Positions 1 to 64,000 of a stretch of DNA of 64,000 nt are shown here, piece by piece (within the stretch, counting starts at the first letter, position 1; the number at the start of each line of letters is the position of its first letter). Origin of the DNA: Gemmatimonadaceae bacterium (GTDB taxonomy: Bacteria; Gemmatimonadota; Gemmatimonadetes; Gemmatimonadales; Gemmatimonadaceae). The stretch covers positions 1 to 64,000 of the forward strand of contig JADZCT010000018.1 of the NCBI GenBank assembly GCA_020851455.1, written 5' to 3'. The notes beneath the pieces were generated by a model that saw only the letters and a list, made by a program, of their open reading frames with translations, did no database searches and was not told where the DNA came from. Both the position numbers and the translations under genes were made by a program.

Positions 1-1
1 A

Positions 2-697
2 CTCCCCTCTGCACTCCGCCCCCTGCAGAAAGGCAACATCGCGCCGGTGGACCTGGCGCAGGCCGCCATTGGCCCGGGCATGGCAGTGTACACGCGCTAC
101 GCCAAGGTGCTCGACGCCCAAGGGCAAGCCGTCACCGTGCGCGAGGCGCTCGCGCTCATCAACCAGACGCTCGACGAGACGCTGGCCGAGCAGGAGGGCG
201 ACTTTGACGCCGACACGCGCTGGGCACTCACCTGGTTCGAGCAGCAGGGCTTTGCCGAGGGCGAGTTCGGCGTGGCCGAGCAGCTCAGCAAGTCCAAGAA
301 CACCAGCGTCGCCGGGATGGTCGAAGCCGGCATTGTCGAATCGAAGCGCGGCAAGGTGCGGCTGCTCAGGCCCGGCGAGCTCCCCGCGGATTGGGACCCG
401 ACCACCGACGCGCGCCTCACCGCGTGGGAGATGGTCCACCAGTTGATCCGCGCGCATGCGAGCGGCGGCGACCGTGGCGCGGCCGCGCTGGTCGCCAAGC
501 TCGGCGCCAAGGCCGAGACCGCGCGTGAGCTGGCCTACCGGCTCTATACCGTGAGCGAGCGCAAGAAGCGTGCAGGCGAGGCGCTCAACTACAACGGGCT
601 GGTGCAGAGCTGGCCGGAGATCGTCCGTCTTTCCCGCGAAAGTGCGAGGCCAAGTGACGAGCAGCAGGACGCGTTCGGCGATGGCGCGATCGGCTGA
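2..697 (+). CDS. DUF1156 DNA methyltransferase, C-terminal part (5' truncated)
   Basis: The reading frame is open from the first bases of the window to TGA at 695-697, so the gene starts to the left and only about 231 C-terminal residues are visible. The visible part has the family's tail: a stretch reading KGNIAPVDLAQAAIGPGMAV followed by YTRYAKVL and TVREALALIN. Proteins of this kind are large adenine-specific DNA methyltransferases with a DUF1156 domain, found in defence islands next to DUF499 ATPases and helicases. The catalytic NPPY-type motif would be upstream and cannot be checked. The ATPase genes downstream on the same strand support a role as the modification component of a helicase-methylase-ATPase (Hma-like) antiphage locus. 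The family call is fairly secure; the defence role is inferred from context. Confidence 0.75.
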   Translation, partial: LPSALRPLQKGNIAPVDLAQAAIGPGMAVYTRYAKVLDAQGQAVTVREALALINQTLDETLAEQEGDFDADTRWALTWFEQQGFAEGEFGVAEQLSKSKNTSVAGMVEAGIVESKRGKVRLLRPGELPADWDPTTDARLTAWEMVHQLIRAHASGGDRGAAALVAKLGAKAETARELAYRLYTVSERKKRAGEALNYNGLVQSWPEIVRLSRESARPSDEQQDAFGDGAIG

Positions 698-710
698 GTC
701 TGCCGTCATG

Positions 711-740
711 TTGACATCGTAGCCATATTGACGGTAAATT
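711..740 (+). promoter_or_regulatory. Promoter of the embedded ATPase gene
   Basis: A consensus -35 hexamer TTGACA (711-716) is followed after 18 nt by TAAATT (735-740). The ATG at 749 lies 8 nt after this -10 element, so the transcript would be leaderless. The promoter sits between the methyltransferase and the next gene and would give that gene its own expression within the locus. Confidence 0.5.
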
Positions 741-748
741 TGGCGACG

Positions 749-1906
749 ATGTTTACACGCACGCTGGCACCACCCCGAACGTCGTTCTTCCTGTTCGGCC
801 CGCGCGGCACGGGTAAGAGCACGTGGGTACGAACGCATTTTCGTGACGCGCTGGTGGTGAACCTGCTCGCCGCCGAAAATGCCATTCGTTACGACCGCGA
901 TCCCGCGCTCTTTCGTGCACAGGTGATGGCACGGCCACGCGCGGGCTGGGTGGTGGTGGACGAGGTGCAGCGGGTGCCGCGCCTGCTGGACGAAGTGCAT
1001 TACCTGATGGAGGAAGAGGGCTACCGCCACTTTGCACTCACCGGGTCATCGGCCCGGAAGCTCCGGCGAGGCAGCGCGAACCTGCTGGCGGGGCGGGCCA
1101 TTCTACGCACGCTCTTTCCGCTCACCACGGCCGAGATGGGATATTCCGTGCCGTTGGGTCGCTTGCTCCGCTACGGCTCGATGCCCCTCAGCGTACGGGC
1201 TGGCAGCGATGCCGCCCGGGAGGACTACCTGCGAACCTTCGTCACCACATACCTCGCCGAGGAAGTGCGGGCCGAAGGACTGGTGCGAGACCTGGGCAGC
1301 TTCAGCCGGTTTCTGGCGATCGCCGCGCTTGCCGCGGCGCAAACCACCAACGTTTCCGCGGTGGCGCGCGATGCCAGCGTCTCACGCGAGACGGTCCGCG
1401 GCTACTTCGATATTCTGGTGGATACCCTGATCGGCGACTGGTTGCCAGCGTACCGCCCACGCGCCAAGGTCAAGGAGGTCGCGCAGCCCAAATTCTACTG
1501 GTTCGACCCGGGGGTCCTGCACGCTGCCGCGGGCGGGTTCGACCAGCCGCTGCCCGCGGACTGGGAGGGCGTGCTGCTGGAGCATTTTGTGCTGCACGAA
1601 ATTCGGGCATTTCTGGCCTATTCGTCGGCCAGAGGATCGCTGGGCTACTGGGCCACGCCAAGCGGTGGCGAGGTGGACTTTGTGTGGTGGCGGGGCACCG
1701 AGAGCGTGGCCATCGAAGTGAAATCCAGTCGTCGGTTCCGGCGCGAGTTCAGGTCGGGCATCCGGTCGTTCAGCGACAGCATGAAGGGTAAGGTGCGGAG
1801 CTACGTCGTCTATCGTGGCGATGAGGAGCTGGAAGTTGATGGCACGCGCGTGCTGCCACTGGAGGCGTTCGTGCGGCGCCTGCACCGTGGCGAGATTCTG
1901 GGCTGA
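749..1906 (+). CDS. AAA-14 / DUF4143 ATPase with PD-(D/E)XK-like C-terminus
   Basis: This 385-residue protein has a Walker A motif GPRGTGKS (residues 17-24) and a Walker B VVVDEVQR (D71, E72), then the DUF4143 region. Its C-terminus carries GGEVDFVWW (E308, D310) and AIEVKSS (E323, K325), the spacing of a PD-(D/E)XK nuclease core, as is usual for DUF4143 proteins. ATG 749 is chosen over the in-frame TTG at 728 because a promoter-like -10 element sits 8 nt upstream. The gene lies between the DUF1156 methyltransferase and the DUF499 ATPase, genes that usually belong to one defence locus, so it looks like an embedded cargo gene. Whether it cuts nucleic acid, and whether it is a separate defence module or a passenger, cannot be read from the sequence. 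Confidence 0.8.
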   Translation: MFTRTLAPPRTSFFLFGPRGTGKSTWVRTHFRDALVVNLLAAENAIRYDRDPALFRAQVMARPRAGWVVVDEVQRVPRLLDEVHYLMEEEGYRHFALTGSSARKLRRGSANLLAGRAILRTLFPLTTAEMGYSVPLGRLLRYGSMPLSVRAGSDAAREDYLRTFVTTYLAEEVRAEGLVRDLGSFSRFLAIAALAAAQTTNVSAVARDASVSRETVRGYFDILVDTLIGDWLPAYRPRAKVKEVAQPKFYWFDPGVLHAAAGGFDQPLPADWEGVLLEHFVLHEIRAFLAYSSARGSLGYWATPSGGEVDFVWWRGTESVAIEVKSSRRFRREFRSGIRSFSDSMKGKVRSYVVYRGDEELEVDGTRVLPLEAFVRRLHRGEILG

Positions 1907-1929
1907 CCAGGAATATCACGGAAGGGACC

Positions 1930-4900
1930 ATGGCAATTACCAACCAGGAACGCGTCGGCAAGGCAATGGAACTCCTGCGCGCGGGGCTGGCGCCCTTCGC
2001 CGAGCGCGAGTTCACGAGCCAGCACCACGCGCAGGCCGCCGATGCGGCGCGCCGCTACTTGGGCGACGACCGCACGGTCGCCAAGAAGCCGATCGCCGAG
2101 TGGGACGTGGCCGCGCTGCTCAAGCTGATGTGGGAGGCGTGGAACGAGATATTCGGCAAGACGCTCGGCCGCGCCGAGCGCTCGCTGGTGCAGGAACTGC
2201 GCGACGCGCGCAACAAGTGGGCGCATCAGGAGCCGTTCTCGAGCGACGACACCGATCGAGCGCTCGACTCGATGGCCCGACTCCTCACCGCCCTCTCGGC
2301 CCCGCAGGCGGACGAAGTCAACAAGATGAAACAAGAATTGCGCCGGCTGACGTTCGACGAGCAGGTGCGTAGCGAAAAGCGCAAGGCCGGCGGCTCGTTA
2401 ATCGAGGCCGCTGCGACCGGCACGCTCAAGCCTTGGCGCGAGATTGTCACACCCCACGCCGACGTGGAGAGCGGTCGCTACCAGCAGGCCGAGTTTGCCG
2501 CCGACCTCTGGCAGGTGCATTTGGGTGAAGGGTCGGACGAATACCGGAACCCCAAAGAATTCTTCCGTCGCACATATCTCACCGAGAGTCTCAAGGGCTT
2601 GCTCGTGGGTGGCGTGCAGCGCATTGCTGGAACCGGCGGCGATCCGGTGGTGCAGCTCCAGACCAACTTTGGCGGCGGCAAGACCCACTCGATGCTGGCG
2701 CTCTATCACATGTTCTCCGGGGCGAACGCGGGAGAGCTGGCGGGCGTAGACGCGGTGCTGGCCCAGGCGCGCGTGAAGAGCCTGCCTGGGGCGAAGCGCG
2801 TGGTGCTGGTGGGGAACAAGATCTCGCCGGGTAACCCGGTCACCAAGCCAGACGGTACCGTGGTGCGCACGCTCTGGGGCGAGCTGGCGTGGCAGCTTGG
2901 CGGCAAGAAGGCGTTCGCGCGGGTCAAGGCCGACGATGAAAAGGCCACGAACCCCGGCGACGTGCTGCGCGAGCTGTTCAAGGAGTACGGTCCGTGCTTG
3001 ATACTGATTGACGAATGGGTGGCCTACGCGCGGCAGCTTCATGAACAGAGCGACCTGCCGGCTGGCGGCTTCGAAACCCAGTTCACCTTCGCGCAGGCGC
3101 TCACGGAATCGGCCAAGCTGGCGGGCAACACGCTGCTCGTGATCTCGCTGCCGGCTTCGGACACCCAGGGCTCGCCGCACACGCAGGCCGACGACGCGGA
3201 GGTGGGCGGCATCCGCGGGCGCGAGGCGCTCGAGCGGCTGCGCAACGTGGTGGGCCGCGTGGAATCGTCGTGGCGACCGGCGACTGCGGAAGAAGGCTTC
3301 GAGATCGTCCGGCGGCGGCTGTTCGAGCCGCTGGCCGGCCCGGACTCCTTCAAGCAACGCGACGTGACCGCGCGCGCATTCGCGGACCTGTATCATGCAC
3401 AAAGCGCCGAGTTTCCGCCCGAGTGCAAGGGCGCCGAATACGAAAAGCGGATTAAGGCCGCTTACCCGATCCACCCCGAGATTTTCGACCGGCTCTACAC
3501 CGACTGGTCCACGCTGCTCAAGTTCCAGCGCACGCGCGGCGTGTTGCGGCTGATGGCGGCAGTGATCCACAGCTTGTGGGAAAAGGGAGACCGCAATCCT
3601 CTGATCCTGCCTTCCACGGTGCCGATTGACGATTCGCGCGTGCAGTCCGAGCTCACGCGGTATCTCTCGGACAACTGGGCGCCAATCATCGAGAAGGACG
3701 TGGATGGGCCGAGCTCTCTGCCGCTCAAGATCGACAGCGAGCAGCCCAACCTCGGCAAGCTCCACGCAACGCGGCGCGTGGCACGCACCATCTACCTCGG
3801 TTCGGCGCCCACGACGGCGGCCGCGCACCGCGGGCTCGAGGACCGACGCGTGAAGCTCGGCTGCGTGATGCCCGGCGAGACGCCGGCGGTGTTTGGCGAT
3901 GCGCTGCGGCGGCTCGCGGCGGCGGCGACCTACCTCTATCAGGACGGCCCGCGCTTCTGGTATGCCACCCAGCCGACCGTCACCAAACTTGCCGAAGATC
4001 GCGCCGAGCAGCTCAAGCGCGACCCGGACAAGGTGGCGCAGGAACTGGACGAGCGACTGCGCGGCGACCTGCGCAAGACGGGCGATTTCTCGCGCATCCA
4101 CCCGATGCCGCGCACCGGCGCCGACGTGCCGGATGACTTCGACACGAGGCTGGTGGTGTTGCCGGCGGAGCACGCGTACACGAAGGAGCCTGGTAGTGCG
4201 GCCGAGAATGCGGCGCGGGCGATCCTCGAGTCGCGCGGGAGCACGCCGCGCCTCTACCGCAACACGCTGGTCTTCCTTGCGGCGGACAAAGTGCGCCTGC
4301 AAGATCTGGATGAGGCGGTGCGCCGGTTCCTCGCGTGGCAGTCAATACTGGCCGAAAAGGAAACGCTCAACTTGGATCCGCACCAGGTGCGGCAGGCGGA
4401 GACGCAGAAGCGGGCGGCTGAAGGTGCAGTGACGGCGCTCTTGCCCGAGACGTACCAGTGGCTGCTCGTGCCGGAACAGGTGACGCCGGATGCCGCGGTG
4501 ACTTGGCGGGCGGTGCGCCTGTCGGGCGGCGACGCGCTCGCAGTACGCGCAAGCAAGAAGCTGCGAAGTGATGAGTCGCTGGTGATGGCGCTCGGCTCAA
4601 CTGTTCTCCGGAAGCATCTCGACGATGTACCGCTGTGGCGCGGCGACGACGTTGCAGTGAAGCAACTCGTGGAGGATTTCGCGCGGTACCTCTACCTGCC
4701 ACGGCTCGCCGGCCCCGAAGTGCTCGTTCAGGCCATTCGCGACGGCGTGGCCCTGCTCACATGGCGGTCCGATACGTTCGCGTACACCGAGGGTTATGAC
4801 GAAGGCGCGGCGCGGCACCGGGGGCTTCGCGGCGGACAGGTGGTATCGCTCTCGGCGGACAGTCCCGGAGTGTTGGTCAAGCCGGACGTGGCGCGGCGAC

Positions 4901-5244
4901 AGATGGATGCCGAAGTGCCGACGCCATCGCCGGCTGCTGAGCCGAGTCCCGGGTCCGATCCTGGTTCCGCACGCGGCGCGGGGCCGTCGTCGTTGCCACC
5001 GGAGCGCCAAATCAGGCGCTTCCATGGCACGGTATCGCTCGACCCGACTCGCGTTGGCAGGGATGCCGGCCGCATTGCCGAAGAAGTGCTTGCGCATCTG
5101 GCTGGCCAGGTAGGTGCCGAGGTCACGGTTACGCTCGAGATCGAGGCGAAGCTACCCGACGGCGCGTCGGATCAGATCGTCCGCACCGTGACCGAGAACA
5201 GCCGGACGCTCAAGTTCACGTCGCATGGCTTTGAAGTGAACTGA
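1930..5244 (+). CDS. DUF499 ATPase with N-terminal Swt1-like HEPN domain
   Basis: The product has 1104 residues, a typical length for DUF499 proteins. Residues 1-135 form a helical domain resembling Swt1-type HEPN, with RNKWAH (R94 to H99, an Rx4H motif) at the expected catalytic place. The ATPase core has the family's P-loop FGGGKTH (residues 247-253) and Walker B LILIDEW (D361, E362). Residues around 1000-1030 are a Pro/Ser/Gly-rich linker before a small C-terminal domain. The ATG follows GGAAGGG (about 1919-1925) and lies 23 bp after the embedded ATPase gene. DUF499 ATPases accompany DUF1156 methyltransferases and helicases in antiphage loci. A DUF3780 gene and a helicase, often present, are not seen downstream. 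The HEPN domain may be catalytic or only structural. Confidence 0.82.
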   Translation: MAITNQERVGKAMELLRAGLAPFAEREFTSQHHAQAADAARRYLGDDRTVAKKPIAEWDVAALLKLMWEAWNEIFGKTLGRAERSLVQELRDARNKWAHQEPFSSDDTDRALDSMARLLTALSAPQADEVNKMKQELRRLTFDEQVRSEKRKAGGSLIEAAATGTLKPWREIVTPHADVESGRYQQAEFAADLWQVHLGEGSDEYRNPKEFFRRTYLTESLKGLLVGGVQRIAGTGGDPVVQLQTNFGGGKTHSMLALYHMFSGANAGELAGVDAVLAQARVKSLPGAKRVVLVGNKISPGNPVTKPDGTVVRTLWGELAWQLGGKKAFARVKADDEKATNPGDVLRELFKEYGPCLILIDEWVAYARQLHEQSDLPAGGFETQFTFAQALTESAKLAGNTLLVISLPASDTQGSPHTQADDAEVGGIRGREALERLRNVVGRVESSWRPATAEEGFEIVRRRLFEPLAGPDSFKQRDVTARAFADLYHAQSAEFPPECKGAEYEKRIKAAYPIHPEIFDRLYTDWSTLLKFQRTRGVLRLMAAVIHSLWEKGDRNPLILPSTVPIDDSRVQSELTRYLSDNWAPIIEKDVDGPSSLPLKIDSEQPNLGKLHATRRVARTIYLGSAPTTAAAHRGLEDRRVKLGCVMPGETPAVFGDALRRLAAAATYLYQDGPRFWYATQPTVTKLAEDRAEQLKRDPDKVAQELDERLRGDLRKTGDFSRIHPMPRTGADVPDDFDTRLVVLPAEHAYTKEPGSAAENAARAILESRGSTPRLYRNTLVFLAADKVRLQDLDEAVRRFLAWQSILAEKETLNLDPHQVRQAETQKRAAEGAVTALLPETYQWLLVPEQVTPDAAVTWRAVRLSGGDALAVRASKKLRSDESLVMALGSTVLRKHLDDVPLWRGDDVAVKQLVEDFARYLYLPRLAGPEVLVQAIRDGVALLTWRSDTFAYTEGYDEGAARHRGLRGGQVVSLSADSPGVLVKPDVARRQMDAEVPTPSPAAEPSPGSDPGSARGAGPSSLPPERQIRRFHGTVSLDPTRVGRDAGRIAEEVLAHLAGQVGAEVTVTLEIEAKLPDGASDQIVRTVTENSRTLKFTSHGFEVN

Positions 5245-5265
5245 CGCGCGCGAAGGGGCGGAGCA

Positions 5266-5370
5266 CTACTGACTCAGTGCGTGGGCTCGCCGGAGATTCC
5301 GGTGGGTAGACGCAGCGCCGGCCACCACGACCAGGCCGGCCAAGGCCAGCACGGTGCCCACGACACTCAT
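5266..5370 (-). CDS. Possible small membrane peptide (34 aa)
   Basis: An ATG-started frame of 34 codons encodes a peptide beginning MSVVGTVLALAGLVVVAGAA and ending in a basic tail (STHRNLRRAHALSQ), which is the layout of a single-pass membrane peptide. It starts 25 bp after the stop codon of the DUF5916 gene and reads in the same direction. There is no Shine-Dalgarno sequence, and part of it overlaps a terminator-like hairpin. It could be a genuine small gene or a chance frame in the 151-bp gap. Confidence 0.25.
   Translation of the reverse strand: MSVVGTVLALAGLVVVAGAASTHRNLRRAHALSQ
5317..5340. terminator. Hairpin between convergent genes
   Basis: GCCGGCC (5317-5323) pairs perfectly with GGCCGGC (5334-5340) around a 10-nt loop. 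It lies between the end of the defence locus and the end of the DUF5916 gene, so it could terminate transcription from both sides. No T-tract follows. Confidence 0.3.
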
Positions 5371-5395
5371 GCGCACGCGGGTCCGCCGCCCGCGT

Positions 5396-7738
5396 CTACA
5401 GCCGGAACAGGTAACTGAGCTTCAGGAATAGTCCGGCAGAGGTGCGCCGAAAGTCCTGGAACGCGAGCTGTCCCGGCTCTGTCATCGCGGCGCCGTAGCC
5501 AAGATAGAAAAGGGTGCCGGGCGTCGGGTGATAGCTCAGCAGCCAGTCCGCGCGGAAATCGTTCGACTCGCTGCCAGCGTCAGCCACGCCGTTGAGGCGG
5601 ATGGGGAACCCGTTGCGGTCAACGAGCGGCGCCTCCCTGCTGGCCGTGTACTGGCCCACCACGCGCACGAACGTCGAGCGGCTGAGCTGGTACTCGACCT
5701 TGAGGCGCGGTATGGACTGGTAGAGCGCCCTGCTGCCATCGCGCTCGCGGTAGAGGGCAAGTCGCGTCACCTGTACCGACGTGCGGAGTCCGGCGGTTGG
5801 CCGCACGTCCAGCGTGCCGTCGAAGCGCACGCTCCTGCCACGCGCCGCTTCCCGAAAGATGGGAGCTTCTCCAGCGCTCACGCTGCCGGTGGCCGTGAAA
5901 GCCCGATACGTAGGCGTCGTCACGCCGATCGAGCCGCTGAAGAGATCGCTCTCGCCTCCCGGCACGGCAAACGGCGCCATGCCGCCGGGGCCGCTCGTGT
6001 ACGATGCGTACGCGCCTGGTTCGTACGGGTAGAAGTTGTGACCGACGGAGCCGTTCAGGCGCCAGCCGCCGCGGAACGTCGCGCTGGGGCTTATGCTCTC
6101 ATAGCCCTCGATCGCGCCAGCCCCGGGACGCGTGAACCGCGTAACCCGACTGACATTCGTGAAGACGCCCCATTGCTGCGCAAGCGCGCCAGGGTCGCCG
6201 TAGAACGTGAAGCGGTTCATGACGGACGCCTCGACGATGTCGGTGCGGTTGACGAACCCCGCGGCCGCACGAAAGTCGGGCGCGATACCCTTCAGACTGT
6301 AGTGGAACCCCCACGCGCGTCCGGTGCGGTCCCAGAGCGCCTCGAACAACTGCCCGTCCCGGGCGCGGCCAGCGCTGTCGGTCCACGACTGCACGTACTG
6401 CGCGCCCACGAAGTAGAGGCCCGAGTGGAAGATCCTGGCGTCCGCACCCGCAAGGCGCGACGACTGCGCGCCCTCCTCGCGCGTGGTGAGGATGGCGCCA
6501 ACGGTCGAGCTCCCGCCGAGGTCCTGCCTGAGCCGCACGACGCCAAACACGGGGTTCGACCTGCCGTCCCACGAATCGGACCTCGAGTCGGAGGTCACAA
6601 GCGCCGCGATGTTGGTGCCCCCTACCTTCCCCGCGAGCTTGAGTCCCGCGTCGGGCGACGCCATGCGCCGGGTGTACACGAGCTGGTTCGGGGTGTCGAA
6701 GAGCTCGAGTCCGTCCAGGAAGAAGGGTCGCTTCTCGGGATAGAAGAGCGCGAAGCGCTCGTTCAGCGTCACCTGGCCGACGTCGGCTTCCACCTGCGAG
6801 AAATCGGGGTTGACGGTGCCATTGAGCGTCATGTTCTGGCGGACGCCCCAGTGCAGGTCGGCGCCGATCTCCTGCGCGTTCGTGTACCTCCAGCCGTCGG
6901 GCGACGCCCCGCCGTCGGCCCGCGCGGTGACGGTTGGCGTTGCGTCGAGCACGAGCCCGCGCTGCAGGTCGTGGAGCCCACCGAGCGTCCCGGCCTGGCC
7001 GAGGAAGCTCGAGCTCGCGCGCAGCGCCGGCGCCCACGAATCCTGGAAGCCGCTGTGCTGTACGCGGCGGAGCACGTGCAGGCCCCACGTCTGCACGGCA
7101 ACGTCGCGGTAACGGAGCGTCTTGAACGGGATCCGCACCTCCACTTCGTAGCCGCCGGGCACGAGACGGCCCTTCGACTCGAATACGTAGTCCGGGTTCA
7201 GGTCGGTGTTGCCGTCCATGAAGTTGATGTCGCGAATTCCGCCGCCGCCCGCCGAGAAGCCGCCGGCTCCGCCGGAGTACTGGTCGCTCCGCGTGCCGTC
7301 CTGCTGCATGCCCAGCGGGTTCACGCCAAAGAGGAACGCCGTGCGGCGGTCGTTATATGTGTCGAGCAGGATCTGCACGTAGTCCTCGCTCGCGATATTG
7401 TCGCGGTTGGCGCGCGTGGCGCGGACGACGTCGCCATGCGCCTCGCGCGCGCGAATCCCGAACCAGATCGCGTCCGGCGCATACCACACCAGAACCTCGG
7501 TCGAGTCTTCAGCCGGCCGACCGTCCACTGGCTGGTATTGCGAGAATCCCGTGAGACGCGCGGCCTTCGACCACGCGGGTTCGTCGAGCCGGCCGTCCAC
7601 GACGGCGGGCTCGGTGAGGCGAGGTACGAGAACGTGCAGTTGCCCCGCGGATCCATCCCATGTGTCCCGGGAAGCACCAGGCTGGGCAGGCATCGCTCCC
7701 TGCAGGAGCGCGAAAGCACCAAAGGCGGTAATGAGCAT
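5396..7738 (-). CDS. DUF5916 / CBM9-like domain outer-surface protein
   Basis: This 780-residue exported protein starts with a signal peptide (MLITAFGAFALLQGAMPAQ). A carbohydrate-family-9-like beta-sandwich follows (roughly residues 35-230), opening with VVDGRLDEPAWSKAARL. The rest is a long beta-rich region rich in aromatic strands, as in DUF5916 proteins predicted to form outer-membrane barrels. It ends in LSYLFRL, so it lacks the usual terminal Phe. The ATG at 7738 is preferred because it begins the signal peptide and lies 7 nt after a TAGATT element; an in-frame start 46 codons upstream would put a basic stretch before the signal. The gene is divergent from the ECF sigma operon. Its function is unknown; sugar or polymer binding at the cell surface is a family-based guess. 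Confidence 0.75.
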   Translation of the reverse strand: MLITAFGAFALLQGAMPAQPGASRDTWDGSAGQLHVLVPRLTEPAVVDGRLDEPAWSKAARLTGFSQYQPVDGRPAEDSTEVLVWYAPDAIWFGIRAREAHGDVVRATRANRDNIASEDYVQILLDTYNDRRTAFLFGVNPLGMQQDGTRSDQYSGGAGGFSAGGGGIRDINFMDGNTDLNPDYVFESKGRLVPGGYEVEVRIPFKTLRYRDVAVQTWGLHVLRRVQHSGFQDSWAPALRASSSFLGQAGTLGGLHDLQRGLVLDATPTVTARADGGASPDGWRYTNAQEIGADLHWGVRQNMTLNGTVNPDFSQVEADVGQVTLNERFALFYPEKRPFFLDGLELFDTPNQLVYTRRMASPDAGLKLAGKVGGTNIAALVTSDSRSDSWDGRSNPVFGVVRLRQDLGGSSTVGAILTTREEGAQSSRLAGADARIFHSGLYFVGAQYVQSWTDSAGRARDGQLFEALWDRTGRAWGFHYSLKGIAPDFRAAAGFVNRTDIVEASVMNRFTFYGDPGALAQQWGVFTNVSRVTRFTRPGAGAIEGYESISPSATFRGGWRLNGSVGHNFYPYEPGAYASYTSGPGGMAPFAVPGGESDLFSGSIGVTTPTYRAFTATGSVSAGEAPIFREAARGRSVRFDGTLDVRPTAGLRTSVQVTRLALYRERDGSRALYQSIPRLKVEYQLSRSTFVRVVGQYTASREAPLVDRNGFPIRLNGVADAGSESNDFRADWLLSYHPTPGTLFYLGYGAAMTEPGQLAFQDFRRTSAGLFLKLSYLFRL

Positions 7739-7745
7739 CGCATGA

Positions 7746-7751
7746 AATCTA
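7746..7751 (-). promoter_or_regulatory. -10 element of the DUF5916 gene (leaderless start)
   Basis: On the minus strand TAGATT ends 7 nt before the ATG at 7738, and there is no Shine-Dalgarno between them. The spacing puts the transcription start at or next to the start codon. No good -35 hexamer is visible. Confidence 0.4.
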
Positions 7752-7894
7752 GCCGGATGCAGGGTATGGCCCGGAACGGTGACACCAATCCACACCGCCA
7801 ACACGTAGTCAGGGAACGGCACCGAGCCCGCGTTCAAACCCTCCGGCGCATCCTGCTGTCTGATTCGGTGAGCCACTCCGGATCAGCGACAAGG

Positions 7895-8458
7895 ATGCAG
7901 GCCCTGCCCCAACCAGTGACCCTCGATCAGTTGCGCGTTGACGATGCCGTGCTCGCCGCCCGCGGCGACCGGCGCGCGTTCGAGCGCCTCTACCGGGATC
8001 ACGTGGCCAGGATCTTCACGCTCTGCGTCCGCATGGTGGGGGAGCGAGCCCGGGCGGAGGAGCTGACGCAGGACGTGTTCGTGCGGGCGTGGGAGAAGCT
8101 TGAGCAGTTTCGCGGCAACGCGGCGTTCGGCACCTGGCTGCATCGCCTGGCAGTGAACGTCGTGCTCAACGACAGACAATCGGAGAAGAGGCGGCGCGAC
8201 CGGCACGACGACGGCGTAGGTGACATGGATGCACTGAGCCACGGAGAGGTGCGCCCGCTCGCGCTACCGGAGCTCGGCATAGACCTGGAGGCGGCGATCG
8301 CCGCGCTCCCACCGGGCGCAAGGCAGGTGTTCGTCCTGCACGACATCGAGGGCTATACCCACGAGGAGATTGCCGCCATGCTCGGTGTCGGCAGTGGAGG
8401 ATGCAAAGCGCAGCTCCACCGCGCCCGGATGCTGCTGAGGGCGGCGTTGAACCGATGA
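7895..8458 (+). CDS. ECF-type RNA polymerase sigma factor
   Basis: A 187-residue sigma-70 family protein of RpoE type. Region 2 lies at about residues 20-90 (AFERLYRDHVARIFTLCVRM, then AEELTQDVFVRAWEKL). Region 4 lies at about 125-185 (LPPGARQVFVLHDIEGYTHE followed by EIAAMLGVGSGGCKAQLHRA). The ATG at 7895 gives a normal length; an in-frame GTG at 7868 is an alternative. The gene overlaps the next by ATGA, and that product is a zinc-type anti-sigma factor. The two DUF4097 genes after that are probably its regulon or accessory proteins. Family certain, target promoters unknown. Confidence 0.9.
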   Translation: MQALPQPVTLDQLRVDDAVLAARGDRRAFERLYRDHVARIFTLCVRMVGERARAEELTQDVFVRAWEKLEQFRGNAAFGTWLHRLAVNVVLNDRQSEKRRRDRHDDGVGDMDALSHGEVRPLALPELGIDLEAAIAALPPGARQVFVLHDIEGYTHEEIAAMLGVGSGGCKAQLHRARMLLRAALNR

Positions 8459-9135
8459 CCCACTCAATGATTGCGTGCGAAGAGGCGCAGCGGCTCGCGA
8501 GCGAGCGACTCGATGGCGCGCTCGCCGCCGCGCAGGCCGCGCTGCTCGACGCACACCTTGCCGCGTGCGCCGACTGCCGCGCAGTGGCGACCGACCTTGC
8601 CAGACTCCGTACCGCTACCGCGCGCCTCCCGGCACTGACGCCGTCGCGCGATCTGTGGGATGGCATCGCGGCACGGCTCGCGACGCCCGTGGTCCCGCTC
8701 CGCGCAACCCGGGCCACTCGCATGCGCCCGTCGGTGCGTCGGCTCGCGGCTGCAGCCGTCATCATGGTTGCGGCAACGGCTGGCGGCACATGGATGATCG
8801 CCACGCGCTCGGCGAATCGCATGTCACAGCCGGTTGCCGGACCCCGATTGCGCCCGCAACTCGTGGCCGTGGCGGACCAGAAGGGCATCGCAGCATACGA
8901 AGATGCAATCGCGCATCTGCGCGACATCGTCGCACGGCGACGGGGTGACCTCGACGCAAAGACGATCGCCGTGCTCGATACGAACCTGAAGGTAATTGAC
9001 CATGCCATCGCCGAGTGCGCCGCGGCGCTCGCCGCAGACCCAGCCAGCACAGTGCTTGCCGAGCAGCTCAACCGCGTGTACGACGCCAAGCTTGCGCTCC
9101 TGCGGTCGGCCGCGCTGCTGCCCTCGCACACCTAG
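8455..9135 (+). CDS. Zinc-type transmembrane anti-sigma factor
   Basis: The 226-residue product begins with a putative zinc-finger anti-sigma domain: DAHLAACADCRA holds the His-x3-Cys-x2-Cys triad, preceded by a Cys near the N-terminus (MIACEEAQ). A single membrane segment lies at about residues 95-115 (RRLAAAAVIMVAATAGGTWM), followed by a periplasmic helical domain. Its ATG overlaps the sigma factor stop (ATGA), so translation is coupled. The expected job is to hold the sigma factor at the inner membrane until an envelope signal arrives. No site-2 protease gene lies nearby. Confidence 0.85.
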   Translation: MTHSMIACEEAQRLASERLDGALAAAQAALLDAHLAACADCRAVATDLARLRTATARLPALTPSRDLWDGIAARLATPVVPLRATRATRMRPSVRRLAAAAVIMVAATAGGTWMIATRSANRMSQPVAGPRLRPQLVAVADQKGIAAYEDAIAHLRDIVARRRGDLDAKTIAVLDTNLKVIDHAIAECAAALAADPASTVLAEQLNRVYDAKLALLRSAALLPSHT

Positions 9136-9148
9136 GGAGACTTCATTG

Positions 9149-10000
9149 ATGCGCACGCTCATCGCTGCCTCATTCGCCGGCGCTCTTCTCGCTCCCGCAG
9201 CGGCCGCCTCGCAGGAGGCGGGACGCCAGCGTATTGACACAACCTTCTCGTTCGACAAGAACGGCGTGGTGGACCTTGGGCTCGTATCGGGCGACATCGT
9301 CGTCACAGGGTGGAGTCGCCCGGAGGTCGCGATTCGCGCATCCATCGAGTTGGGGTACTTCGACTACGCGGCGTCGCCGTCGCGCATCGAGATCAACGCA
9401 CGATCGCGCTTCAACCGGATGGGGCGCCAGCGCATCGTGATTTCCGTGCCCACCGGCGCCGAGGTCAGCGCCTCGACGGTCTCGGGCAACGTCACCATGA
9501 CCGGCACCGGCGGCCGTGTGCAGGCGAGCACCGTAAGCGGCGACTTCACCGTGAACGACGTCAGCGGCACACTGCGCTTCAAGAGCGTGAGCGGCGACCT
9601 TACGGCCGAGGGTATCGGCGGCGACCTCCGCTTCAAGACCGTGAGCGGTAACCTGCACGCGCGGGGCGCGCTCACAGGGCTCGACTTCGAGAGCGTCAGC
9701 GGCGACATGGCCTTCAGCGGAAGCTTGAGCAGCGACGGAACATTCGCGGTGCACACGCATTCAGGCGACGCACGGATCACACTGCCTGCCAACATCGCGG
9801 CGAGCCTCGACCTCAGCACGTTCAGCGGCAACATCAACAGCGCGTTTCCGCTCACGCTGCAGCCAGGCGATGCCGGCGGGCGTCGCCGGCGCGACATACG
9901 CACGACGATCAACGACGGAGGCGCGCGCATCACCCTCAGCACGTTCAGCGGCGACATCACGATCGAGAAGGGCGCTCCGCGCCCAACCAGGGAGGATTGA
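9149..10000 (+). CDS. DUF4097 beta-repeat secreted protein
   Basis: A 283-residue protein with a signal peptide (cleavage likely near ASQEAGRQ) and a DUF4097-type body of short beta repeats. The core repeat VSGD/VSGN recurs about every 18-22 residues (STVSGNVTM, STVSGDFTV, KSVSGDLTA, KTVSGNLHA, ESVSGDMAF, STFSGNINS, STFSGDITI), as expected for a right-handed beta helix. The ATG follows AGGGAGA with about 9 nt spacing. It is the third gene of the sigma/anti-sigma operon and is followed closely by a second protein of the same architecture. DUF4097 proteins are often described as putative adhesins or envelope-stress proteins. The biochemical role is unknown. Confidence 0.8.
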   Translation: MRTLIAASFAGALLAPAAAASQEAGRQRIDTTFSFDKNGVVDLGLVSGDIVVTGWSRPEVAIRASIELGYFDYAASPSRIEINARSRFNRMGRQRIVISVPTGAEVSASTVSGNVTMTGTGGRVQASTVSGDFTVNDVSGTLRFKSVSGDLTAEGIGGDLRFKTVSGNLHARGALTGLDFESVSGDMAFSGSLSSDGTFAVHTHSGDARITLPANIAASLDLSTFSGNINSAFPLTLQPGDAGGRRRRDIRTTINDGGARITLSTFSGDITIEKGAPRPTRED

Positions 10001-10002
10001 CC

Positions 10003-10809
10003 ATGCGCAGCATGCAACTCAGCCTCGTCGCCGCTTGCGCGGCCCTGCTCTGGCTCGCGCCCGGCGCGATCGCCCAGGAGCGCGACGATTCATTCAGGTG
10101 GAGCGGCGGCATCGAGGCCGGCAGGACGGTGTTCGTGCGCAACCTGAACGGCCCGATCCGCGTGGAGGCGGCCAGCGGCGCGACCGCCGAGGTGCGCGCG
10201 GCGAAGGTATGGCGGCGCGGCGACCCAAAGGATGTGAAAATCACCGCCGCGCGTACCGCACGCGGCGACATTCTCGTTTGCGCCATCTGGGAGGGGCGTA
10301 ACACCCGCTGCGACGAGGACGGCTACAGCTCGGGCAGCGACGGCTCGTGGACGCTCGACCGCCGCGACAACGACGTCTCGGTCGAGTTCACGGTGTACCT
10401 GCCGCGGGACGCCAAGTTCGACGGCTCGACGGTGAATGGCGCGCTCGCCATCGCCGGTGCGACCGCGGGAGTGACGGCGCGCACCGTGAACGGCGGAATC
10501 GAAGCCGCATCAACCGGCGGGCCGGTGAGTGCGAAGACGGTGAATGGCGGAATCCGCGTGCGCGCAGGCAGTATCGGCGACGGACCAGTGGAGTACGAGA
10601 CCGTGAACGGCAGCGTAACGCTCGAACTGCCCGCGTCGCTCGACGCAAACCTCGATATCACGACCGTCACCGGGAACGTGACGTCTGACTACCCCGTCAC
10701 GATCGAAGGGCGCTTCAGCCGACGGCGGCTGCAGGGGCAGGTCGGCAAGGGCGGGCCTGTGCTGCGGTTAAAGACCGTAAACGGCTCCATCCGTCTGCTC
10801 AAGGCGTGA
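10003..10809 (+). CDS. Second DUF4097 beta-repeat secreted protein
   Basis: The 268-residue product has a signal peptide (LLWLAPGAIAQERDD) and repeats built on TVNG rather than VSGD (STVNGALAI, RTVNGGIEA, KTVNGGIRV, ETVNGSVTL, KTVNGSIRL). It is a diverged duplicate of the preceding gene. It starts 2 bp after that gene's stop, with a strong GGAGGA (9991-9996) inside the end of the upstream gene, so the two are clearly co-transcribed. A Cys pair in the middle (ILVCAIWEG, NTRCDED) may form a disulfide. Likely a periplasmic or surface protein made in response to the ECF sigma factor. Confidence 0.8.
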   Translation: MRSMQLSLVAACAALLWLAPGAIAQERDDSFRWSGGIEAGRTVFVRNLNGPIRVEAASGATAEVRAAKVWRRGDPKDVKITAARTARGDILVCAIWEGRNTRCDEDGYSSGSDGSWTLDRRDNDVSVEFTVYLPRDAKFDGSTVNGALAIAGATAGVTARTVNGGIEAASTGGPVSAKTVNGGIRVRAGSIGDGPVEYETVNGSVTLELPASLDANLDITTVTGNVTSDYPVTIEGRFSRRRLQGQVGKGGPVLRLKTVNGSIRLLKA

Positions 10810-10830
10810 AGGTCACGCCGCCACTGGCGC

Positions 10831-10852
10831 CCGGGCGCGCAACCGCGCCCGG
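10831..10852 (+). terminator. GC-rich hairpin after the ECF operon
   Basis: CCGGGCGCG (10831-10839) and CGCGCCCGG (10844-10852) form a perfect 9-bp stem with a CAAC loop, 21 bp after the last gene of the operon. No T-tract follows. Confidence 0.5.
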
Positions 10853-10876
10853 CGCGCGAGCGCGGTGTTGAGTGGC

Positions 10877-10882
10877 TAGATT
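10877..10882 (+). promoter_or_regulatory. Possible -10 element before the small membrane protein gene
   Basis: TAGATT matches the element seen 7 nt before the DUF5916 gene. Transcription from here would cover a 26-codon frame starting at ATG 10895 and then the gene at 10987. The assignment rests on motif similarity only. Confidence 0.25.
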
Positions 10883-10986
10883 GACCCCATTCCGATGCCG
10901 CGCGATTCTTCAACATGTGGCCGCTCCGCCCGACTGCCTGCACTGACGAGCGCGCCAACGGTCGCACAGCGGTGACGGCGTCCGAG

Positions 10987-11454
10987 ATGGGCTCGCGTGT
11001 GGCGCTGAGGATCGCCGCGGTCCTGTTCGGCATGTTTTTCGTCCTCGGCGGCGCGATCGCGTTCCTAAGCATCGCCGGGATCGTGCACGGCGCCGAAGCG
11101 GCGACAGCAACCAGCCGTGCCCTCATCGGGATCACTGGCCTGCTCTTCTCCAACGCTGGCATCGGCATCATCCTGTACGGGCTTGGTGCCCCACGGCTGG
11201 CCGCAGCACTTGGCCTGGTCGCCCTGCTCCTCTTCGTACTGATGTTCAACTGGACCGCCTTTGGCCCCGGCGAGCGCAACTTCACGCGCGGCGTCTCGGC
11301 CTCGTTAGGGGGCGTTGCCCAAGGCCAGGCTTCCGGCAGGCAGGCAGTTTCGGAGGCCGAAGGGCGCGTTGTCTTTGGCGCATTCGCGCTGGCGATGGAT
11401 GCCCTCCTCGTCGGCATCGTGGTGTACCCGCGGCTGTCGCGGCCGCGCCTCTGA
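10987..11454 (+). CDS. Small integral membrane protein, unknown function
   Basis: The product (155 residues from ATG 10987) has four predicted membrane segments, around VALRIAAVLFGMFFVLGGAI, ALIGITGLLFSNAGIGIILY, AAALGLVALLLFVLMFNW and VVFGAFALAMDALLVGIVVY. I do not recognise the family. An in-frame ATG at 10915 would add 24 polar residues, which fits poorly before a first membrane helix, so 10987 is preferred. It stands alone, with the ECF operon upstream and a convergent Ig-domain gene downstream. The loop before the last helix is Ala/Gly/Ser-rich. Confidence 0.55.
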   Translation: MGSRVALRIAAVLFGMFFVLGGAIAFLSIAGIVHGAEAATATSRALIGITGLLFSNAGIGIILYGLGAPRLAAALGLVALLLFVLMFNWTAFGPGERNFTRGVSASLGGVAQGQASGRQAVSEAEGRVVFGAFALAMDALLVGIVVYPRLSRPRL

Positions 11455-11545
11455 CTCGGGAGTTCAGGCGCAGCGAACGTCTTCATGCCCCGCAATTTCT
11501 GCGTCCGCTTCATGCCGGGGGCGGCCGTTGAGGCCGGCGGCCCGC

Positions 11546-13051
11546 CTACTGCTTGTTCACCGAGATGGTGCCGCTCGCCACAGTGCCAGCCTTGAACGTG
11601 ACGGTGAAGCTGAGGCGGATCTGCGCAGGAGTGATCGTCCCCGTGCAGTCCCACCGCTGTATCGCCGGATTGGGCACGTTCGTCCCGCTTCCGGTGATGT
11701 TTCCGGCGCCGTCCACGTTCAGCACGACATCACCGAACGTGCCTGACGTCGTCGTCAGGCTAAACGCGGCGGGAGTATAGGGCTGGTTGCTGCGGGTCTC
11801 GAGCGGCGCGCCCGAGCCGCCGAGCACCGTGCCTGTTCCCGAGTGCGAGAGAGTCACCTGATTCGGCGACGCACCGGCGGCAATCACGACGGAAGCCGTG
11901 CCAGTGGAGCCGAAGGTGGAATTCACCCATGTGCCGCTCCAACTGCCGGCGTAGGTGGCGACGTTCAGCCCGCCGATCGCGGTAAACGTGAGCGGATTTC
12001 CGGCAACGCCGGCCGCCGCCGCGGTGGCGGAGATGGTGTTGGCGCCCGCGGCTGGACCGAGCGTCCAGCCTGCCGGCCTGGCGGTGCCGTCGGCTGACGT
12101 GTTCTGCGAGTTCCCCGCGACGGCGCCACCCCCGGATGTCACGGCAAACGTGACTCCTGCACCGCTCACGTTGTTGCCAACGGCGTCGGTGACGCGCACA
12201 GTTGGCGCCTGCGGAACGGCCGCGCCAGGCGTTGCGACCTGGTTGTCTCCGCTCACCTTCGCGATGGTCGCCGGCGGGCCTACGCTCCCAGTGGCGGTGA
12301 ACGTCGCGGGATTCCCGGCAATGCTGGAGCCCGCCGCGGTCGCGGTGAGGGTGTTCGCGCCCGGCGTGTTGCCGAGCTTCCACGATCCAGCGGACGCGAT
12401 GCCGTTGCTCCCTGTCGTTGCCGAAGCCCCGGTCACGCTGCCGCCACCCGACGCAACAGCGAACGCCACCGTTACGCCCGGCACGGGATTTCCGTACTGA
12501 TCCTTCAGCAGTACCGCCGGCGCCGCCGCCACGTTCTGTCCGGCAAACCCGGCCTGGGCGTCTCCGCCGGGCTGCTTGCTGAGTTGTGCCGCCGCCCCGG
12601 GATTCCCTGTCGCGGCGAACGTCACAGGGCTGCCGGCGACGTTCCCCGTCGCAGTTGCTGTGAGCGAATTGGGGCCGGCCGTCTGCCCCAGGATCCATGA
12701 GCCAACTGCGGCGAGTCCGCTCGCGTCGGTCGTGGCCGAGGCGCCAGTGACGCTGCCACCCCCCGACGCAACCGCGAAGGTGATGGCGACCCCCGGAACC
12801 GCAGCGCCAGACGAGTTGGCGACTCTCACAGACGGCGCGCTGGCCACCGCAGTGCCCACGGTTGCGCTCTGCGCATCGCCGGCGTTCCTGGAAATCGTCG
12901 GCGTGGCCGCTGGCGGCGTCGTAGGCGGAGGCGTGCCCGAGTCCTTGCTTCCGCCTTCGCTGCACGCGCTGGCGGCAGTGGCGATGATCGCCAGGATTCC
13001 GTAATGGACGCGGCAGCGCCGCGGGCGGAGCACACGAAGCATCCCAGTCAT
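11546..13051 (-). CDS. Lipoprotein-like protein with three Big_1 Ig-like repeats
   Basis: This 501-residue exported protein has an N-terminal hydrophobic signal ending IIATAASACSEGG, a weak lipobox with a Cys followed by Ser. A Pro/Thr-rich linker leads to three bacterial Ig-like (Big_1/invasin-type) repeats of about 90 residues, each with the pattern AVASGGGSVTGASATT followed by a Trp-containing strand. A C-terminal beta domain of about 110 residues (YAGSWSGTW onward) resembles lipocalin-like binding domains. The ATG at 13051 follows AAGGAGA with about 8 nt spacing; longer in-frame starts are less likely. Probably an outer-membrane-anchored surface protein. Its ligand is unknown. Confidence 0.75.
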   Translation of the reverse strand: MTGMLRVLRPRRCRVHYGILAIIATAASACSEGGSKDSGTPPPTTPPAATPTISRNAGDAQSATVGTAVASAPSVRVANSSGAAVPGVAITFAVASGGGSVTGASATTDASGLAAVGSWILGQTAGPNSLTATATGNVAGSPVTFAATGNPGAAAQLSKQPGGDAQAGFAGQNVAAAPAVLLKDQYGNPVPGVTVAFAVASGGGSVTGASATTGSNGIASAGSWKLGNTPGANTLTATAAGSSIAGNPATFTATGSVGPPATIAKVSGDNQVATPGAAVPQAPTVRVTDAVGNNVSGAGVTFAVTSGGGAVAGNSQNTSADGTARPAGWTLGPAAGANTISATAAAAGVAGNPLTFTAIGGLNVATYAGSWSGTWVNSTFGSTGTASVVIAAGASPNQVTLSHSGTGTVLGGSGAPLETRSNQPYTPAAFSLTTTSGTFGDVVLNVDGAGNITGSGTNVPNPAIQRWDCTGTITPAQIRLSFTVTFKAGTVASGTISVNKQ

Positions 13052-13191
13052 CGGACAGTCTCCTTCGCGAAAGGGCAGCGACGTACCCGGCGTGCGGCAG
13101 CCGCGGCCAGGAAACGCCAGCACACCAGCATGGCGCGCCCAGGCGGGGCTGTCAAGAACACGCGTGCGCTTCCATACTTACACGGCCGACG

Positions 13192-13846
13192 ATGAGGCTA
13201 CAGCACCCGATCGGAAGCTTGGCCGCGTTGCTGCTCACGGCAGCGACCGCGTGCGCCTCCCTCCATCCCGGCCGGCGCGCACGGCTCGACCAGCGCGACA
13301 TCGTCGTGTACCGGGCCGTTGCCGAGTCGCTGTACGTGGTGAACGCGCCCCATGAAGCTGTCGCGCTCTCGATGAGCCTCCTCGACACCGCCTGCACGCA
13401 CGCCACCTGCGAGCCGGTCGAGAAGCGATGGGGGGCTCGACTCCCTCTGGTGGAGCCACGACGGCGGCGACGGCACGATGGCTCTCAAGAAGTCCCTGCT
13501 GGCGCGCGCAGGCAGGCGGATGTCGCTTGGGCATGACGGCGTTGGCGATCCGCGTGTTCGTCCAGTTGCGACGAGCGCCATACCCGACGCCACAGCCGAC
13601 TCGGCTACATGGCGTGCGTTTCTCGTTGCCAATGGAGCCACTGCGTTACTGAGCTTCTCGCCAGTCGGCTTCTCGCCAGACGGCCGGCAGGCGCTGGTGG
13701 TGACGCGCATGACCTGCGGACCCAGGTGCGGGCACTGGCTGGGCGTGTCGCTCGCGCTCCGGGGCGGCGCGTGGACGATAGCCGACATGTTGCTTATCGC
13801 ATCTGAGCGGCCGACGGCGCCGCTCCGCATACCCGATCAGGACTGA
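13192..13846 (+). pseudogene. Secreted protein gene split by a frameshift in a G6 run
   Basis: The first frame starts at ATG 13192 with a signal sequence (MRLQHPIGSLAALLLTAATA then CASLHPG) and reads sensibly to about EPVEKRWG near 13430. Reading in the +2 frame from about 13433 gives GLDSLWWSHDGGDGTMALKK and continues to a stop at 13844-13846 with protein-like content (LLSFSPVGFSPDGRQALVV). The two halves join at GGGGGG (13430-13435); removing one G restores one frame of about 217 residues. The gene is therefore either inactivated, phase-variable at the homopolymer, or carries a sequencing error. The family is not recognised. It lies head to head with the Big_1 protein gene. Confidence 0.6.
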
Positions 13847-14005
13847 TCTCCGGAGTAAGCCGGAGGGCAGCTTCAACCATCCAGCACGCAGAAGGGTGGC
13901 GCGCCGTCCGCTGTGGGTTGCGCCACGCGCTGCAACGCTACCGCGTCACCGCCCGAACGGCGAGATTACAGGAGGTGCCTCCAGACCCTTCACCCCAAGG
14001 ATCCC

Positions 14006-14878
14006 ATGCGACACCACACCCCCCGTACTGCCTTTCTCGCGCTCACCACGCTCATCGCGCTGCCGGCACTCCTCGGCGCCCAGCAAGGGCAGCAGCGTAC
14101 CCCGCGCGCCGATTCCCTCCGCCGCGCACAGCAACTCGACGTCGAAGGCCGGCATACGGAGTCGCGCGCCATTTTTCAGGCCCTGATCGGGGGTGCGGCG
14201 ACGCCCGCCGACCGCGCCGCCATGCAGCGCCGCCTCGCCATGTCGTACGGGTACGACGGCAACTGCGCGAAGGTGATCGAGTTGGAAGAGCAGGTCATCG
14301 CTTACTGGGTAACGCGGCGCGACGCCGAGCCGCAGAACGCGCATTACCAGGAAGGCGAGATGGCCAACGAGGCGGCGCGCGTCTGCTTCGACTTCGGCTT
14401 CCTCGATGACGCCGCGCGCATGTACACCCGCGGCTCGGAGCTCGGCAACGCCGAGCCGGCGCCCCGTACGCATCCAAAGAGTCTGTGGGATTTCCGCCTC
14501 GCGCACGCCAACGCGCGCATCGCCGCGCGCCGGGGCAACGCCGCCGAAGCCGCACGATATGTGGCCGAAGCCCGCCGCATCCTCGACTCCGACCCCGAAA
14601 TGGCGAAGGCGCAGGAACAGTACTTCCCCTACCTCACCGGCTACGTCGCGCTCTTCACCGGCGACCTGAAGACCGCGGAAGCGCGCTTCACCGAGACCGC
14701 GAAGGCGATGCCCACAGACCCGTTCCAGGTCGTGCTGCTCGGGATGACGTACGAGAAGATGGGCAACGCCGCGAAGGCCAACGAGCTCTACGAGCGTGCG
14801 TACACGATGAGCACCGGAAGCAACCCGCCCAACGTTTACTCGCGCGCCTTCACGAAACAGAAGCTCGGCAAGCCATGA
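14006..14878 (+). CDS. Exported tetratricopeptide-repeat protein
   Basis: The 290-residue product begins with a signal peptide (FLALTTLIALPALLGAQQ). The rest is helical, with TPR-like units: SLRRAQQLDVEGRHTESRAI, NAAEAARYVAEARRILDSDP, GDLKTAEARFTETAKAMPTD and KMGNAAKANELYERAYTMST. The ATG follows AAGGA with 5 nt spacing. It is a single gene, convergent with etfA across a perfect 10-bp hairpin. A periplasmic scaffold role is inferred from the repeats; no partner can be named. Confidence 0.7.
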   Translation: MRHHTPRTAFLALTTLIALPALLGAQQGQQRTPRADSLRRAQQLDVEGRHTESRAIFQALIGGAATPADRAAMQRRLAMSYGYDGNCAKVIELEEQVIAYWVTRRDAEPQNAHYQEGEMANEAARVCFDFGFLDDAARMYTRGSELGNAEPAPRTHPKSLWDFRLAHANARIAARRGNAAEAARYVAEARRILDSDPEMAKAQEQYFPYLTGYVALFTGDLKTAEARFTETAKAMPTDPFQVVLLGMTYEKMGNAAKANELYERAYTMSTGSNPPNVYSRAFTKQKLGKP

Positions 14879-14883
14879 GTCGC

Positions 14884-14907
14884 GCCGGCGCCGTCACCGG
14901 CGCCGGC
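14884..14907. terminator. Bidirectional terminator hairpin
   Basis: GCCGGCGCCG (14884-14893) pairs perfectly with CGGCGCCGGC (14898-14907) around a TCAC loop, in the 31-bp gap between the convergent TPR gene and etfA. Confidence 0.6.
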
Positions 14908-14909
14908 AC

Positions 14910-15890
14910 TCAGCCGCCCTTCGCCTTCTTCACCGCTTCCGTGAGCACCGGCAGCACCTGGAGCACGTCGCCCACGATCCCGTAGTCGGCAACCTTGAAG
15001 ATGGGCGCGTCCTTGTCCTTGTTGATCGCGACGATCGTCTTCGACGTGCGCATCCCCGCGAGGTGCTGGATCGCGCCCGAGATGCCGCACGCGATGTAGA
15101 GGTCAGGGCTCACGAGCCGGCCGGTCTGGCCGATCTGGTCCGAATGGGGCCGCCAGCCGTCGTCGGTGACGGCGCGCGTGGCGCCTACGGCCGCGTTTCC
15201 GAATGCGGCGGCGAGGTCCTCGACGAGCTTGAAGTTCGCGGCCTCCTTGAGCCCGCGCCCGCCGCTCACGATCACCGGTGCCTCACCAAGGTCGAGCTTC
15301 GCGCCGCCGGTAGCTTCGGTCTTCGTGACCTTGACCCGGACCGACCCCGGATCCACGGCGCTGCTCACGGCCTCCACGGCGCCAGCCTTCGCCGACTCGA
15401 CCGGCAGCACCGCGCCGCCCCGAAGCGAGATGAGCGCGGGCGTCGCGCTGAGCCGGAAGGTCTGGATGACCTTGTTCGTGTAGCCGGGGTGCGTGACGGT
15501 GGCGGCGTCGCCTCCGAACGCAAAACTGGTGACGTCGGACGCGTACGACAGCCCCATCACGCCAGCGGTGCGCGCGACGAGGTCGTGCCCCTGGGCGCTC
15601 GCAGCGAAGAACGCCGCGCGATACCCCGACCCGACGCGCGCCGCAATGGTCGCGGCGAGCGCTTCGGGGTTGTAGTTGGCGAAGCCGTCGTGCTCGAGCA
15701 CGAGAACCACGTCGGCGCCGTGCCGGGCCAGCACGGCCGCGTGCTCGCCGATCCCCGCGGGGCCGGCCAGCATCGCGTGCACATGGCCGTCAACCTGGTC
15801 AGCCACCTGGCGCGCCGCGGTCACTGCCTCGATGCCCCCACGGCGCAGCTTGCCGAGGCGGGTCTCGGCGAAAGCGAAGACATTGCTCAC
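14910..15890 (-). CDS. etfA: Electron transfer flavoprotein subunit alpha
   Basis: The 326-residue protein is full length for EtfA. The N-terminal half is the adenine-nucleotide-hydrolase-like fold. The C-terminal half holds the FAD-binding signature: [40 protein letters not shown] and [11 protein letters not shown], followed by [11 protein letters not shown]. With EtfB it takes electrons from acyl-CoA dehydrogenases and passes them to ETF-quinone oxidoreductase. It overlaps etfB by ATGA. A glutaryl-CoA dehydrogenase-like gene 1.6 kb away is a plausible electron donor. Confidence 0.95.
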
Positions 15891-16639
15891 AGGACCTTTG
15901 CCTCCTCCTTGAGGAGCCGCACCAGTTCAGGCACGGCGTCCGGGCCCTCGCCAACGATGCGGCCGGCGGTTCGCTCGGCGGGGAGCGCCAGCGACTCGAG
16001 CACATAATGCTGCTCGCCAAGCTGCGCCGGGCGCACCTCCATCGGCTTCTTCTTGGCTGCCATAATCCCCTTCAGCGAGGGGTAGCGCGCGCGTGTGATT
16101 CCTTCGTCTATGGACACCACCGCCGGCAGCGGGCACTCGACGAGCTCGTACGCACCCTCGAGTTCCCGGCGCGCCTTCACCGACCCGGAACTGGTGTCGA
16201 GCTGCGACACGGCCCCGACGAACGGAAGGCCCAGCTTCGCTGCGAGGAGCGCGCCCACGGAGCGGTTCTGCGTGTCAACGGCCATGCGGCCGGTGAGGAT
16301 GAGGTCGTAGCCGCGATCCTTGAGCTCCGCGGCCAGCGCAGCGGCGATCGCCGAGCCATCGTGGACCTCGGCATCGTGCTTCAGCTGCACCGCTTTGTGG
16401 GCGCCCATGGACAGGGCCTTGCGCAGGGTCTCCTGCACGGCGTCGGAGCCGATCGAGACGACCGTAACCTCGCCGGCCCCTGCCTTTTCCGTTATCTGGA
16501 TCGCGACCTCCGCGGCGTAGCCGTCGAAGTCGCTCATGTCGTGCTTGAGGCCCGTCTGGTCAATGGACTTGCCGTCGGGTGCGATCTTGAAGCGGACGTC
16601 CTGGTCCGGGACCCGCTTGATACATACCGCGATCTTCAT
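15887..16639 (-). CDS. etfB: Electron transfer flavoprotein subunit beta
   Basis: A 250-residue EtfB with the standard start MKIAVCIKRVPDQDVRF. It has the AMP-binding region (VTVVSIGSDAVQETLRKALS followed by MGAHKAVQL) and the family C-terminus with the recognition-loop area (SLKGIMAAKKKP). It is the first gene of the etfBA operon and overlaps etfA by 4 bp. A GAGAG sequence just before the ATG may be its ribosome site. It is divergent from the SDR gene. Confidence 0.95.
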   Translation of the reverse strand: MKIAVCIKRVPDQDVRFKIAPDGKSIDQTGLKHDMSDFDGYAAEVAIQITEKAGAGEVTVVSIGSDAVQETLRKALSMGAHKAVQLKHDAEVHDGSAIAAALAAELKDRGYDLILTGRMAVDTQNRSVGALLAAKLGLPFVGAVSQLDTSSGSVKARRELEGAYELVECPLPAVVSIDEGITRARYPSLKGIMAAKKKPMEVRPAQLGEQHYVLESLALPAERTAGRIVGEGPDAVPELVRLLKEEAKVL

Positions 16640-16711
16640 GCGGCTCTCGATTCTGGGTTCATGTGGTTGAAGTTAACCGTGTGGCGTCGCGTTCGGGGCG
16701 CCGCGGCCCCA

Positions 16712-16717
16712 TAATTA
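16712..16717 (+). promoter_or_regulatory. -10 element of the SDR gene (leaderless start)
   Basis: TAATTA ends 6 nt before ATG 16724, with no Shine-Dalgarno between, so transcription would begin at the start codon. The -35 region is not recognisable. Confidence 0.4.
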
Positions 16718-16723
16718 GCCCAG

Positions 16724-17533
16724 ATGAGCCCCGCATCCGCATTGGCTGCGTCCACGCGGCCAACAGCCCTCATAACGGGCGCTACCGCCGGCCTTGGCCG
16801 CGTCTTCGCGCAACGCCTTGCCGCCAGCGGGCACGACCTGATACTCGTGGCGCGCGACTCGGCCCGGCTCGAGGGGCTCGCCGACGAACTCGCTCTCCAG
16901 TACGGAATCGTGGCCGAAGCGCTGGCCGCCGACATCTCGCGCGACGACGGCATGCGCCGCGTTGCCGACCGGATCGCGATGGAGCCGCGGCTTGCAGTGC
17001 TCGTGAACAACGCCGGATTCGGCACCAGGGGCCGCCTGGCGAACCGCCCCGTCGCCGAGCAGGCAACGATGCTCGAACTCCACGCAATGGCGCCCATGCT
17101 CCACACGCGCGCTGCGCTGCCGGGGATGATCGAGCACGGCCGCGGCTGGATAGTGAACGTGGCGTCGGTGGCGTCGTTCACTTACTCGATGGGCAACGTC
17201 AACTACTGCGCCACGAAGGCCTACCTGCGCGTGTTCTCCGAGGCGCTGGCGCTCGAGCTCGAGGGAACCGGGGTGCGCGTGCAGGCACTCTGCCCGGGGT
17301 TCACCCATACAGAGTTCCACGACCGCGCAGGGATAGACAAGTCGAAGATGATGCGCTGGCTCTGGCTCCCGGCCGAGCGCGTCGTGGACGAGTCGCTGGC
17401 GCAGATCAGCGCGCGCGGAGCGACGGTCTGCGTCCCGAGCAAGCGCTACAAGCTGATCGTGATGCTGCTCAGGTACCTGCCGCGGTGGATGCAGCGCCCG
17501 TTCCGGCAGGGATACGGAAAGGCGCGCCTGTAG
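16724..17533 (+). CDS. Short-chain dehydrogenase/reductase
   Basis: A 269-residue classical SDR. The cofactor motif TGATAGLG lies near residues 18-25, the NNAG motif follows at about 90-93, and the catalytic YxxxK is in YCATKAYLRVF. An Arg in VARDSARL after the second strand suggests NADPH. The C-terminus is extended and basic (KRYKLIVMLLRYLPRWMQRP), which may associate with the membrane, as in SDRs acting on fatty acids or long-chain substrates. It faces the acyl-CoA dehydrogenase gene tail to tail with only 4 bp between. The substrate is unknown. Confidence 0.85.
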   Translation: MSPASALAASTRPTALITGATAGLGRVFAQRLAASGHDLILVARDSARLEGLADELALQYGIVAEALAADISRDDGMRRVADRIAMEPRLAVLVNNAGFGTRGRLANRPVAEQATMLELHAMAPMLHTRAALPGMIEHGRGWIVNVASVASFTYSMGNVNYCATKAYLRVFSEALALELEGTGVRVQALCPGFTHTEFHDRAGIDKSKMMRWLWLPAERVVDESLAQISARGATVCVPSKRYKLIVMLLRYLPRWMQRPFRQGYGKARL

Positions 17534-17537
17534 CGCC

Positions 17538-18770
17538 TCACTTGAAGGCGTTGAGGCCCGTCACCGCCTGGCCGAGCACGAGCGAATGCACATCGTGCGT
17601 GCCCTCGTAGGTGTACACGCTCTCCAGGTTCGCCATGTGACGCATGGATGCGTACTCCGCCAGGATCCCGTTGGCGCCCAGGAGGCGGCGCGCCTCGCGG
17701 GCGATGTCGGTGGCGATGCTCACGTTGTTGCGCTTGGCCAGCGACACCTGCTGCGGCGTGCAGGTGCCTGCGTCCTTCATCCTGCCCAGGTGAAGCGCCA
17801 CTAGCTGGCCCTTGACGATTTCCGTCAGCATCTCGGCCAGCCGAACCTGCTGGATCTGGAACCCGCCGATCGGCTTGTCGAACATGATGCGCGTCTTCGA
17901 GTACGAGAGCGCCTCCTCGTAGCAGGCCATCGCGGCGCCAATGGCGCCCCATGCGATTCCATATCGCGCCTGCGTGAGGCACATGAGCGGCGACTTCAGG
18001 CCCCGCGACCCGGGAAGGATGGCGTCGGCGGGGAGGTGCACGTCGCTGAACACCAGCTCGCTCGTGTCGCTCGCGCGCAGCGAGAGCTTTCCCTTCTGGT
18101 CTTTTGCGGCAAATCCCTTCGAGTCCGCCTGGACGAGGAAGCCGCGAATGCTCTTGCCGTCGGGGTCGTTGTCGGCCGTCTTGGCCCAGACCACGGCAAC
18201 GTGCGCGGTGGATCCGTTGGTGATCCACATCTTGGCGCCGTTCAGGATCCACGAGCCGTCCTTCTGTTCCCTCGCCCGCGTGATCATGCCTGCCGGGTTC
18301 GAGCCGTAGTCCGGCTCGGTGAGCCCGAAGCAGCCGATCGCCTCGCCGCGCGCCATCGGGGGCAGCCAGCGCCTGCGCTGTTCTTCGCTCCCGAAGGTAT
18401 GGATGGGATACATCACGAGCGCGCCCTGCACGCTGGCAAAGGAGCGGACGCCAGAGTCGCCGCGCTCGAGCTCCTGCATGATGAGCCCGTAGCTCACATT
18501 GTTGAGCCCGGCGCAGCCGTACTCCTCCGGGAGGTTGGCGCCAAAGACTCCCAACTCCGCCATCGCGGGAATCAACTGGCGCGGGAAGCCGCCCTCGACA
18601 TACGCGTTCCCGATCACGGGAAGCACGCGTTCGTCCACGAACCGCCGGATCGAGTCGCGCACGGCGCGATCTTCCTCGGTCAGCGCGGCATCAATGTTAA
18701 AGAAATCGCCGTCGCGGGGCGTGAGGTGCGGCGAGGCAAGGAGCGAGTCGTGCGGGGACGCGGAAGGCAT
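17538..18770 (-). CDS. Acyl-CoA dehydrogenase, glutaryl-CoA dehydrogenase type
   Basis: The 410-residue flavoprotein has the acyl-CoA dehydrogenase core: CFGLTEPDYGSNPAGM for FAD and substrate contact, LNGAKMWITNGSTA, and YEGTHDVHSLVLGQAVTGLN holding the catalytic Glu. The pattern ELERGDSGVRSFASVQ, with its Glu and Arg-Ser pair, is that of glutaryl-CoA dehydrogenases, which bind a terminal carboxylate. It would oxidise (and perhaps decarboxylate) a dicarboxyl-CoA and pass electrons to the EtfAB encoded nearby. The ATG at 18770 is chosen because a TAATTT element lies 8 nt upstream; ATG 18776 is equally in frame. Confidence 0.85.
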   Translation of the reverse strand: MPSASPHDSLLASPHLTPRDGDFFNIDAALTEEDRAVRDSIRRFVDERVLPVIGNAYVEGGFPRQLIPAMAELGVFGANLPEEYGCAGLNNVSYGLIMQELERGDSGVRSFASVQGALVMYPIHTFGSEEQRRRWLPPMARGEAIGCFGLTEPDYGSNPAGMITRAREQKDGSWILNGAKMWITNGSTAHVAVVWAKTADNDPDGKSIRGFLVQADSKGFAAKDQKGKLSLRASDTSELVFSDVHLPADAILPGSRGLKSPLMCLTQARYGIAWGAIGAAMACYEEALSYSKTRIMFDKPIGGFQIQQVRLAEMLTEIVKGQLVALHLGRMKDAGTCTPQQVSLAKRNNVSIATDIAREARRLLGANGILAEYASMRHMANLESVYTYEGTHDVHSLVLGQAVTGLNAFK

Positions 18771-18778
18771 ATCCATAG

Positions 18779-18784
18779 AAATTA
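18779..18784 (-). promoter_or_regulatory. -10 element of the acyl-CoA dehydrogenase gene
   Basis: On the minus strand TAATTT ends 8 nt before ATG 18770, consistent with a leaderless transcript that would skip the alternative ATG at 18776. Confidence 0.35.
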
Positions 18785-18846
18785 GCCCTTCGGGCCGCCA
18801 CCCGGGGGCGCGCGGGCCCCGGCAAGGAGCCATGTCCGGCGGGCGG

Positions 18847-19710
18847 CTATGCCCGCGGCCGCCTTGCGAACTCCGCCCTGCGCGCCGCGCGGAAGCTCGC
18901 GGCTTCCCGCTGCCACTCACGGATCTCGATCGCAATCGTCTCGCCGCTCACCTCGACGAGGTTCCACGCGCTCGGCAACCCGCCGCGTACGCGACTTGTG
19001 AGAGTGCCCGCCGCCGAAACCACGAAGCGCTTCCCTTCGGCCGTCGCCTCGCCGGCGTCCTGGCCATGGTCGTGGCCAGAGAAGATGACCTCCGCGCCGG
19101 TGGCTGCCGCCTGCGCCATCCCACGGGCGCGGGTGGCGAGCCCCCAACGATGCGAGATGCTGCCGCGCAGGACGTTGTGGTGAAGCACGAGCAGCCGCAG
19201 GTCCGACGCGGGCGCGGCGGCGAAGGCGGCTCGCGCGCGTTCCCACTGTGCCGGCCGCACTGCCCCCACGACCGACAGGTCGCGCGGACGCATCGTCAGC
19301 GTGTACGGCTGGATTCCCTGCGATGAGTTGACGCCGACGATCGTCGCGCCGGGAATGCGCAGCACGGGTTCGAGATCGTCGCGGATGAACCGCCGGTAGC
19401 GGCTGAACATCGCCCTCCGGCTCCCGAGCCCGCAGACGTTCATCCACCACGCGCAGTCGTGGTTGCCGGGAACGACGATCGTCGGCGCGGCCGACTCGCA
19501 GAGCCGGACGAATCGCGCCGCGCGCTCGAACTCCCATCTGCGGGTGCGCTGTGACAGGTCGCCCGAAACGACGATGGCGTCCAGCGGCTCGCTCGTAATG
19601 AACGTTTCCAGCGCCGTGACCCGCTCGGCGACGCCCGGCATGCCGAAGTGAAGGTCGGAAGCATGGAGGATGCGCATCGGGGCGGCGTGAGGGCGTCCGG
19701 TGTGCGCCAT
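18847..19710 (-). CDS. Calcineurin-like metallophosphoesterase
   Basis: A 287-residue enzyme with the complete metal-binding set of the family: ASDLHFG, VVSGDLSQ, VPGNHDCAW, VLHHNVL and FSGHDHGQ, all in order. It probably hydrolyses a phosphomonoester or cyclic-nucleotide phosphodiester in the cytoplasm; no signal peptide is seen. ATG 19710 lies 6 bp after the preceding gene's stop, so the two are likely co-transcribed. ATG 19677, just before the first motif (MRILHASD), is an equally good start. The 70 bp beyond its stop hold nothing recognisable. Confidence 0.82.
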   Translation of the reverse strand: MAHTGRPHAAPMRILHASDLHFGMPGVAERVTALETFITSEPLDAIVVSGDLSQRTRRWEFERAARFVRLCESAAPTIVVPGNHDCAWWMNVCGLGSRRAMFSRYRRFIRDDLEPVLRIPGATIVGVNSSQGIQPYTLTMRPRDLSVVGAVRPAQWERARAAFAAAPASDLRLLVLHHNVLRGSISHRWGLATRARGMAQAAATGAEVIFSGHDHGQDAGEATAEGKRFVVSAAGTLTSRVRGGLPSAWNLVEVSGETIAIEIREWQREAASFRAARRAEFARRPRA

Positions 19711-19716
19711 GCGCAA

Positions 19717-20730
19717 TCAGAGCCGCGCGATCACGGCGTTGGCGTACGCGGCGGTCGTCGCCGTGCCACCGACGTCGCGCGTGACCGCCTTCCGCTCGCG
19801 CAGAGTCTCTTCGATCGCCGTTCGCATCCGTGCGGCCACCTCAGGTTCCCCGGCATGGTCCATCATCTGGCACGCGGCGAGCATCACTGCCGTGGGATTC
19901 GCAACGCCCTGCCCCGCGATGTCGGGCGCGGTGCCGTGTACTGCCTCGAAGATCGCCGTGTTGCGCCCGACGTTCGCGCCAGGCGTGAGCCCGAGCCCGC
20001 CAACGAGGCCGGACGTGAGGTCCGAGAGGATGTCGCCGAAGAGGTTCGTCGTGACGAGAACGTCGAACGCCTCGGGCCGCACAACGAGGTCCATCGCGCA
20101 GGCGTCCACGATGCGCTCCTCGACGGCCACCTTGCCTGCGTACTCCTCGGCGATCGCGCGGCCCACTTCGAGGAACAGCCCCTGCGAGAACTTGAGGATG
20201 TTTGCCTTGTGCACGAGCGTGACTTTCCGGCGGCCGAGCCGCACCGCGAGGTCGAACGCATAGCGATGAATGCGCTCGGCGCCCACCCGCGTGACCACCG
20301 CCATGGACTGGGCCGCGGCATGTTCGTCCTCGCCGATCCGCACGTAGTTCTCGATGCCGCTGTAGAGCCCCTCCGTATTCTCGCGGACGATGATAAGATC
20401 CACGTTGTCGTAGCGCAGCCCCCGGAGGATGGACTTCGCGGGCCGAACGTTCGCGTACAGGTCGAACTCCCTTCGCAGGGCGACGTTGATGGACCGGAAT
20501 CCCTTGCCCACCGGCGTCTCCAGCGGCCCCTTGAGGGCGATCCTCGTGCGGCGGATCGAGGCAAGCGTCTGTTCGGGGATCGGATCGTTGTGCGCCGCGA
20601 CCGCGGCCATGCCCGCGAGCTGCCGGTCCCACTCGATGCGCGCGCCGGCTGCGTCGAGGAGGCGTACCGCGGCATCGGTAATCTCCGGGCCGATGCCGTC
20701 ACCGGGGATGAGCGTGGCAGGCAGTGTCAT
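19717..20730 (-). CDS. Isocitrate/isopropylmalate dehydrogenase family enzyme, NAD-IDH-like
   Basis: The 337-residue beta-decarboxylating dehydrogenase begins TLIPGDGIGPEITDAAVRLL. It has SINVALRREFDLYANVRPAK, RENTEGLYSG, the catalytic Lys region VTLVHKANILK and the metal-binding NLFGDILSDL. The LRREFDLYANVRP pattern and short length fit NAD-dependent isocitrate dehydrogenase or homoisocitrate dehydrogenase better than LeuB. It likely feeds the TCA cycle. It lies between a hypothetical exported protein (55 bp upstream) and the phosphoesterase. Substrate choice among isocitrate, homoisocitrate and tartrate cannot be settled by eye. Confidence 0.82.
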   Translation of the reverse strand: MTLPATLIPGDGIGPEITDAAVRLLDAAGARIEWDRQLAGMAAVAAHNDPIPEQTLASIRRTRIALKGPLETPVGKGFRSINVALRREFDLYANVRPAKSILRGLRYDNVDLIIVRENTEGLYSGIENYVRIGEDEHAAAQSMAVVTRVGAERIHRYAFDLAVRLGRRKVTLVHKANILKFSQGLFLEVGRAIAEEYAGKVAVEERIVDACAMDLVVRPEAFDVLVTTNLFGDILSDLTSGLVGGLGLTPGANVGRNTAIFEAVHGTAPDIAGQGVANPTAVMLAACQMMDHAGEPEVAARMRTAIEETLRERKAVTRDVGGTATTAAYANAVIARL

Positions 20731-20785
20731 GTGGCGGACGATGCGAAAGGTGGTTCAGGCGATGGCGGTGCGCGGCCAGCCTGGT

Positions 20786-21436
20786 TCAGCGCGCGATCAC
20801 GAGGTCGGCAACGCGCTGCGCGAGGGCGCCGATACGCGGCGCGTCGAACCGGCCGCCCGCAGGCACGACAACGTCAATCGCGAAGACGATCGTTCCGCCC
20901 CGGCCGTCCACCACGACGACACGGAGAAGCGCGTGCGCGTCGGCGCCGCGACCCTCGAACGACAACTCGACGGGAATCAGCGCGTAACGGGAGTCGCCGA
21001 GCGCGATGAGCGATCGGAGGTTGCTTACGAGCATCGAGGGCGCGGGCTCGTCGGCCTTCAGTGCCCGGCCCCTCAGTTGCGAGACGCCAAGGGCCAGCGG
21101 GTCGCTCACGTAAGACGAATTGCGCTTCGCGAGGCGTTCGATGTCGGACGCGTACGACCACTTGGTTCCAATGCCGCGCTCGTAGAGCGCCGTCCGAATG
21201 GAGTCGTCTATCTCCCGCCGGGCGGCGGCCCACCCGGCGGGCTTGAGCGGCGCGGAGGTGTCGGCGCGCAGCAGTTGGGCGGGCATCACGGACAGCTTCT
21301 GCGCCGCGAACGGGGCAAGCGGCGGCTCCCCCCTCTGGGCAGCGGCCGTTGCAGGTCCCGCCGCGACGGCAAAGGCCGCGGCCAGCGCGCGAAGGGCGGG
21401 CGCCAAGGTTGGCATGACGAACGGCAGCGAGCGCAC
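20786..21436 (-). CDS. Exported protein of unknown function
   Basis: A 216-residue product with a signal peptide (ALRALAAAFAVAAGPATAAA QR) and a mixed alpha/beta body. The central part has WSYASDIERLAKRNSSYVSD, and the C-terminus is a strand-rich domain (ALLRVVVVDGRGGTIVFAID). I do not recognise a family. GTG 21436 is preferred over ATG 21415 because TAGGTT lies 6 nt before it with no Shine-Dalgarno. It is divergent from cstA and upstream of the dehydrogenase gene. Confidence 0.6.
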   Translation of the reverse strand: MRSLPFVMPTLAPALRALAAAFAVAAGPATAAAQRGEPPLAPFAAQKLSVMPAQLLRADTSAPLKPAGWAAARREIDDSIRTALYERGIGTKWSYASDIERLAKRNSSYVSDPLALGVSQLRGRALKADEPAPSMLVSNLRSLIALGDSRYALIPVELSFEGRGADAHALLRVVVVDGRGGTIVFAIDVVVPAGGRFDAPRIGALAQRVADLVIAR

Positions 21437-21442
21437 GGGCGA

Positions 21443-21448
21443 AACCTA
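21443..21448 (-). promoter_or_regulatory. -10 element of the exported protein gene
   Basis: On the minus strand TAGGTT ends 6 nt before the GTG at 21436, suggesting a leaderless GTG start in the divergent gap with cstA. Confidence 0.35.
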
Positions 21449-21507
21449 ATCGCCCGGGCCCCTCCGCGCGGTTGACGGCCCCGGGAATCGGCCCGCATCT
21501 TTGCGCG

Positions 21508-23580
21508 ATGCCAATCCTCCGGAAACTCACCTGGGTCGCAATCGCCGTCGTCGGGGCCGCCACGCTCGGCTACGTCGCCGTGAGCCGCGGCGAAACGATC
21601 GGCGCGGGATGGCTCCTCACCGCCGCCGTCTGCATCTACCTCATCGCGTACCGGTTCCACAGCCGGATCATCGCGGCGAAGATCTTCGCGCTCGACCCGA
21701 ACCGGGCCACGCCCGCGGTCCGGCTCGCCGACGGCCGCGACTACGTGCCCACCAACAAGTGGATCGCGTTTGGCCATCACTTCGCGGCAATCGCGGGGCC
21801 CGGGCCGCTGCTCGGCCCCACGCTGGCGGCGCAGTTCGGGTACCTGCCCGGGTTCCTCTGGATCGTCGTTGGCGTGGTGCTCGGCGGCGCCGTGCAGGAT
21901 TGCATCATCCTCTGCGCGTCCATCCGGCGCGATGGCAAGTCGCTCGGCCAGATGGCCAAGGAGGAGATCGGATCGGTTGCCGGCTACACCGCGCTGGTCG
22001 CGACCTTCGGGATCATGATCGTGATGATCTCCGTGCTGGCCCTCGTCGTGGTGAATGCGCTCAAGTCGAGCCCATGGGGAACGTTCACCCTGATGCTCAC
22101 CATCCCGATCGCCATCCTGATGGGCGTGTACCTGCGATGGATACGGCCCGGACGCGTGCTCGAGGCAACCGGGATCGGGCTCGCGCTGCTCTTCTTCTCG
22201 CTCTTCGCAGGCAAGTGGGTGGCGCAGGACCCCGCGCTCGCCGCGACGTTCACGCTCACCGGCCAGCAGCTCTCGGTGTGGATGATGATTTACGGGTTCT
22301 TCGCGTCGGTGCTGCCCGTATGGTTTCTGCTCGCACCACGCGACTACCTCTCGGCGTTCGTGAAGATCGGCGTGGTGGCGGGTCTCGGAGTCGCGGTGTT
22401 CGTACTGCTGCCGAGCATGCAGATGCCGGCAACCACGACCTTCTTCACCACCGGAGAGGGCCCCGTGTTCGCGGGCAAGGTGTTCCCGTTCGTGTTCATC
22501 ACGATTGCCTGCGGCGCGATATCCGGCTTTCACTCGCTCGTATGCTCGGGCACCACGCCCAAGCTGGTCGAGGACGAAACCGACGCGCGGCTCATCGGCT
22601 ACGGCGGCATGCTCACCGAGTCGCTGGTGGCTGTGCTCGCCCTGATCGCGGCGAGCGTACTCGAGCCGGGCGCGTACTTCGCGATCAACGCTCCCGCCGG
22701 GATCATCGGCACCACGGTTCAGAGCGCGGCGGAGTGGGCGACGAACGCCGGCTTCGCCATCACGCCGGAGCGGCTGAATGAGCTCGCCGCGCGGGTCCAG
22801 GAGAGCTCGCTGCTCTCGCGCACCGGCGGCGCGCCGTCGCTCGCAGTGGGCATGGCCAACATTCTCTCCGGCGTTTTCGGAAAGGGCGACGCCACCGCCA
22901 TCTGGTACCACTTCGCGATCATGTTCGAGGCCCTGTTCGTCCTCACGACCCTCGACGCCGGCACCCGCGTTGGACGCTTCATGCTGCAGGACATGGGCAG
23001 CCACGTGTGGAAGCCGTTCGGCCGCGTGTCGTGGCAGCCGGCCGCGATCACCGCCAGCGCGATCGTGGTGCTGCTCTGGGGCTACTTCCTCTACCAGGGC
23101 GTCAACGACCCGCTCGGCGGGGTCAACACCCTGTGGCCCCTGTTCGGCATTTCCAACCAGCTCCTCGCCGTGATCGCACTCTGCGTGGGCACGACGGTAA
23201 TCCTGAAGATGGGCAAGGCCAGGTACATGGCATTCACCGTAGTGCCGCTGACATGGCTCGCGGTGGTGAACCTCACCGCCGGCTTCGAGAAGATCTTCGG
23301 CGCCGAGCCGCGGCTTGGCTTCCTCGCCCATGCGCGTTGGTTCCAGGGCTTCCTCGACAGCGGCCAGGTGCCGCCGGGCGTGGCAAACGCGGGCGTGGCC
23401 GCAAGGATGATTTTCAACGATCGCGTGGACGCGGGCGTGACGGCCTTCTTTCTCTGCTCCGTGCTGGTGATACTCGCTGCATCCATGAAAGAGTGGTACG
23501 CGGTGCTGAGCGGCGCGAAGGAACCGGTCTCGACTGAAATACCGTTTACGCCCAGAACCGCCCTCTCGCAGAGTCCCTGA
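21508..23580 (+). CDS. cstA: Carbon starvation protein A family transporter
   Basis: The 690-residue protein is full length for CstA, with about 16-18 membrane segments. It has the family signatures NKWIAFGHHFAAIAGPGPLL, LGGAVQDCIILCASIRRDGK and ISGFHSLVCSGTTPKL, and a C-terminal segment NPLGGVNTLWPLFGISNQLL-like at 23105-23165. CstA proteins import peptides or pyruvate when carbon is scarce. ATG 21508 has a weak CATCTT element 6 nt upstream and no Shine-Dalgarno. An S9 peptidase gene follows, then a YbdD-family gene, the usual CstA companion. Confidence 0.93.
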   Translation: MPILRKLTWVAIAVVGAATLGYVAVSRGETIGAGWLLTAAVCIYLIAYRFHSRIIAAKIFALDPNRATPAVRLADGRDYVPTNKWIAFGHHFAAIAGPGPLLGPTLAAQFGYLPGFLWIVVGVVLGGAVQDCIILCASIRRDGKSLGQMAKEEIGSVAGYTALVATFGIMIVMISVLALVVVNALKSSPWGTFTLMLTIPIAILMGVYLRWIRPGRVLEATGIGLALLFFSLFAGKWVAQDPALAATFTLTGQQLSVWMMIYGFFASVLPVWFLLAPRDYLSAFVKIGVVAGLGVAVFVLLPSMQMPATTTFFTTGEGPVFAGKVFPFVFITIACGAISGFHSLVCSGTTPKLVEDETDARLIGYGGMLTESLVAVLALIAASVLEPGAYFAINAPAGIIGTTVQSAAEWATNAGFAITPERLNELAARVQESSLLSRTGGAPSLAVGMANILSGVFGKGDATAIWYHFAIMFEALFVLTTLDAGTRVGRFMLQDMGSHVWKPFGRVSWQPAAITASAIVVLLWGYFLYQGVNDPLGGVNTLWPLFGISNQLLAVIALCVGTTVILKMGKARYMAFTVVPLTWLAVVNLTAGFEKIFGAEPRLGFLAHARWFQGFLDSGQVPPGVANAGVAARMIFNDRVDAGVTAFFLCSVLVILAASMKEWYAVLSGAKEPVSTEIPFTPRTALSQSP

Positions 23581-23676
23581 AGCCCCCGCAGTATCTCTTC
23601 GGCGCCGTGCGCGCGGCGCATGCGCGGGGCTTCGTCCCGAAGTGAAGTGCGCCATCCAGTAACGCGAGGATCGGAA

Positions 23677-26148
23677 ATGCAGTCTGTACGCCGTCGCCAA
23701 GCCGTCCTGCTCGCATCGCTCATCGCGGCAGCTCCTGTTGCGCCCAGGGCGCAGAGCACAGCCAGCCGGCGATTCGACCTTTCGATCGCCAACATCATGC
23801 GTGGCCCCGAGTTGTACGGGCGCGAACCGCAGAACGTGCGCTGGTCGCCCGACGGACAGTGGATCTACTTCAACTGGCTGCCGGCGGGCACCGACTGGCG
23901 CGATACGCCCAGGCCGTACCGTGTCCGGGCGCAGGCGGGCGCAACCCCGGAGCGCGTGGGCGATGTCGAATGGGAGCGCGTTCAGCCGCTCATTGCCGAC
24001 GGAGAGCGGACCCGCGACGGGAGCCGCAAGCTCGTCGCATCGCGCGGCGACATCTGGCTGGTTGACATGAAGTCGTCCGCGACGCGCCGCCTCACCACGA
24101 CGGTCGCCGCCGAATCGAACCCGATCTTCTCGAGCGACGAACGCCAGGCGCTTTTCGTGCGCGACGCCAACGCGTGGTCACTGAACCTCTCGACGGGCGA
24201 GACGAGGCAGCTCACCGACATCCGCAGCGCCAGCGCGCCCGCGGCAGCCGCGGCGCCGGCCGCCGGACGCGGAGGCGGAGGCGGAGGCAGGGGCGCGGCG
24301 GCGGCACAGGTCGCGCAGGGAAGCCAGGGCCGCGGCGGCCGCGGCGCGAACCAGCAGCGCGCGACAATGGAAGAAGAACAGCGCCGCCTGTTTGCGGCGA
24401 TCCGCGACCAGCAACGCGCCGATTCGCTGAGGCGCGCCGACCAGCAGCCGCCCGACCCCGATCTTCCGCGCACCGTTACGCTCGGCCCCAACGAACGCGT
24501 GCAACAGATAGCCGTGAGCCCAGGCGGCAACGCCGTTCTCTTCACAACCACGACGCCCGCCGCCGATACGCGCGCGACCGTAGTGCCGAGCTGGGTCACG
24601 GCCAGCGGGTACGTGGAAGACATCAACGGACGCACGAACGTCGGCGACGTGCAGGGCACGAGCCGCATGGGGTTCATGACACTGCCGCGCGGTGACGTCA
24701 CCTGGCTCCAGCCGGTCACAGGCAGCACGGCGTCGCCGGCAAACCAGTCAATCGCGGGATGGAACCCCGCGGGCACGGCCGCGATCGTCTCGGCCACCAC
24801 GAGCGACTGGAAGACACGGCAGTATTCCGTTGTTGATGGCAGCACGGGCGCCGTGACTGCCCTTGAGGTCATGCGCGACACGGCATGGGTGGGCGGCCCC
24901 TGCGCCCAGTGCATGGGATGGTACGACGACGGCCGCAGGATCTACTGGGTGAGCGAGACGAACGGATTCGCGCAGCTCCATTCCGCGGCCGCCGACGCCA
25001 GCGACCGCCGCGAACTCACGTCGCTCGGTAAGTGGGAGATCTACGACGTCGCCCTCTCGGCCGACCGCTCGCGCTTCATCTTCCACTCGAGCGAAGTGTC
25101 GCCGTTCGACCGCGACCTCTGGGCGATGCCAGTGTCGGGTGGCGCGCGCACGCGGCTCACCGGCGGCGCCGGCGGGCACGAAGCCGTGCTCTCGCCCGAC
25201 GAATCCATGCTCGCCGACGTCTTCTCGACGAACGCGCATCCCCCGGAGGTATTCCTTGCCGCCCCATGCGGCGCGAACTGCGCGAAACCACCGGCCACGC
25301 GCCTTACTGCGTCAGTGAGCGCGGAGTTCGCCGCGGGACCGTGGCGCGAACTCGAGATCGTGAACATCCCGGCGTCCGACGGCGCGCAGGTACCCGCGCA
25401 CATCTACAAGCCCCAGGACTTCGGCGCGCGCCCCAACGGGGCGGCGGTGATCTTCGTGCATGGCGCCGGCTACCTGCATAACGTGGGGCACTTCTGGAAG
25501 TCGAGCTACCCGCGCGAGTACATGTTCAACCACATGCTCGCGTCGAAAGGCTACTACGTGCTCGATATTGACTACCGCGCGAGCGCGGGCTATGGCCGCG
25601 ACTGGCGCACGGCGATCTACCGCTGGATGGGCGGCCGTGATCTTGGCGACCAGGTTGACGGCTCAAAGTGGCTCACCAAGACGTACGGGATCCACCCCGA
25701 GCGCATCGGCATGTACGGCGGCAGCTACGGCGGCTTCATGACTCTGATGGCCCTCTTTACCGCGCCGAAGTACTTCGGCGCCGGCGCGGCGCTGCGGAGC
25801 GTGACCGACTGGGCGCACTACAACCACCAGTATACGAGCCAGATCCTGAACCAGCCGCAGGACGACTCGCTCGCGTACCGGAGGTCGTCGCCCATCTATC
25901 TTGCGGAAGGACTCGAAGATCCGCTCGTGATGCTGCACGGAATGGTTGACACGAACGTGGAGTTCGTGGACATCGTGCGGCTTACGCAACGGCTCATCGA
26001 ACTCGGCAAGACGGACTGGTCGCTCGCCCCGTACCCGGTGGAGAACCACGGCTTCTCGCGGCCCGACAGCTGGACCGACGAGTACCGCAGGATCTTCGAC
26101 CTGTTCGAGACGACGATTGGGCCGAAGGGCAGCAAGGCGCGGCGATAG
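23677..26148 (+). CDS. S9 family serine peptidase (DPP-IV/acylaminoacyl-peptidase type), exported
   Basis: An 823-residue peptidase with a signal peptide (AVLLASLIAAAPVAPRAQS), a beta-propeller region (about 40-540) and a C-terminal alpha/beta-hydrolase domain. The catalytic triad is visible: Ser683 in MYGGSYGGFM, Asp758 in GMVDTNVEF and His791 in VENHGFSRP. A low-complexity Ala/Gly insert (residues about 188-225) interrupts the propeller. GAGGA lies just upstream of ATG 23677. It sits between cstA and the ybdD-like gene, so peptides it releases outside the cytoplasm could be taken up by CstA. Confidence 0.88.
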   Translation: MQSVRRRQAVLLASLIAAAPVAPRAQSTASRRFDLSIANIMRGPELYGREPQNVRWSPDGQWIYFNWLPAGTDWRDTPRPYRVRAQAGATPERVGDVEWERVQPLIADGERTRDGSRKLVASRGDIWLVDMKSSATRRLTTTVAAESNPIFSSDERQALFVRDANAWSLNLSTGETRQLTDIRSASAPAAAAAPAAGRGGGGGGRGAAAAQVAQGSQGRGGRGANQQRATMEEEQRRLFAAIRDQQRADSLRRADQQPPDPDLPRTVTLGPNERVQQIAVSPGGNAVLFTTTTPAADTRATVVPSWVTASGYVEDINGRTNVGDVQGTSRMGFMTLPRGDVTWLQPVTGSTASPANQSIAGWNPAGTAAIVSATTSDWKTRQYSVVDGSTGAVTALEVMRDTAWVGGPCAQCMGWYDDGRRIYWVSETNGFAQLHSAAADASDRRELTSLGKWEIYDVALSADRSRFIFHSSEVSPFDRDLWAMPVSGGARTRLTGGAGGHEAVLSPDESMLADVFSTNAHPPEVFLAAPCGANCAKPPATRLTASVSAEFAAGPWRELEIVNIPASDGAQVPAHIYKPQDFGARPNGAAVIFVHGAGYLHNVGHFWKSSYPREYMFNHMLASKGYYVLDIDYRASAGYGRDWRTAIYRWMGGRDLGDQVDGSKWLTKTYGIHPERIGMYGGSYGGFMTLMALFTAPKYFGAGAALRSVTDWAHYNHQYTSQILNQPQDDSLAYRRSSPIYLAEGLEDPLVMLHGMVDTNVEFVDIVRLTQRLIELGKTDWSLAPYPVENHGFSRPDSWTDEYRRIFDLFETTIGPKGSKARR

Positions 26149-26185
26149 GCGGCGCGCCGCGCGGAACGGGGCGGAGAGTACGCCG

Positions 26186-26404
26186 ATGATCCAGCCAGCC
26201 AGCGGGACCCCACATGCCGCACCGCGTTCGCTCGTCGCGAGCGCTGCTGCGTTCGTACGGCGGATCATCGGCGTGCCCGACTATGCGATCTACAGGTCGC
26301 ACATGGAATCGTGCCATCCGGGCGAGCCCGTGATGACCGAACGCGAGTTCGCCAACGAACGGCTCGCGGCCAGGTACTCGCGCCCCGGCCAGCGCTGCTG
26401 CTGA
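26186..26404 (+). CDS. YbdD/YjiX family small protein (DUF466)
   Basis: A 72-residue protein with the family pattern: IIGVPDYAIYRSHMESCHPG then EPVMTEREFANERLAARYSR, ending in the characteristic Cys-Cys. Such proteins are normally encoded directly after cstA and are thought to be linked to its function, though the mechanism is not known. Here the gene starts 37 bp after the S9 peptidase instead. GGAGAG at about 26172-26177 is a possible ribosome site. It converges with the MFS gene. Confidence 0.88.
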   Translation: MIQPASGTPHAAPRSLVASAAAFVRRIIGVPDYAIYRSHMESCHPGEPVMTEREFANERLAARYSRPGQRCC

Positions 26405-26425
26405 ACTATCCGAACGCGCGGGCCG

Positions 26426-27724
26426 CTACATGGCCGCACCCTTCAGCGTCCGACGCGGAACGACGATCCAGAGCCCTGTCGCGGCGACTGCCGCGAGGGC
26501 GGCGCCCATCGTGAACGCCGGCGCCGGCCCGAACCTGTCCCACACGAGGCCGAACACCACCGACGCGGGCAACGCAGCGACGCCAACCGCGAAGTTGAAC
26601 CATCCAAACGCGGTGCCCCGGCGTCGCGCGGGAACGAGGTCGGCCACGAGCGCCTTCTCTGTGCCTTCGGTCAGGCCGAAAAAGAGGCCGTATGCCAGGA
26701 ACGCAACCCATACCTGCCACGGTCCGCCCGCAACCGCGAACGCAAGGTACACGGCTGCGTAGAGCGCCCAGCCCGCGATGATCACAGGACGGCGGCCTAC
26801 CAGGTCCGAGAGCGCGCCGCCCGGAGTGGACGACGCCGCGCGCACGAGGTTGTGCGCCGCGTAAAGGATCGGGATCTGCGCCACCGGCACTCCGAGCTGC
26901 TGCGCGCGAAGAAGAAGGAATGCGTCGGTCGAGGCCCCGAGCGTGAAGATGAAGACCACGGCGATGTAGCGCCAGAACGCGGACGGAAGCGCAACCGGAT
27001 CGGCCGCCGGGGCAGCCGCGTGACGCTCGGCCGGGCGATGACCCGCTGCTGACCCGGTCGGATCTTCCTCAGCCGCGCCGCGCGCGCTCTCGCCGGGACA
27101 CTCCGCACCTGCACCGCGCGCGCTCTCGCCGGGACACTCCGCACCTGCACCGCGCGTCCGCTCGCGGACGAACCAGAGCAGCACGATCACCGACAGCGCA
27201 CCCGGAACCGCGCTTGCCGCGAACACGGTGCGCATCCCCGTGTGCAGCACGTCGTACAGCAGCCACGCCACCAGCGGCCCCGCGACGGCGCCGAGGTTGT
27301 CGAGCGCGCGGTGAAACCCAAAGGCCCTGCCTCGCTGCGACGGACGGCTAGAGTCGGCAAGGAGGGCGTCGCGCGGTGAAGTGCGAATGCCCTTGCCTAC
27401 CCGGTCGGAGGTTCGCACCGCGAGCACGTGCCACGATGCCGTTGCCAGCGCGAGCAGCGGACGCGCAACCGCCGACACCACATACCCCGCCGCCACCAGC
27501 GGCTTCCGGTGCCGCACGCGGTCGGTCCACCATCCGCTCGCAAGCTTGAGCATCGCACTCGTGGTGTCAGCCATCCCCTCGATCACGCCCACGAACGTCC
27601 CCGACGCCCCGAGCACGCCCGTGAGGAATAGCGGGAGCAGCGGGTAGATCATCTCCGTGCCGATGTCGGTCAGCAGGCTGACGAACCCCAGCGCCTTCAC
27701 GTTGCGTGAGAGCCGCTCGGTCAT
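26426..27724 (-). CDS. Major facilitator superfamily transporter
   Basis: The 432-residue protein has 12 predicted membrane segments and an MFS motif-A-like loop (GWWTDRVRHRKPLVAAGYVV). The region around DRVGKGIRTSPRDALLAD resembles the subfamily annotated as putative drug or multi-drug transporters in environmental bacteria. The central cytoplasmic loop carries an in-frame 36-bp tandem duplication (repeated ECPGESARGAGA). It is the last gene of the sugar operon and overlaps the kinase gene by ATGA, so it may export or import a sugar or sugar derivative. The substrate is unknown. Confidence 0.85.
   Translation of the reverse strand: MTERLSRNVKALGFVSLLTDIGTEMIYPLLPLFLTGVLGASGTFVGVIEGMADTTSAMLKLASGWWTDRVRHRKPLVAAGYVVSAVARPLLALATASWHVLAVRTSDRVGKGIRTSPRDALLADSSRPSQRGRAFGFHRALDNLGAVAGPLVAWLLYDVLHTGMRTVFAASAVPGALSVIVLLWFVRERTRGAGAECPGESARGAGAECPGESARGAAEEDPTGSAAGHRPAERHAAAPAADPVALPSAFWRYIAVVFIFTLGASTDAFLLLRAQQLGVPVAQIPILYAAHNLVRAASSTPGGALSDLVGRRPVIIAGWALYAAVYLAFAVAGGPWQVWVAFLAYGLFFGLTEGTEKALVADLVPARRRGTAFGWFNFAVGVAALPASVVFGLVWDRFGPAPAFTMGAALAAVAATGLWIVVPRRTLKGAAM
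27084..27150. repeat. In-frame 36-bp tandem repeat in the MFS loop
   Basis: A 31-nt core beginning GCGCTCTCGCCGGGAC is repeated exactly at 27084-27114 and 27120-27150, period 36 bp. It adds 12 residues per copy in the central loop of the transporter and keeps the frame. Confidence 0.85.
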
Positions 27725-28950
27725 CCGGGCGCCTCGTGCATCGCAGCGCCAGGTGTCGTCTGCATGAAGCGTGAGCGCGCGGCGCGTGCGGGAAAGGCAG
27801 CCGCGTACGACTCATGCCAGCGCGCGAGGAAGTCGCCGGCGTCGCCGCACTGCACCATCGCCCACACCGCGCCGCCGAACCCCGCGCCGAACGCCGAGGC
27901 GGCGTCGGCGCCAAGCTCGCGGGCTGACCTTGCGAGATGGATGGTTTCCGGAACCTGGTTCTCGAGCGCATGCTCGGCGAGCGCCTGCGAGCGGTCAACC
28001 AGCGTGCCTACGCAGGCAAGGTCGCCGGCGCGGAGGGCGCCCTCGATTCCCGGCACGATCAGGTAGCACTCCTCGCGGAACTGCGCCAGCCGACGCGCGA
28101 GGTACGCAGCCGGAACTGGTGCGCCCTCCGCGCCGGCGGCGATGCGCCCGAGGCGGTCGTGCGCATCCGCGGAGCTTGCCAGCGCGGCGGCAAGCGTCGG
28201 GTCGGACCTCGCTGTTGCGGCGTTCCACGCGCCCACCAGCCAGCGCACTGCGTCGGAGGCGCGGTTGTACGCATGGCGCGCGTTGCCCGTCTTCGTTGCG
28301 CGCACAGCGCTCACCGCGATCGCGAGCACGCGGTCGGCGGGCCAGGGCGCCCACCCTTCCTCGCGCGCGGGAATATACGAGAACCGCCCCACCATCCCCT
28401 CGCGGGCGCAGGCGATCGCGACATGGTCCTGGGCACCGCCGCGCACGCCCACACCGCCGTCGGCGAGGAACGGTCCGTGAGCGGACCCCGTCTCGACGGC
28501 CGCCGCATACTCTGCGAACGAGAGCGGCGTCCCCGCGTACTCGATGAATCGGGGGTCATCGGCAACGCCGGTGGCGTCAACGACGGAGCGCAGCAGCGCC
28601 ATCGTGAGGGCCGTGGAACTGGAGAGGCCCGACGCCGGCGGAATCCCGCTCGTCAGGCGAACCTCGACGCCCCGCTGTACGGCCTCCCCAAAGTCGCGCG
28701 CTACCCTCCTGGCCACCGCGGCGACGTACGTACTCCAGCGGATCCGGCTCGGCGCGGCGTCGGGCGAGAGCGGAACGCTCACCACGTCGGGAGACCCGCG
28801 CTGACGAACGCGAAGCACGCGTGCGTCAATGGGTTTGGCCGCCGCGCGCATCGCGAAGCGCACCGCACAGGTGAGCGACCTGCCGCCGCCGTAGTCCACG
28901 TGCTTGCCGGCGAGCTCCACGCGCCCGGGCACCACGTACTTCCTGATCAT
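27721..28950 (-). CDS. GHMP-family sugar kinase, galactokinase-like
   Basis: A 409-residue GHMP kinase. The N-terminal sugar-binding signature reads PGRVELAGKHVDYGGG, the ATP loop is PPASGLSSSTALTMALL, and the C-terminal motif is FGAGFGGAVWAMV. Galactokinases normally have GEHTDY or GDHxDY; here Lys replaces the acidic residue before His, suggesting a different sugar. It would phosphorylate an imported sugar at C1. It overlaps the nucleotidyltransferase gene upstream and the MFS gene downstream by ATGA on both sides, so all three are translationally coupled. GalNAc, galactose or a related sugar is the likely substrate. Confidence 0.8.
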   Translation of the reverse strand: MIRKYVVPGRVELAGKHVDYGGGRSLTCAVRFAMRAAAKPIDARVLRVRQRGSPDVVSVPLSPDAAPSRIRWSTYVAAVARRVARDFGEAVQRGVEVRLTSGIPPASGLSSSTALTMALLRSVVDATGVADDPRFIEYAGTPLSFAEYAAAVETGSAHGPFLADGGVGVRGGAQDHVAIACAREGMVGRFSYIPAREEGWAPWPADRVLAIAVSAVRATKTGNARHAYNRASDAVRWLVGAWNAATARSDPTLAAALASSADAHDRLGRIAAGAEGAPVPAAYLARRLAQFREECYLIVPGIEGALRAGDLACVGTLVDRSQALAEHALENQVPETIHLARSARELGADAASAFGAGFGGAVWAMVQCGDAGDFLARWHESYAAAFPARAARSRFMQTTPGAAMHEAPG

Positions 28951-29792
28951 GGACGCACCTCGACGCCCGCAAGTTGCCGAGCCACCCGGCTGACGTCCGC
29001 CCGGCATGACAGGTCGAGCACTGCTTCGCGCGCGCGGACGACGCGAAACGCGATGCCAAGGTCGTGCATCGCGATCGTCACGGCGTCCTGTAGCTCCAGT
29101 TCGCCCCGGGGTGACGGCGTCACGCGTTCGCAGGCATCGAAAATCGCGGGCGTGAACGACCATAGGTTCATCGAGACCCACCGCTCGCCCGCTCGCGCCA
29201 GTGGATCGTCGGGCGCCGGCTTTTCCCGAATGGCGCCCAGCAGGCCGCCGTCCGTGAGATCCACGAGCGCATAGCGCAGGACACGCTCCTCGTCGATCCC
29301 CGATTCGCGCACCAGCGCGCCGGCCTCGTACGCGACGAGTCCGCAGCCGCCAATGCCGGCCGCCGCGCGCAGGGCGGCCGGGGAGTAGTAGTTGTCGGCG
29401 TTGACCGCGAGGAACGGGGCGTCGCGAACTGCGTTGCGCGCGGTGAGTAGGGCATCGGCCGTGCCGCGAGGCTTCTCCTGCACCGCGAACCGCAGCGCCA
29501 CGCGTTCCGGCGGGGTACGCGCATAATGGCTGCCGATCGCGGCATGACCGGGCGGCACTACGACCACCGTTTCCCGGATCCCCGCGTCCGCGAGTGCGGA
29601 GATGATGTAGTCAAGGAACGGACGACCGGCGTTGCCAACCGCGCCCTCTACCGGCATCATCGCCTTCACGCCAGCCGCGGCCGCGCTCCGCTGCGCTTCG
29701 GAAAGGCCGGAAAGGTCGGTGCCGTCGTCACGGCGCATCCGCGTGCCCTGCCCGCCGGCGAGGATCACGGCCTGCGTCGTCGGAGGACTCAT
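28947..29792 (-). CDS. Sugar-1-phosphate nucleotidyltransferase
   Basis: A 281-residue nucleotidyltransferase with the start AVILAGGQGTRMRRDDG, a mid-protein EKPRGTADALLTA and AVNADNYYSP, and REKPAPDDP. These match the NTP-transferase fold that joins a sugar 1-phosphate to an NTP. The signature loop after GTRMR is unusually long before VKAMMPVEG. It overlaps the galactokinase-like kinase by 4 bp, so kinase and transferase probably act in sequence to make an NDP-sugar. The sugar and nucleotide are not determined by sequence alone. Confidence 0.8.
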   Translation of the reverse strand: MSPPTTQAVILAGGQGTRMRRDDGTDLSGLSEAQRSAAAAGVKAMMPVEGAVGNAGRPFLDYIISALADAGIRETVVVVPPGHAAIGSHYARTPPERVALRFAVQEKPRGTADALLTARNAVRDAPFLAVNADNYYSPAALRAAAGIGGCGLVAYEAGALVRESGIDEERVLRYALVDLTDGGLLGAIREKPAPDDPLARAGERWVSMNLWSFTPAIFDACERVTPSPRGELELQDAVTIAMHDLGIAFRVVRAREAVLDLSCRADVSRVARQLAGVEVRP

Positions 29793-29809
29793 GCCGGCGG
29801 AACCTCCAC

Positions 29810-31582
29810 TCAGTCCGACGCGGCGCCGGTCCAGTAGCCGCGCAACACACGCCACATCCCGACGCCGCTCACGACGAACACCACGGCCCACGCGTAGAAC
29901 TGCGCCATTCGTTCATACAGCAGGCTGCCCGCACCAAAGAGCGCCGAGTAGACGAAGAGGCAGCCGAGCACCCAGCCCATGAGCGCCTGCGCGGGCGAGT
30001 CGGGGGAACCCGGGGCTCCCGCCGCGGCGCGGATTGGCGCCCAGCCGGGGCCGGCGGGCTTGACGAGAGAATAGAACTTCACAAGGGTGTCGCGGTCGTT
30101 CCGCGGCCCGAACATCGTAACGCCAACCCAGACGACCGTCGTCGTGGCGACGTTCACGAGCAGCGAGACGTCCTCCGGGACATGCGTGCCGTTCTTGCGC
30201 GCGATGAAGAAGGCAAGCGCGACCACGAACGATGCTGTCATCGCCGCGATCTCGCTCCACGCGCTCACGCGCCACCAGAACCAGCGGAGCAGGTAGAGCA
30301 GCCCGGTGCCCGCGCCGATCGAGAGGATGAGGTCGAACGCCTCCTTCGCGGTGCCGAGTGCGTATGTCATCAGTGCCGCGACCACCATGAGGCCTGCAGT
30401 CGTGAGCCGGCCGGCAAGCACGTAGTGCTCCTCCGCGCGGCCCGGCCGCAGGAAGCGGCGGTAGAGGTCGTGCACGAGGTACGACGTTCCCCAGTTGAGG
30501 TGCGTCTCGATCGTCGAACGATACGCCGCGAGCACACCCGCCACCACGAAGCCCAGCGCGCCCGCCGGGAGGAACTTCATCATGGCTGGGTACGCCATGT
30601 CGTGGCCAATGAGCGACCGGTCCACGTACGGAAACGCCGCGCCGATGTCGGAGAGCTGTGGATAGATGATGGTGCTCGCAAGCGCGACGATGATCCACGG
30701 CCACGGGCGCAGCGCGTAATGCATCACGTTGAAGAGCAGCGTGCCGGTCACCGCGTCGCGTTCCGATCGCGACGCGAGCATCCGCTGCGCGATGTAGCTC
30801 CCGCCGCCGGGCTCCGCGCCGGGGTACCAGACGCTCCACCACTGCACGGTGATCGGTATGACGAACGCCGCGGCCGCCGTAGACCAGTTGCCGAAGTCTG
30901 GGAGCAGGTTGAGCGACTTGGGGTCAACCTTCGCGAAGAGCCCCGCCAGCCCGCCGACCTCCGGTTGGCGCACCGCGTAGTATGCCACGAAGAACGTGCC
31001 GCTCATGGTAATCACGAACTGCAGCGAGTCGGTGACGAGCACGCCCCACAGCCCCGATACCGAGGCAAAGAAGATGGTCATGACCGCGCATACGACGAGC
31101 GTGCGCTCCATGGGCCAGCCAAGCACGATGTTGCCGATCTTGGCGGCGGCGAGGTTCACCGTCGCCATGATCACGCAGTTGAAGAAGAGGCCGAGGTAAA
31201 CGGCACGGAACCCGCGCAGGAAGGTGGCGGCCTTGCCGGAGTAGCGGATCTCGTAGAACTCGAGGTCGGTCAGCACGCGCGACCGCCGCCAGAGCCGCGC
31301 GTAAAAGAACACAGTCATCATGCCGGTGAGCAGAAACGCCCACCATACCCAGTTGCCCGCGACGCCCTGCTCGCGGACGATGTTCGTGACGAGGTTCGGC
31401 GTGTCGGTGCTGAAGGTTGTGGCGACCATCGAGATTCCGATTAGCCACCAGGGCGCGGCGCGACCGGAGGTGAAGAACTCCGCGGTGCTCGACCCCGCCC
31501 GCCGCCAGAAGAATATCGCCGGCAGGAACGAGATCGCGATGCTGGCGAGAATGATGCCCCAGTCCAGCGTTGTGAACGTCAT
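29810..31582 (-). CDS. Sodium:solute symporter (SSS) family transporter
   Basis: The 590-residue protein has 13-14 predicted membrane segments and SSS features: FTSGRAAPWWLIGISMVATT near the N-terminus, SGLWGVLVTDSLQFVITM, and a large GALGFVVAGVLAAYRSTIET region. Members use the sodium gradient to import sugars, sialic acids or amino acids. ATG 31582 lies 34 bp after the GH109 gene's stop and the gene ends 17 bp before the nucleotidyltransferase, so it is in the same operon. Import of the sugar freed by the GH109 enzyme is the natural reading. Confidence 0.88.
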   Translation of the reverse strand: MTFTTLDWGIILASIAISFLPAIFFWRRAGSSTAEFFTSGRAAPWWLIGISMVATTFSTDTPNLVTNIVREQGVAGNWVWWAFLLTGMMTVFFYARLWRRSRVLTDLEFYEIRYSGKAATFLRGFRAVYLGLFFNCVIMATVNLAAAKIGNIVLGWPMERTLVVCAVMTIFFASVSGLWGVLVTDSLQFVITMSGTFFVAYYAVRQPEVGGLAGLFAKVDPKSLNLLPDFGNWSTAAAAFVIPITVQWWSVWYPGAEPGGGSYIAQRMLASRSERDAVTGTLLFNVMHYALRPWPWIIVALASTIIYPQLSDIGAAFPYVDRSLIGHDMAYPAMMKFLPAGALGFVVAGVLAAYRSTIETHLNWGTSYLVHDLYRRFLRPGRAEEHYVLAGRLTTAGLMVVAALMTYALGTAKEAFDLILSIGAGTGLLYLLRWFWWRVSAWSEIAAMTASFVVALAFFIARKNGTHVPEDVSLLVNVATTTVVWVGVTMFGPRNDRDTLVKFYSLVKPAGPGWAPIRAAAGAPGSPDSPAQALMGWVLGCLFVYSALFGAGSLLYERMAQFYAWAVVFVVSGVGMWRVLRGYWTGAASD

Positions 31583-31616
31583 TTGCGGCGCAATGTGCGG
31601 GTGGGGAGGTCGGCGG

Positions 31617-32999
31617 TCAGCCAGTCGCGCGCGCCGAGACGAACGCGCCACGCGAGAAGTCCGGGAACTTCATCGGCGCCGAGCCACGCGCGAGCGACAT
31701 CTCCGAGAGCGGGAACGGCGCGCTCCAGGTGGCGGCGTCGTACACGTCATAATCGGGCGGGAGCCCCTCGCGCATCGTCTGCACGAGTCGGTACGCCATG
31801 ATGAAATCCATGCCGCCATGGCCGCCCTTCTTCTTGGCAAGCTCGCCCACCTGGGCCCAGAGCGGGTGCGTGAACTTCGCCTTCCACTCGTCCACGGGCT
31901 TCCACGACTCACCGCCCGGCTGCCCTTCCACGTAGATGCGCGGCGGATAGTCCTCGAACGCACCTTTGGTGCCCTGCACGCGGTTGTGCCGCGTGTACGG
32001 CCGCGGGTTCGAGACGTCGTGCTGGAGCATGACCGTCTTGCCGCTCACGGTCTTGAGAATGGACGTATTGTGGTCGCCCGTTACGTACCGCTCCTGCCAC
32101 TTCGGGCTCGACTTGTCCTTCACGGTGGCCTCGCGATACGCCTCGAGGCCAAGATGCGGGCCGGCGACGGAGACGATGTAGTCGTAACGGTCGCCGGCGT
32201 TCACGTCGAGGTACCACGACACCGGGCCCAGTCCGTGCGTCGGGTAGAGGTTCGCGTTCACCCGCGTGTGCCAGGCGCGGCGCCAGAGCCCTTCGTCACG
32301 ATCCTCGAAAAGGATCGATCGGAGGTCGTGGAGGTACGCCGCCTCGGCGTGGAAGACCTCCCCGAAGACGCCCTCGTGGACCATGCGGTTCACCAGCATC
32401 TCCGTCTCGCCGTAGTTACAGTTCTCCATGTGCAGGCAGTGGCGCCGCGCGGCCTCGCTGGCGTCAACGAGCGCCCAGAGGTCCTTGAGCGTGGTGCCGA
32501 TGGGACACTCCGAACCGCAGTGCTTGCCGTTCCTGAGCGCGGCAAGCATCACCGGCACGTGCCACTCCCACGGCGTGGCGGTGTACACGAAGTCCACGTC
32601 GTCGCGCGCGACAAGCTGCTCGAAACCGCGGTCGCCCGCCACGATCACCGCCGGTTCCGGCTGGCCCGCCGCCGAACACATCTTCACGGCACGGGCCGCT
32701 TTGTCGGCGACGACGTCGCAGACGACTGTGACCCGCGCGCCGTCTATCGCCAGCAGTTCCGAGAGAACGGAGCGGCCGCGGAGCCCGGTCCCTACAATGC
32801 CGAACCGCACGGCGTCGCGCCGCTCGAACGGCACGTTCTTCATCGTTGCGCGGCTGGCTGGCGCAGGCGGCACACGGTCCGGCTGCGCGAGCGCGGTCGC
32901 GTCCTCCGCGATTGCAGGCGTGAACGCGCCGCCCACGGCCGCGGCCGCCCCGGCGAGCGCTGCGCCCTTGAGAAGATCCCTCCGCGTCAGGTCCGCCAT
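31617..32999 (-). CDS. Tat-exported GH109-type alpha-N-acetylgalactosaminidase (Gfo/Idh/MocA fold)
   Basis: The 460-residue protein has a twin-arginine signal (LTRRDLLKGAALAGAAAA). A Rossmann NAD motif follows (FGIVGTGLRGRSVL). Then come features shared with GH109 enzymes: TATPWEWHVPVM, NLYPTHGLGPVSW, MLQHDVSNPRPYTRHNRVQG, KKGGHGGMDFIM and DVYDAATWSAPFPLSEMSLA. GH109 glycosidases use NAD+ transiently to cleave terminal alpha-GalNAc. Tat export fits a protein that folds with bound NAD in the cytoplasm. GGGGAGG precedes the ATG. The neighbouring symporter, kinase and nucleotidyltransferase genes fit use of the released sugar. A plain oxidoreductase of the same fold is the alternative. Confidence 0.8.
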   Translation of the reverse strand: MADLTRRDLLKGAALAGAAAAVGGAFTPAIAEDATALAQPDRVPPAPASRATMKNVPFERRDAVRFGIVGTGLRGRSVLSELLAIDGARVTVVCDVVADKAARAVKMCSAAGQPEPAVIVAGDRGFEQLVARDDVDFVYTATPWEWHVPVMLAALRNGKHCGSECPIGTTLKDLWALVDASEAARRHCLHMENCNYGETEMLVNRMVHEGVFGEVFHAEAAYLHDLRSILFEDRDEGLWRRAWHTRVNANLYPTHGLGPVSWYLDVNAGDRYDYIVSVAGPHLGLEAYREATVKDKSSPKWQERYVTGDHNTSILKTVSGKTVMLQHDVSNPRPYTRHNRVQGTKGAFEDYPPRIYVEGQPGGESWKPVDEWKAKFTHPLWAQVGELAKKKGGHGGMDFIMAYRLVQTMREGLPPDYDVYDAATWSAPFPLSEMSLARGSAPMKFPDFSRGAFVSARATG

Positions 33000-33012
33000 C
33001 GCCCTGCCTCCC

Positions 33013-34008
33013 CTAGGCGCCGGTGCGCCCTCTGATCTGCCCGTTGTCGCCCACCGCGACAGAGCCGTGGACGCCCTCTACCACCGCGTCGTCTCCAATC
33101 ATTGACTGCTCCAGCGTGGAGCCCGCAATGACGCTCCGCGACCCGACGATCGAGTGGCGCAGCGTCGCGTTGCGCACCACAGTCCCGGCGCCAATGGATA
33201 CGTTGGGCCCGATCGTCGCTCCGCTGCACTTCACTCCGTCCTCGATGTACACCGGCTCCACGATCGTTGCGCCCTCGAGCCCCGCCGGCACACGGGCCCT
33301 GCCTTTCTCGAGCATCACGCGGTTGGTGTCGAGGAGCGTGTCGAGCTTGCCGGCGTCGTACCACCCGGCAACGTCGAGCACCTTCAGCTTCGCGCCGTGG
33401 TCAATCATGTACTGGAACGCATCGGTCAGGTAGTACTCGCCGCCGTTGGAAGGCTGCCCGAGCACGTGCCCGATTCCCTCGAACAGCAGCCGCCAGTTCC
33501 GCACGTAGTACAGCCCGATGTTCGCCCGCTTCGACACAGGCTCGCGCGGTTTCTCGACGATCTTCGTCATGTATCCCGCGGCATCGGTCACGACCACGCC
33601 AAAGCGCTGGTAGTCCTCGACCTCCTTGGTCCAGATGATCCCGTCGTCGGTGCTGCCGGGAATCACCGAGAGGTCCGCGTCGAAGATCGTGTCAACGAAG
33701 ATGATGAGCACCGGCTGGTCAACGCGCGGCCCGGCAAGCGCCACCGCGCCCGCCGTGCCGTCCTGCACGACCTGTTCTATGAACGCGGCCTTGAGGTCGC
33801 CGTATGCACTCCTCGCGTGCGCCTCAACGGCCTCCTTGAGGTGCCCGGTGATGTAGATGACCTCCTCCACGCCGCCCAGCTTCCGAACGTCATCCAGCAC
33901 GTAATCCATCACGGGCTTCCCGGCCACCTTGAGCATCGGCTTGGGCACGGTATGCGTGTGGGGGCGGAGCCGCGTGCCTTTCCCCGCGAGCGGAATTATG
34001 ACTTTCAT
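33013..34008 (-). CDS. Glucose-1-phosphate thymidylyltransferase-like nucleotidyltransferase with beta-helix tail
   Basis: A 331-residue enzyme. Residues 1-240 form the nucleotidyltransferase domain (IIPLAGKGTRLRPHTHTVPK, PMLKVAGKPVMDYVL). Residues about 245-325 form a left-handed beta helix with hexapeptide repeats (CSGATIGPNVSIGAGTVVRN). This layout is seen in RmlA/GlmU-like transferases that make dTDP- or UDP-sugars. It follows the cupin gene by 12 bp and precedes the GH109 gene by 13 bp. It is a second, clearly different transferase in the same operon; the two may act on different sugars. Confidence 0.82.
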   Translation of the reverse strand: MKVIIPLAGKGTRLRPHTHTVPKPMLKVAGKPVMDYVLDDVRKLGGVEEVIYITGHLKEAVEAHARSAYGDLKAAFIEQVVQDGTAGAVALAGPRVDQPVLIIFVDTIFDADLSVIPGSTDDGIIWTKEVEDYQRFGVVVTDAAGYMTKIVEKPREPVSKRANIGLYYVRNWRLLFEGIGHVLGQPSNGGEYYLTDAFQYMIDHGAKLKVLDVAGWYDAGKLDTLLDTNRVMLEKGRARVPAGLEGATIVEPVYIEDGVKCSGATIGPNVSIGAGTVVRNATLRHSIVGSRSVIAGSTLEQSMIGDDAVVEGVHGSVAVGDNGQIRGRTGA

Positions 34009-34020
34009 CTCGAAGGTGCG

Positions 34021-34386
34021 TTACGGAGCGTTTGTGCCTTCGCGGCCGTAGCGGTCGGAGAGCCGCACTACGTCGTCCAGGTGGGGCGTGCTGGCCTCGA
34101 GCACGTCACAATCCGTCAGCGCCTCCATCTGGTGCACATGCCCCGGCCGGTTCCGGTAACTCTCGCCAGCCACGAGCCGCACCTCGTGCAGCGGCGCGCC
34201 GTCCTCTTCGGCAACACGGTAGATCATCTCCCCCGAAAGGAGGTGGATGGTTTCGTCCTTCATCCGGTGGTACTGCAGCGAAAGCGAATGACCCGCCTCG
34301 ATGTGGAGTACCTTGCCGACGTACATGTCGGTATTCGCCCAGATGAGTTCGTGGCCCCATGGCTTGGGCACGTACTTCACGTCCAC
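34021..34386 (-). CDS. Cupin, mannose-6-phosphate isomerase-like
   Basis: A 121-residue single-domain cupin. It starts VDVKYVPKPWGHELIWANTD and has the cupin strands QYHRMKDETIHLLSGEM and NRPGHVHQMEA with metal-binding His and Glu residues. The KPWGHE motif is that of the cupin half of phosphomannose-isomerase-type proteins. GTG 34386 is chosen; it lies 8 bp after the ferredoxin stop and no ATG is available upstream of the domain, while TTG 34398 is an alternative that overlaps the stop. It probably isomerises or binds a sugar phosphate for the transferases that follow. Confidence 0.7.
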   Translation of the reverse strand: MDVKYVPKPWGHELIWANTDMYVGKVLHIEAGHSLSLQYHRMKDETIHLLSGEMIYRVAEEDGAPLHEVRLVAGESYRNRPGHVHQMEALTDCDVLEASTPHLDDVVRLSDRYGREGTNAP

Positions 34387-34394
34387 TGGTCCGC

Positions 34395-34970
34395 TCAAGA
34401 GAGGATCCCGGCTGGAGTCGCTGTAATACTCTTCGGTGTCGTCACGCACGCAATGATGCACATCCCGCACCCTGTGCACGCGGCGCCAAGCGACGGCTGG
34501 CCGAGTTCGTTCAGGGAAATGGCGTCCACGCCGGCCGGGCACACCTGCGCGCACACCCCGCACGCCTGGCCATTGTACGCGATACACGTGCCGGCGTCGA
34601 TCTCGACGCGCGCCATCCTCACGTTGCGCCAGCCGTCCGCAGGAACCGCGAGGGCGTCCGTAGGGCAATGCGCCGCGCACGGCATGTCGAGGCACATCAG
34701 GCAGGCGGCAACGTCAGGGTGAAGGGCTGGCGTCCCGGCCGCCAGCCCTGCCTCAGGACCAAGCGGCGAAATGGCGCGCCCCGGGCACCTCACCGTACAC
34801 TCGCCGCATCGCGTGCACGCGCCGAGGAACCCGGGCTCCGGCAGCGCGCCGGGCGGCCGCACGTACTGCCCGGGCAGCACCCTCTTCTCGACGGCCTCCA
34901 TGGCCTTGCCCAGCACCTTTCGGAAGCCCTGCGAAAAGAACGCCCGTCGGCCAACCGGCGTGTCTGCCAT
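34395..34970 (-). CDS. Four-cluster 4Fe-4S ferredoxin-type protein (NapF/MauM-like)
   Basis: A 191-residue iron-sulfur protein with four Cys-rich motifs: CTRCGECTVRCP, CLMCLDMPCAAHCP, CGVCAQVCP and CTGCGMCIIACVTTPK. Such proteins carry electrons or help mature periplasmic oxidoreductases. A short N-terminal stretch (RRAFFSQGFRKVLG) looks like a Tat-type remnant without a hydrophobic core, so the protein is probably cytoplasmic. ATG 34970 lies 6 nt after TAGCTT, while ATG 34973 is only 3 nt away. It heads the sugar operon, an odd place for a ferredoxin; its partner is not evident. Confidence 0.78.
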   Translation of the reverse strand: MADTPVGRRAFFSQGFRKVLGKAMEAVEKRVLPGQYVRPPGALPEPGFLGACTRCGECTVRCPGRAISPLGPEAGLAAGTPALHPDVAACLMCLDMPCAAHCPTDALAVPADGWRNVRMARVEIDAGTCIAYNGQACGVCAQVCPAGVDAISLNELGQPSLGAACTGCGMCIIACVTTPKSITATPAGILS

Positions 34971-34976
34971 CATGGA

Positions 34977-34982
34977 AAGCTA
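34977..34982 (-). promoter_or_regulatory. -10 element of the eight-gene sugar operon
   Basis: On the minus strand TAGCTT ends 6 nt before ATG 34970 with no Shine-Dalgarno, suggesting a leaderless operon transcript. Confidence 0.35.
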
Positions 34983-35019
34983 GGGTCGCGGCGCCTGCCT
35001 CGCATCCGCCGCGCGCGGT

Positions 35020-35025
35020 TAACTT
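35020..35025 (+). promoter_or_regulatory. -10 element of the hydroxyacid dehydrogenase gene
   Basis: TAACTT ends 8 nt before the GTG at 35034, again with no Shine-Dalgarno between them. It faces the minus-strand element at 34977-34982 across 37 bp. Confidence 0.4.
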
Positions 35026-35033
35026 ACCCACTC

Positions 35034-35993
35034 GTGGCCAGCATCCCGGAACAGCCGCCGCGGCGCATCGTCATCGGGTCATACCCGTTCGACGAGAACG
35101 TCGCCCTCCTTCACACCGCGCGACCGGAACTGGAGGTTCGCGGCGCCGCGCCGGCAAACGTGACGGCCGCCGACCTCGCGTGGGCCGACACCTACGTGGG
35201 CTTCAGGATGCCGCCACGCGCTGGCCCGACGATGGGTAGCGTCCGATGGGTCCACTGCACGGGCGCCGGCGTGGACGGCTGGCTCACCCCGCCGGGCCTC
35301 CCGCCTGCCATCCTGCTCACGCACACCAGCGAATCGTTCGGACCGATGATCGCCGAGTGGGTCGCCGCGCGGATCCTCGCATTCCAGCAGCAGCTCGTTG
35401 ACCTCGCCCGCGCGCAGTCGGCAAAGCAATGGACGCAACGCGACATCCCCCGCCTGGCCGGCACCCGCGCCCTGGTCGTGGGCACCGGCGATATCGGCGG
35501 GCACGTCGCGCGGCTGCTCTCGGCGCTCGGCGTGCGCGTGACAGGCGCATCCCGTTCGGGCGCCCCCGCCGGACCGTTCTTCGAGAGCGTCCACCGCGCC
35601 GCGGAACTGCCAGGGCTCGCAGGAGCCGCCGACTGGATAGTGCTCGCCGTCCCGGGAACGCCGGAAACGCACGGCATGTTCAGCCGCGAGGTCTTCGCGG
35701 CCTGCAGGGGCGCGGTGCTGCTGAACGTCGGGCGCGGCTCGGTGCTCGACGAATCCGCCATCCCCGACGCGCTCGCGCGCGGCTGGCTTCGTGGCGCAGC
35801 GCTGGACGTATTCGAGGTCGAGCCGCTACCCCCGGCTTCCCCGCTCTGGGCGGACCCGCGCGTCATGGTCTCGCCGCACATCAGCGGCCGCACCACGGCG
35901 CAGGGAGTCGCGACGGGATTCATGGAGTGCCTCGCCGACATCGAGGCCGGGCGCCGCCCCCGACTCGCCGTTGACCCGGCGCGAGGCTACTGA
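35034..35993 (+). CDS. D-2-hydroxyacid dehydrogenase family protein
   Basis: A 319-residue NAD(P)-dependent dehydrogenase. The Rossmann motif is VVGTGDIGGHVARLL, the substrate Arg lies in LLNVGRGSVLDESA, the Glu in DVFEVEPLP and the catalytic His in VSPHISG. The N-terminal domain is short and divergent, as in the glyoxylate/hydroxypyruvate or GhrA-like branch. GTG 35034 is chosen from the promoter-like element upstream and from alignment of the first strand (RRIVIGSYPF). Its 3' end overlaps the ABC-F gene tail to tail by 7 bp. Substrate unknown. Confidence 0.85.
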   Translation: MASIPEQPPRRIVIGSYPFDENVALLHTARPELEVRGAAPANVTAADLAWADTYVGFRMPPRAGPTMGSVRWVHCTGAGVDGWLTPPGLPPAILLTHTSESFGPMIAEWVAARILAFQQQLVDLARAQSAKQWTQRDIPRLAGTRALVVGTGDIGGHVARLLSALGVRVTGASRSGAPAGPFFESVHRAAELPGLAGAADWIVLAVPGTPETHGMFSREVFAACRGAVLLNVGRGSVLDESAIPDALARGWLRGAALDVFEVEPLPPASPLWADPRVMVSPHISGRTTAQGVATGFMECLADIEAGRRPRLAVDPARGY

Positions 35994-37915
35994 GAGAGCG
36001 CGGCCCAGCGCTCCATTGCGGCATCGAGTGCGCGTTCGGCTTCGCGCAACGCCCGGTTCAGTTCCGCGGCCCGCCTCGCGTTCTTCTCGGTTCCGTCGTA
36101 GAGCGACTGGTCGGCGAGCTGCCGGTTCAGCGCTTCCACGGCGCGTTCGGCGTCATGCACCTCACGCTCGGCACGCTCGGAGTCGCGCCGCTTCACCTTT
36201 CGTTCCGCCTGCGACGCCTGCTCCGCCGCGACGTTGGCCCTGGCGCGGGCACGCTCACGCTCGCGGCGCTCGTCGGCGGCAAGCGCGTCGGCCGCCGCCC
36301 TGGCCTTGGCCTCCGCCTTCCGCGCCTGCTCCCATTCGACGAACGTTCCGCCGTAGTCGGTGATCCTGCTGCCATCGTACGCCCACACCCGCGTGGCCAG
36401 CTCGCGGAGCAGCGCGCGGTCATGGCTCACGAGAAGCACCGTGCCTTCGTAATCCTCGATCGCGTCTTCGATCGCCTCGATTGACTCCACATCCAGGTGG
36501 TTGGTCGGCTCGTCGAGAACCAGGAGGTTGGCCCGCGCCAGCACGATGAGCGCGAGCGCCATCCGCGCCCGCTCGCCGCCCGAGAGCGTCCGCGCGCTGC
36601 GGAACACCTCGTCGCCGGAAAACCCAAAGCAGCCCAGGTGATTCTGGATGGCGCCGCGGGTCCAGAGCGGCCGCTGGTCGGCAATCGCGTCGTACAGCGA
36701 CTTCTCCAGCGGCACCTGGTCGAGGTCCTGGCGGAAGTAGGCGGGCGTGATCGAGCCGCCAAGCCGCGCCTCGCCCGACTCCGGCGCGCGCTCTCCAAGC
36801 ACAGTGGAAATCAGCGTGGTCTTCCCGGCCCCGTTCGGCCCGATCAGCGCTATCACGTCGCCGCGGTTCGCGGTCGCCGTGAAGTCGCGCAGCAGAGTGC
36901 GGCCGGGGACGCCCACGCACAGCCGGTCGGCGATGATCACGCGGTCGCCACCACGCTCCGCGATCTCGAGCCGGAGGCTCATCGCCCCCTCCGCTCCCGG
37001 CGGCGGCGTGAGCCGCGGGAGCCGGTCGAGCCGCTTCCGGCGCCCCTTGGCCTGCGCGGAGTTCTGTCCGGCGATGTTGCGCCGGATATAGTCCACCTCC
37101 TTCGCGATCATCACCTGCTGCTTCGCGACCTGGCGCTCGAGGGTGAGCCGCGCCTCCGAGCGCTGCTTCACGAAACTCGAGTACCCGCCGCGGTACGCCT
37201 TCGCCATGCCGGCCTCGAGGTGCAGCACGTGGTCGGCCACCTCGTCGAGGAAGGCGCGGTCGTGACTGATCACGATCACCGTCTCGTCGAGGTCCTTCAG
37301 GTACTCCTGCAGCCACTCGGTGGTGGCGAGGTCGAGGTGGTTCGTGGGCTCGTCCAGGAGGATCACGTCGGCGGGCGCCGCGACCTGCCCGGCGAGCCCT
37401 ACGCGCCCACGCTCGCCGCCCGAGAGCGTCGCGACAAGGCGCGTCCTGGATTCCTCGGCGTCGAAACCAAGCCCCTGCAGCACGGCGTCAACCCGCGCAT
37501 GGAACGTGTAGCCGCCGAGGTGCGAGAACCGCTCCAGGTCGGAGCCGTACCGGTCGAGCACATGCTGCGGAACGTCGTTGCCAAGTTCCGCGAGCTTCGC
37601 GGCCTGCTCGCCGAGCGACGCCTCGAGAGCCAGCAGGTCAGCCCACGGCAAGGCGGCCGCGTCCCACACCGTGCGGGCATCGCCAAAGTCGCGGTGCTGG
37701 TCGAGAAGCGAGACGCGAAGCCCCGGGTCAGTCGCGACGGCGCCGCGCGTCGGCTTCAGGTCGCCCGTGATCACCCTGAAGAGCGAGGTCTTGCCCGAAC
37801 CGTTGCGGCCGACGATCCCCCAGCGCTCGCCGGCTGCCACGGTGAACGTGACGCCTTCGACGAGCGTGGTGGCGCCGAACTCGATCGCGACGTCCGAGAG
37901 CGAAAGCTGGGTCAA
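35987..37915 (-). CDS. ABC-F family ATPase, Uup-like
   Basis: A 642-residue protein with two ABC domains and no membrane segments. Walker A motifs are GRNGSGKTS and GPNGAGKTT, signatures LSGGERGRVGLAG and LSGGERARMALAL, and Walker B LLDEPTNHLD and VLDEPTNHLD. An ABC-F linker lies between them and a charged coiled coil of about 120 residues ends the protein, as in Uup. ABC-F proteins act on the ribosome or on DNA-associated processes. The TTG at 37915 overlaps the atpH stop (TTGA), so it is translationally coupled to the ATP synthase genes. A longer in-frame extension upstream is antisense noise over atpH. Confidence 0.88.
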   Translation of the reverse strand: MTQLSLSDVAIEFGATTLVEGVTFTVAAGERWGIVGRNGSGKTSLFRVITGDLKPTRGAVATDPGLRVSLLDQHRDFGDARTVWDAAALPWADLLALEASLGEQAAKLAELGNDVPQHVLDRYGSDLERFSHLGGYTFHARVDAVLQGLGFDAEESRTRLVATLSGGERGRVGLAGQVAAPADVILLDEPTNHLDLATTEWLQEYLKDLDETVIVISHDRAFLDEVADHVLHLEAGMAKAYRGGYSSFVKQRSEARLTLERQVAKQQVMIAKEVDYIRRNIAGQNSAQAKGRRKRLDRLPRLTPPPGAEGAMSLRLEIAERGGDRVIIADRLCVGVPGRTLLRDFTATANRGDVIALIGPNGAGKTTLISTVLGERAPESGEARLGGSITPAYFRQDLDQVPLEKSLYDAIADQRPLWTRGAIQNHLGCFGFSGDEVFRSARTLSGGERARMALALIVLARANLLVLDEPTNHLDVESIEAIEDAIEDYEGTVLLVSHDRALLRELATRVWAYDGSRITDYGGTFVEWEQARKAEAKARAAADALAADERRERERARARANVAAEQASQAERKVKRRDSERAEREVHDAERAVEALNRQLADQSLYDGTEKNARRAAELNRALREAERALDAAMERWAALSQ

Positions 37916-38454
37916 CGCACTCCGAGCATCTTGCGCCGCACCGTTTCGAGCCGGCGGCGAACGCTGCCATCCATGACCTCGTCGCCAACGCGCACCACAA
38001 CGCCGCCCAGGATCGCGGGATTCACCGTAACGTGCGGCACGACGGTCTTCTTCAGGGCCGCCGAGAGCTGCTTCACGATCGCGTCGCGGTCGGCGTCGCT
38101 CACCGCGCGCGCGACCGTCAGACGCGCGTGCACGCGCCCCGCCGCCGCATCGAGCAGATTCGTGTATGCCGTCGCGACGTCGGCAATGAGAAGCTGGCGC
38201 CGGTTCGACACCAGCTTCTGGATGAAGAGGATGAAAGTCTTCGGTGCGCGGCCTTCCAGCCCTTTGGCCAGGATCCGGACCTTGTCGGCCGTGGCAACCT
38301 GCGGCGCCTCGAGGAAACGGCGCAGCGTGACGTCGCTCTCCACCGCGCCGGCAAGCGCGTGGATGATGCCGCCCCACTCCTCGGCCGCACCCGCCCTGAT
38401 GGCGAGCTCGAGGAGCGCCTCGGCGTAGTTCTTTGCAATGGACGCTTCGTGCAT
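37912..38454 (-). CDS. atpH: F0F1 ATP synthase subunit delta
   Basis: A 180-residue delta subunit, the usual size. It starts IAKNYAEALLELAIRAGAAE and has the family C-terminus VTVNPAILGGVVVRVGDEVM followed by DGSVRRRLETVRRKML. It joins F1 to the peripheral stalk made by subunit b. It lies 9 bp after atpF and overlaps the ABC-F gene. The alpha, gamma, beta and epsilon genes that normally follow are absent from this locus. Confidence 0.93.
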   Translation of the reverse strand: MHEASIAKNYAEALLELAIRAGAAEEWGGIIHALAGAVESDVTLRRFLEAPQVATADKVRILAKGLEGRAPKTFILFIQKLVSNRRQLLIADVATAYTNLLDAAAGRVHARLTVARAVSDADRDAIVKQLSAALKKTVVPHVTVNPAILGGVVVRVGDEVMDGSVRRRLETVRRKMLGVR

Positions 38455-38463
38455 TGGCGACGC

Positions 38464-39039
38464 CTACTGGATCGTAGCCAGGTACTGCTCGACCAGCTTC
38501 CGGTTCTGCGCGTCATCGAGGTTGTGCTCGATCACGCGTCCTGCGGCGGCGATCGCCAGCCCCACGGCTTCGCGGCGCAACTCCGCAATGGCCACCACAC
38601 GCTCGGCGTCAATGTCGCGGCGGGCGCGGTCGAGCAGATCCTGCTGCTGCTTGTGCGTATCGTCGAGCATCGAGGCCTTCATCGCCTCGGCAGTGGCGCG
38701 ACCTTCCACGATCACCTTCTGCGCCTCGTCCCGGGCCGCCTCGATCCTGGCCTGGTGGTCGGCCAGCAGCTTCGCGGCGGCCTCGCGATCCTTCCGTGCG
38801 TCCTCGATCGCCTGCGTGAGCGCGTCCTCGCGGGCGCGGACAGCCTGCGTGATCGGGCCGAATGCGAACTTCGACAGAATGAAGAAGAGCGCGATGAACA
38901 CGATGAGCGACCAGAACATCAGGCCGCCATCGCTCGTGAGCAGGCCTGGCTTCGGCTCCGCGCCGTGCTCCTGAGCCAGCGCCAGCGCCGGTGCAAGCGC
39001 TACGAAGAACGCGGAGCGTGTCAGTGTCTGGAATGGCAT
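38464..39039 (-). CDS. atpF: F0F1 ATP synthase subunit b
   Basis: A 191-residue subunit b. An N-terminal signal-like stretch (FFVALAPALALAQEHGA) precedes the membrane helix (LMFWSLIVFIALFFILSKFA), and a long charged coiled coil follows. ATG 39039 is chosen because it begins the hydrophobic leader and follows GGAGAA by 9 nt. The apparent signal peptide before the membrane helix is unusual for subunit b in model bacteria but resembles the leader on subunit a in this operon. Confidence 0.92.
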   Translation of the reverse strand: MPFQTLTRSAFFVALAPALALAQEHGAEPKPGLLTSDGGLMFWSLIVFIALFFILSKFAFGPITQAVRAREDALTQAIEDARKDREAAAKLLADHQARIEAARDEAQKVIVEGRATAEAMKASMLDDTHKQQQDLLDRARRDIDAERVVAIAELRREAVGLAIAAAGRVIEHNLDDAQNRKLVEQYLATIQ

Positions 39040-39116
39040 GTAATGGAGTTCTCCGTCAGTCCGCCGGAACCGGCGGCGCCCCCGGGGGAGCCGCCAGTCC
39101 GCGGTGGAATACGAAT

Positions 39117-39392
39117 CTAGAACTTGCCGACGATCAGGAACGCAACCACGCACGCGATCAGAGCGACGCCCTCGACGAGCGCCGCGAAGATCAGACCCTG
39201 TGTGCCTACGCGGCCGGCCATCTCCGGCTGCCGGGCCATCGCCTCAACCGTCTTCCCGCCAACACCGCCGATGCCGAAGCCGGCGCCAAACACGGCAATG
39301 CCCGCGCCAATCGCGGCGCCAAGCATCGCCAGCACGCCGCCGCTCGACCCGCCCGATTCCGCGGCTGCCTGAATAAGCATTGGAACAAACAT
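39117..39392 (-). CDS. atpE: F0F1 ATP synthase subunit c
   Basis: A 91-residue, two-helix proteolipid, with helix 1 around LAMLGAAIGAGIAVFGAGFG and helix 2 around LIFAALVEGVALIACVVAFL. The ion-carrying Glu is in ALVEGVAL. The Gln, Ser/Thr and Tyr ligands of sodium-type c subunits are missing, so protons are the likely ion. The loop has the expected RQPE. It lies 252 bp after atpB, the largest gap in the operon, with a hairpin there. Confidence 0.95.
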   Translation of the reverse strand: MFVPMLIQAAAESGGSSGGVLAMLGAAIGAGIAVFGAGFGIGGVGGKTVEAMARQPEMAGRVGTQGLIFAALVEGVALIACVVAFLIVGKF

Positions 39393-39470
39393 CAGGTGTC
39401 ACTCCGGATAATGATTCGTTTGACTGCCCGTCGCCCCGCGATCGCCGCCAGCCCGCGCGGCTCTTCGCTG

Positions 39471-39500
39471 CCCGCCAGCGGACCCCGGGGTCCAGCGGGC
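39471..39500 (-). other. Stem-loop in the atpB-atpE gap
   Basis: GGACCCC (39480-39486) pairs directly with GGGGTCC (39487-39493), and the flanking CCCGC (39471-39475) pairs with GCGGG (39495-39499) across a small internal loop. It may protect the atpE mRNA or attenuate read-through between atpB and atpE. The remaining bases of this 252-bp gap hold no gene that I can support. Confidence 0.4.
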
Positions 39501-39644
39501 TTCGCCAGGCACCCGCCCGGCTACAATGTCCGCGCGGCTGGAGCATACGATCCGCGCGACGTACTGCACCATCCGTGATTCATTTTTCGCGCCGCCGCCA
39601 CGAGCTGGCCGCGCCCCCGGCCGTCCGCCCGCGCACAGGCCTGG

Positions 39645-40673
39645 CTAGTGTGCGCTCTCCCTGATCTGCCCTATGAAAACCGCCGTGAGCAGCATGAAGA
39701 TGAACGCCTGCAGGAACGCCACGAAAACCTCGAGGCACATGATCACCGTCGTGAGCGCCACCGGAATCACCGCCGCGCCGTACGCCGCCGGCGAGTAGTT
39801 GAGCAGTTGCGCAAAGGTGAAGATCATGCCAAGCAGAGAGAGAACCGCGATGTGGCCCGCCGTCATGTTCGCAAAAAGACGCATCGCCAGCGCGAACGGC
39901 TTCGTGAACTTGGAGAGAATCTCCACCGGCGTCATGATGAACGTGATCGGCGCCTTCACCGCGAGCGGCAGGTCGTGCGGCCAGTAGACGATCGTGTTGA
40001 CGTAGCGCTTGCCGAGGGCCCGCATCCCGGCCACCTCGATCGCGATGAACGCGATTCCCGCGAGCGTGGACGTCACGGCGATGTTGCCCGTGGCGGTAGC
40101 CATGTACGGTACCAGGCCGAGCAGGTTCGCGAACAGAATCATGAAGAACGCAGTCAGGCAGAACGGCACGTACTTCTCGCCGTGGTGGCCCACGTTCGGC
40201 AGGATGATGTCGTTGCGGAGGTACAGGATCGTGGCCTCTATCGCGCCGGCGAACCCCTTGGTGGGCCGCCCCTCGCGGCGCGCCTTCTCGGCGCCGCGTC
40301 CGGCAACGACCAGAACGAGCGCCCCGATTGCCGCCGAGAGGAGCAGCATGACCACGTGACGCGTCGGGGAGAGGTCGAGCGTCAGCGGGCCAACGTGGAT
40401 CGGAGCCCAGCGCGGGAGCTCGATCTCCTTCTCGAGGCCGTGCCCGAGCCACGGAATCACGATTTCGTGCGAGTTGAGCACGTGAGGCATGACGAAGTCC
40501 TTCTTTGCTTCGGCCTCCGCTGCCTGCATCGGCCCCGCGTTCGCCGCACCCTGGGCTTCGCTTGCCACCGGGGAAGGCGTCGCAACGGGTTCCTGCGCAC
40601 GGGCCGGCGAGACCACGACAGCCGCCATCATGGCGACCAGGCCCAGCGCGATCAAAGCGTGTCTGCTCTTCAT
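39645..40673 (-). CDS. atpB: F0F1 ATP synthase subunit a with N-terminal signal peptide
   Basis: A 342-residue subunit a. The essential Arg is in ALAMRLFANMTAGH, and the last helix has the family motif (AFLQAFIFMLLTAVFIGQIR). The first about 95 residues are extra: a signal peptide (ALIALGLVAMMAAVVVSPAR AQ) and an Ala/Glu-rich periplasmic segment before NSHEIVIPW. Such a leader is known in Bacteroidota-like and related phyla. ATG 40673 overlaps atpI by 4 bp. Confidence 0.93.
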   Translation of the reverse strand: MKSRHALIALGLVAMMAAVVVSPARAQEPVATPSPVASEAQGAANAGPMQAAEAEAKKDFVMPHVLNSHEIVIPWLGHGLEKEIELPRWAPIHVGPLTLDLSPTRHVVMLLLSAAIGALVLVVAGRGAEKARREGRPTKGFAGAIEATILYLRNDIILPNVGHHGEKYVPFCLTAFFMILFANLLGLVPYMATATGNIAVTSTLAGIAFIAIEVAGMRALGKRYVNTIVYWPHDLPLAVKAPITFIMTPVEILSKFTKPFALAMRLFANMTAGHIAVLSLLGMIFTFAQLLNYSPAAYGAAVIPVALTTVIMCLEVFVAFLQAFIFMLLTAVFIGQIRESAH

Positions 40674-41038
40674 CGATTGAGGAAAACCGGTTCCACTATT
40701 GACGTCGCCACGAGCAGCGCCGCAAAGGTCATGAGCGAAGAAGCCGGGCTCAACATGAAATCCGGCCGCTTGAACACCACGAGCGCGTAAACCGCAAGCG
40801 AAACGAACCGCACCGCCATCGCCGCGCCCCACGCCGCAAACAGATACACGTTCCGCGACAACAGATACTTCGCGCAACCGAAGCCCGCCACCTGAGACGC
40901 CGCCGCCAGGGCGGCGCTCACCGCCACGGACCGTACGAGCACCGGGTCGCGTGAGAGCAACGCAAACAGCCCCGCCGTCGCCCCGCTTGCCGCCACCAGC
41001 ACCAGCACGAAACCGGCCCAGCCGTTACGTGCCGTCAT
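40670..41038 (-). CDS. ATP synthase subunit I-like membrane protein
   Basis: A 122-residue protein with four predicted membrane helices, located between atpZ and atpB with 4-bp overlaps on both sides. Position, size and topology match AtpI/UncI proteins, which help assemble the c-ring. The sequence is divergent, so the call rests mainly on context. Confidence 0.72.
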   Translation of the reverse strand: MTARNGWAGFVLVLVAASGATAGLFALLSRDPVLVRSVAVSAALAAASQVAGFGCAKYLLSRNVYLFAAWGAAMAVRFVSLAVYALVVFKRPDFMLSPASSLMTFAALLVATSIVEPVFLNR

Positions 41039-41376
41039 GCCTCAGGCGGCCTCGGCCGTTCGGCGCCTTCGTGCTTCCCCGCTTCCCGCCTCCGCGCCTC
41101 TGCCTCCTGTTCCCGCATGACCCGGAGCATGCTCCACAACCCGAGCCCCGCGCCAACCATCATCCCGGCAAGGAGGAGCCATGGCGACGTCCCAAGCTTC
41201 CTGTCCAGCCACTGGCCAGCGAAGAGACATACGAGCACGACAACGACGAACTGCAACCCCATGCCCACCACCGGGTTGGGTCCATCGCCCTCATTGTCCC
41301 CGCGCGCGCTGGCAAGCAGTTCTTCCTTGCGCCGTTGAACGTCTGCCGGGTTGGGTTTCCAACGATCCTCGGCCAC
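41035..41376 (-). CDS. AtpZ/AtpI family protein
   Basis: A 113-residue protein with two membrane helices (VVGMGLQFVVVVLVCLFAGQ and SPWLLLAGMMVGAGLGLWSM) joined by the family motif WLDRKLGTSPW. The C-terminal tail is charged. It is the first gene of the ATP synthase operon, the usual place for AtpZ. GTG 41376 follows GGAGG very closely (3 nt). The promoter at 41417-41445 would give a leader of about 34 nt. Confidence 0.82.
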   Translation of the reverse strand: MAEDRWKPNPADVQRRKEELLASARGDNEGDGPNPVVGMGLQFVVVVLVCLFAGQWLDRKLGTSPWLLLAGMMVGAGLGLWSMLRVMREQEAEARRREAGKHEGAERPRPPEA

Positions 41377-41416
41377 TCGCCTCCACCGCCGCGCGTTTCA
41401 GCCAGTACAGCCATTG

Positions 41417-41445
41417 AACTTACGAGCTTGTGAAATAATTCGCAA
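41417..41445 (-). promoter_or_regulatory. Promoter of the ATP synthase operon
   Basis: On the minus strand TTGCGA (41445-41440) is separated by exactly 17 nt from TAAGTT (41422-41417). The start codon of atpZ is 40 nt downstream of the -10. The same -10 hexamer TAAGTT is used by the divergent promoter at 41663-41691. Confidence 0.5.
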
Positions 41446-41446
41446 G
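41427..41446. promoter_or_regulatory. CRP/FNR-like palindrome inside the atp promoter
   Basis: CTTGTGAAATAATTCGCAAG is an 8-4-8 palindrome with one mismatch. It contains TGTGA-N6-TCGCA, one base from the CRP-type half-site pair TGTGA-N6-TCACA. It covers the -35 and spacer, so a bound protein would be expected to repress. Confidence 0.4.
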
Positions 41447-41662
41447 CGATTTTTCAGAGAGAGAATCGCTGTCCGCACCGGCTGCTGCACACGCGGTGGC
41501 GCGCTCGCCCAACACGCCGCGCGCGCAACGCTGCGGCCGGCCGGCCACACGGTTGCGTTGCACTTTCCCACAATGCCGAATGCCGGCCGGATTCGCTGCC
41601 CGCTCCGCGACGCGCTGGATCCGAAACCGCGGAGTCACGGGGACTTAGCCGTGACCCCCGGT

Positions 41663-41691
41663 TTGACGAATCGTCAAGGTGTTGATAAGTT
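41663..41691 (+). promoter_or_regulatory. Promoter with overlapping inverted repeat before the BsuPI-domain gene
   Basis: TTGACG (41663-41668) and TAAGTT (41686-41691) are 17 nt apart. A perfect inverted repeat, TTGACGAATCGTCAA (41663-41677), begins exactly at the -35 and could be an operator. Between this and the atp promoter, 41447-41662 shows no gene that I can support. Confidence 0.5.
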
Positions 41692-41737
41692 GGACGCCAG
41701 CATACGGCCACCGTCACTTTTTGTGAGGTGAGTCGCG

Positions 41738-41782
41738 ATGTCCCGCAGCGCCGCCCACCACCTCGCAACGCCACCGGCTTGA
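41738..41782 (+). CDS. Leader peptide ORF (14 aa) before the BsuPI-domain gene
   Basis: ATG 41738 is preceded by GAGGTGA (41725-41731) at good spacing and encodes MSRSAAHHLATPPA, stopping at 41780-41782. The next gene's GTG lies 7 nt later and has no Shine-Dalgarno of its own, so translation of the lipoprotein may depend on reinitiation after this leader. Confidence 0.4.
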   Translation: MSRSAAHHLATPPA

Positions 41783-41789
41783 ACCGTCC

Positions 41790-42251
41790 GTGAAGGCTCC
41801 GATCGTATTCGGCCTCACTTCACTTGGCGTACTCGCGTTCGCGTGCGCGCCGCGTTCACCCGCTGGCGACGCTGCGCGCAAAGCCAACGCACGGCAACAG
41901 TCGGCGTCGCCGCGCATCCAGGCGTCGCTCGACGTCGAACCGTCGGCACGGCGCGGCGTTGACTTCACCTTCCGCGTAAGCAACGAGGGGGGCGGCAAGG
42001 TCGAGATGACCTTCCCCAGCGGGCAGACGCACGACGTGATCGTCCTCGACTCCGACGGACGTGAAGTCTGGCGGTGGAGCGAAGGCCGGATGTTCACGCA
42101 GCTCCTCCAGAACAAGGTGCTCCGCGGCGCCGACACCATTTCGTTCCGCGAGCGTTGGCCGGGCGCCACCAGCGGGCGGTACGTTGCCGTCGCGCGCCTG
42201 GCCAGCGCGAACTACCCCGTCGAGCAGCGGATCCCGTTTACGGTGCCGTAG
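41790..42251 (+). CDS. BsuPI-domain lipoprotein
   Basis: A 153-residue exported protein with a lipobox-like LAFACAP at residues 15-21. Its single beta-sandwich resembles the BsuPI (intracellular proteinase inhibitor) domain, with VDFTFRVSNEGGGKVEMTFP, THDVIVLDSDGREVWRWSEG and FRERWPGATSGRYVAVARL. In the originally named protein the domain inhibits proteases, but many members are of unknown function. The GTG at 41790 is the only start consistent with the signal. It stands alone between the atp operon and the MoxR gene. Confidence 0.7.
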   Translation: MKAPIVFGLTSLGVLAFACAPRSPAGDAARKANARQQSASPRIQASLDVEPSARRGVDFTFRVSNEGGGKVEMTFPSGQTHDVIVLDSDGREVWRWSEGRMFTQLLQNKVLRGADTISFRERWPGATSGRYVAVARLASANYPVEQRIPFTVP

Positions 42252-42375
42252 CGCGCCACCGGCCAAACACTCGGCCGGCGGCGCGCGTACAGGCAACGGC
42301 GAGGGCGGCGTCCCCGGACGGCGCCCTTTCGTTATCTTCTCGCTCGCCTCACCCATCTTCCACCTCCCCTCCCCC

Positions 42376-43377
42376 GTGGCAACAACCACCGCGCGCGCCG
42401 CCGACGCCAACGCCAACGCCAGGGATCTCGAGCTGCTCGACAAGCTCGCCCAAGCGCGCAAGGACCTCTCGGTCCAGATCGCCAAGCGCATCGTGGGCCA
42501 GCAGGACGTCGTCGAGAATCTCGTGGCCGCGATCCTCGCGGGCGGGCACGTGCTCCTGATAGGCGTGCCGGGGCTCGCGAAGACGCTGATGATCCAGACG
42601 CTGTCGCAGGCGCTGGACCTTTCGTACTCGCGGGTCCAGTTCACGCCCGACCTCATGCCGTCCGACATCACTGGCACCGAGCTCCTCGAGGACGACGGCA
42701 CCGGCAGGAAGCAGTTCCGGTTCACTAAGGGCCCGGTGTTCGCCAACATCATTCTCGCCGACGAAATCAACCGCGCCCCGCCAAAGACGCAGGCCGCGCT
42801 GCTGGAGGCGATGCAGGAGCACAAGGTCACGGCGAGCGGGCAGACCTACCAGCTTCCCGAGCCGTTCTTCGTGCTGGCGACGCAGAACCCGATCGAGCAC
42901 GAGGGCACGTACCACCTCCCCGAGGCGCAGCTCGACCGCTTCATGTTCGAGCTGACGGTCGGTTATCCGTCGAAGGAAGAGGAAGAGCAGATCGTCTCGC
43001 AGACCACGAGCGCGTACAAGGCCGACATCAAGCCGGTGCTGCGCGGCGACGAGATCATCGAGATGCAGCAGCTCGTGCGCCGCATGCCGGCGCCGCCGTC
43101 GGTGGTGGAATACGCGGTGCAGCTTGCGCGCTCCACGCGCCCTGGAGAACCGGGAGCATCGCCCGAGATCCGCAAGTATGTGAGCTACGGCTCCGGTCCG
43201 CGCGCTGGCCAGAACCTCGTGCTCGGCGCGAAAGCACGGGCAGCGATGGATGGCCGCAGCATCCCGGACCTCGACGACATCCGCACGGTCGTGCCGGTCG
43301 TGCTTCGGCATCGCGTGGTCATGAACTTCCAGGCGGAAGCCGAAGGCGTGACGGTAGACAAACTGTTGAAGCTGTAG
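42376..43377 (+). CDS. MoxR-family AAA+ ATPase
   Basis: A 333-residue AAA+ protein with Walker A GVPGLAKT, Walker B IILADEINRAPPKTQAALLE, sensor ATQNPIEHEGTYHLPEAQLD and the MoxR lid domain. MoxR ATPases act as chaperones, usually with DUF58 and von Willebrand domain partners. Here no such partner follows: the next gene is modC on the other strand, so this MoxR is an orphan. GTG 42376 is chosen because no ATG precedes the conserved region; no Shine-Dalgarno is seen and upstream codons look non-coding. Confidence 0.88.
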   Translation: MATTTARAADANANARDLELLDKLAQARKDLSVQIAKRIVGQQDVVENLVAAILAGGHVLLIGVPGLAKTLMIQTLSQALDLSYSRVQFTPDLMPSDITGTELLEDDGTGRKQFRFTKGPVFANIILADEINRAPPKTQAALLEAMQEHKVTASGQTYQLPEPFFVLATQNPIEHEGTYHLPEAQLDRFMFELTVGYPSKEEEEQIVSQTTSAYKADIKPVLRGDEIIEMQQLVRRMPAPPSVVEYAVQLARSTRPGEPGASPEIRKYVSYGSGPRAGQNLVLGAKARAAMDGRSIPDLDDIRTVVPVVLRHRVVMNFQAEAEGVTVDKLLKL

Positions 43378-43424
43378 GCGCGCAGCCGCCGGGATCCCCT
43401 GCTGCCGCCATTGCTGCCGCAGGG

Positions 43425-43447
43425 GCACCGGCGCTCAGCGCCGGTGC
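43425..43447. terminator. Hairpin with the modC stop codon in its loop
   Basis: GCACCGGCGC (43425-43434) pairs perfectly with GCGCCGGTGC (43438-43447); the 3-nt loop is the modC stop codon. A second stem, CCCCTGC with GCAGGGG, lies just to the left. Together they would terminate the convergent moxR and modABC transcripts. Confidence 0.6.
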
Positions 43448-44523
43448 ACGAGCGCCGCTGCCTTCACACGCGCGTAGGCGTCCGCGCCCGGCCCGATTCC
43501 GAGCCGTGCGGCTGACTGCCGCATCACCCGGGCCAGCAGCACCGCAGTCCCTCCGCCCCGGGGCGTCATCCTGACCAGCAGGTCGCCAGCCCCGAGCGGG
43601 TCGCACGCGGCGACACATACATGGAACTCGTTCACGATGCTCGTGTCGCCCTGCGGCGCGCGTCCGATGCTGACGTCACGCGCCAGCACGCGCAGGCGCA
43701 CCCTGTCGCCCGGCGCCGCCTCGATCCGGCCGATGGTGAACTGCCCCCAGGCAGAATCGAGCACCGTCGTCGCCCACGACTCGTCGTGCGCGCGCACCAC
43801 GGCGTCCACGACTGCTCCGGCATCGTCGCCCAGCCAGCGGCTGAAGTCCGCCCCGGCTACCACATCGGCAAGCGACCCGGCCCGCCGCGCCGACCCGCCT
43901 TCCATCCAAACGAGGTGATCCGAGATGCGGGCAACCTCCGTGAGCGAGTGGCTCACGTAGATGACCGGCACCTCAAAGCCGGCTGCCGCTTCCGCAACGA
44001 AGTCGAGGAGCCCGCGGCGAGCTGGTTCGTCCACCGCCGACAGCGGTTCGTCGAGGAGCAGCAACGACGGCCCCGCAAGCAGCGCGCGCGCGATCGCCAC
44101 GCGCTGGCGCTCGCCGCCCGAGAGCGACAGAGGCGCGCGCTGCATCAGCGCGCCAATGCCCGCCTGCCCCACGACCGCCGATCGGTCGTGCCTGGGCGCG
44201 CTGGCCGGACGACGCCGAATCGCGTAGTCCAGGTTCCCGGCGACGTCCATGTGCGGGAAAAGGTCCGAATCCTGCGATACCCAGCCGACGCCACGCTCAG
44301 CCGGAAGCACGCGTATACCGCGCTCGTCGTCCTGCCAGACAGCGCCGCCAATCCGCACGACCCCGTCGCATCGCCCGAGCCCTGCCAGACAGCGCAGCAG
44401 CGTCGTCTTGCCGGAGCCCGACGCGCCGAAGAGGCCGGTCACCCCAGCCATCGGGACCGCGAAGGCGGCGTCGAGCGCGAACGAGCCGACCTGCGCTCGC
44501 AGCGAGACCGCAATCTCGCTCAC
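43435..44523 (-). CDS. modC: Molybdate ABC transporter ATP-binding protein
   Basis: A 362-residue ATPase. Walker A is GASGSGKTT, the signature LSGGERQRVAIAR, Walker B LLLLDEPLSAVD and the switch His is in YVSHSLTE. The C-terminal third (about 240-360) is a TOBE/MOP-like domain (GQFTIGRIEA, LARDVSIGR, VRMTPRGGGTAVLLARV), as in ModC. The GTG at 44523 overlaps the modB stop by GTGA. With ModB and ModA it imports molybdate. Confidence 0.9.
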   Translation of the reverse strand: MSEIAVSLRAQVGSFALDAAFAVPMAGVTGLFGASGSGKTTLLRCLAGLGRCDGVVRIGGAVWQDDERGIRVLPAERGVGWVSQDSDLFPHMDVAGNLDYAIRRRPASAPRHDRSAVVGQAGIGALMQRAPLSLSGGERQRVAIARALLAGPSLLLLDEPLSAVDEPARRGLLDFVAEAAAGFEVPVIYVSHSLTEVARISDHLVWMEGGSARRAGSLADVVAGADFSRWLGDDAGAVVDAVVRAHDESWATTVLDSAWGQFTIGRIEAAPGDRVRLRVLARDVSIGRAPQGDTSIVNEFHVCVAACDPLGAGDLLVRMTPRGGGTAVLLARVMRQSAARLGIGPGADAYARVKAAALVHRR

Positions 44524-45197
44524 AGGCGCGCCACCTCGAACCGCCGGTTGAATGCATAGACGGCGAGCAGAACGACGAACGAGAACGCGAGCAGCCCCGC
44601 CGCCAGCGTGTGCGCCGCAGCGTACTCGAGCCGCTCCACGTGGTTGTAGAGCGCAATCGAGAGCACCTGCGTGCGGCCGGGAATGTTGCCGCCGATCATC
44701 AGCACCACGCCGAACTCGCCAACGGTATGCGCAAAGCCCAGCACCGTTGCTGTCAGCACGCCGCGGCGCGAAAGCGGCAGCACCACCGTGCGGAACCGGT
44801 CCCATCTCCCGGCGCGCAGCAGCGTCGCCGCGTCGAGCAAGCGTTCCGGCACGGCGCCAAACGCAGTCTGGAGCGGCTGCACCACGAACGGGAGCGAGTA
44901 GAGCATCGAGCCAATGACGAGTCCGGGAAAGGAGAAGACCAGGCGCGGCCCGCCCATCGCCTCCCATATCGAGCCGATCGCGCCGGCAGGGCCAAGGAGC
45001 ACGAGGAGGTAGAACCCGAGAACCGTGGGCGGCAGCACGAGCGGAAGAGCGACGAGCGCCTCGACCCCAGGCCGGATGCGATGGCGCGACCGCGCCAGCC
45101 ACCACGCGAGCGGCGTGCCAACGAGGAGCAGGAGCGCAGTGGTCACCAGCGCGAGCGCGCCTGTGAGCCACAGCGCGCGGACATCGCCATGATTCAT
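44520..45197 (-). CDS. modB: Molybdate ABC transporter permease
   Basis: A 225-residue permease with five to six membrane helices and the EAA-like loop AVPERLLDAATLLRAGRWDR. The phrase LPLVLPPTVLGFYLLVLLGP is typical of ModB. It overlaps modA by ATGA and modC by GTGA, so the three proteins are made together. Confidence 0.92.
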   Translation of the reverse strand: MNHGDVRALWLTGALALVTTALLLLVGTPLAWWLARSRHRIRPGVEALVALPLVLPPTVLGFYLLVLLGPAGAIGSIWEAMGGPRLVFSFPGLVIGSMLYSLPFVVQPLQTAFGAVPERLLDAATLLRAGRWDRFRTVVLPLSRRGVLTATVLGFAHTVGEFGVVLMIGGNIPGRTQVLSIALYNHVERLEYAAAHTLAAGLLAFSFVVLLAVYAFNRRFEVARL

Positions 45198-45985
45198 CGG
45201 CTGACTGGCAGCGGCAATGCCGCTGGCACGTCGTACCCGAACGACTCCATCACCGCGCGGGCAGCCGGGCCGCGAAGGTACTCCACAAAGCGCTCCACGT
45301 GCGGTTTCGGGCCTGCACGTCCAATTACCGCCGCGCCCTGTGCGATTGGCGGATGCAGCGAGTCGGGCACCAGGTAATACCGAGCATCGCGCACGCCGAT
45401 CACCTGCGAGAGCGCGACGAACCCCGCTTCGGCCGCGCCACTCGCCACGAACTGGTAGGCCTGACCGATGCTCTCGCCGTACACCAGCCTCGGCCCGATC
45501 GAGTCGCGTATGCCCCAGTTGCGCAGAGCGGCGAGGGCGGCCGCGCCATACGGCGCGGTCGCCGAGTCGGCAAGTGCCACGTGCCGGACTTGCGGCTCGG
45601 CAAGGCGGCTCGGCGAGTCCACGATGCCCGGCAGCGCAGGCGCGTATATCACGAGACGTCCGACTGCGTACGTGAACCTCGCCGATGCCATGCCCCTCGC
45701 TTCGAGCATGGCGGGCCGCAGGGTGTCGGCCGCGAGGAACACATCAACCGGCGCGCCGTGCTCGACCTGTGCGAAGAGCTGCCCCGTCGCGCCAACCATC
45801 GCCACCACCGCGATCCCGGTGGCTTCGGTGAACTGCCGCGCGATCGAGTCGTGCGGCGCGGCGAAGTTGGCCGCCACGGCGACCCGGACCGTGTCGCGCG
45901 GCGCGCCATGCCGGTCACGCGCGGCGCCGGGCCCCGCGCACGCCGCAGCCGCGATCGCCAGCGCCATGCAACACGCGCGCGTCAT
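45194..45985 (-). CDS. modA: Molybdate-binding periplasmic lipoprotein
   Basis: A 263-residue substrate-binding protein with a lipobox-like AAAACAG at about residues 12-18. The ModA features VRVAVAANFAAPHDSIARQF and ATGQLFAQVEHGAPVDVFLA are present, followed by domain 2 with SGAAEAGFVALSQV. It is the first gene of modABC and starts 15 bp after the plug-domain gene on the same strand, so co-transcription with that gene is possible. No modE regulator gene is seen. Confidence 0.92.
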   Translation of the reverse strand: MTRACCMALAIAAAACAGPGAARDRHGAPRDTVRVAVAANFAAPHDSIARQFTEATGIAVVAMVGATGQLFAQVEHGAPVDVFLAADTLRPAMLEARGMASARFTYAVGRLVIYAPALPGIVDSPSRLAEPQVRHVALADSATAPYGAAALAALRNWGIRDSIGPRLVYGESIGQAYQFVASGAAEAGFVALSQVIGVRDARYYLVPDSLHPPIAQGAAVIGRAGPKPHVERFVEYLRGPAARAVMESFGYDVPAALPLPVSR

Positions 45986-46000
45986 TGCCCCGTCCCGCCC

Positions 46001-48142
46001 CTAGGGGTTGCGGCGGGTGTGGATGACCATCACTCCGCACGCCGAGTTCAGGTTACTGTACTCGGCCGGCAGGCTCGACGCGCCAGGGTAGTACTCGATC
46101 GCCGCGATCCGATCCGGCGAAATGCTGTTCACGTTGAACGGCTCCGTCGGAACCCCCGGGTTCAGCAACACCCGGTCGAGGTACACCTGCGCGTAGCACG
46201 CGGGCACCATGCCCTGCATCTTCTCGAACGGCTCCGGCATGTACATGGCGTTCCCGCCCAAGTGCGGCGGGTTTCGCGTCGACACGAGCCACGCTGCCTG
46301 GCCGCGTCCGCTCACCAGGCCGAGGCCGGGGGTCCGGGCCAGGATCGTGGCGAGCTGGCCGCCTTCGAATCGCTCCAGCAGATCACGCGTCACGAACTGG
46401 CCGAGCCCGGTCCGCCTGTGCTCCTCGAATGACGCCGGCGCCCCGCCCGCCACGGGCGCCTCCGCCGTGACCGTCACCGCACCAAGCTCGGTGACGCGAG
46501 CCAGCTCGATCCTTCGCTGCACGACGTGACCGGCGAGAAAACTCACGGGCCCGTCGAACGCGCCCAGCCCCGGCCGCCGCGCGACAACGCGATGCACCCC
46601 GGCCGGCACATCGTTGATCCTGAACGCTCCGTCACGGCCCGTGCGCGCGCTGCGCGAGAGCTCCGGAAGCGTCACGTCGACATCCGCCAACGGCGCGCCC
46701 GCTGAGTCGGTCACGATGCCCGCGAACGCAGCCGCCTGCCGGGCAGCAAGCGCGCGCCTGATCACGGCGGCGCTCAGCACCTTCACCTGCACGTCAATCG
46801 TCGTGTCAATGAACGCTATGGGCGACTGGTGCACGGCCCTCACCGAGTCTAGCGATACCGTGCGCACCTCCAGCGTGTACTCTCCGGGAATGACATCCGG
46901 CATCGCGAATCGGCCGCGTGCGTCCGTGGTGACCGTGCGCGGCAGGCCCGCAAGCTTCACGGCGGCGCCAGCCACCGGCTTGCTGGTCATCGAGTCCGTC
47001 ACAACGCCCGCCATGGTAATCCCGGACCGCGCCCACAGCGTGTCGGCGCCGCTCCTCACCACGGTGAGCTCGGCCCCGACGAGCCGGATCTCGCCGAGCC
47101 GGATCATCGTGCCGCCCATCTTCGCCTCGCGCGCCACCTGCTCGAGAACCGGCATCCGCAGGTTCCACGATGCGATCACCCACGCCCCGTTCGACATCCT
47201 CGCAAACGCCATCCTTCCGCCGGAGTTGCCCTGCGCGCGCTCGGGCGGAAGGTTCACGTAGCGGAACTCCAGCGTCCGCAGTTCGCTCGACTCGCGATCC
47301 AGCCACGCCGTTCCCCTCACCTCCGTTGTGCCCTTTCGGTCGGCGACCGGCTCGAACGCAACGCCCAGCCGCAGGGAATCGCTCGCGCGGTCAACGCTCA
47401 GGCAGTGATCTTCGAGGAAGGTGTTCGACCCGAGCATCTCGAGTCCCGGCGCATGATACGAAACGCTGCCCATCGCATCCTCGACCACGTAACCGTCGCG
47501 GTGGAGCAGGTCCGGGGTGAGCTCGAGCCACGGCTGCCGCGCAAGCTCGGTGCGGATCGTGATGTCGTCATGCAGCACCACCCGCTCGCTCGGATGCAGC
47601 GCGCGCTCATATGTGATGGTGGTGACGGTGAGGTTGCGCGCCCCTGCCGTGATCTGCGTGGCGGCAAGCGCGGTGCGTACCTGCTCCCACGCAGCGAAGG
47701 CCGCCTGCGTAGAGTCGCGAAGGTTCCGGCCGCAGACACTCGCTCCCCCTATCGTTACGCTCGACAGCGTGACGGGTATGCCGGAAAGCTCGAAACGCTG
47801 CGAACGCTCCTCGCCCGCGGCAAGCGTGATCGGCGCCGACGCCACGGGCCGGTACCCGATCCGCAGCGTGCGAACGATGTACGTGCCCGGCTTTCCGGCA
47901 ACGAGCAGGAACTCGCCGCGCTCGTTTGTCAGCGCGCGCCCTGCGATCGCGTCGCTGGAATCCACGGCCTGCACGACGACGCCCGGGACGGGCATGCCGC
48001 CGGGGTCAACGACCACCCCGCGCACGCTCTGCGCGGCTAGCGGCGCCGCGACAGCAGCCCCGACCGCAGCCCCGACCGCAGCCACGAGCAGCGTCCGTCT
48101 GCTTCGCCGCCCTGCGCGTGATACAAGCCGAGCGTGATTCAT
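46001..48142 (-). CDS. Surface protein with carboxypeptidase-regulatory-like domains and a TonB-plug-like C-terminus
   Basis: A 713-residue exported protein. After a signal peptide with a duplicated AAVGAAVGAAVAAP, a first carboxypeptidase-regulatory-like sandwich follows (SVRGVVVDPGGMPVPGVVVQ). A novel middle part comes next (about 120-360), then two more such domains (MAGVVTDSMTSKPVAGAAVK and FAGIVTDSAGAPLADVDVTL). It ends in a plug-like domain (about 590-713, TRDLLERFEGGQLATILART and ISPDRIAAIEYYPGASSLPA). No beta-barrel follows the plug, so it is not a complete TonB-dependent receptor. It may present the plug to another barrel. Its stop lies 15 bp before modA. Confidence 0.65.
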   Translation of the reverse strand: MNHARLVSRAGRRSRRTLLVAAVGAAVGAAVAAPLAAQSVRGVVVDPGGMPVPGVVVQAVDSSDAIAGRALTNERGEFLLVAGKPGTYIVRTLRIGYRPVASAPITLAAGEERSQRFELSGIPVTLSSVTIGGASVCGRNLRDSTQAAFAAWEQVRTALAATQITAGARNLTVTTITYERALHPSERVVLHDDITIRTELARQPWLELTPDLLHRDGYVVEDAMGSVSYHAPGLEMLGSNTFLEDHCLSVDRASDSLRLGVAFEPVADRKGTTEVRGTAWLDRESSELRTLEFRYVNLPPERAQGNSGGRMAFARMSNGAWVIASWNLRMPVLEQVAREAKMGGTMIRLGEIRLVGAELTVVRSGADTLWARSGITMAGVVTDSMTSKPVAGAAVKLAGLPRTVTTDARGRFAMPDVIPGEYTLEVRTVSLDSVRAVHQSPIAFIDTTIDVQVKVLSAAVIRRALAARQAAAFAGIVTDSAGAPLADVDVTLPELSRSARTGRDGAFRINDVPAGVHRVVARRPGLGAFDGPVSFLAGHVVQRRIELARVTELGAVTVTAEAPVAGGAPASFEEHRRTGLGQFVTRDLLERFEGGQLATILARTPGLGLVSGRGQAAWLVSTRNPPHLGGNAMYMPEPFEKMQGMVPACYAQVYLDRVLLNPGVPTEPFNVNSISPDRIAAIEYYPGASSLPAEYSNLNSACGVMVIHTRRNP

Positions 48143-48252
48143 CAGCGTTAACGGTGAAGGGCCCCGCCGGGCCGTGCCAGTGCCCCCGCGCCAAAAAGGG
48201 CAGGACGGGGTAACTTATACAAAGATTACTGCAACCCGGCCGAGGATTATCA

Positions 48253-49491
48253 ATGAGCAATGCCGTTGCACGCAGCGCACTCCTTCTTGCGCTGGCCGCC
48301 GCCTCCGGACAAGCCCAGGTCAACGCGGGCACCAAGACCCCCGAAGCGAGCCTGCCGTTCGAGATGACCCGCGTGGCCACGTTCAACCTGCCGTGGCGAA
48401 TCGCGTTCCTCCCTGACGGGCGCATGCTCGTCACCGAGAAGGTCGGACCGCTCTGGCTTGTGACGCAGCAGGGCGAGAAGACTCAGGTCGCAAACGTCCC
48501 GCCAGTGCTCTGGCAGGGCCAGGGCGGCATGCTGGGCGTGTACACCTCGCCCAACTACGCCACCGACCACCTCATCTACCTGACATACTCCGAGCCCGGC
48601 CAGGAGCAGGCCTCCGGATCGAGCCTGGCCCTCGCGCGCGCAAAACTCGATCTCGGCCCCCGCTCGGCGAGGCTCGAGAACCTCCAGGTGATCTGGCGCG
48701 ACGGCGCGCGCGGACGCGGCGGACAGTTCGGCGGCGCCGTCGCGTTCTCGCCCGACAAGCAATACCTCTTCCTCACCGTCGGCGAGCGGCAGCGCATGAC
48801 CCCCGCGCAGGATCCGAACTCGCCATTGGGCAAGATCCTCCGCCTCACGCTCGACGGAAAGCCGGCTCCGGGCAACCCGCACGCCGGCGAGGTGGGAGCT
48901 GCGACCCTCCCGATCATCAACCCGCCGCGCAATACGGAACTCGCGAAGACCGCGCCCGTCGTGTACACATACACCTTCCCGGGGCCGAACCTCACGCCGT
49001 CCGAGACGTGGACGATGGGCCACCGCACGCCCTACGGGCTTGCCTTCTCCCCGGACGGACGCCTCTGGGAACTCGAGCACGGTCCGCGCGGCGGCGACGA
49101 GCTGAACCTGATCGAGCCGGGCAAGAACTACGGGTGGCCGCTCGTATCGTACGCCACGAACTACGACGGCGTGCCGATCCCGAGCCCGGACACGCGCAGC
49201 GACCTGCAGAAGCCCGTCATCTACTGGACGCCAGTCATCGCACCGGGGAACATGGTCTTCTACAGCGGCACGATGTTCCCCCAGTGGAACGGCTCCCTGC
49301 TCATCGGAGGCCTGGCATCGCAGACCCTGAGCCGTGTCACGTTCGACGGCAACGGCGGCGCGACGCCAGCAGAGCGCTGGGACATGGGCCATCAGATCCG
49401 CGACGTGGCCGTCGCGCCTGACGGCGCCATCTGGGTCGCGGAGAACACGAGCGACGGCGGGCTCTACCGGCTTACGCCAAAGAAACCCTGA
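48253..49491 (+). CDS. PQQ-dependent sugar dehydrogenase (glucose/sorbosone type), exported
   Basis: The 412-residue protein has a signal peptide (ALLLALAAASGQAQV) and the six-bladed propeller of soluble aldose sugar dehydrogenases. Typical pieces are LPWRIAFLPDGRMLVTEKVG, GQGGMLGVYTSPNYATDHLI, GRGGQFGGAVAFSPDKQYLF, WTMGHRTPYGLAF and LEHGPRGGDELNLIEPGKNY GW. It would oxidise an aldose in the periplasm with PQQ as cofactor. GAGGA lies before ATG 48253, and TTATAC about 40 nt upstream may be its -10. No PQQ synthesis genes are in this window. Confidence 0.9.
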   Translation: MSNAVARSALLLALAAASGQAQVNAGTKTPEASLPFEMTRVATFNLPWRIAFLPDGRMLVTEKVGPLWLVTQQGEKTQVANVPPVLWQGQGGMLGVYTSPNYATDHLIYLTYSEPGQEQASGSSLALARAKLDLGPRSARLENLQVIWRDGARGRGGQFGGAVAFSPDKQYLFLTVGERQRMTPAQDPNSPLGKILRLTLDGKPAPGNPHAGEVGAATLPIINPPRNTELAKTAPVVYTYTFPGPNLTPSETWTMGHRTPYGLAFSPDGRLWELEHGPRGGDELNLIEPGKNYGWPLVSYATNYDGVPIPSPDTRSDLQKPVIYWTPVIAPGNMVFYSGTMFPQWNGSLLIGGLASQTLSRVTFDGNGGATPAERWDMGHQIRDVAVAPDGAIWVAENTSDGGLYRLTPKKP

Positions 49492-49572
49492 TCACCTGCT
49501 GATGCGCTCGGAGCGGGGCCGCCGGCGACGCCCGACGGCCCCGCTCGGTATTTCACTGCACCGCGCCAGGCG

Positions 49573-50670
49573 TCACTTCACCCAGAACGCCCGCTGCCAC
49601 CACATCGGGGCAGCCCCCTCCGCAGTGTTCGCGACCGGACGCGCGTGCGCGAAAAGATCCTCCTGCACGTCCGGGTTGCGCAGCTTCCAGATCACGCCAT
49701 CGGCAAAGAAGTGGTGGATGGCGATGTAATAGCTGATCAGCACGGGCGCGACGCTCTCGGGCCCCGCTCCAAGCAGGTGCGACGCGACGGCCTTGGTTGG
49801 CCCGGGCACGAACAGCGTGATCAGCACAGTCGTACCGAGCATGCCGAGCACGTAGAGTGCCAGCTGCGTGCCCTGACTCCGGATCGTCTGCTGCGCGGCG
49901 CGGTTGATCTCCACGCGGAGCGGGAACTCGAGGTACTGGAGCGCATGGGCCAACTGAACCAGGAAGAGCCCCATCAACCCGTACCTCGCGATGAACGCGT
50001 ACCACACAAACAGCGCGACCCATGCCACCACCCCGCGGAATGGCGGGTTCTTCCCCGTGCGCATGCGTATGTGGATCAATCCCGCGGCCCCCATCACGAA
50101 CGCGGCGATCGTCAGGTAGGAAGTCACCTGGAAGGCCGCCTCCACGAGCGCCGGGTTGGCCAGCGTCACCTTGAGGAACCACATCAGGTGCCACACGAGA
50201 AGGATCCTCAGCCCGCCGCGAATGAGCCAGTACTCGAGCCGGGTGTGGCGAATGCCGTTCAGGTGCGCGAAGACAACCATCATGCCCCACGTCTGCCCCG
50301 TGTAGTGCCACGCCAGGTAGCCGCTCGCGACCATGAAGAACATCGCCAGCATGAACTGCGACCCGGTTCGCGCCTCGTAGAGCGCATAAACGAGGCAGAC
50401 AGCCATGATGAGCGGCACGCCGATGGTTGCCCACTTGTGCCTGAGTATCATCTCCTTCGACCGGTACACGATCCGGAACGACCCCAGGAAGTGCGCGTAG
50501 TTCACGATCAACTGGATCCACGCGACCGTCCCGATCGTGACCCACGTGATCTCCTGCCCACTGGCCAGGATCGGGATGAAGATGATCATTGACAGCCCTC
50601 CCACGAGGAGGAAGTCAACGACCGGAGTGAGGATGGACGTCGAGCGAACCGCCACAGCACTGGTTGCCAT
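49573..50670 (-). CDS. Multi-helix membrane protein with conserved-looking histidines, unknown
   Basis: A 365-residue protein with about nine membrane helices. Polar motifs at helix ends hold several His residues: NYAHFLGSFRIVYRS, YLAWHYTGQTWGMM, LVQLAHALQYLEFPLR and YYIAIHHFFADGVIWKLR. This layout resembles membrane di-metal or haem proteins, but I do not recognise the family. A good GGAGGAA precedes ATG 50670. It is a single gene, convergent with the sugar dehydrogenase and divergent from the pirin gene. No function is claimed. Confidence 0.6.
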   Translation of the reverse strand: MATSAVAVRSTSILTPVVDFLLVGGLSMIIFIPILASGQEITWVTIGTVAWIQLIVNYAHFLGSFRIVYRSKEMILRHKWATIGVPLIMAVCLVYALYEARTGSQFMLAMFFMVASGYLAWHYTGQTWGMMVVFAHLNGIRHTRLEYWLIRGGLRILLVWHLMWFLKVTLANPALVEAAFQVTSYLTIAAFVMGAAGLIHIRMRTGKNPPFRGVVAWVALFVWYAFIARYGLMGLFLVQLAHALQYLEFPLRVEINRAAQQTIRSQGTQLALYVLGMLGTTVLITLFVPGPTKAVASHLLGAGPESVAPVLISYYIAIHHFFADGVIWKLRNPDVQEDLFAHARPVANTAEGAAPMWWQRAFWVK

Positions 50671-50900
50671 TACCGTTCCTCCGATTGCGGCGCTGATGCC
50701 GGCAGGTCAACGGGAGCCGGCGATTGGGGGGACTGGCGCGGCCGGGCACGGGCGCGCCATCGCGAAGAGTCTACGGTGCGCATCACGCACGCGCCAGACG
50801 CGCCCCGCCCCGCAATTCCCCGCGCAACGCGGGCATGACACGGCGCCGGCGCTTCGGGGTGCCAGCCGCGGCACTCTGGTGCAGTACCCCAGGCAGGGAT

Positions 50901-50906
50901 TATGAT
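50901..50906 (+). promoter_or_regulatory. -10 element of the pirin gene
   Basis: TATGAT ends 7 nt before ATG 50914, consistent with a leaderless transcript. It overlaps the in-frame upstream ATG at 50902, which argues against that start. The rest of the 230-bp gap to the divergent membrane protein gene shows no other feature. Confidence 0.4.
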
Positions 50907-50913
50907 CACCCGC

Positions 50914-51858
50914 ATGGCTGATCCCGTGGTTGGCGCGGAGCCCTGCACCGCGCTCGGCGCAGCGACGAGCACCATCGAGTCGTATCCGGGACGCGACGTC
51001 GCACTGGAGGGCCTGCGCGTCACGCGCGTCATGCCCATCCGCGACCGGCGCATGGTCGGTCCGTGGTGCTTCCTCGATCGCTTCGGTCCGCTGAGCTTCG
51101 GGCCGGGAAAGCCGATGGATGTGGCGCCGCACCCGCACGTCGGCCTGCAGACCGTGACGTGGCTGCTCTCGGGTGAGGTGCTGCACGACGACAGCCTCGG
51201 CTACGCGGCCACCGCGCGCCCGGGCGGCGTGAACGTGATGACCGCGGGCTCGGGAATTGCACACGCGGAGCAGACTCCGGAGTCGAACAGCGGCTCGCTC
51301 GACGGCGTTCAGCTTTGGGTTGCGCTCCCGGATGCGTCACGCGCCGTCGCGCCATCGTTCACCGCCATTGCGGAAGTGCCGCCGGCGGAACAGCGCGGAG
51401 GCGTCATTCGCGTCTTCTCGGGCGGCCTGGATGGCGTCGCCTCGCCTGCCCCGCACTATTCCTGCCTGGTCGGGGCGGAGGTGCAGGTGCTGCCGAACGC
51501 CAGCGTCGAGCACGCCCTGGACCCGTCGTTCGAGCATGCCATGCTCACCCTCGATGGTGACGCAGCGTTCGAAGGCACCCGGCTCGAACCGCGGCGGCTC
51601 TACTACCTCGGCACCCGGCGAACGAGCGCCACGCTGTCGAGCAGGAGCGGCGCGCGCGTGCTGCTGCTTGGCGGCCCGCCGTTCGCCGAGCGCATCCTCA
51701 TGTGGTGGAACTTCGTGGCGCGCACCCCGGAAGAGATCGCGAGCGCGCGCGCCGACTGGATTGCTCGCCGCCGGTTCGGTGAGGTGGCGGGCTATCGCGG
51801 CCCGCGGCTCGACGCACCGGAACTCGCCCGGCTGGCGCGGGCGAACCCCATGAGTTGA
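50914..51858 (+). CDS. Pirin family protein
   Basis: A 314-residue bicupin of the pirin family. The N-terminal cupin has MVGPWCFLDRFGPLSF, the metal-binding HPHVGLQTVTWLLSGE and NVMTAGSGIAHAEQTP; the C-terminal half has FEHAMLTLDGDA and LLLGGPPFAERILMWWNFV. Pirins bind iron; some act as quercetinases or redox-sensing regulators. ATG 50914 is chosen from the -10 spacing over ATG 50902. Specific role unknown. Confidence 0.88.
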   Translation: MADPVVGAEPCTALGAATSTIESYPGRDVALEGLRVTRVMPIRDRRMVGPWCFLDRFGPLSFGPGKPMDVAPHPHVGLQTVTWLLSGEVLHDDSLGYAATARPGGVNVMTAGSGIAHAEQTPESNSGSLDGVQLWVALPDASRAVAPSFTAIAEVPPAEQRGGVIRVFSGGLDGVASPAPHYSCLVGAEVQVLPNASVEHALDPSFEHAMLTLDGDAAFEGTRLEPRRLYYLGTRRTSATLSSRSGARVLLLGGPPFAERILMWWNFVARTPEEIASARADWIARRRFGEVAGYRGPRLDAPELARLARANPMS

Positions 51859-51889
51859 TCATCGCCGCGCGCCACGCGCCATGCCGCCG

Positions 51890-52945
51890 TCATGGGAAGA
51901 TCACGGGAAAGACAATGTTGGTTGTGTAGATGCAGCGGTCGTTGTGGCCGCATTCCGGCACGATGATCGCCTGGTGCTTCGCACCCATCTTCTCCGTCAC
52001 GTACTTGAAGAACGCCTCGCCGCGCGCGCGGCGCGTGGGACCCTGCGCCATTGCGTTCGGCGACGAATCGAAGCCGCCCAGCGGGAGCACGTCCACCTGT
52101 CCAAGGAGGTAGGTGGTGGGGCGCTCGACGAGCTGCTTCCGTAGCTGATCCGGCGTCATCCCCGCCACGTAGCCGGAAAGGTCGTCAAGGCCCGAAGGCC
52201 ACTGGTTGTAGCGCTGCGCCTTGCTGGCTTCGAACGCGCCGAAGGTGAAATCGAGGTTCACCTTCTCGCCGTTGGGCCCCAGCGCCTCCTTGTCCGCGCC
52301 TTCCGGGTTGCCGTTCCCCACGGGAAGCGGACGCTCTGCCACTGGCCATGCGTAGCTCGACGGGTTCGCGACCACGTACGAGATCGAAACTCCCGGGGTA
52401 TCGTGCACGCGGTTGGCCATTTCGTAGCGCGTGGCAACCTGGCCGCCCGCGGAATGCCCCGCGACGACGATCTTCGTCAGGTTCGGGAACACCTTCTTGT
52501 CGGCAAGGCGGCGGACGAGCGTGTCGAGGAAGTCGAAAGAAGTCAGTTTCGGGTTGTTCGTTGACGCGCCACCCGAACGCCAGTTGTTGCCGCTTCCCGG
52601 CCAGACAACTTCGTTCTCGCGCGGCTTGTCGTTGGCCTGGATGAACCAGGGCGCGATTACGATCGTGTTGTCGAGCGCGCCGGCGAGGAACGCGGCCGCC
52701 GTCGCCGTCTCGAAATAATGGTCTGGGTTGCGGTTCGCGCCGTGCACCATGATCAGTGCGCGGGTGATCGAGGGGTTCGCCCGGTCGAGAGCGTATGATC
52801 CGTAGACGAACGACCGCGCCGGGCCGCCGTTGTAGGTGACCCAGCGCTCGCAGGGCGCGGTGGGCGTCGTGCAGGGGTGCGCCTGTGCAAGCGCGACGAC
52901 CGGCAGAAAGGCGAGGCCGGCCGCAAGGAGGTGTTGAGTACGCAT
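51890..52945 (-). CDS. Secreted alpha/beta hydrolase
   Basis: A 351-residue exported enzyme with a signal peptide (LLAAGLAFLPVVALAQA). The nucleophile elbow is VVAGHSAGGQVATRYE, an oxyanion-side MVHGANRNPDHY lies before it, and a candidate His is in IVPECGHNDRCIY. Four Cys residues (PCTTPTAPCERW and PECGHNDRC) could form two disulfides. Substrate unknown; such secreted hydrolases are often esterases. ATG 52945 starts the signal sequence. The 256 bp upstream hold the repeat pairs that precede the SARP gene. Confidence 0.75.
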   Translation of the reverse strand: MRTQHLLAAGLAFLPVVALAQAHPCTTPTAPCERWVTYNGGPARSFVYGSYALDRANPSITRALIMVHGANRNPDHYFETATAAAFLAGALDNTIVIAPWFIQANDKPRENEVVWPGSGNNWRSGGASTNNPKLTSFDFLDTLVRRLADKKVFPNLTKIVVAGHSAGGQVATRYEMANRVHDTPGVSISYVVANPSSYAWPVAERPLPVGNGNPEGADKEALGPNGEKVNLDFTFGAFEASKAQRYNQWPSGLDDLSGYVAGMTPDQLRKQLVERPTTYLLGQVDVLPLGGFDSSPNAMAQGPTRRARGEAFFKYVTEKMGAKHQAIIVPECGHNDRCIYTTNIVFPVIFP

Positions 52946-53142
52946 GCTTCTACGATACCCGGATGATCGCCTGCGCGCAGCGCCCATCCGCGCCCCCACC
53001 GACACGCTCATGCTTGCCGCGACCAACGACACGTTCGACCGGCTTCGCACAGCGACAGTAACCGGTGCGCCGGTGCTCTCGCCACGACGGTGAGCGGGCT
53101 GCCGAGACCGGGTTCTTGCGTTCTGGCCGTGCGGCATGAAAG

Positions 53143-53180
53143 ATGACGCTACAGTCAGGCCAGTGACGGCAGAGTGACGC
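53143..53180 (+). repeat. Two heptamer pairs before the SARP regulator gene
   Basis: ATGACGC-TACA-GTCAGGC (53143-53160) and GTGACGG-CAGA-GTGACGC (53163-53180) are two pairs of related heptamers, each pair with a 4-nt spacer and 11-bp period. This spacing is that of OmpR/SARP-type DNA sites. They end 21 bp before the ATG of the SARP gene, so autoregulation is likely. Confidence 0.5.
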
Positions 53181-53201
53181 CTTCCCCCACGGTGGTGAGT
53201 C

Positions 53202-56200
53202 ATGGCACCAGTTGCTCGACGCGCGCGTGCCAAGAGCGCCGATACCATCCGGATCACCGTCGTCGGCCGATGCGAAGTATTCATCGGCCGCAAGAAGGTG
53301 AGCTCGGCATCCGCCGTACTCTTCGGGCTGATGCTGTACCTGGGGCTTCGCCCGGGCCGATCGGCGGCGCGTGAGGAGCTGCTCGACCTGTTCTGGGACG
53401 GCGCGTCCGACCGGGCTCATCGCCACGCCCTGCGGCAGCTTCTGTACAGGATGCGGAACGAGGGCATTCCGGTCAAGATCAGCGAAGGGCATATCTCGCT
53501 TGATCCGGCCCGCGTTCACTCCGACCTCGCCGTCATGCTGGAGCCGGGGTGGGCCGACGCGGTGCGTGCGAGCGACCTGAGGCACCCCCATTCGCTCTTC
53601 GCCGGGTACAGGCACCCGTTTGGGAATGAGTTCACGGAGTGGATCGAGTCTCTCCGGGACGAGGCCTCGGCCGCGACCCGCACGGCGTGCGTGCGCCACA
53701 TCGCCAGCGGGCGCCGCGAGGGACGCTGGGCAGACGTCGAGGCCGTGGCACGCATCTGCGTGGACTGCGACCCCATGAACGAGTCGGCGCACACCGCGCT
53801 TGCGGAGGCGGTCGCAATGTCGGGGTCGAAGGTGGACGCAATCCGTGGCCTCGACGCGTTCCTCTGGGACGTCGGTAACGTCAGCGAGGGGCTGGGCCGG
53901 GAAGCGCGGGCGCTCCGCCAGCGCATCTCCGCGCTTCCGGACTTCCGCCTGCTGCGAATGGGCGAGCCGCCGCTCGTCGGGCGGGCGGCGGAGATCGCCT
54001 GGCTGAACGAAAGGGCGGAGGAGGCCCTGAGCGGCTCACCCGTCCACGCCTTTCTCATCGGCGCCCCGGGGATCGGCAAGACGGCAATTGCCCGCGCCTT
54101 CATGTCGGCCGCGGAGATGCGTGGCTGGCAATGCCTCAGGGTCAACCTCGAGCCCAGCGACGCCGGCCATCCAACCAGCCTCTTGATGGAGCTGATCCAA
54201 CGCCTTCTCGCGGCGCGCGGGTCCATCGGAGCAGCGCCCGAGAGCCTCGCGCAGCTTCGGCGGCTGATCGAGCACCGCAGAGAGGACGACGACATCCTCG
54301 CCGGGCTCTCGCAGGAAGCCGAGGCAGTCAAGGCGCGCATCAGGTCATCCCTGGCCGACGTCACCGGCGCCGTGGCCGACGAAACGCCCCTCGTGCTGGT
54401 GCTCGAGGATCTGCACTGGGTAGACGAGTCATCCCTGGCGATGATCGGATGGCTCGCGCAGCACGGCGGCGACGAGCGCATCCTCTGGGTATTGACGGCG
54501 CGGCCCGAGCTGCGGTACGCGGCTGTTCGGGAACTCTTCCCGGCCGACAGGATTCCCTCCCTCGTCGTCAATCCGCTGGACGAGGTGGAGTCGCGCGAGC
54601 TGTTCATGGCCTTCGCGCCAACGCTCAGCGCAAAGCCGGAGGCAGCCGATGCCGCTTATGCCGTGACGGGTGGAAATCCGCTGTTCATCCGCGAGATGGC
54701 CGGCCTCGTGGCGATGACCGGACGCACGGTGAATCTCCCGCAGACGCTGCAGGCGCTCATGACGGCGCGGGTCGCCCGGCTCACGGCCCCCGCGCAGCGG
54801 CTGCTCGACTGCTGTGCGGTGCTAGGCAGGCACGCGACGATGCCGCGCGTGATAGATGTCATCGAGATGGGGACGGCCGAGTTGCTTACGGCTACTGATG
54901 AACTGGACCGCATCGGTCTCGTCGGATTGAGCGGCGAGCCCGGGTCGCTTGCGCTGCACGACCTGTGGCAGGAGCAGATCACAAAGGCGATGCGGCCCGG
55001 CGTCCGCTCGTTCATGAACCTTCGCGCCGGGCTCGTGCTCGAAGCGGAGGCGCGGAACAACAAGGCCTCAGCACTAGTCCTGGCCGCCGCTTCCCACCTG
55101 GTAGCCGGTGGCGCCCGGGACAGGGCGATAGACCTCCTGGAGCTGGCCGTAACCGAACAGCTTCGCGTTGGACTGTACGATGACGCCGTGGAGTGCGCAG
55201 AGAAGGCGCTCGGACTCGAGCCGGCAGTGGAGCGGCAGCTCGAGTTCGCAATGATGCGCCTGCAGGCGCTGCAGAGTCTCGGCCGCTGGCGTACGATACA
55301 CGAGTCTGTCCCCGTCGTGGAGAAGATCGCCGAAAGCTGCGGGAAACCCTTGGGTGGCCACACGGATTTCGAGCTGCTGGCGATCGAGGCGGAGATGCTC
55401 GACGGCCTCGATTTCGAGCGTACCACCACTAGGCTGGTCGAGTGCGTCGACAATACCGCATCCGACACCCGGCATCGGGCGGACGCGGCTCGGCTCGGTG
55501 CCCGGGCTGCAGCAAACTGTTTCATGGCCGAACGCCTTGCCTCTTTTGCCGCTAGCGTGGCGGCGCTTGACCAGACCGATGATCACGTGCGCGCGCAGAC
55601 TCTGGCAGTGGAAGTCATCTACAACACCGACGTCGGTAGCCTTTCCGTTGCATCCGACACTGCGACCGCGTTAGTCGCAGTCGAGCGCTCCCGGCGGAGC
55701 GTGGCCGACCTCATCCGTTCGCTACGATACCGGAGTATCCCGCTGCGGGCGCTCGCTGAGTACACCGCCGCCTTTGACTCCGTGCACGAGGCGTACAGGC
55801 TGGCGCTCACGCATCGGCTTGCTGAGGAGATCGCAATCGGCGCCGATATCCTCGGCAACATAATGTTTGAGTCAGGACAGCTCGCCCACGCTACTCATTG
55901 GCTCATGGAAGCCGAACGCGTCGTGTCGCACATTGGGTCAGGATACACCCGGGCGAGCGTGAACTGTGGCTTAGCCATGATTGCAATCGAAGAGGGCGAT
56001 TCAGTGCGGGCTGCGACGCTCATGGATGCAATCCCAACCCAGCAAGCAGGGCCGCGGCCGACGCGGGCGACGCTTGCTGAGTTAGCCGTCAGGTTGCGTA
56101 TCGCCGTGGCCGAGAGCGACCGGAAGGAAACAGGACGCCTTTCGGAACACCTCGCCAACGTGGTGAACCAGGTTAGAGGGTTCGGGCGCTTAGGGTACGC

Positions 56201-56333
56201 AGTTGCGTCGCTCGCAATAGCGGCGGAGTGGATCGACTCTCGTGAGGTAGCGCGGATGCTTGTCTCCGACTACCGCAGTACGATGAATCCCAAGGAAGTG
56301 CTGTGGCGGGAGTTGACCGCTCGATTTTGCTAA
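53202..56333 (+). CDS. SARP-type (BTAD) transcriptional regulator with AAA ATPase and TPR-like domains
   Basis: A 1043-residue regulator. Residues about 15-110 form an OmpR-like winged helix (IRITVVGRCEVFIGRKKV, GLRPGRSAAREELLDLFWDG). Residues about 110-230 form the BTAD helical domain. An AAA-16/STAND ATPase follows, with Walker A GAPGIGKT (287-294) and Walker B LVLVLEDLHWVDESS. The last 450 residues are TPR-like helices. Such proteins activate genes, often in secondary metabolism, in response to ATP and an unknown signal. GGTGGTGAG precedes ATG 53202. The final quarter looks richer in A/T than the first half. It converges with the HD-GYP gene across 22 bp. Confidence 0.85.
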   Translation: MAPVARRARAKSADTIRITVVGRCEVFIGRKKVSSASAVLFGLMLYLGLRPGRSAAREELLDLFWDGASDRAHRHALRQLLYRMRNEGIPVKISEGHISLDPARVHSDLAVMLEPGWADAVRASDLRHPHSLFAGYRHPFGNEFTEWIESLRDEASAATRTACVRHIASGRREGRWADVEAVARICVDCDPMNESAHTALAEAVAMSGSKVDAIRGLDAFLWDVGNVSEGLGREARALRQRISALPDFRLLRMGEPPLVGRAAEIAWLNERAEEALSGSPVHAFLIGAPGIGKTAIARAFMSAAEMRGWQCLRVNLEPSDAGHPTSLLMELIQRLLAARGSIGAAPESLAQLRRLIEHRREDDDILAGLSQEAEAVKARIRSSLADVTGAVADETPLVLVLEDLHWVDESSLAMIGWLAQHGGDERILWVLTARPELRYAAVRELFPADRIPSLVVNPLDEVESRELFMAFAPTLSAKPEAADAAYAVTGGNPLFIREMAGLVAMTGRTVNLPQTLQALMTARVARLTAPAQRLLDCCAVLGRHATMPRVIDVIEMGTAELLTATDELDRIGLVGLSGEPGSLALHDLWQEQITKAMRPGVRSFMNLRAGLVLEAEARNNKASALVLAAASHLVAGGARDRAIDLLELAVTEQLRVGLYDDAVECAEKALGLEPAVERQLEFAMMRLQALQSLGRWRTIHESVPVVEKIAESCGKPLGGHTDFELLAIEAEMLDGLDFERTTTRLVECVDNTASDTRHRADAARLGARAAANCFMAERLASFAASVAALDQTDDHVRAQTLAVEVIYNTDVGSLSVASDTATALVAVERSRRSVADLIRSLRYRSIPLRALAEYTAAFDSVHEAYRLALTHRLAEEIAIGADILGNIMFESGQLAHATHWLMEAERVVSHIGSGYTRASVNCGLAMIAIEEGDSVRAATLMDAIPTQQAGPRPTRATLAELAVRLRIAVAESDRKETGRLSEHLANVVNQVRGFGRLGYAVASLAIAAEWIDSREVARMLVSDYRSTMNPKEVLWRELTARFC

Positions 56334-56355
56334 CCTGTGATCATCTGAGCATCAA

Positions 56356-57702
56356 CTACGTTCGCACAAGATCACGAGTGGGCTGGGGGTGTTTCGTTAC
56401 GGCCGCCGCGCCGCTCGCAAACGTCTCGCCGTGGTGAGCACCAAGCACAGCGCTCTCGATTCGCCCCCACTCGGACGCGGTGGTCAGCGTCCGGACAAGC
56501 GACGGATCGAATTGCCGCCCGCTCTTAGCGACTATTTCAGCGCGCACTTCATCGAGTGTCAACGCGCGACGATAGGGGCGGTCAGTTGTCATTGCATCGA
56601 TTGTGTCCGCTATGGCGATAATGCGTGCCCAGACAGGGATCGCCTCGCCACGCAATCGATCAGGGTACCCGGATCCATCCCACGCTTCATGATGAGCGCG
56701 TATCGGCGCAACAATATCTGCTAGCTGTGATACCTTAGCTACGAGCTGTGCCCCTTTCCCCGCATGTCCCTTCATCGCCTCGTACTCATCTTCCGTCAAC
56801 CGTGCCGGCTTTCGGAGCACAACGGCAAACTCCTCGTGAATCTTGCCGACATCATGAAGAAGCGCTGTTGTGCGTACCCGTTGCGTCGCGCGCGCGCCAA
56901 GGCCAACAGTACTCGCAATCAGCTCAGAATACTCCGCAACACGCTGGGAGTGGCCGGAGGTATAAGGGTCGCGCGCCTCGATGGCCGCAACCATGAGCTG
57001 CAAGAGCTCTTCATTGACCGTCTGAAGCTCGCGATTCGCCTTATATACGAGTCGTAGGCCAAACAATGGAATAAGGAGCGCGCCGCTCCACGCCCAACCG
57101 ATGCGGACATACGCGTAGGCAAACCCGAGAACCAGCGGGATCCCCACTAAGTCGTAAACGATTGATGCGCCACCCAGAACGCGGAACAGGACATCTGAGA
57201 GCGGTTCTCTTGTATTCGTCGAGATGACGCCGGCAAAAAGGACGGCGTTACAAACGACGAAGGTGGCAAACGCCACAACAAAGGGGCCCAGATCAGACAC
57301 CCAGGTCCCAGCAGACAGCGGTGCCCCGCCAGACGCGAAGTAGGCAAGCGATGCCAATCCTACTCCCGCGGTCAACTGCGACGTATTGAACAGCGCTCGA
57401 ATCGGCGCATTCTTTCGGAGATACTCCGCAACACCCATCGCGATCGCGGTGCCCGTCACGATCGGCAATGCAGGAACCACCGCCACACCCGCGAGCAGCG
57501 GAATGAACATAATATCGCCGAAACCACCCCTCGGCAGCCGATAGGCCATCACGTGGGCTACGCATCCGGCAAGCGAGAAGAACACTGCTGCTTCTACTTG
57601 GTCGCGCGATGCAGGCGGGAGCAGCAGCGCCGCCGCAGCGAACGCCGCAGCAGCCAACGCCACGGTGCCGCCAACGAAGTATCGAGTGCGCGCTTCGGTC
57701 AT
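56356..57702 (-). CDS. Membrane HD-GYP phosphodiesterase
   Basis: A 448-residue protein. Residues 1-215 hold seven to eight membrane helices. A short linker (YKANRELQTVNEELLQLM) leads to an HD-GYP domain with LLHDVGKIHEEF and IRAHHEAWDGSGYPDRLRGE, so the metal-binding His-Asp pair is intact. HD-GYP enzymes degrade cyclic di-GMP or related dinucleotides; the membrane part probably senses a small molecule. It begins 30 bp after the stop of an 18-residue micropeptide gene and probably shares its transcript. The GYP triad is kept as GYP. Confidence 0.85.
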   Translation of the reverse strand: MTEARTRYFVGGTVALAAAAFAAAALLLPPASRDQVEAAVFFSLAGCVAHVMAYRLPRGGFGDIMFIPLLAGVAVVPALPIVTGTAIAMGVAEYLRKNAPIRALFNTSQLTAGVGLASLAYFASGGAPLSAGTWVSDLGPFVVAFATFVVCNAVLFAGVISTNTREPLSDVLFRVLGGASIVYDLVGIPLVLGFAYAYVRIGWAWSGALLIPLFGLRLVYKANRELQTVNEELLQLMVAAIEARDPYTSGHSQRVAEYSELIASTVGLGARATQRVRTTALLHDVGKIHEEFAVVLRKPARLTEDEYEAMKGHAGKGAQLVAKVSQLADIVAPIRAHHEAWDGSGYPDRLRGEAIPVWARIIAIADTIDAMTTDRPYRRALTLDEVRAEIVAKSGRQFDPSLVRTLTTASEWGRIESAVLGAHHGETFASGAAAVTKHPQPTRDLVRT

Positions 57703-57732
57703 GACGTGAGGTGAAGAGCCCCCAACCCCGGC

Positions 57733-57789
57733 TTACCAGGTAACCGTGTCCCGCAACGCCGCGAAGAACGCAGCGAAGAAGTCGATCAT
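57733..57789 (-). CDS. Micropeptide MIDFFAAFFAALRDTVTW upstream of HD-GYP
   Basis: ATG 57789 to TAA 57735-57733 encodes 18 residues, MIDFFAAFFAALRDTVTW. The ATG is preceded by AGGGAGGTG (57797-57805) with 7 nt spacing, one of the strongest ribosome sites in the window. The peptide is aromatic and amphipathic, with Trp last. The HD-GYP membrane protein gene starts 30 bp downstream. It may be a signalling peptide sensed by that protein, a translational leader, or a membrane-active peptide. No homologue is known to me. Confidence 0.5.
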   Translation of the reverse strand: MIDFFAAFFAALRDTVTW

Positions 57790-57796
57790 CTCGCGT

Positions 57797-57805
57797 CACC
57801 TCCCT
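57797..57805 (-). promoter_or_regulatory. Strong ribosome binding site of the micropeptide
   Basis: On the minus strand AGGGAGGTG lies 7 nt before ATG 57789. It overlaps a GTGACGC heptamer (57799-57793) which, with GTCAAAG 11 bp upstream (57810-57804), weakly resembles the repeat pairs near the SARP gene. Confidence 0.6.
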
Positions 57806-57941
57806 TTGACAAAAAGTCACAGGCAGCGTCCGCCACCTGTGCTACAAAGTTCGGCTCCGCTCGGTCTGGCCTTGCCGCCCGCTGGTCTCCGCTCCACCGG
57901 AGTCGGGGGGCTGTCTTCTCCTCCTCTGTTCCAGGTTCGCC

Positions 57942-58673
57942 TTATGCCTTCACCGGCGCACTTGCCGCCGCACCCTCGATCCACCTGTTCGTTGCATCGA
58001 GCACGGCCAGTACCCCAGCCGTCTCCACGCTGTCCTTCACCGCGCAACTCCCGGTGAGCAAGGCGCCCTGCCGCTCGTGCCTCACGGTTACGCCCGCCAG
58101 CACGATCTCGTGGTCGAACGCGCCGACCACCCGCACGCCCTCGAGCGAAAACTGTCGCCCAGTCACCTCGCTCAACCCAACAGCCGCCAACGTCGCCTTG
58201 GCCGCAAGCTCCACGCGGCCCCTGTCGCCGTTCAGACCCTCGGCCTCCCCGACGAACTGCTGCTCCCCGCGGCGAAGCGTCACCCGGCACAGCATTCCCT
58301 TCGTCCGGCTGCCGCGCACCTCCACATCCTCGAAGTACAGCGCCCGCCCCACGCGCGCGGCCCGCACTATCGCCTTCTCCTCAACTGCCACTTCCAGCAC
58401 AGGAGGACGCCGCACGGTCGTCGCCACGCTCACCTTCCGGTGATCCACGCGCATCCCAAGGTGCGCCGCCAGCGCACTCTCCACGTTCCGTACCACCTGC
58501 TTCGGCTTGATCTCCCCGGTAACCAGGAGATGGATGCCCTCCACCCCGCCGCTGGCGTCAGCCAGGATCCTCGCCGAAACAACGCTCTCCAGCGTGCCCA
58601 GCAGATCCTCAGCCCGGGCCAACGGGAGCACCTGACCGGCTATCTGGCTGTGGCCATCTTGTTGAGGTATCAC
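57942..58673 (-). CDS. Uncharacterised 243-residue protein
   Basis: The product starts at GTG 58673 and has two parts. The first (about 20-110) contains SARILADASGGVEGIHLLVT then GEIKPKQVVRNVESALAAHL and DHRKVSV. The second (about 115-235) is alpha/beta with a repeated strand-helix pattern (RVELAAKATLAAVGLSE). I do not recognise a family, although the first part looks like a compact conserved domain. No signal peptide or membrane helix is seen. It lies between the sigma-54 activator and the micropeptide/HD-GYP genes, with its own -10-like element and two heptamer pairs upstream. It may be part of the same regulatory group. Confidence 0.65.
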   Translation of the reverse strand: MIPQQDGHSQIAGQVLPLARAEDLLGTLESVVSARILADASGGVEGIHLLVTGEIKPKQVVRNVESALAAHLGMRVDHRKVSVATTVRRPPVLEVAVEEKAIVRAARVGRALYFEDVEVRGSRTKGMLCRVTLRRGEQQFVGEAEGLNGDRGRVELAAKATLAAVGLSEVTGRQFSLEGVRVVGAFDHEIVLAGVTVRHERQGALLTGSCAVKDSVETAGVLAVLDATNRWIEGAAASAPVKA

Positions 58674-58709
58674 GGCGGTGGCTGCCTCAGCACAGGTTCT
58701 CTCGCCCAG

Positions 58710-58715
58710 ATTGTA
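58710..58715 (-). promoter_or_regulatory. -10 element of the uncharacterised gene
   Basis: On the minus strand TACAAT lies 36 nt before GTG 58673. TTGACGC (58729-58723) lies 7 nt upstream of it. This fits an activator-dependent promoter where a heptamer replaces the -35 hexamer. Confidence 0.4.
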
Positions 58716-58763
58716 GCATTAAGCGTCAAGAAACGCTACAGGGGTGGCCGAAATCGGTGGTGT

Positions 58764-58827
58764 GTGACGCTTATGTGACGCGCCCGGGCAGATCAAGACC
58801 CGCAGCCACATGACGCCTAAGTGACGC
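58764..58827 (+). repeat. Two heptamer pairs upstream of the uncharacterised gene
   Basis: GTGACGC-TTAT-GTGACGC (58764-58781) and ATGACGC-CTAA-GTGACGC (58810-58827) repeat the layout before the SARP gene: identical heptamers with 4-nt spacers and an 11-bp period. They sit about 50-110 bp upstream of the -10 element of the minus-strand gene and just after the end of the sigma-54 activator gene. Confidence 0.55.
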
Positions 58828-58839
58828 TTCCGGAAACGA

Positions 58840-60399
<1,560 letters not shown>

Positions 60400-60478
60400 T
60401 CCGCTGCTGCGCCAAAGCCGGGCGCCCCCACCTGCCACGGCGGCAAGGGCGTTCGCCGCCAGCCGAAGCCAGCTCCCA

Positions 60479-61576
60479 TCACCGGTGCGTGCCGTGCTTC
60501 CAGAATGGCATCTCGCAAATCGTTCCCGTCACCCGCTTGCCGCGCACGTCAACCTCGAGCGTGTTGCCCGGCCTGGCGTGCTCGGCAGGCACGTACGCGG
60601 TGCCGATGCCGATGCCAAGCGATGGGCTCATGGTGCCGCTCCGCACTTCACCGCTCAGCGTCCCATTGACGAACACGGGGTAGCCGTGGCGCGGGAACGC
60701 GCGGTCGGCAAACGTAAACCCGGCAAGCTTCCGCGCGATGCCTCCCGCCTTCTGCTTCTCCAGCGCGGCACGCCCGGTGAACTCGCCCTTCTTCATCTTC
60801 ACGAGCCAGCCGAGGTTCGCTTCCCACGGCGTGACCGTGTCGTCAATGTCGTTGCCGTAGAGCGCGAGCCCCATCTCGAGCCGCAGCGAGTCGCGGCTCC
60901 CCAGCCCGGCGGGCGTGACGTCGCCCTTCGACGTTAGAAGGCGCCAGAGTGTCTCGGCGTGAGCCGGGTCGAAGTACAGCTCGAAGCCGTCCTCGCCGGT
61001 GTACCCGGTGCGCGCTATGAGGACGTCCTTCACCTCGCCAACAGTGCCGCGCGTGAACCAGTAGTACTTGATGGCATCGAGGTTCACGTCCGTATGACGC
61101 GAAAGTATCTCCTGCGCCTTCGGGCCCTGGAGAGCAAGGAGCGCCACGTCGTCACTCACATCCTCGAGCTTGCAGTCGAAGCGCGCGACTTCCTTCGAGA
61201 TATGGGCGAAGTCCTTATCCTTGTTGGACGCGTTCACGACCATCATCACGTGGTCGGGCGAACGGTACACGAGGCAGTCGTCCTCGAACGTGCCGCGCTC
61301 GTTCAGGATCCCGCTGTACTGCACCTGGCCCAGGCCGAGCGCCGCGACATTGTTGGTCGTCACGGCATTCACGAAGTCCACCGCCTGCGGCCCGGTGATG
61401 ATGAACTCGCCCATATGGCTCACGTCGAACAGGCCGCACTGCTTCCGCACGGCGTTGTGCTCGGCCGTTATGCCAGTCGGGTACTGGACCGGCATCTCAT
61501 AGCCGGCGAAAGGGACCATCTTGCCGCCAAGGGCGACATGGACGTCGTGGAGCGGGGTTCTCTTGAGGTCGGTCAT
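60479..61576 (-). CDS. gcvT: Glycine cleavage system aminomethyltransferase (T protein)
   Basis: A 365-residue T protein, full length. It has MVPFAGYEMPVQYPTGITAE, CGLFDVSHMGEFIITGPQAV, YTGEDGFELYFDPAHAETLW and GLGSRDSLRLEMGLALYGND, all standard. It transfers the aminomethyl carbon of glycine to tetrahydrofolate and releases ammonia. The H and P protein genes do not follow, so the system is split. I looked for a glycine riboswitch in the 155 bp upstream and saw none. Confidence 0.93.
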   Translation of the reverse strand: MTDLKRTPLHDVHVALGGKMVPFAGYEMPVQYPTGITAEHNAVRKQCGLFDVSHMGEFIITGPQAVDFVNAVTTNNVAALGLGQVQYSGILNERGTFEDDCLVYRSPDHVMMVVNASNKDKDFAHISKEVARFDCKLEDVSDDVALLALQGPKAQEILSRHTDVNLDAIKYYWFTRGTVGEVKDVLIARTGYTGEDGFELYFDPAHAETLWRLLTSKGDVTPAGLGSRDSLRLEMGLALYGNDIDDTVTPWEANLGWLVKMKKGEFTGRAALEKQKAGGIARKLAGFTFADRAFPRHGYPVFVNGTLSGEVRSGTMSPSLGIGIGTAYVPAEHARPGNTLEVDVRGKRVTGTICEMPFWKHGTHR

Positions 61577-61731
61577 TTCAGCGAGGTGTGAGTGATACGT
61601 GGGAATATGCCGAACTGGCAGCTGTGCGGGCCAGCCCACGGCACGAACTGACACCGGGATAATGGCGTGGCGCACCGGAAATGGCAGGCGGCCGCCGCGG
61701 TCGCCAAATTCAGATTCAACCACTACTTCGC

Positions 61732-62526
61732 ATGGCGATCGGCAACTTCCACATCGGCATCATGGGCAACCTGTTCTCTGGGAAGACCACCCTGATGAAC
61801 GCCCTCACCGCCGATCCTTACGGATCGGAGCTCAGGATCCTGCTGGGCGGCGCCGATCTGTACTCGTTCACCGAGCGAGTCGAGAAGGACTCGCTCACCG
61901 ATCGGTGCCTGCGGCTCTTCTACGAAGACAGGATCGCGAACATCTTCGCCACCGAAGTGGCATTCCTCCACATGCGCGTGCTGCAGCAGCGCGAGATCCG
62001 GCACCTCATGACGCGGGAGAGCCGCGCGCCGGTGATCGTCCTCGAGGACCGGCCGTTCCTCGACGGCCCTGAGGTGTTCGTCCGCAGGATGATCGAGACG
62101 GGCGAGATGCCGGCCGCGCACGCGGACCTCTACTACACGCTCTTCCAGCAGACGCTGCACCACGAGCGGATCCGCCTGCCCGATCTGACCGTCTACCTGC
62201 GCACCGAACCGGCGCTGCTCGAAAAGCGGCGCGCCTCGCGCGCGGCCGGCGGCGACGAATATGCCCGGACGATCACGATCGAGTACCTGCGGCAGATTCA
62301 CGACTGTTACGAGGAAATCGTCGCTCACTGGCGCGGCACGCTGCGCAAGTACCAGGAGGTCGCGATCGTCCCGCCGGACTCCGAGATCCTGGTCCTTCCC
62401 GCGGAGATAGACATGTACGACCACCCGGACTACGTGCACGTGGCCGCCGGCACGATCCGCGAGAAGATCCGGCGCATGGTGGCGGCCCGAAAGTCAGCAA
62501 ACGGGAACGGCGGGAATGGACGCTGA
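61732..62526 (+). CDS. Deoxynucleoside kinase-like protein 1
   Basis: A 264-residue P-loop kinase of the deoxynucleoside kinase family. The P-loop is GNLFSGKTT, followed by EDRPFLDGPEVFVRRM in the DRS-like position and a lid Arg region (KRRASRAAGGDEYARTITIE). The motif LPDLTVYLRTEP is typical. It would phosphorylate a deoxynucleoside at the 5' position. Its 3' end overlaps the second kinase gene by 11 bp, so the two are probably made together and may form a heterodimer. Confidence 0.78.
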   Translation: MAIGNFHIGIMGNLFSGKTTLMNALTADPYGSELRILLGGADLYSFTERVEKDSLTDRCLRLFYEDRIANIFATEVAFLHMRVLQQREIRHLMTRESRAPVIVLEDRPFLDGPEVFVRRMIETGEMPAAHADLYYTLFQQTLHHERIRLPDLTVYLRTEPALLEKRRASRAAGGDEYARTITIEYLRQIHDCYEEIVAHWRGTLRKYQEVAIVPPDSEILVLPAEIDMYDHPDYVHVAAGTIREKIRRMVAARKSANGNGGNGR

Positions 62527-63451
62527 CGTCCTGCTCGTGCGCGAAGATCCCGCGATCAAGCGCCATGAGATCGCGCACCGGCTCACCCGGGTGGAGCGGC
62601 GGCTGCTCACGTATCTGGCGCGCAGCCAGACGCTCGTTGCCTGCTGCGGGAACATCGGCGCGGGCAAGAGCTCGCTCGTGAAGCTCCTGGCGTACAGCAC
62701 CGGGATGAACGCCCTCTTCGAGCTGCCCGACGACGGATTCGAGGACCACATCACGCAGAACCCTTCGCTCCTGCCGCTCCTCGCCACGGCCAAGCACTCG
62801 GCAAAGCGTACTCTCGGGCGGTACTACGGCGCGATCAACGAGTTCATAGACGTGCAATCGCGCTCGGCGAACGGCAGCGCGGCGTGGGAGGAGGCAAAGA
62901 AGCGGCTGGAGCAGAGCGCGCTCGACATCCAGCACGCGTACCTCGACCTTCGCAAGATGCAGCTGCAGGCGGCGCCCCACCTGGTGGCCTCGACCTGCAT
63001 TGACGGCTCTCCGCTGGCCGACCGATTCGCATTCTGCGAAGTGCTGCACAACGACATGGACGTGCCGTACCTGACGGATCAAGCGCTTGCCGTCATTGAC
63101 GGGCGGCTGGAAGAGGAGTTCCGCGGCCTTGCACGGCCGGGTCTGCTCATACTGCTGAAGAGTCCGATCGAGGCGCTGCTCCGGAACATCGCCGAGCGCA
63201 GGCGGGACGAGGAGGCGCCCGGCAGCGGAGCGGCATCCGACACGCTGCCGGAGGGACTGGTGCGGCTCGTACGGGCGCTGAACGCGCGCTACGACGCGTT
63301 CGTGGAGACCGTCCGCGCCACGGGATGGTACCGCGGCCCGGTGCTGATGATTGACGTCTCGGAGATTGACTTCGTGTCGAACGTAAGACACCTGATCGCG
63401 GTATATGAAGGTATCGAATCGCTGCTCGTGCCCCGGGAGTTCCGCGCCTGA
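62516..63451 (+). CDS. Deoxynucleoside kinase-like protein 2
   Basis: A 311-residue protein with the P-loop CGNIGAGKSS and a dNK-like body: LPDDGFEDHITQNPSLLPLL, then TCIDGSPLADRFAFCEVLHN and GLLILLKSPIEALLRNIAER. Its N-terminal about 45 residues are an extra helical part. The catalytic Glu-Asp-Arg pattern is less clear than in the preceding gene: ADRFAF stands where DRS is expected. It starts within the end of the first kinase gene and shares a TGATG junction with the next gene. Substrate unknown. Confidence 0.72.
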   Translation: MDADVLLVREDPAIKRHEIAHRLTRVERRLLTYLARSQTLVACCGNIGAGKSSLVKLLAYSTGMNALFELPDDGFEDHITQNPSLLPLLATAKHSAKRTLGRYYGAINEFIDVQSRSANGSAAWEEAKKRLEQSALDIQHAYLDLRKMQLQAAPHLVASTCIDGSPLADRFAFCEVLHNDMDVPYLTDQALAVIDGRLEEEFRGLARPGLLILLKSPIEALLRNIAERRRDEEAPGSGAASDTLPEGLVRLVRALNARYDAFVETVRATGWYRGPVLMIDVSEIDFVSNVRHLIAVYEGIESLLVPREFRA

Positions 63452-64000
63452 TGCTGCACACGATCCGCGTTGCCGTCGCCGCCCTGCCGCTGGCGCTATC
63501 GTTCCTCCGCGACCACAGGAGATGGCTGCTCTGGGGCGCCCGGGCGCACCGCACGCCGGAGTTCCACCAGCAGCGCGCCAAGCGGCTCGTCCGGGCGATC
63601 GTGAACCTGGGCCCGAGCTTCGTAAAGATCGCCCAGGTCTTCGCGTCGCGGGCCGACCTGGTGCCGGAGCCTTACCTTGGCGCGCTCGGCACCCTCGTTG
63701 ACCAGGTTCCTCCCCTGCCGTTCGCCCACGTCGAGCGCACCGTCGGGGCAGCTTATGGCCGCGGCGTGGATGAGGTATTCGAGGCGTTCGAGCGCACGCC
63801 AGTGGCATCCGCATCGCTCGCGCAGGTTCACCGCGCGCGCTTCAAAGGAGAAACCGTTGCGGTGAAGATCCTGAGGCCAAACGTCGAGGCCCAGGTCGCG
63901 GCCGACGTGAGGGCCGCACGGACGATCCTGAAGTGGCTCGACCGGTGGTGGGGGCATCCGCATATCCGGCGCGAACTGACGGCGCTCGACGCGTTCGAGG
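63451..64000 (+). CDS. ABC1/UbiB-family atypical kinase (3' end outside window)
   Basis: The first 183 residues are visible and the frame is still open at the window edge. The family pattern is clear: LGPSFVKIAQVFASRADLVP, then PVASASLAQVHRARFKGETV with the Ala-rich loop, and VAVKILRPNVEAQV with the catalytic-type Lys. These proteins act in ubiquinone or other quinone lipid metabolism. ATG 63451 overlaps the stop of the kinase gene before it (TGATG). C-terminal membrane helices, if any, lie beyond the window. Confidence 0.85.
   Translation, partial: MLHTIRVAVAALPLALSFLRDHRRWLLWGARAHRTPEFHQQRAKRLVRAIVNLGPSFVKIAQVFASRADLVPEPYLGALGTLVDQVPPLPFAHVERTVGAAYGRGVDEVFEAFERTPVASASLAQVHRARFKGETVAVKILRPNVEAQVAADVRAARTILKWLDRWWGHPHIRRELTALDAFE

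What the first reader, a model, noticed from the sequence alone, without database searches (positions are those of the whole stretch)
56356..57810. Micropeptide with a near-perfect ribosome site before an HD-GYP membrane sensor
An 18-residue peptide, MIDFFAAFFAALRDTVTW, has one of the strongest Shine-Dalgarno sequences in the window and lies 30 bp before a membrane protein with seven to eight helices and an intact HD-GYP domain. A peptide signal sensed by the membrane domain, controlling cyclic dinucleotide levels, would be a new type of system.
Basis: partly seen in the sequence, partly recalled or inferred. Interest (0 to 1): 0.65.

Follow-up and report, generated by a model that had tools for sequence, protein, structure and literature searches.

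The report
Micropeptide inside a new regulatory RNA
Across the bacterial group Gemmatimonadota, the gene for a membrane enzyme that probably breaks down a cyclic-dinucleotide messenger is preceded by a previously uncatalogued folded RNA that carries a tiny, translated gene for a 14-39 residue peptide ending in tryptophan, which most likely controls how much of the enzyme is made.

Summary
The 18-codon ORF (57789-57733, minus strand) has the best Shine-Dalgarno of 735 minus-strand ATGs and is conserved. 79 distinct homologous short ORFs (14-39 codons) lie before orthologous HD-GYP genes, and 74 of 79 encode Trp as last or penultimate residue. In-frame pN/pS is 0.35 against 1.2-1.6 in shifted frames, so a peptide is made and selected. 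The ORF sits inside a structured RNA of about 220 nt, absent from Rfam, found essentially once per genome in 101 of 298 Gemmatimonadota genomes. It lies between a conserved protein of unknown function and the HD-GYP gene. Helix P3 masks the ORF's Shine-Dalgarno. Long-range stem P1 joins the 5' side to the spacer before HD-GYP, covering that gene's only G-rich ribosome-site-like tract. Both helices are supported by own-versus-cross-species pairing tests. Best explanation: a cis-acting leader in which translation of the micropeptide ORF, itself gated by P3, opens P1 and controls HD-GYP translation, possibly with nascent-peptide arrest at the Trp end. New RNA and peptide family; mechanistically a new variant of uORF/leader control.

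The parts
57733..57789 (-). sORF, 18 codons plus TAA: MIDFFAAFFAALRDTVTW
   Evidence: conserved, in-frame pN/pS 0.35; Trp at last or penultimate residue in 74/79 homologues
57793..57808 (-). P3 3' strand CAAAGGGAGGTGACGC, contains the sORF Shine-Dalgarno
   Evidence: pairs with 57845-57860 in the MFE fold; own pairing better than any of 10,000 cross-species permutations
57845..57860 (-). P3 5' strand GCGGAGCCGAACTTTG (anti-Shine-Dalgarno with tandem G-A mismatches)
   Evidence: AGCGGAGC nearly invariant
57818..57841 (-). P4 variable hairpin CACAGGTGGCGGACGCTGCCTGTG; followed by a U-run in this genus (terminator-like)
   Evidence: strongest covarying column pairs; terminator-like match
57878..57898 (-). 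P2 region GGTGGAGCGGAGACCAGCGGG (GC-GNA-GC mini hairpin motif)
   Evidence: conserved sequence motif; pairing not tested statistically
57897..57910 (-). P1 5' strand CCCCCCGACTCCGG
   Evidence: pairs with 57718-57731; own versus cross-species duplex energy
57718..57731 (-). P1 3' strand CCGGGGTTGGGGGC, in the spacer between sORF stop and HD-GYP ATG; holds the only SD-like G-tract of HD-GYP
57915..57926 (-). P1 basal extension, 5' strand GAGGAGGAGAAG
   Evidence: pairs with 57708-57718 in the MFE fold; present in close relatives
57708..57718 (-). P1 basal extension, 3' strand CTCTTCACCTC, ends 5 nt before the HD-GYP ATG
57699..57915 (-). whole RNA element as matched by the covariance model
   Evidence: 158 bits; one match in this genome
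56356..57702 (-). membrane HD-GYP protein, 448 aa, MASE9-like N-terminal membrane domain
57942..58673 (-). conserved upstream gene (243 aa, no Pfam or NCBIfam family), next to the RNA

Best explanation
A cis-acting leader RNA with an embedded, translated leader ORF (uORF) that controls translation of the downstream cyclic-dinucleotide phosphodiesterase-type HD-GYP membrane protein. Shown by comparative evidence: (1) the sORF is translated and its peptide selected; (2) the RNA folds into P1, P3 and P4; (3) P3 pairs with the sORF's very strong Shine-Dalgarno; (4) P1 pairs the 5' side of the element with the spacer between the sORF stop and the HD-GYP start, which holds the only ribosome-site-like tract of HD-GYP. 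Inferred: with P3 and P1 formed, both ORFs are poorly translated; when P3 opens (ligand, protein, temperature or active translation), ribosomes translate the sORF to its end, disrupt P1, and HD-GYP is translated by unmasking or reinitiation 22-46 nt downstream. The conserved hydrophobic body and Asp-x3-Trp end probably let the nascent peptide influence termination (arrest in response to a signal), in the manner of leader peptides such as TnaC or ErmCL; this last step is the least certain.
For: Gene order (243-aa gene, RNA/sORF, HD-GYP) conserved across the order, and RNA plus HD-GYP also in other families of the class: G107, G153, G240. RNA model finds essentially one locus per genome in 101/298 Gemmatimonadota genomes; extra matches in a few genomes lie mostly at contig edges. 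P1: own-pair duplex mean -31.1 versus -22.9 kcal/mol for cross-species pairs, best of 10,000 permutations -25.0. P3: own -16.2, cross -15.2, best of 10,000 permutations -15.7; several off-consensus Shine-Dalgarno variants re-pair through GAG/CUC. P4: top covarying pairs (e.g. A-U 28, G-C 21). The unconstrained MFE fold of the window RNA contains P1, P3 and P4. SD strength: sORF -16.6 +/- 0.8 versus HD-GYP -6.6 +/- 3.2 kcal/mol. sORF coding: pN/pS 0.35 in frame, 1.17 and 1.64 out of frame; changes by codon position 47/29/86. Strongest peptide conservation is at the C-terminus, near the ribosome's active site at termination.
Against: No expression, ribosome profiling or structure-probing data. 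The peptide is more hydrophobic and amphipathic (78/79 with positive GRAVY; helical-moment t = 6.8) than pure coupling would need. In G008 the HD-GYP gene has been reduced to a 70-aa remnant, yet RNA and sORF are intact, so they may have a function of their own or the loss may be recent. P1 does not begin at one fixed distance from the sORF stop (38 of 84 within 4 nt), so exact coupling geometry is not established. Permutation tests are not corrected for phylogeny.
Confidence: 0.57

Rival explanations
1. The peptide acts as a product (in trans): a released or membrane-inserted micropeptide that binds or regulates the adjacent membrane HD-GYP protein, as small subunit or as extracellular signal; the structured RNA sets its dose and couples it to the receptor's synthesis.
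For: Peptide selected as peptide; hydrophobic, amphipathic, conserved D/E/G at W-4 and Trp at the end; very strong SD implies more peptide than enzyme; nearly always next to a membrane sensor; C-terminal Trp recalls WW-type ComS/XIP pheromones (PMC5131902).
Against: Most members lack N-terminal basic residues; no dedicated exporter, peptidase or modifying enzyme among the immediate window neighbours; some members (14-17 aa) are too short to span a membrane; the membrane domain resembles small-molecule S-components; does not explain P1 joining the 5' side to the HD-GYP start region.
Confidence: 0.24
2. A riboswitch, thermosensor or protein-binding leader in which the conserved RNA domain (GNA mini-hairpins, tandem G-A pairs in P3) is the sensor and the sORF is only the first cistron, used as a translational relay.
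For: RNA motifs AGCGAAGC, AGCGGAGCCAACC and GGGAGGTGACGC are more conserved than the peptide body; P3 masks the SD; neighbour gene handles a second messenger.
Against: Does not explain the conserved peptide sequence or the terminal Trp; no Rfam match that would name a ligand.
Confidence: 0.12
3. A type I toxin-like mRNA: a small hydrophobic membrane peptide whose SD is masked and whose 5' and 3' parts pair at long distance (as in AapA, Hok), with an unseen antisense antitoxin; HD-GYP is only a neighbour.
For: Small hydrophobic peptide, masked SD and long-range 5'-3' pairing match the layout described for AapA mRNAs (PMC6733600); intact in G008 without a full HD-GYP.
Against: Essentially one copy, same locus, conserved over a class and co-inherited with two flanking genes, unlike patchy, multicopy type I loci (own knowledge); no plus-strand promoter-like site over the RNA in the scan.
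Confidence: 0.06
4. Chance short ORF with a strong SD-like stretch.
For: None after comparison with relatives.
Against:: conserved start, SD, frame, terminal Trp and codon-like substitution pattern in 79 distinct sequences.
Confidence: 0.01

Closest known systems
Translation-attenuation leaders (ErmCL/ermC, toiL/topAI)
   Same: Short ORF upstream, RNA structure occludes the RBS of the main gene, translation state of the short ORF changes that structure (PMC12121999, for toiL and its comparison with ermB/ermC)
   Different: Here the short ORF's own SD is also masked by a conserved helix, a long-range stem encloses the whole ORF, the target is an HD-GYP membrane protein, and no antibiotic link is known
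TnaC and SpeFL arrest leader peptides (own knowledge)
   Same: Leader peptide of tens of residues at most, C-terminal residues functionally critical, action at or near termination
   Different: Arrest not tested here; different sequence; stop codons TGA/TAA/TAG used equally; no known sensed metabolite
RNA motifs that prove to be uORFs (ilvB-II, PMC10272879)
   Same: Comparative genomics finds a conserved motif whose members all carry a short ORF before the regulated gene
   Different: ilvB-II is attributed to transcription attenuation with branched-chain-rich peptides; here the peptide is not built around one amino acid's codons, and a U-run after P4 is seen only in some close relatives
Type I toxin mRNAs (AapA, Hok)
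   Same: Small hydrophobic peptide, masked SD, long-distance 5'-3' pairing (PMC6733600)
   Different: Conserved near-single-copy locus tied to HD-GYP; no antitoxin RNA known; toxicity untested
ComS/XIP double-Trp pheromones
   Same: Very short ORF product with C-terminal Trp (PMC5131902)
   Different: No ComR/Rgg-type regulator at the locus; single Trp at the last or penultimate position; neighbour is a membrane HD-GYP

Membership tests
uORF / leader-peptide cis-regulatory element | short translated ORF upstream of and co-oriented with the regulated gene, conserved in relatives | tested here: met
uORF / leader-peptide cis-regulatory element | RNA structure that can mask the downstream gene's ribosome site or form a terminator | tested here: met
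   P1 covers the spacer and G-tract before HD-GYP:
uORF / leader-peptide cis-regulatory element | translation or stalling on the short ORF changes expression of the main gene | not testable with these tools
   needs reporter assays, toeprinting
Known RNA family of Rfam 15 | covariance-model match above gathering score | tested here: not met
   none up to E 1 for window 56000-59000; only a sub-threshold Pxr match on the other strand, outside the element
Secreted peptide pheromone with membrane receptor | peptide exported or processed and sensed by a receptor | not testable with these tools
   no secretion or binding data
Secreted peptide pheromone with membrane receptor | short conserved precursor ORF next to a candidate receptor gene | tested here: met
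Type I toxin-antitoxin | antisense RNA antitoxin | tested here: inconclusive
   sigma-70-type scan gave no plus-strand promoter over the RNA, but promoters of this phylum may differ
HD-GYP phosphodiesterase | HD and HHE..GYP metal and catalytic motifs | tested here: met
   fold match PA4781 (4r8z), DvhD (9rbz) and 4mcw, Z 24-25
HD-GYP phosphodiesterase | hydrolyses c-di-GMP or cGAMP | not testable with these tools
   enzyme assay needed
ECF S-component-like membrane sensor (MASE9) | six-helix S-component fold | tested here: inconclusive
   Pfam MASE9 E 9e-7; FolT 5d0y Z 12.4, rmsd 3.1 over 153 residues; BioY, RibU, ThiT Z 11-12, within the range where helical bundles can match by common arrangement

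The most novel reading that the evidence does not exclude
A phylum-wide micropeptide regulator of second-messenger turnover: the 14-39 residue Trp-ended peptide, made in excess from a structure-gated ORF, acts directly on the S-component-like membrane domain of the neighbouring HD-GYP protein (as subunit or extracellular signal) and so sets cyclic-dinucleotide levels, while its RNA couples the dose of peptide and enzyme.
Probability: 0.22. Interest if true: 0.92.

Novelty: new variant of a known kind. Interest (0 to 1): 0.74.

Why it matters
A conserved, uncatalogued structured RNA with an overlooked translated micropeptide precedes a second-messenger enzyme in a major, poorly studied soil and water phylum. 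If the leader model holds, synthesis of an HD-GYP protein is set by a ribosome-read peptide switch, a control layer that my searches did not find described for cyclic-dinucleotide enzymes. If the trans model holds, it is a peptide input to cyclic-dinucleotide signalling. Both make concrete, cheap predictions. It also supplies a covariance-model-ready RNA family and a set of 79 peptides for annotation.

Tried and rejected
Read-through or fusion of sORF and HD-GYP: in the window the two frames happen to agree (30 nt apart), but spacings of 28, 35, 46 nt etc. in relatives break the frame. Multicopy repeat or mobile RNA: essentially one match per genome. Known riboswitch (GEMM/c-di-GMP or other): no Rfam match. 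Intrinsic terminator as general mechanism: P4 plus U-run is terminator-like in the window, but the U-run is missing in many relatives. Trp-codon starvation attenuation: a single UGG at the last or penultimate codon would leave the ribosome almost where normal termination leaves it, so it discriminates poorly (argument, not a test). Claim that P1 starts exactly at the stop codon: partly an artefact of cutting the strand there; a relaxed test gave 38 of 84 within 4 nt, and (free RNAduplex) was uninformative because pairs spread into neighbouring sequence. RNAalifold on the 73-sequence alignment recovered only parts of P1 and P4 because of misaligned columns. Paper searches for MASE9, Gemmatimonadetes RNA motifs and HD-GYP leader peptides found nothing on this element; the library is partial.

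Full report
What was checked. On the minus strand at 57789-57733 there is an 18-codon ORF, MIDFFAAFFAALRDTVTW, after AAAGGGAGGTGACGCGAG; 30 nt after its stop starts a 448-aa HD-GYP membrane protein (57702-56356). Its ribosome site is the best of 735 minus-strand ATGs in the window. Pfam gives HD_5 and, weakly, MASE9 for the protein. A 243-aa gene without Pfam or NCBIfam family lies upstream (58673-57942).

Conservation. The genome is from Gemmatimonadota (organism names of relatives). In related genomes the same three-part order recurs. Before HD-GYP there is nearly always a 14-39 codon ORF with a very strong SD, usually GGGAGGTGACGC. A set of 79 distinct sORFs starts with ATG (69), GTG (8) or TTG (2), ends with TGA (28), TAA (26) or TAG (25), and in 74 of 79 has Trp as last (14) or penultimate (60) residue. 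Peptides are hydrophobic (GRAVY +0.96 on average, 78/79 positive), amphipathic (t = 6.8), with D, E or G four residues before the Trp in most. Fourteen independent pairs give pN/pS 0.35 in frame against 1.17 and 1.64 in shifted frames, with changes concentrated at third positions (47/29/86). The peptide is therefore very probably translated and under selection.

The RNA. The ORF lies inside a structured RNA. Alignment and MFE folding of the window copy (z = -2.0) give the same layout. P1 pairs CCCCCGACTCCGG-type sequence, 5' of everything, with the spacer between sORF stop and HD-GYP start. P2 is a GC-GNA-GC mini-hairpin motif. P3 pairs GCGGAGCCAACCT with AGGGAGGTGACGC (the sORF SD), with two tandem purine mismatches. 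P4 is a variable hairpin. P1: real pairs average -31.1 kcal/mol against -22.9 for strands swapped between species, and the best of 10,000 permutations is -25.0. P3: -16.2 against -15.2, best permutation -15.7, and several variants that lose GACGC pair through GAG/CUC instead. P4 contributes the top covarying column pairs. No Rfam family matches the element. A covariance model (R1) finds the element in 101 of 298 Gemmatimonadota genomes, essentially once each. The few second matches are mostly partial hits at contig edges; L148 appears to have a tandem partial copy. Members of other families of the class (G107, G153, G240) have it with the peptides MFEALMDAFGAAMAHMMGIIAW, MQLWALIALLAGKLDW and MNWLFMLLGGTVRW, strong P1 pairing and an HD-GYP gene downstream.

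How it probably works. The sORF SD binds anti-SD at -16.6 +/- 0.8 kcal/mol, the HD-GYP start region at -6.6 +/- 3.2. In most members the G-rich tract that could serve HD-GYP lies in the P1 3' strand. HD-GYP starts mostly 22-46 nt after the sORF stop. Thus the sORF is strongly initiated but gated by P3, and HD-GYP is weakly initiated and masked by P1. A ribosome that completes the sORF must reach the P1 3' strand. The simplest model is a leader that couples or attenuates HD-GYP translation. Conserved C-terminal residues suggest that the nascent peptide matters at termination. Supported by comparative evidence: translation of the sORF, P1, P3, P4. Inferred: direction of control, arrest, the signal. 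I first read P1 as starting exactly after the stop codon; a relaxed test did not support that precision (38 of 84 within 4 nt).

What remains open. The peptide may also act as a product on the membrane domain. That domain folds as about six helices and its best membrane matches are ECF S-components (FolT, BioY, RibU, ThiT, a NikM-type transporter; Z 11-13), a range in which helical bundles can match by common arrangement. The HD domain matches PA4781, DvhD and 4mcw (Z 24-25). One genome (G008/L074) has the HD-GYP gene reduced to a 70-aa remnant with the RNA and sORF intact, which is compatible with recent loss or with a separate function. The layout also recalls type I toxin mRNAs (PMC6733600), but the conserved, near-single-copy, co-inherited locus argues against that.

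Known relatives in mechanism: ermC and toiL/topAI translation attenuation (PMC12121999), motifs that prove to be uORFs (ilvB-II, PMC10272879), TnaC and SpeFL (own knowledge). None is this element. Limits: most genomes are metagenome assemblies, sequences are related so permutation tests overstate independence, the paper library is partial, and nothing here is experimental.

Noticed in passing
L074-L153, downstream of the 243-aa gene: Contig ends cluster in or just after the RNA: by my count, 17 of 80 contigs end within 500 nt downstream of the gene, 16 in the next 3,000 nt, and only 1 within 500 nt upstream. Either the GC-rich long inverted repeat breaks assembly or the region varies between strains.
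   Followed up: partly
window 57702-56356 (residues 30-205 of the protein): MASE9-like membrane domain of the HD-GYP protein resembles ECF transporter S-components (Z 11-13), suggesting a small-molecule-type membrane sensor.
   Followed up: partly
window 58673-57942: Conserved 243-aa protein without Pfam/NCBIfam family; model looks like a cation-efflux CTD or ferredoxin-like domain followed by a LeuA/citramalate-synthase regulatory domain (3f6h Z 9.8).
   Followed up: partly
L074 4390-4700: HD-GYP gene reduced by an apparent internal deletion to a 70-aa ORF (MKAGRTKIFVTAIATVALAII...), RNA and sORF intact.
   Followed up: partly
L148 4434-4858: Two tandem matches to the RNA model.
   Followed up: no
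window 57841-57811: P4 plus a U-run looks like an intrinsic terminator in the window and some close relatives, upstream of the sORF: possible added transcription control.
   Followed up: no
L146: A MAG labelled Chthoniobacterales carries the whole Gemmatimonadota-type locus; probably a mislabelled or mixed bin.
   Followed up: no
L190 2687-4930: In G220 the membrane domain runs into a stretch of N and then a response-regulator/sigma-54 activator frame; withheld stretch or assembly gap.
   Followed up: no
window 53202-56333: Convergent 1043-aa BTAD/AAA-ATPase regulator ORF whose end lies 22 nt from the end of the HD-GYP gene.
   Followed up: no
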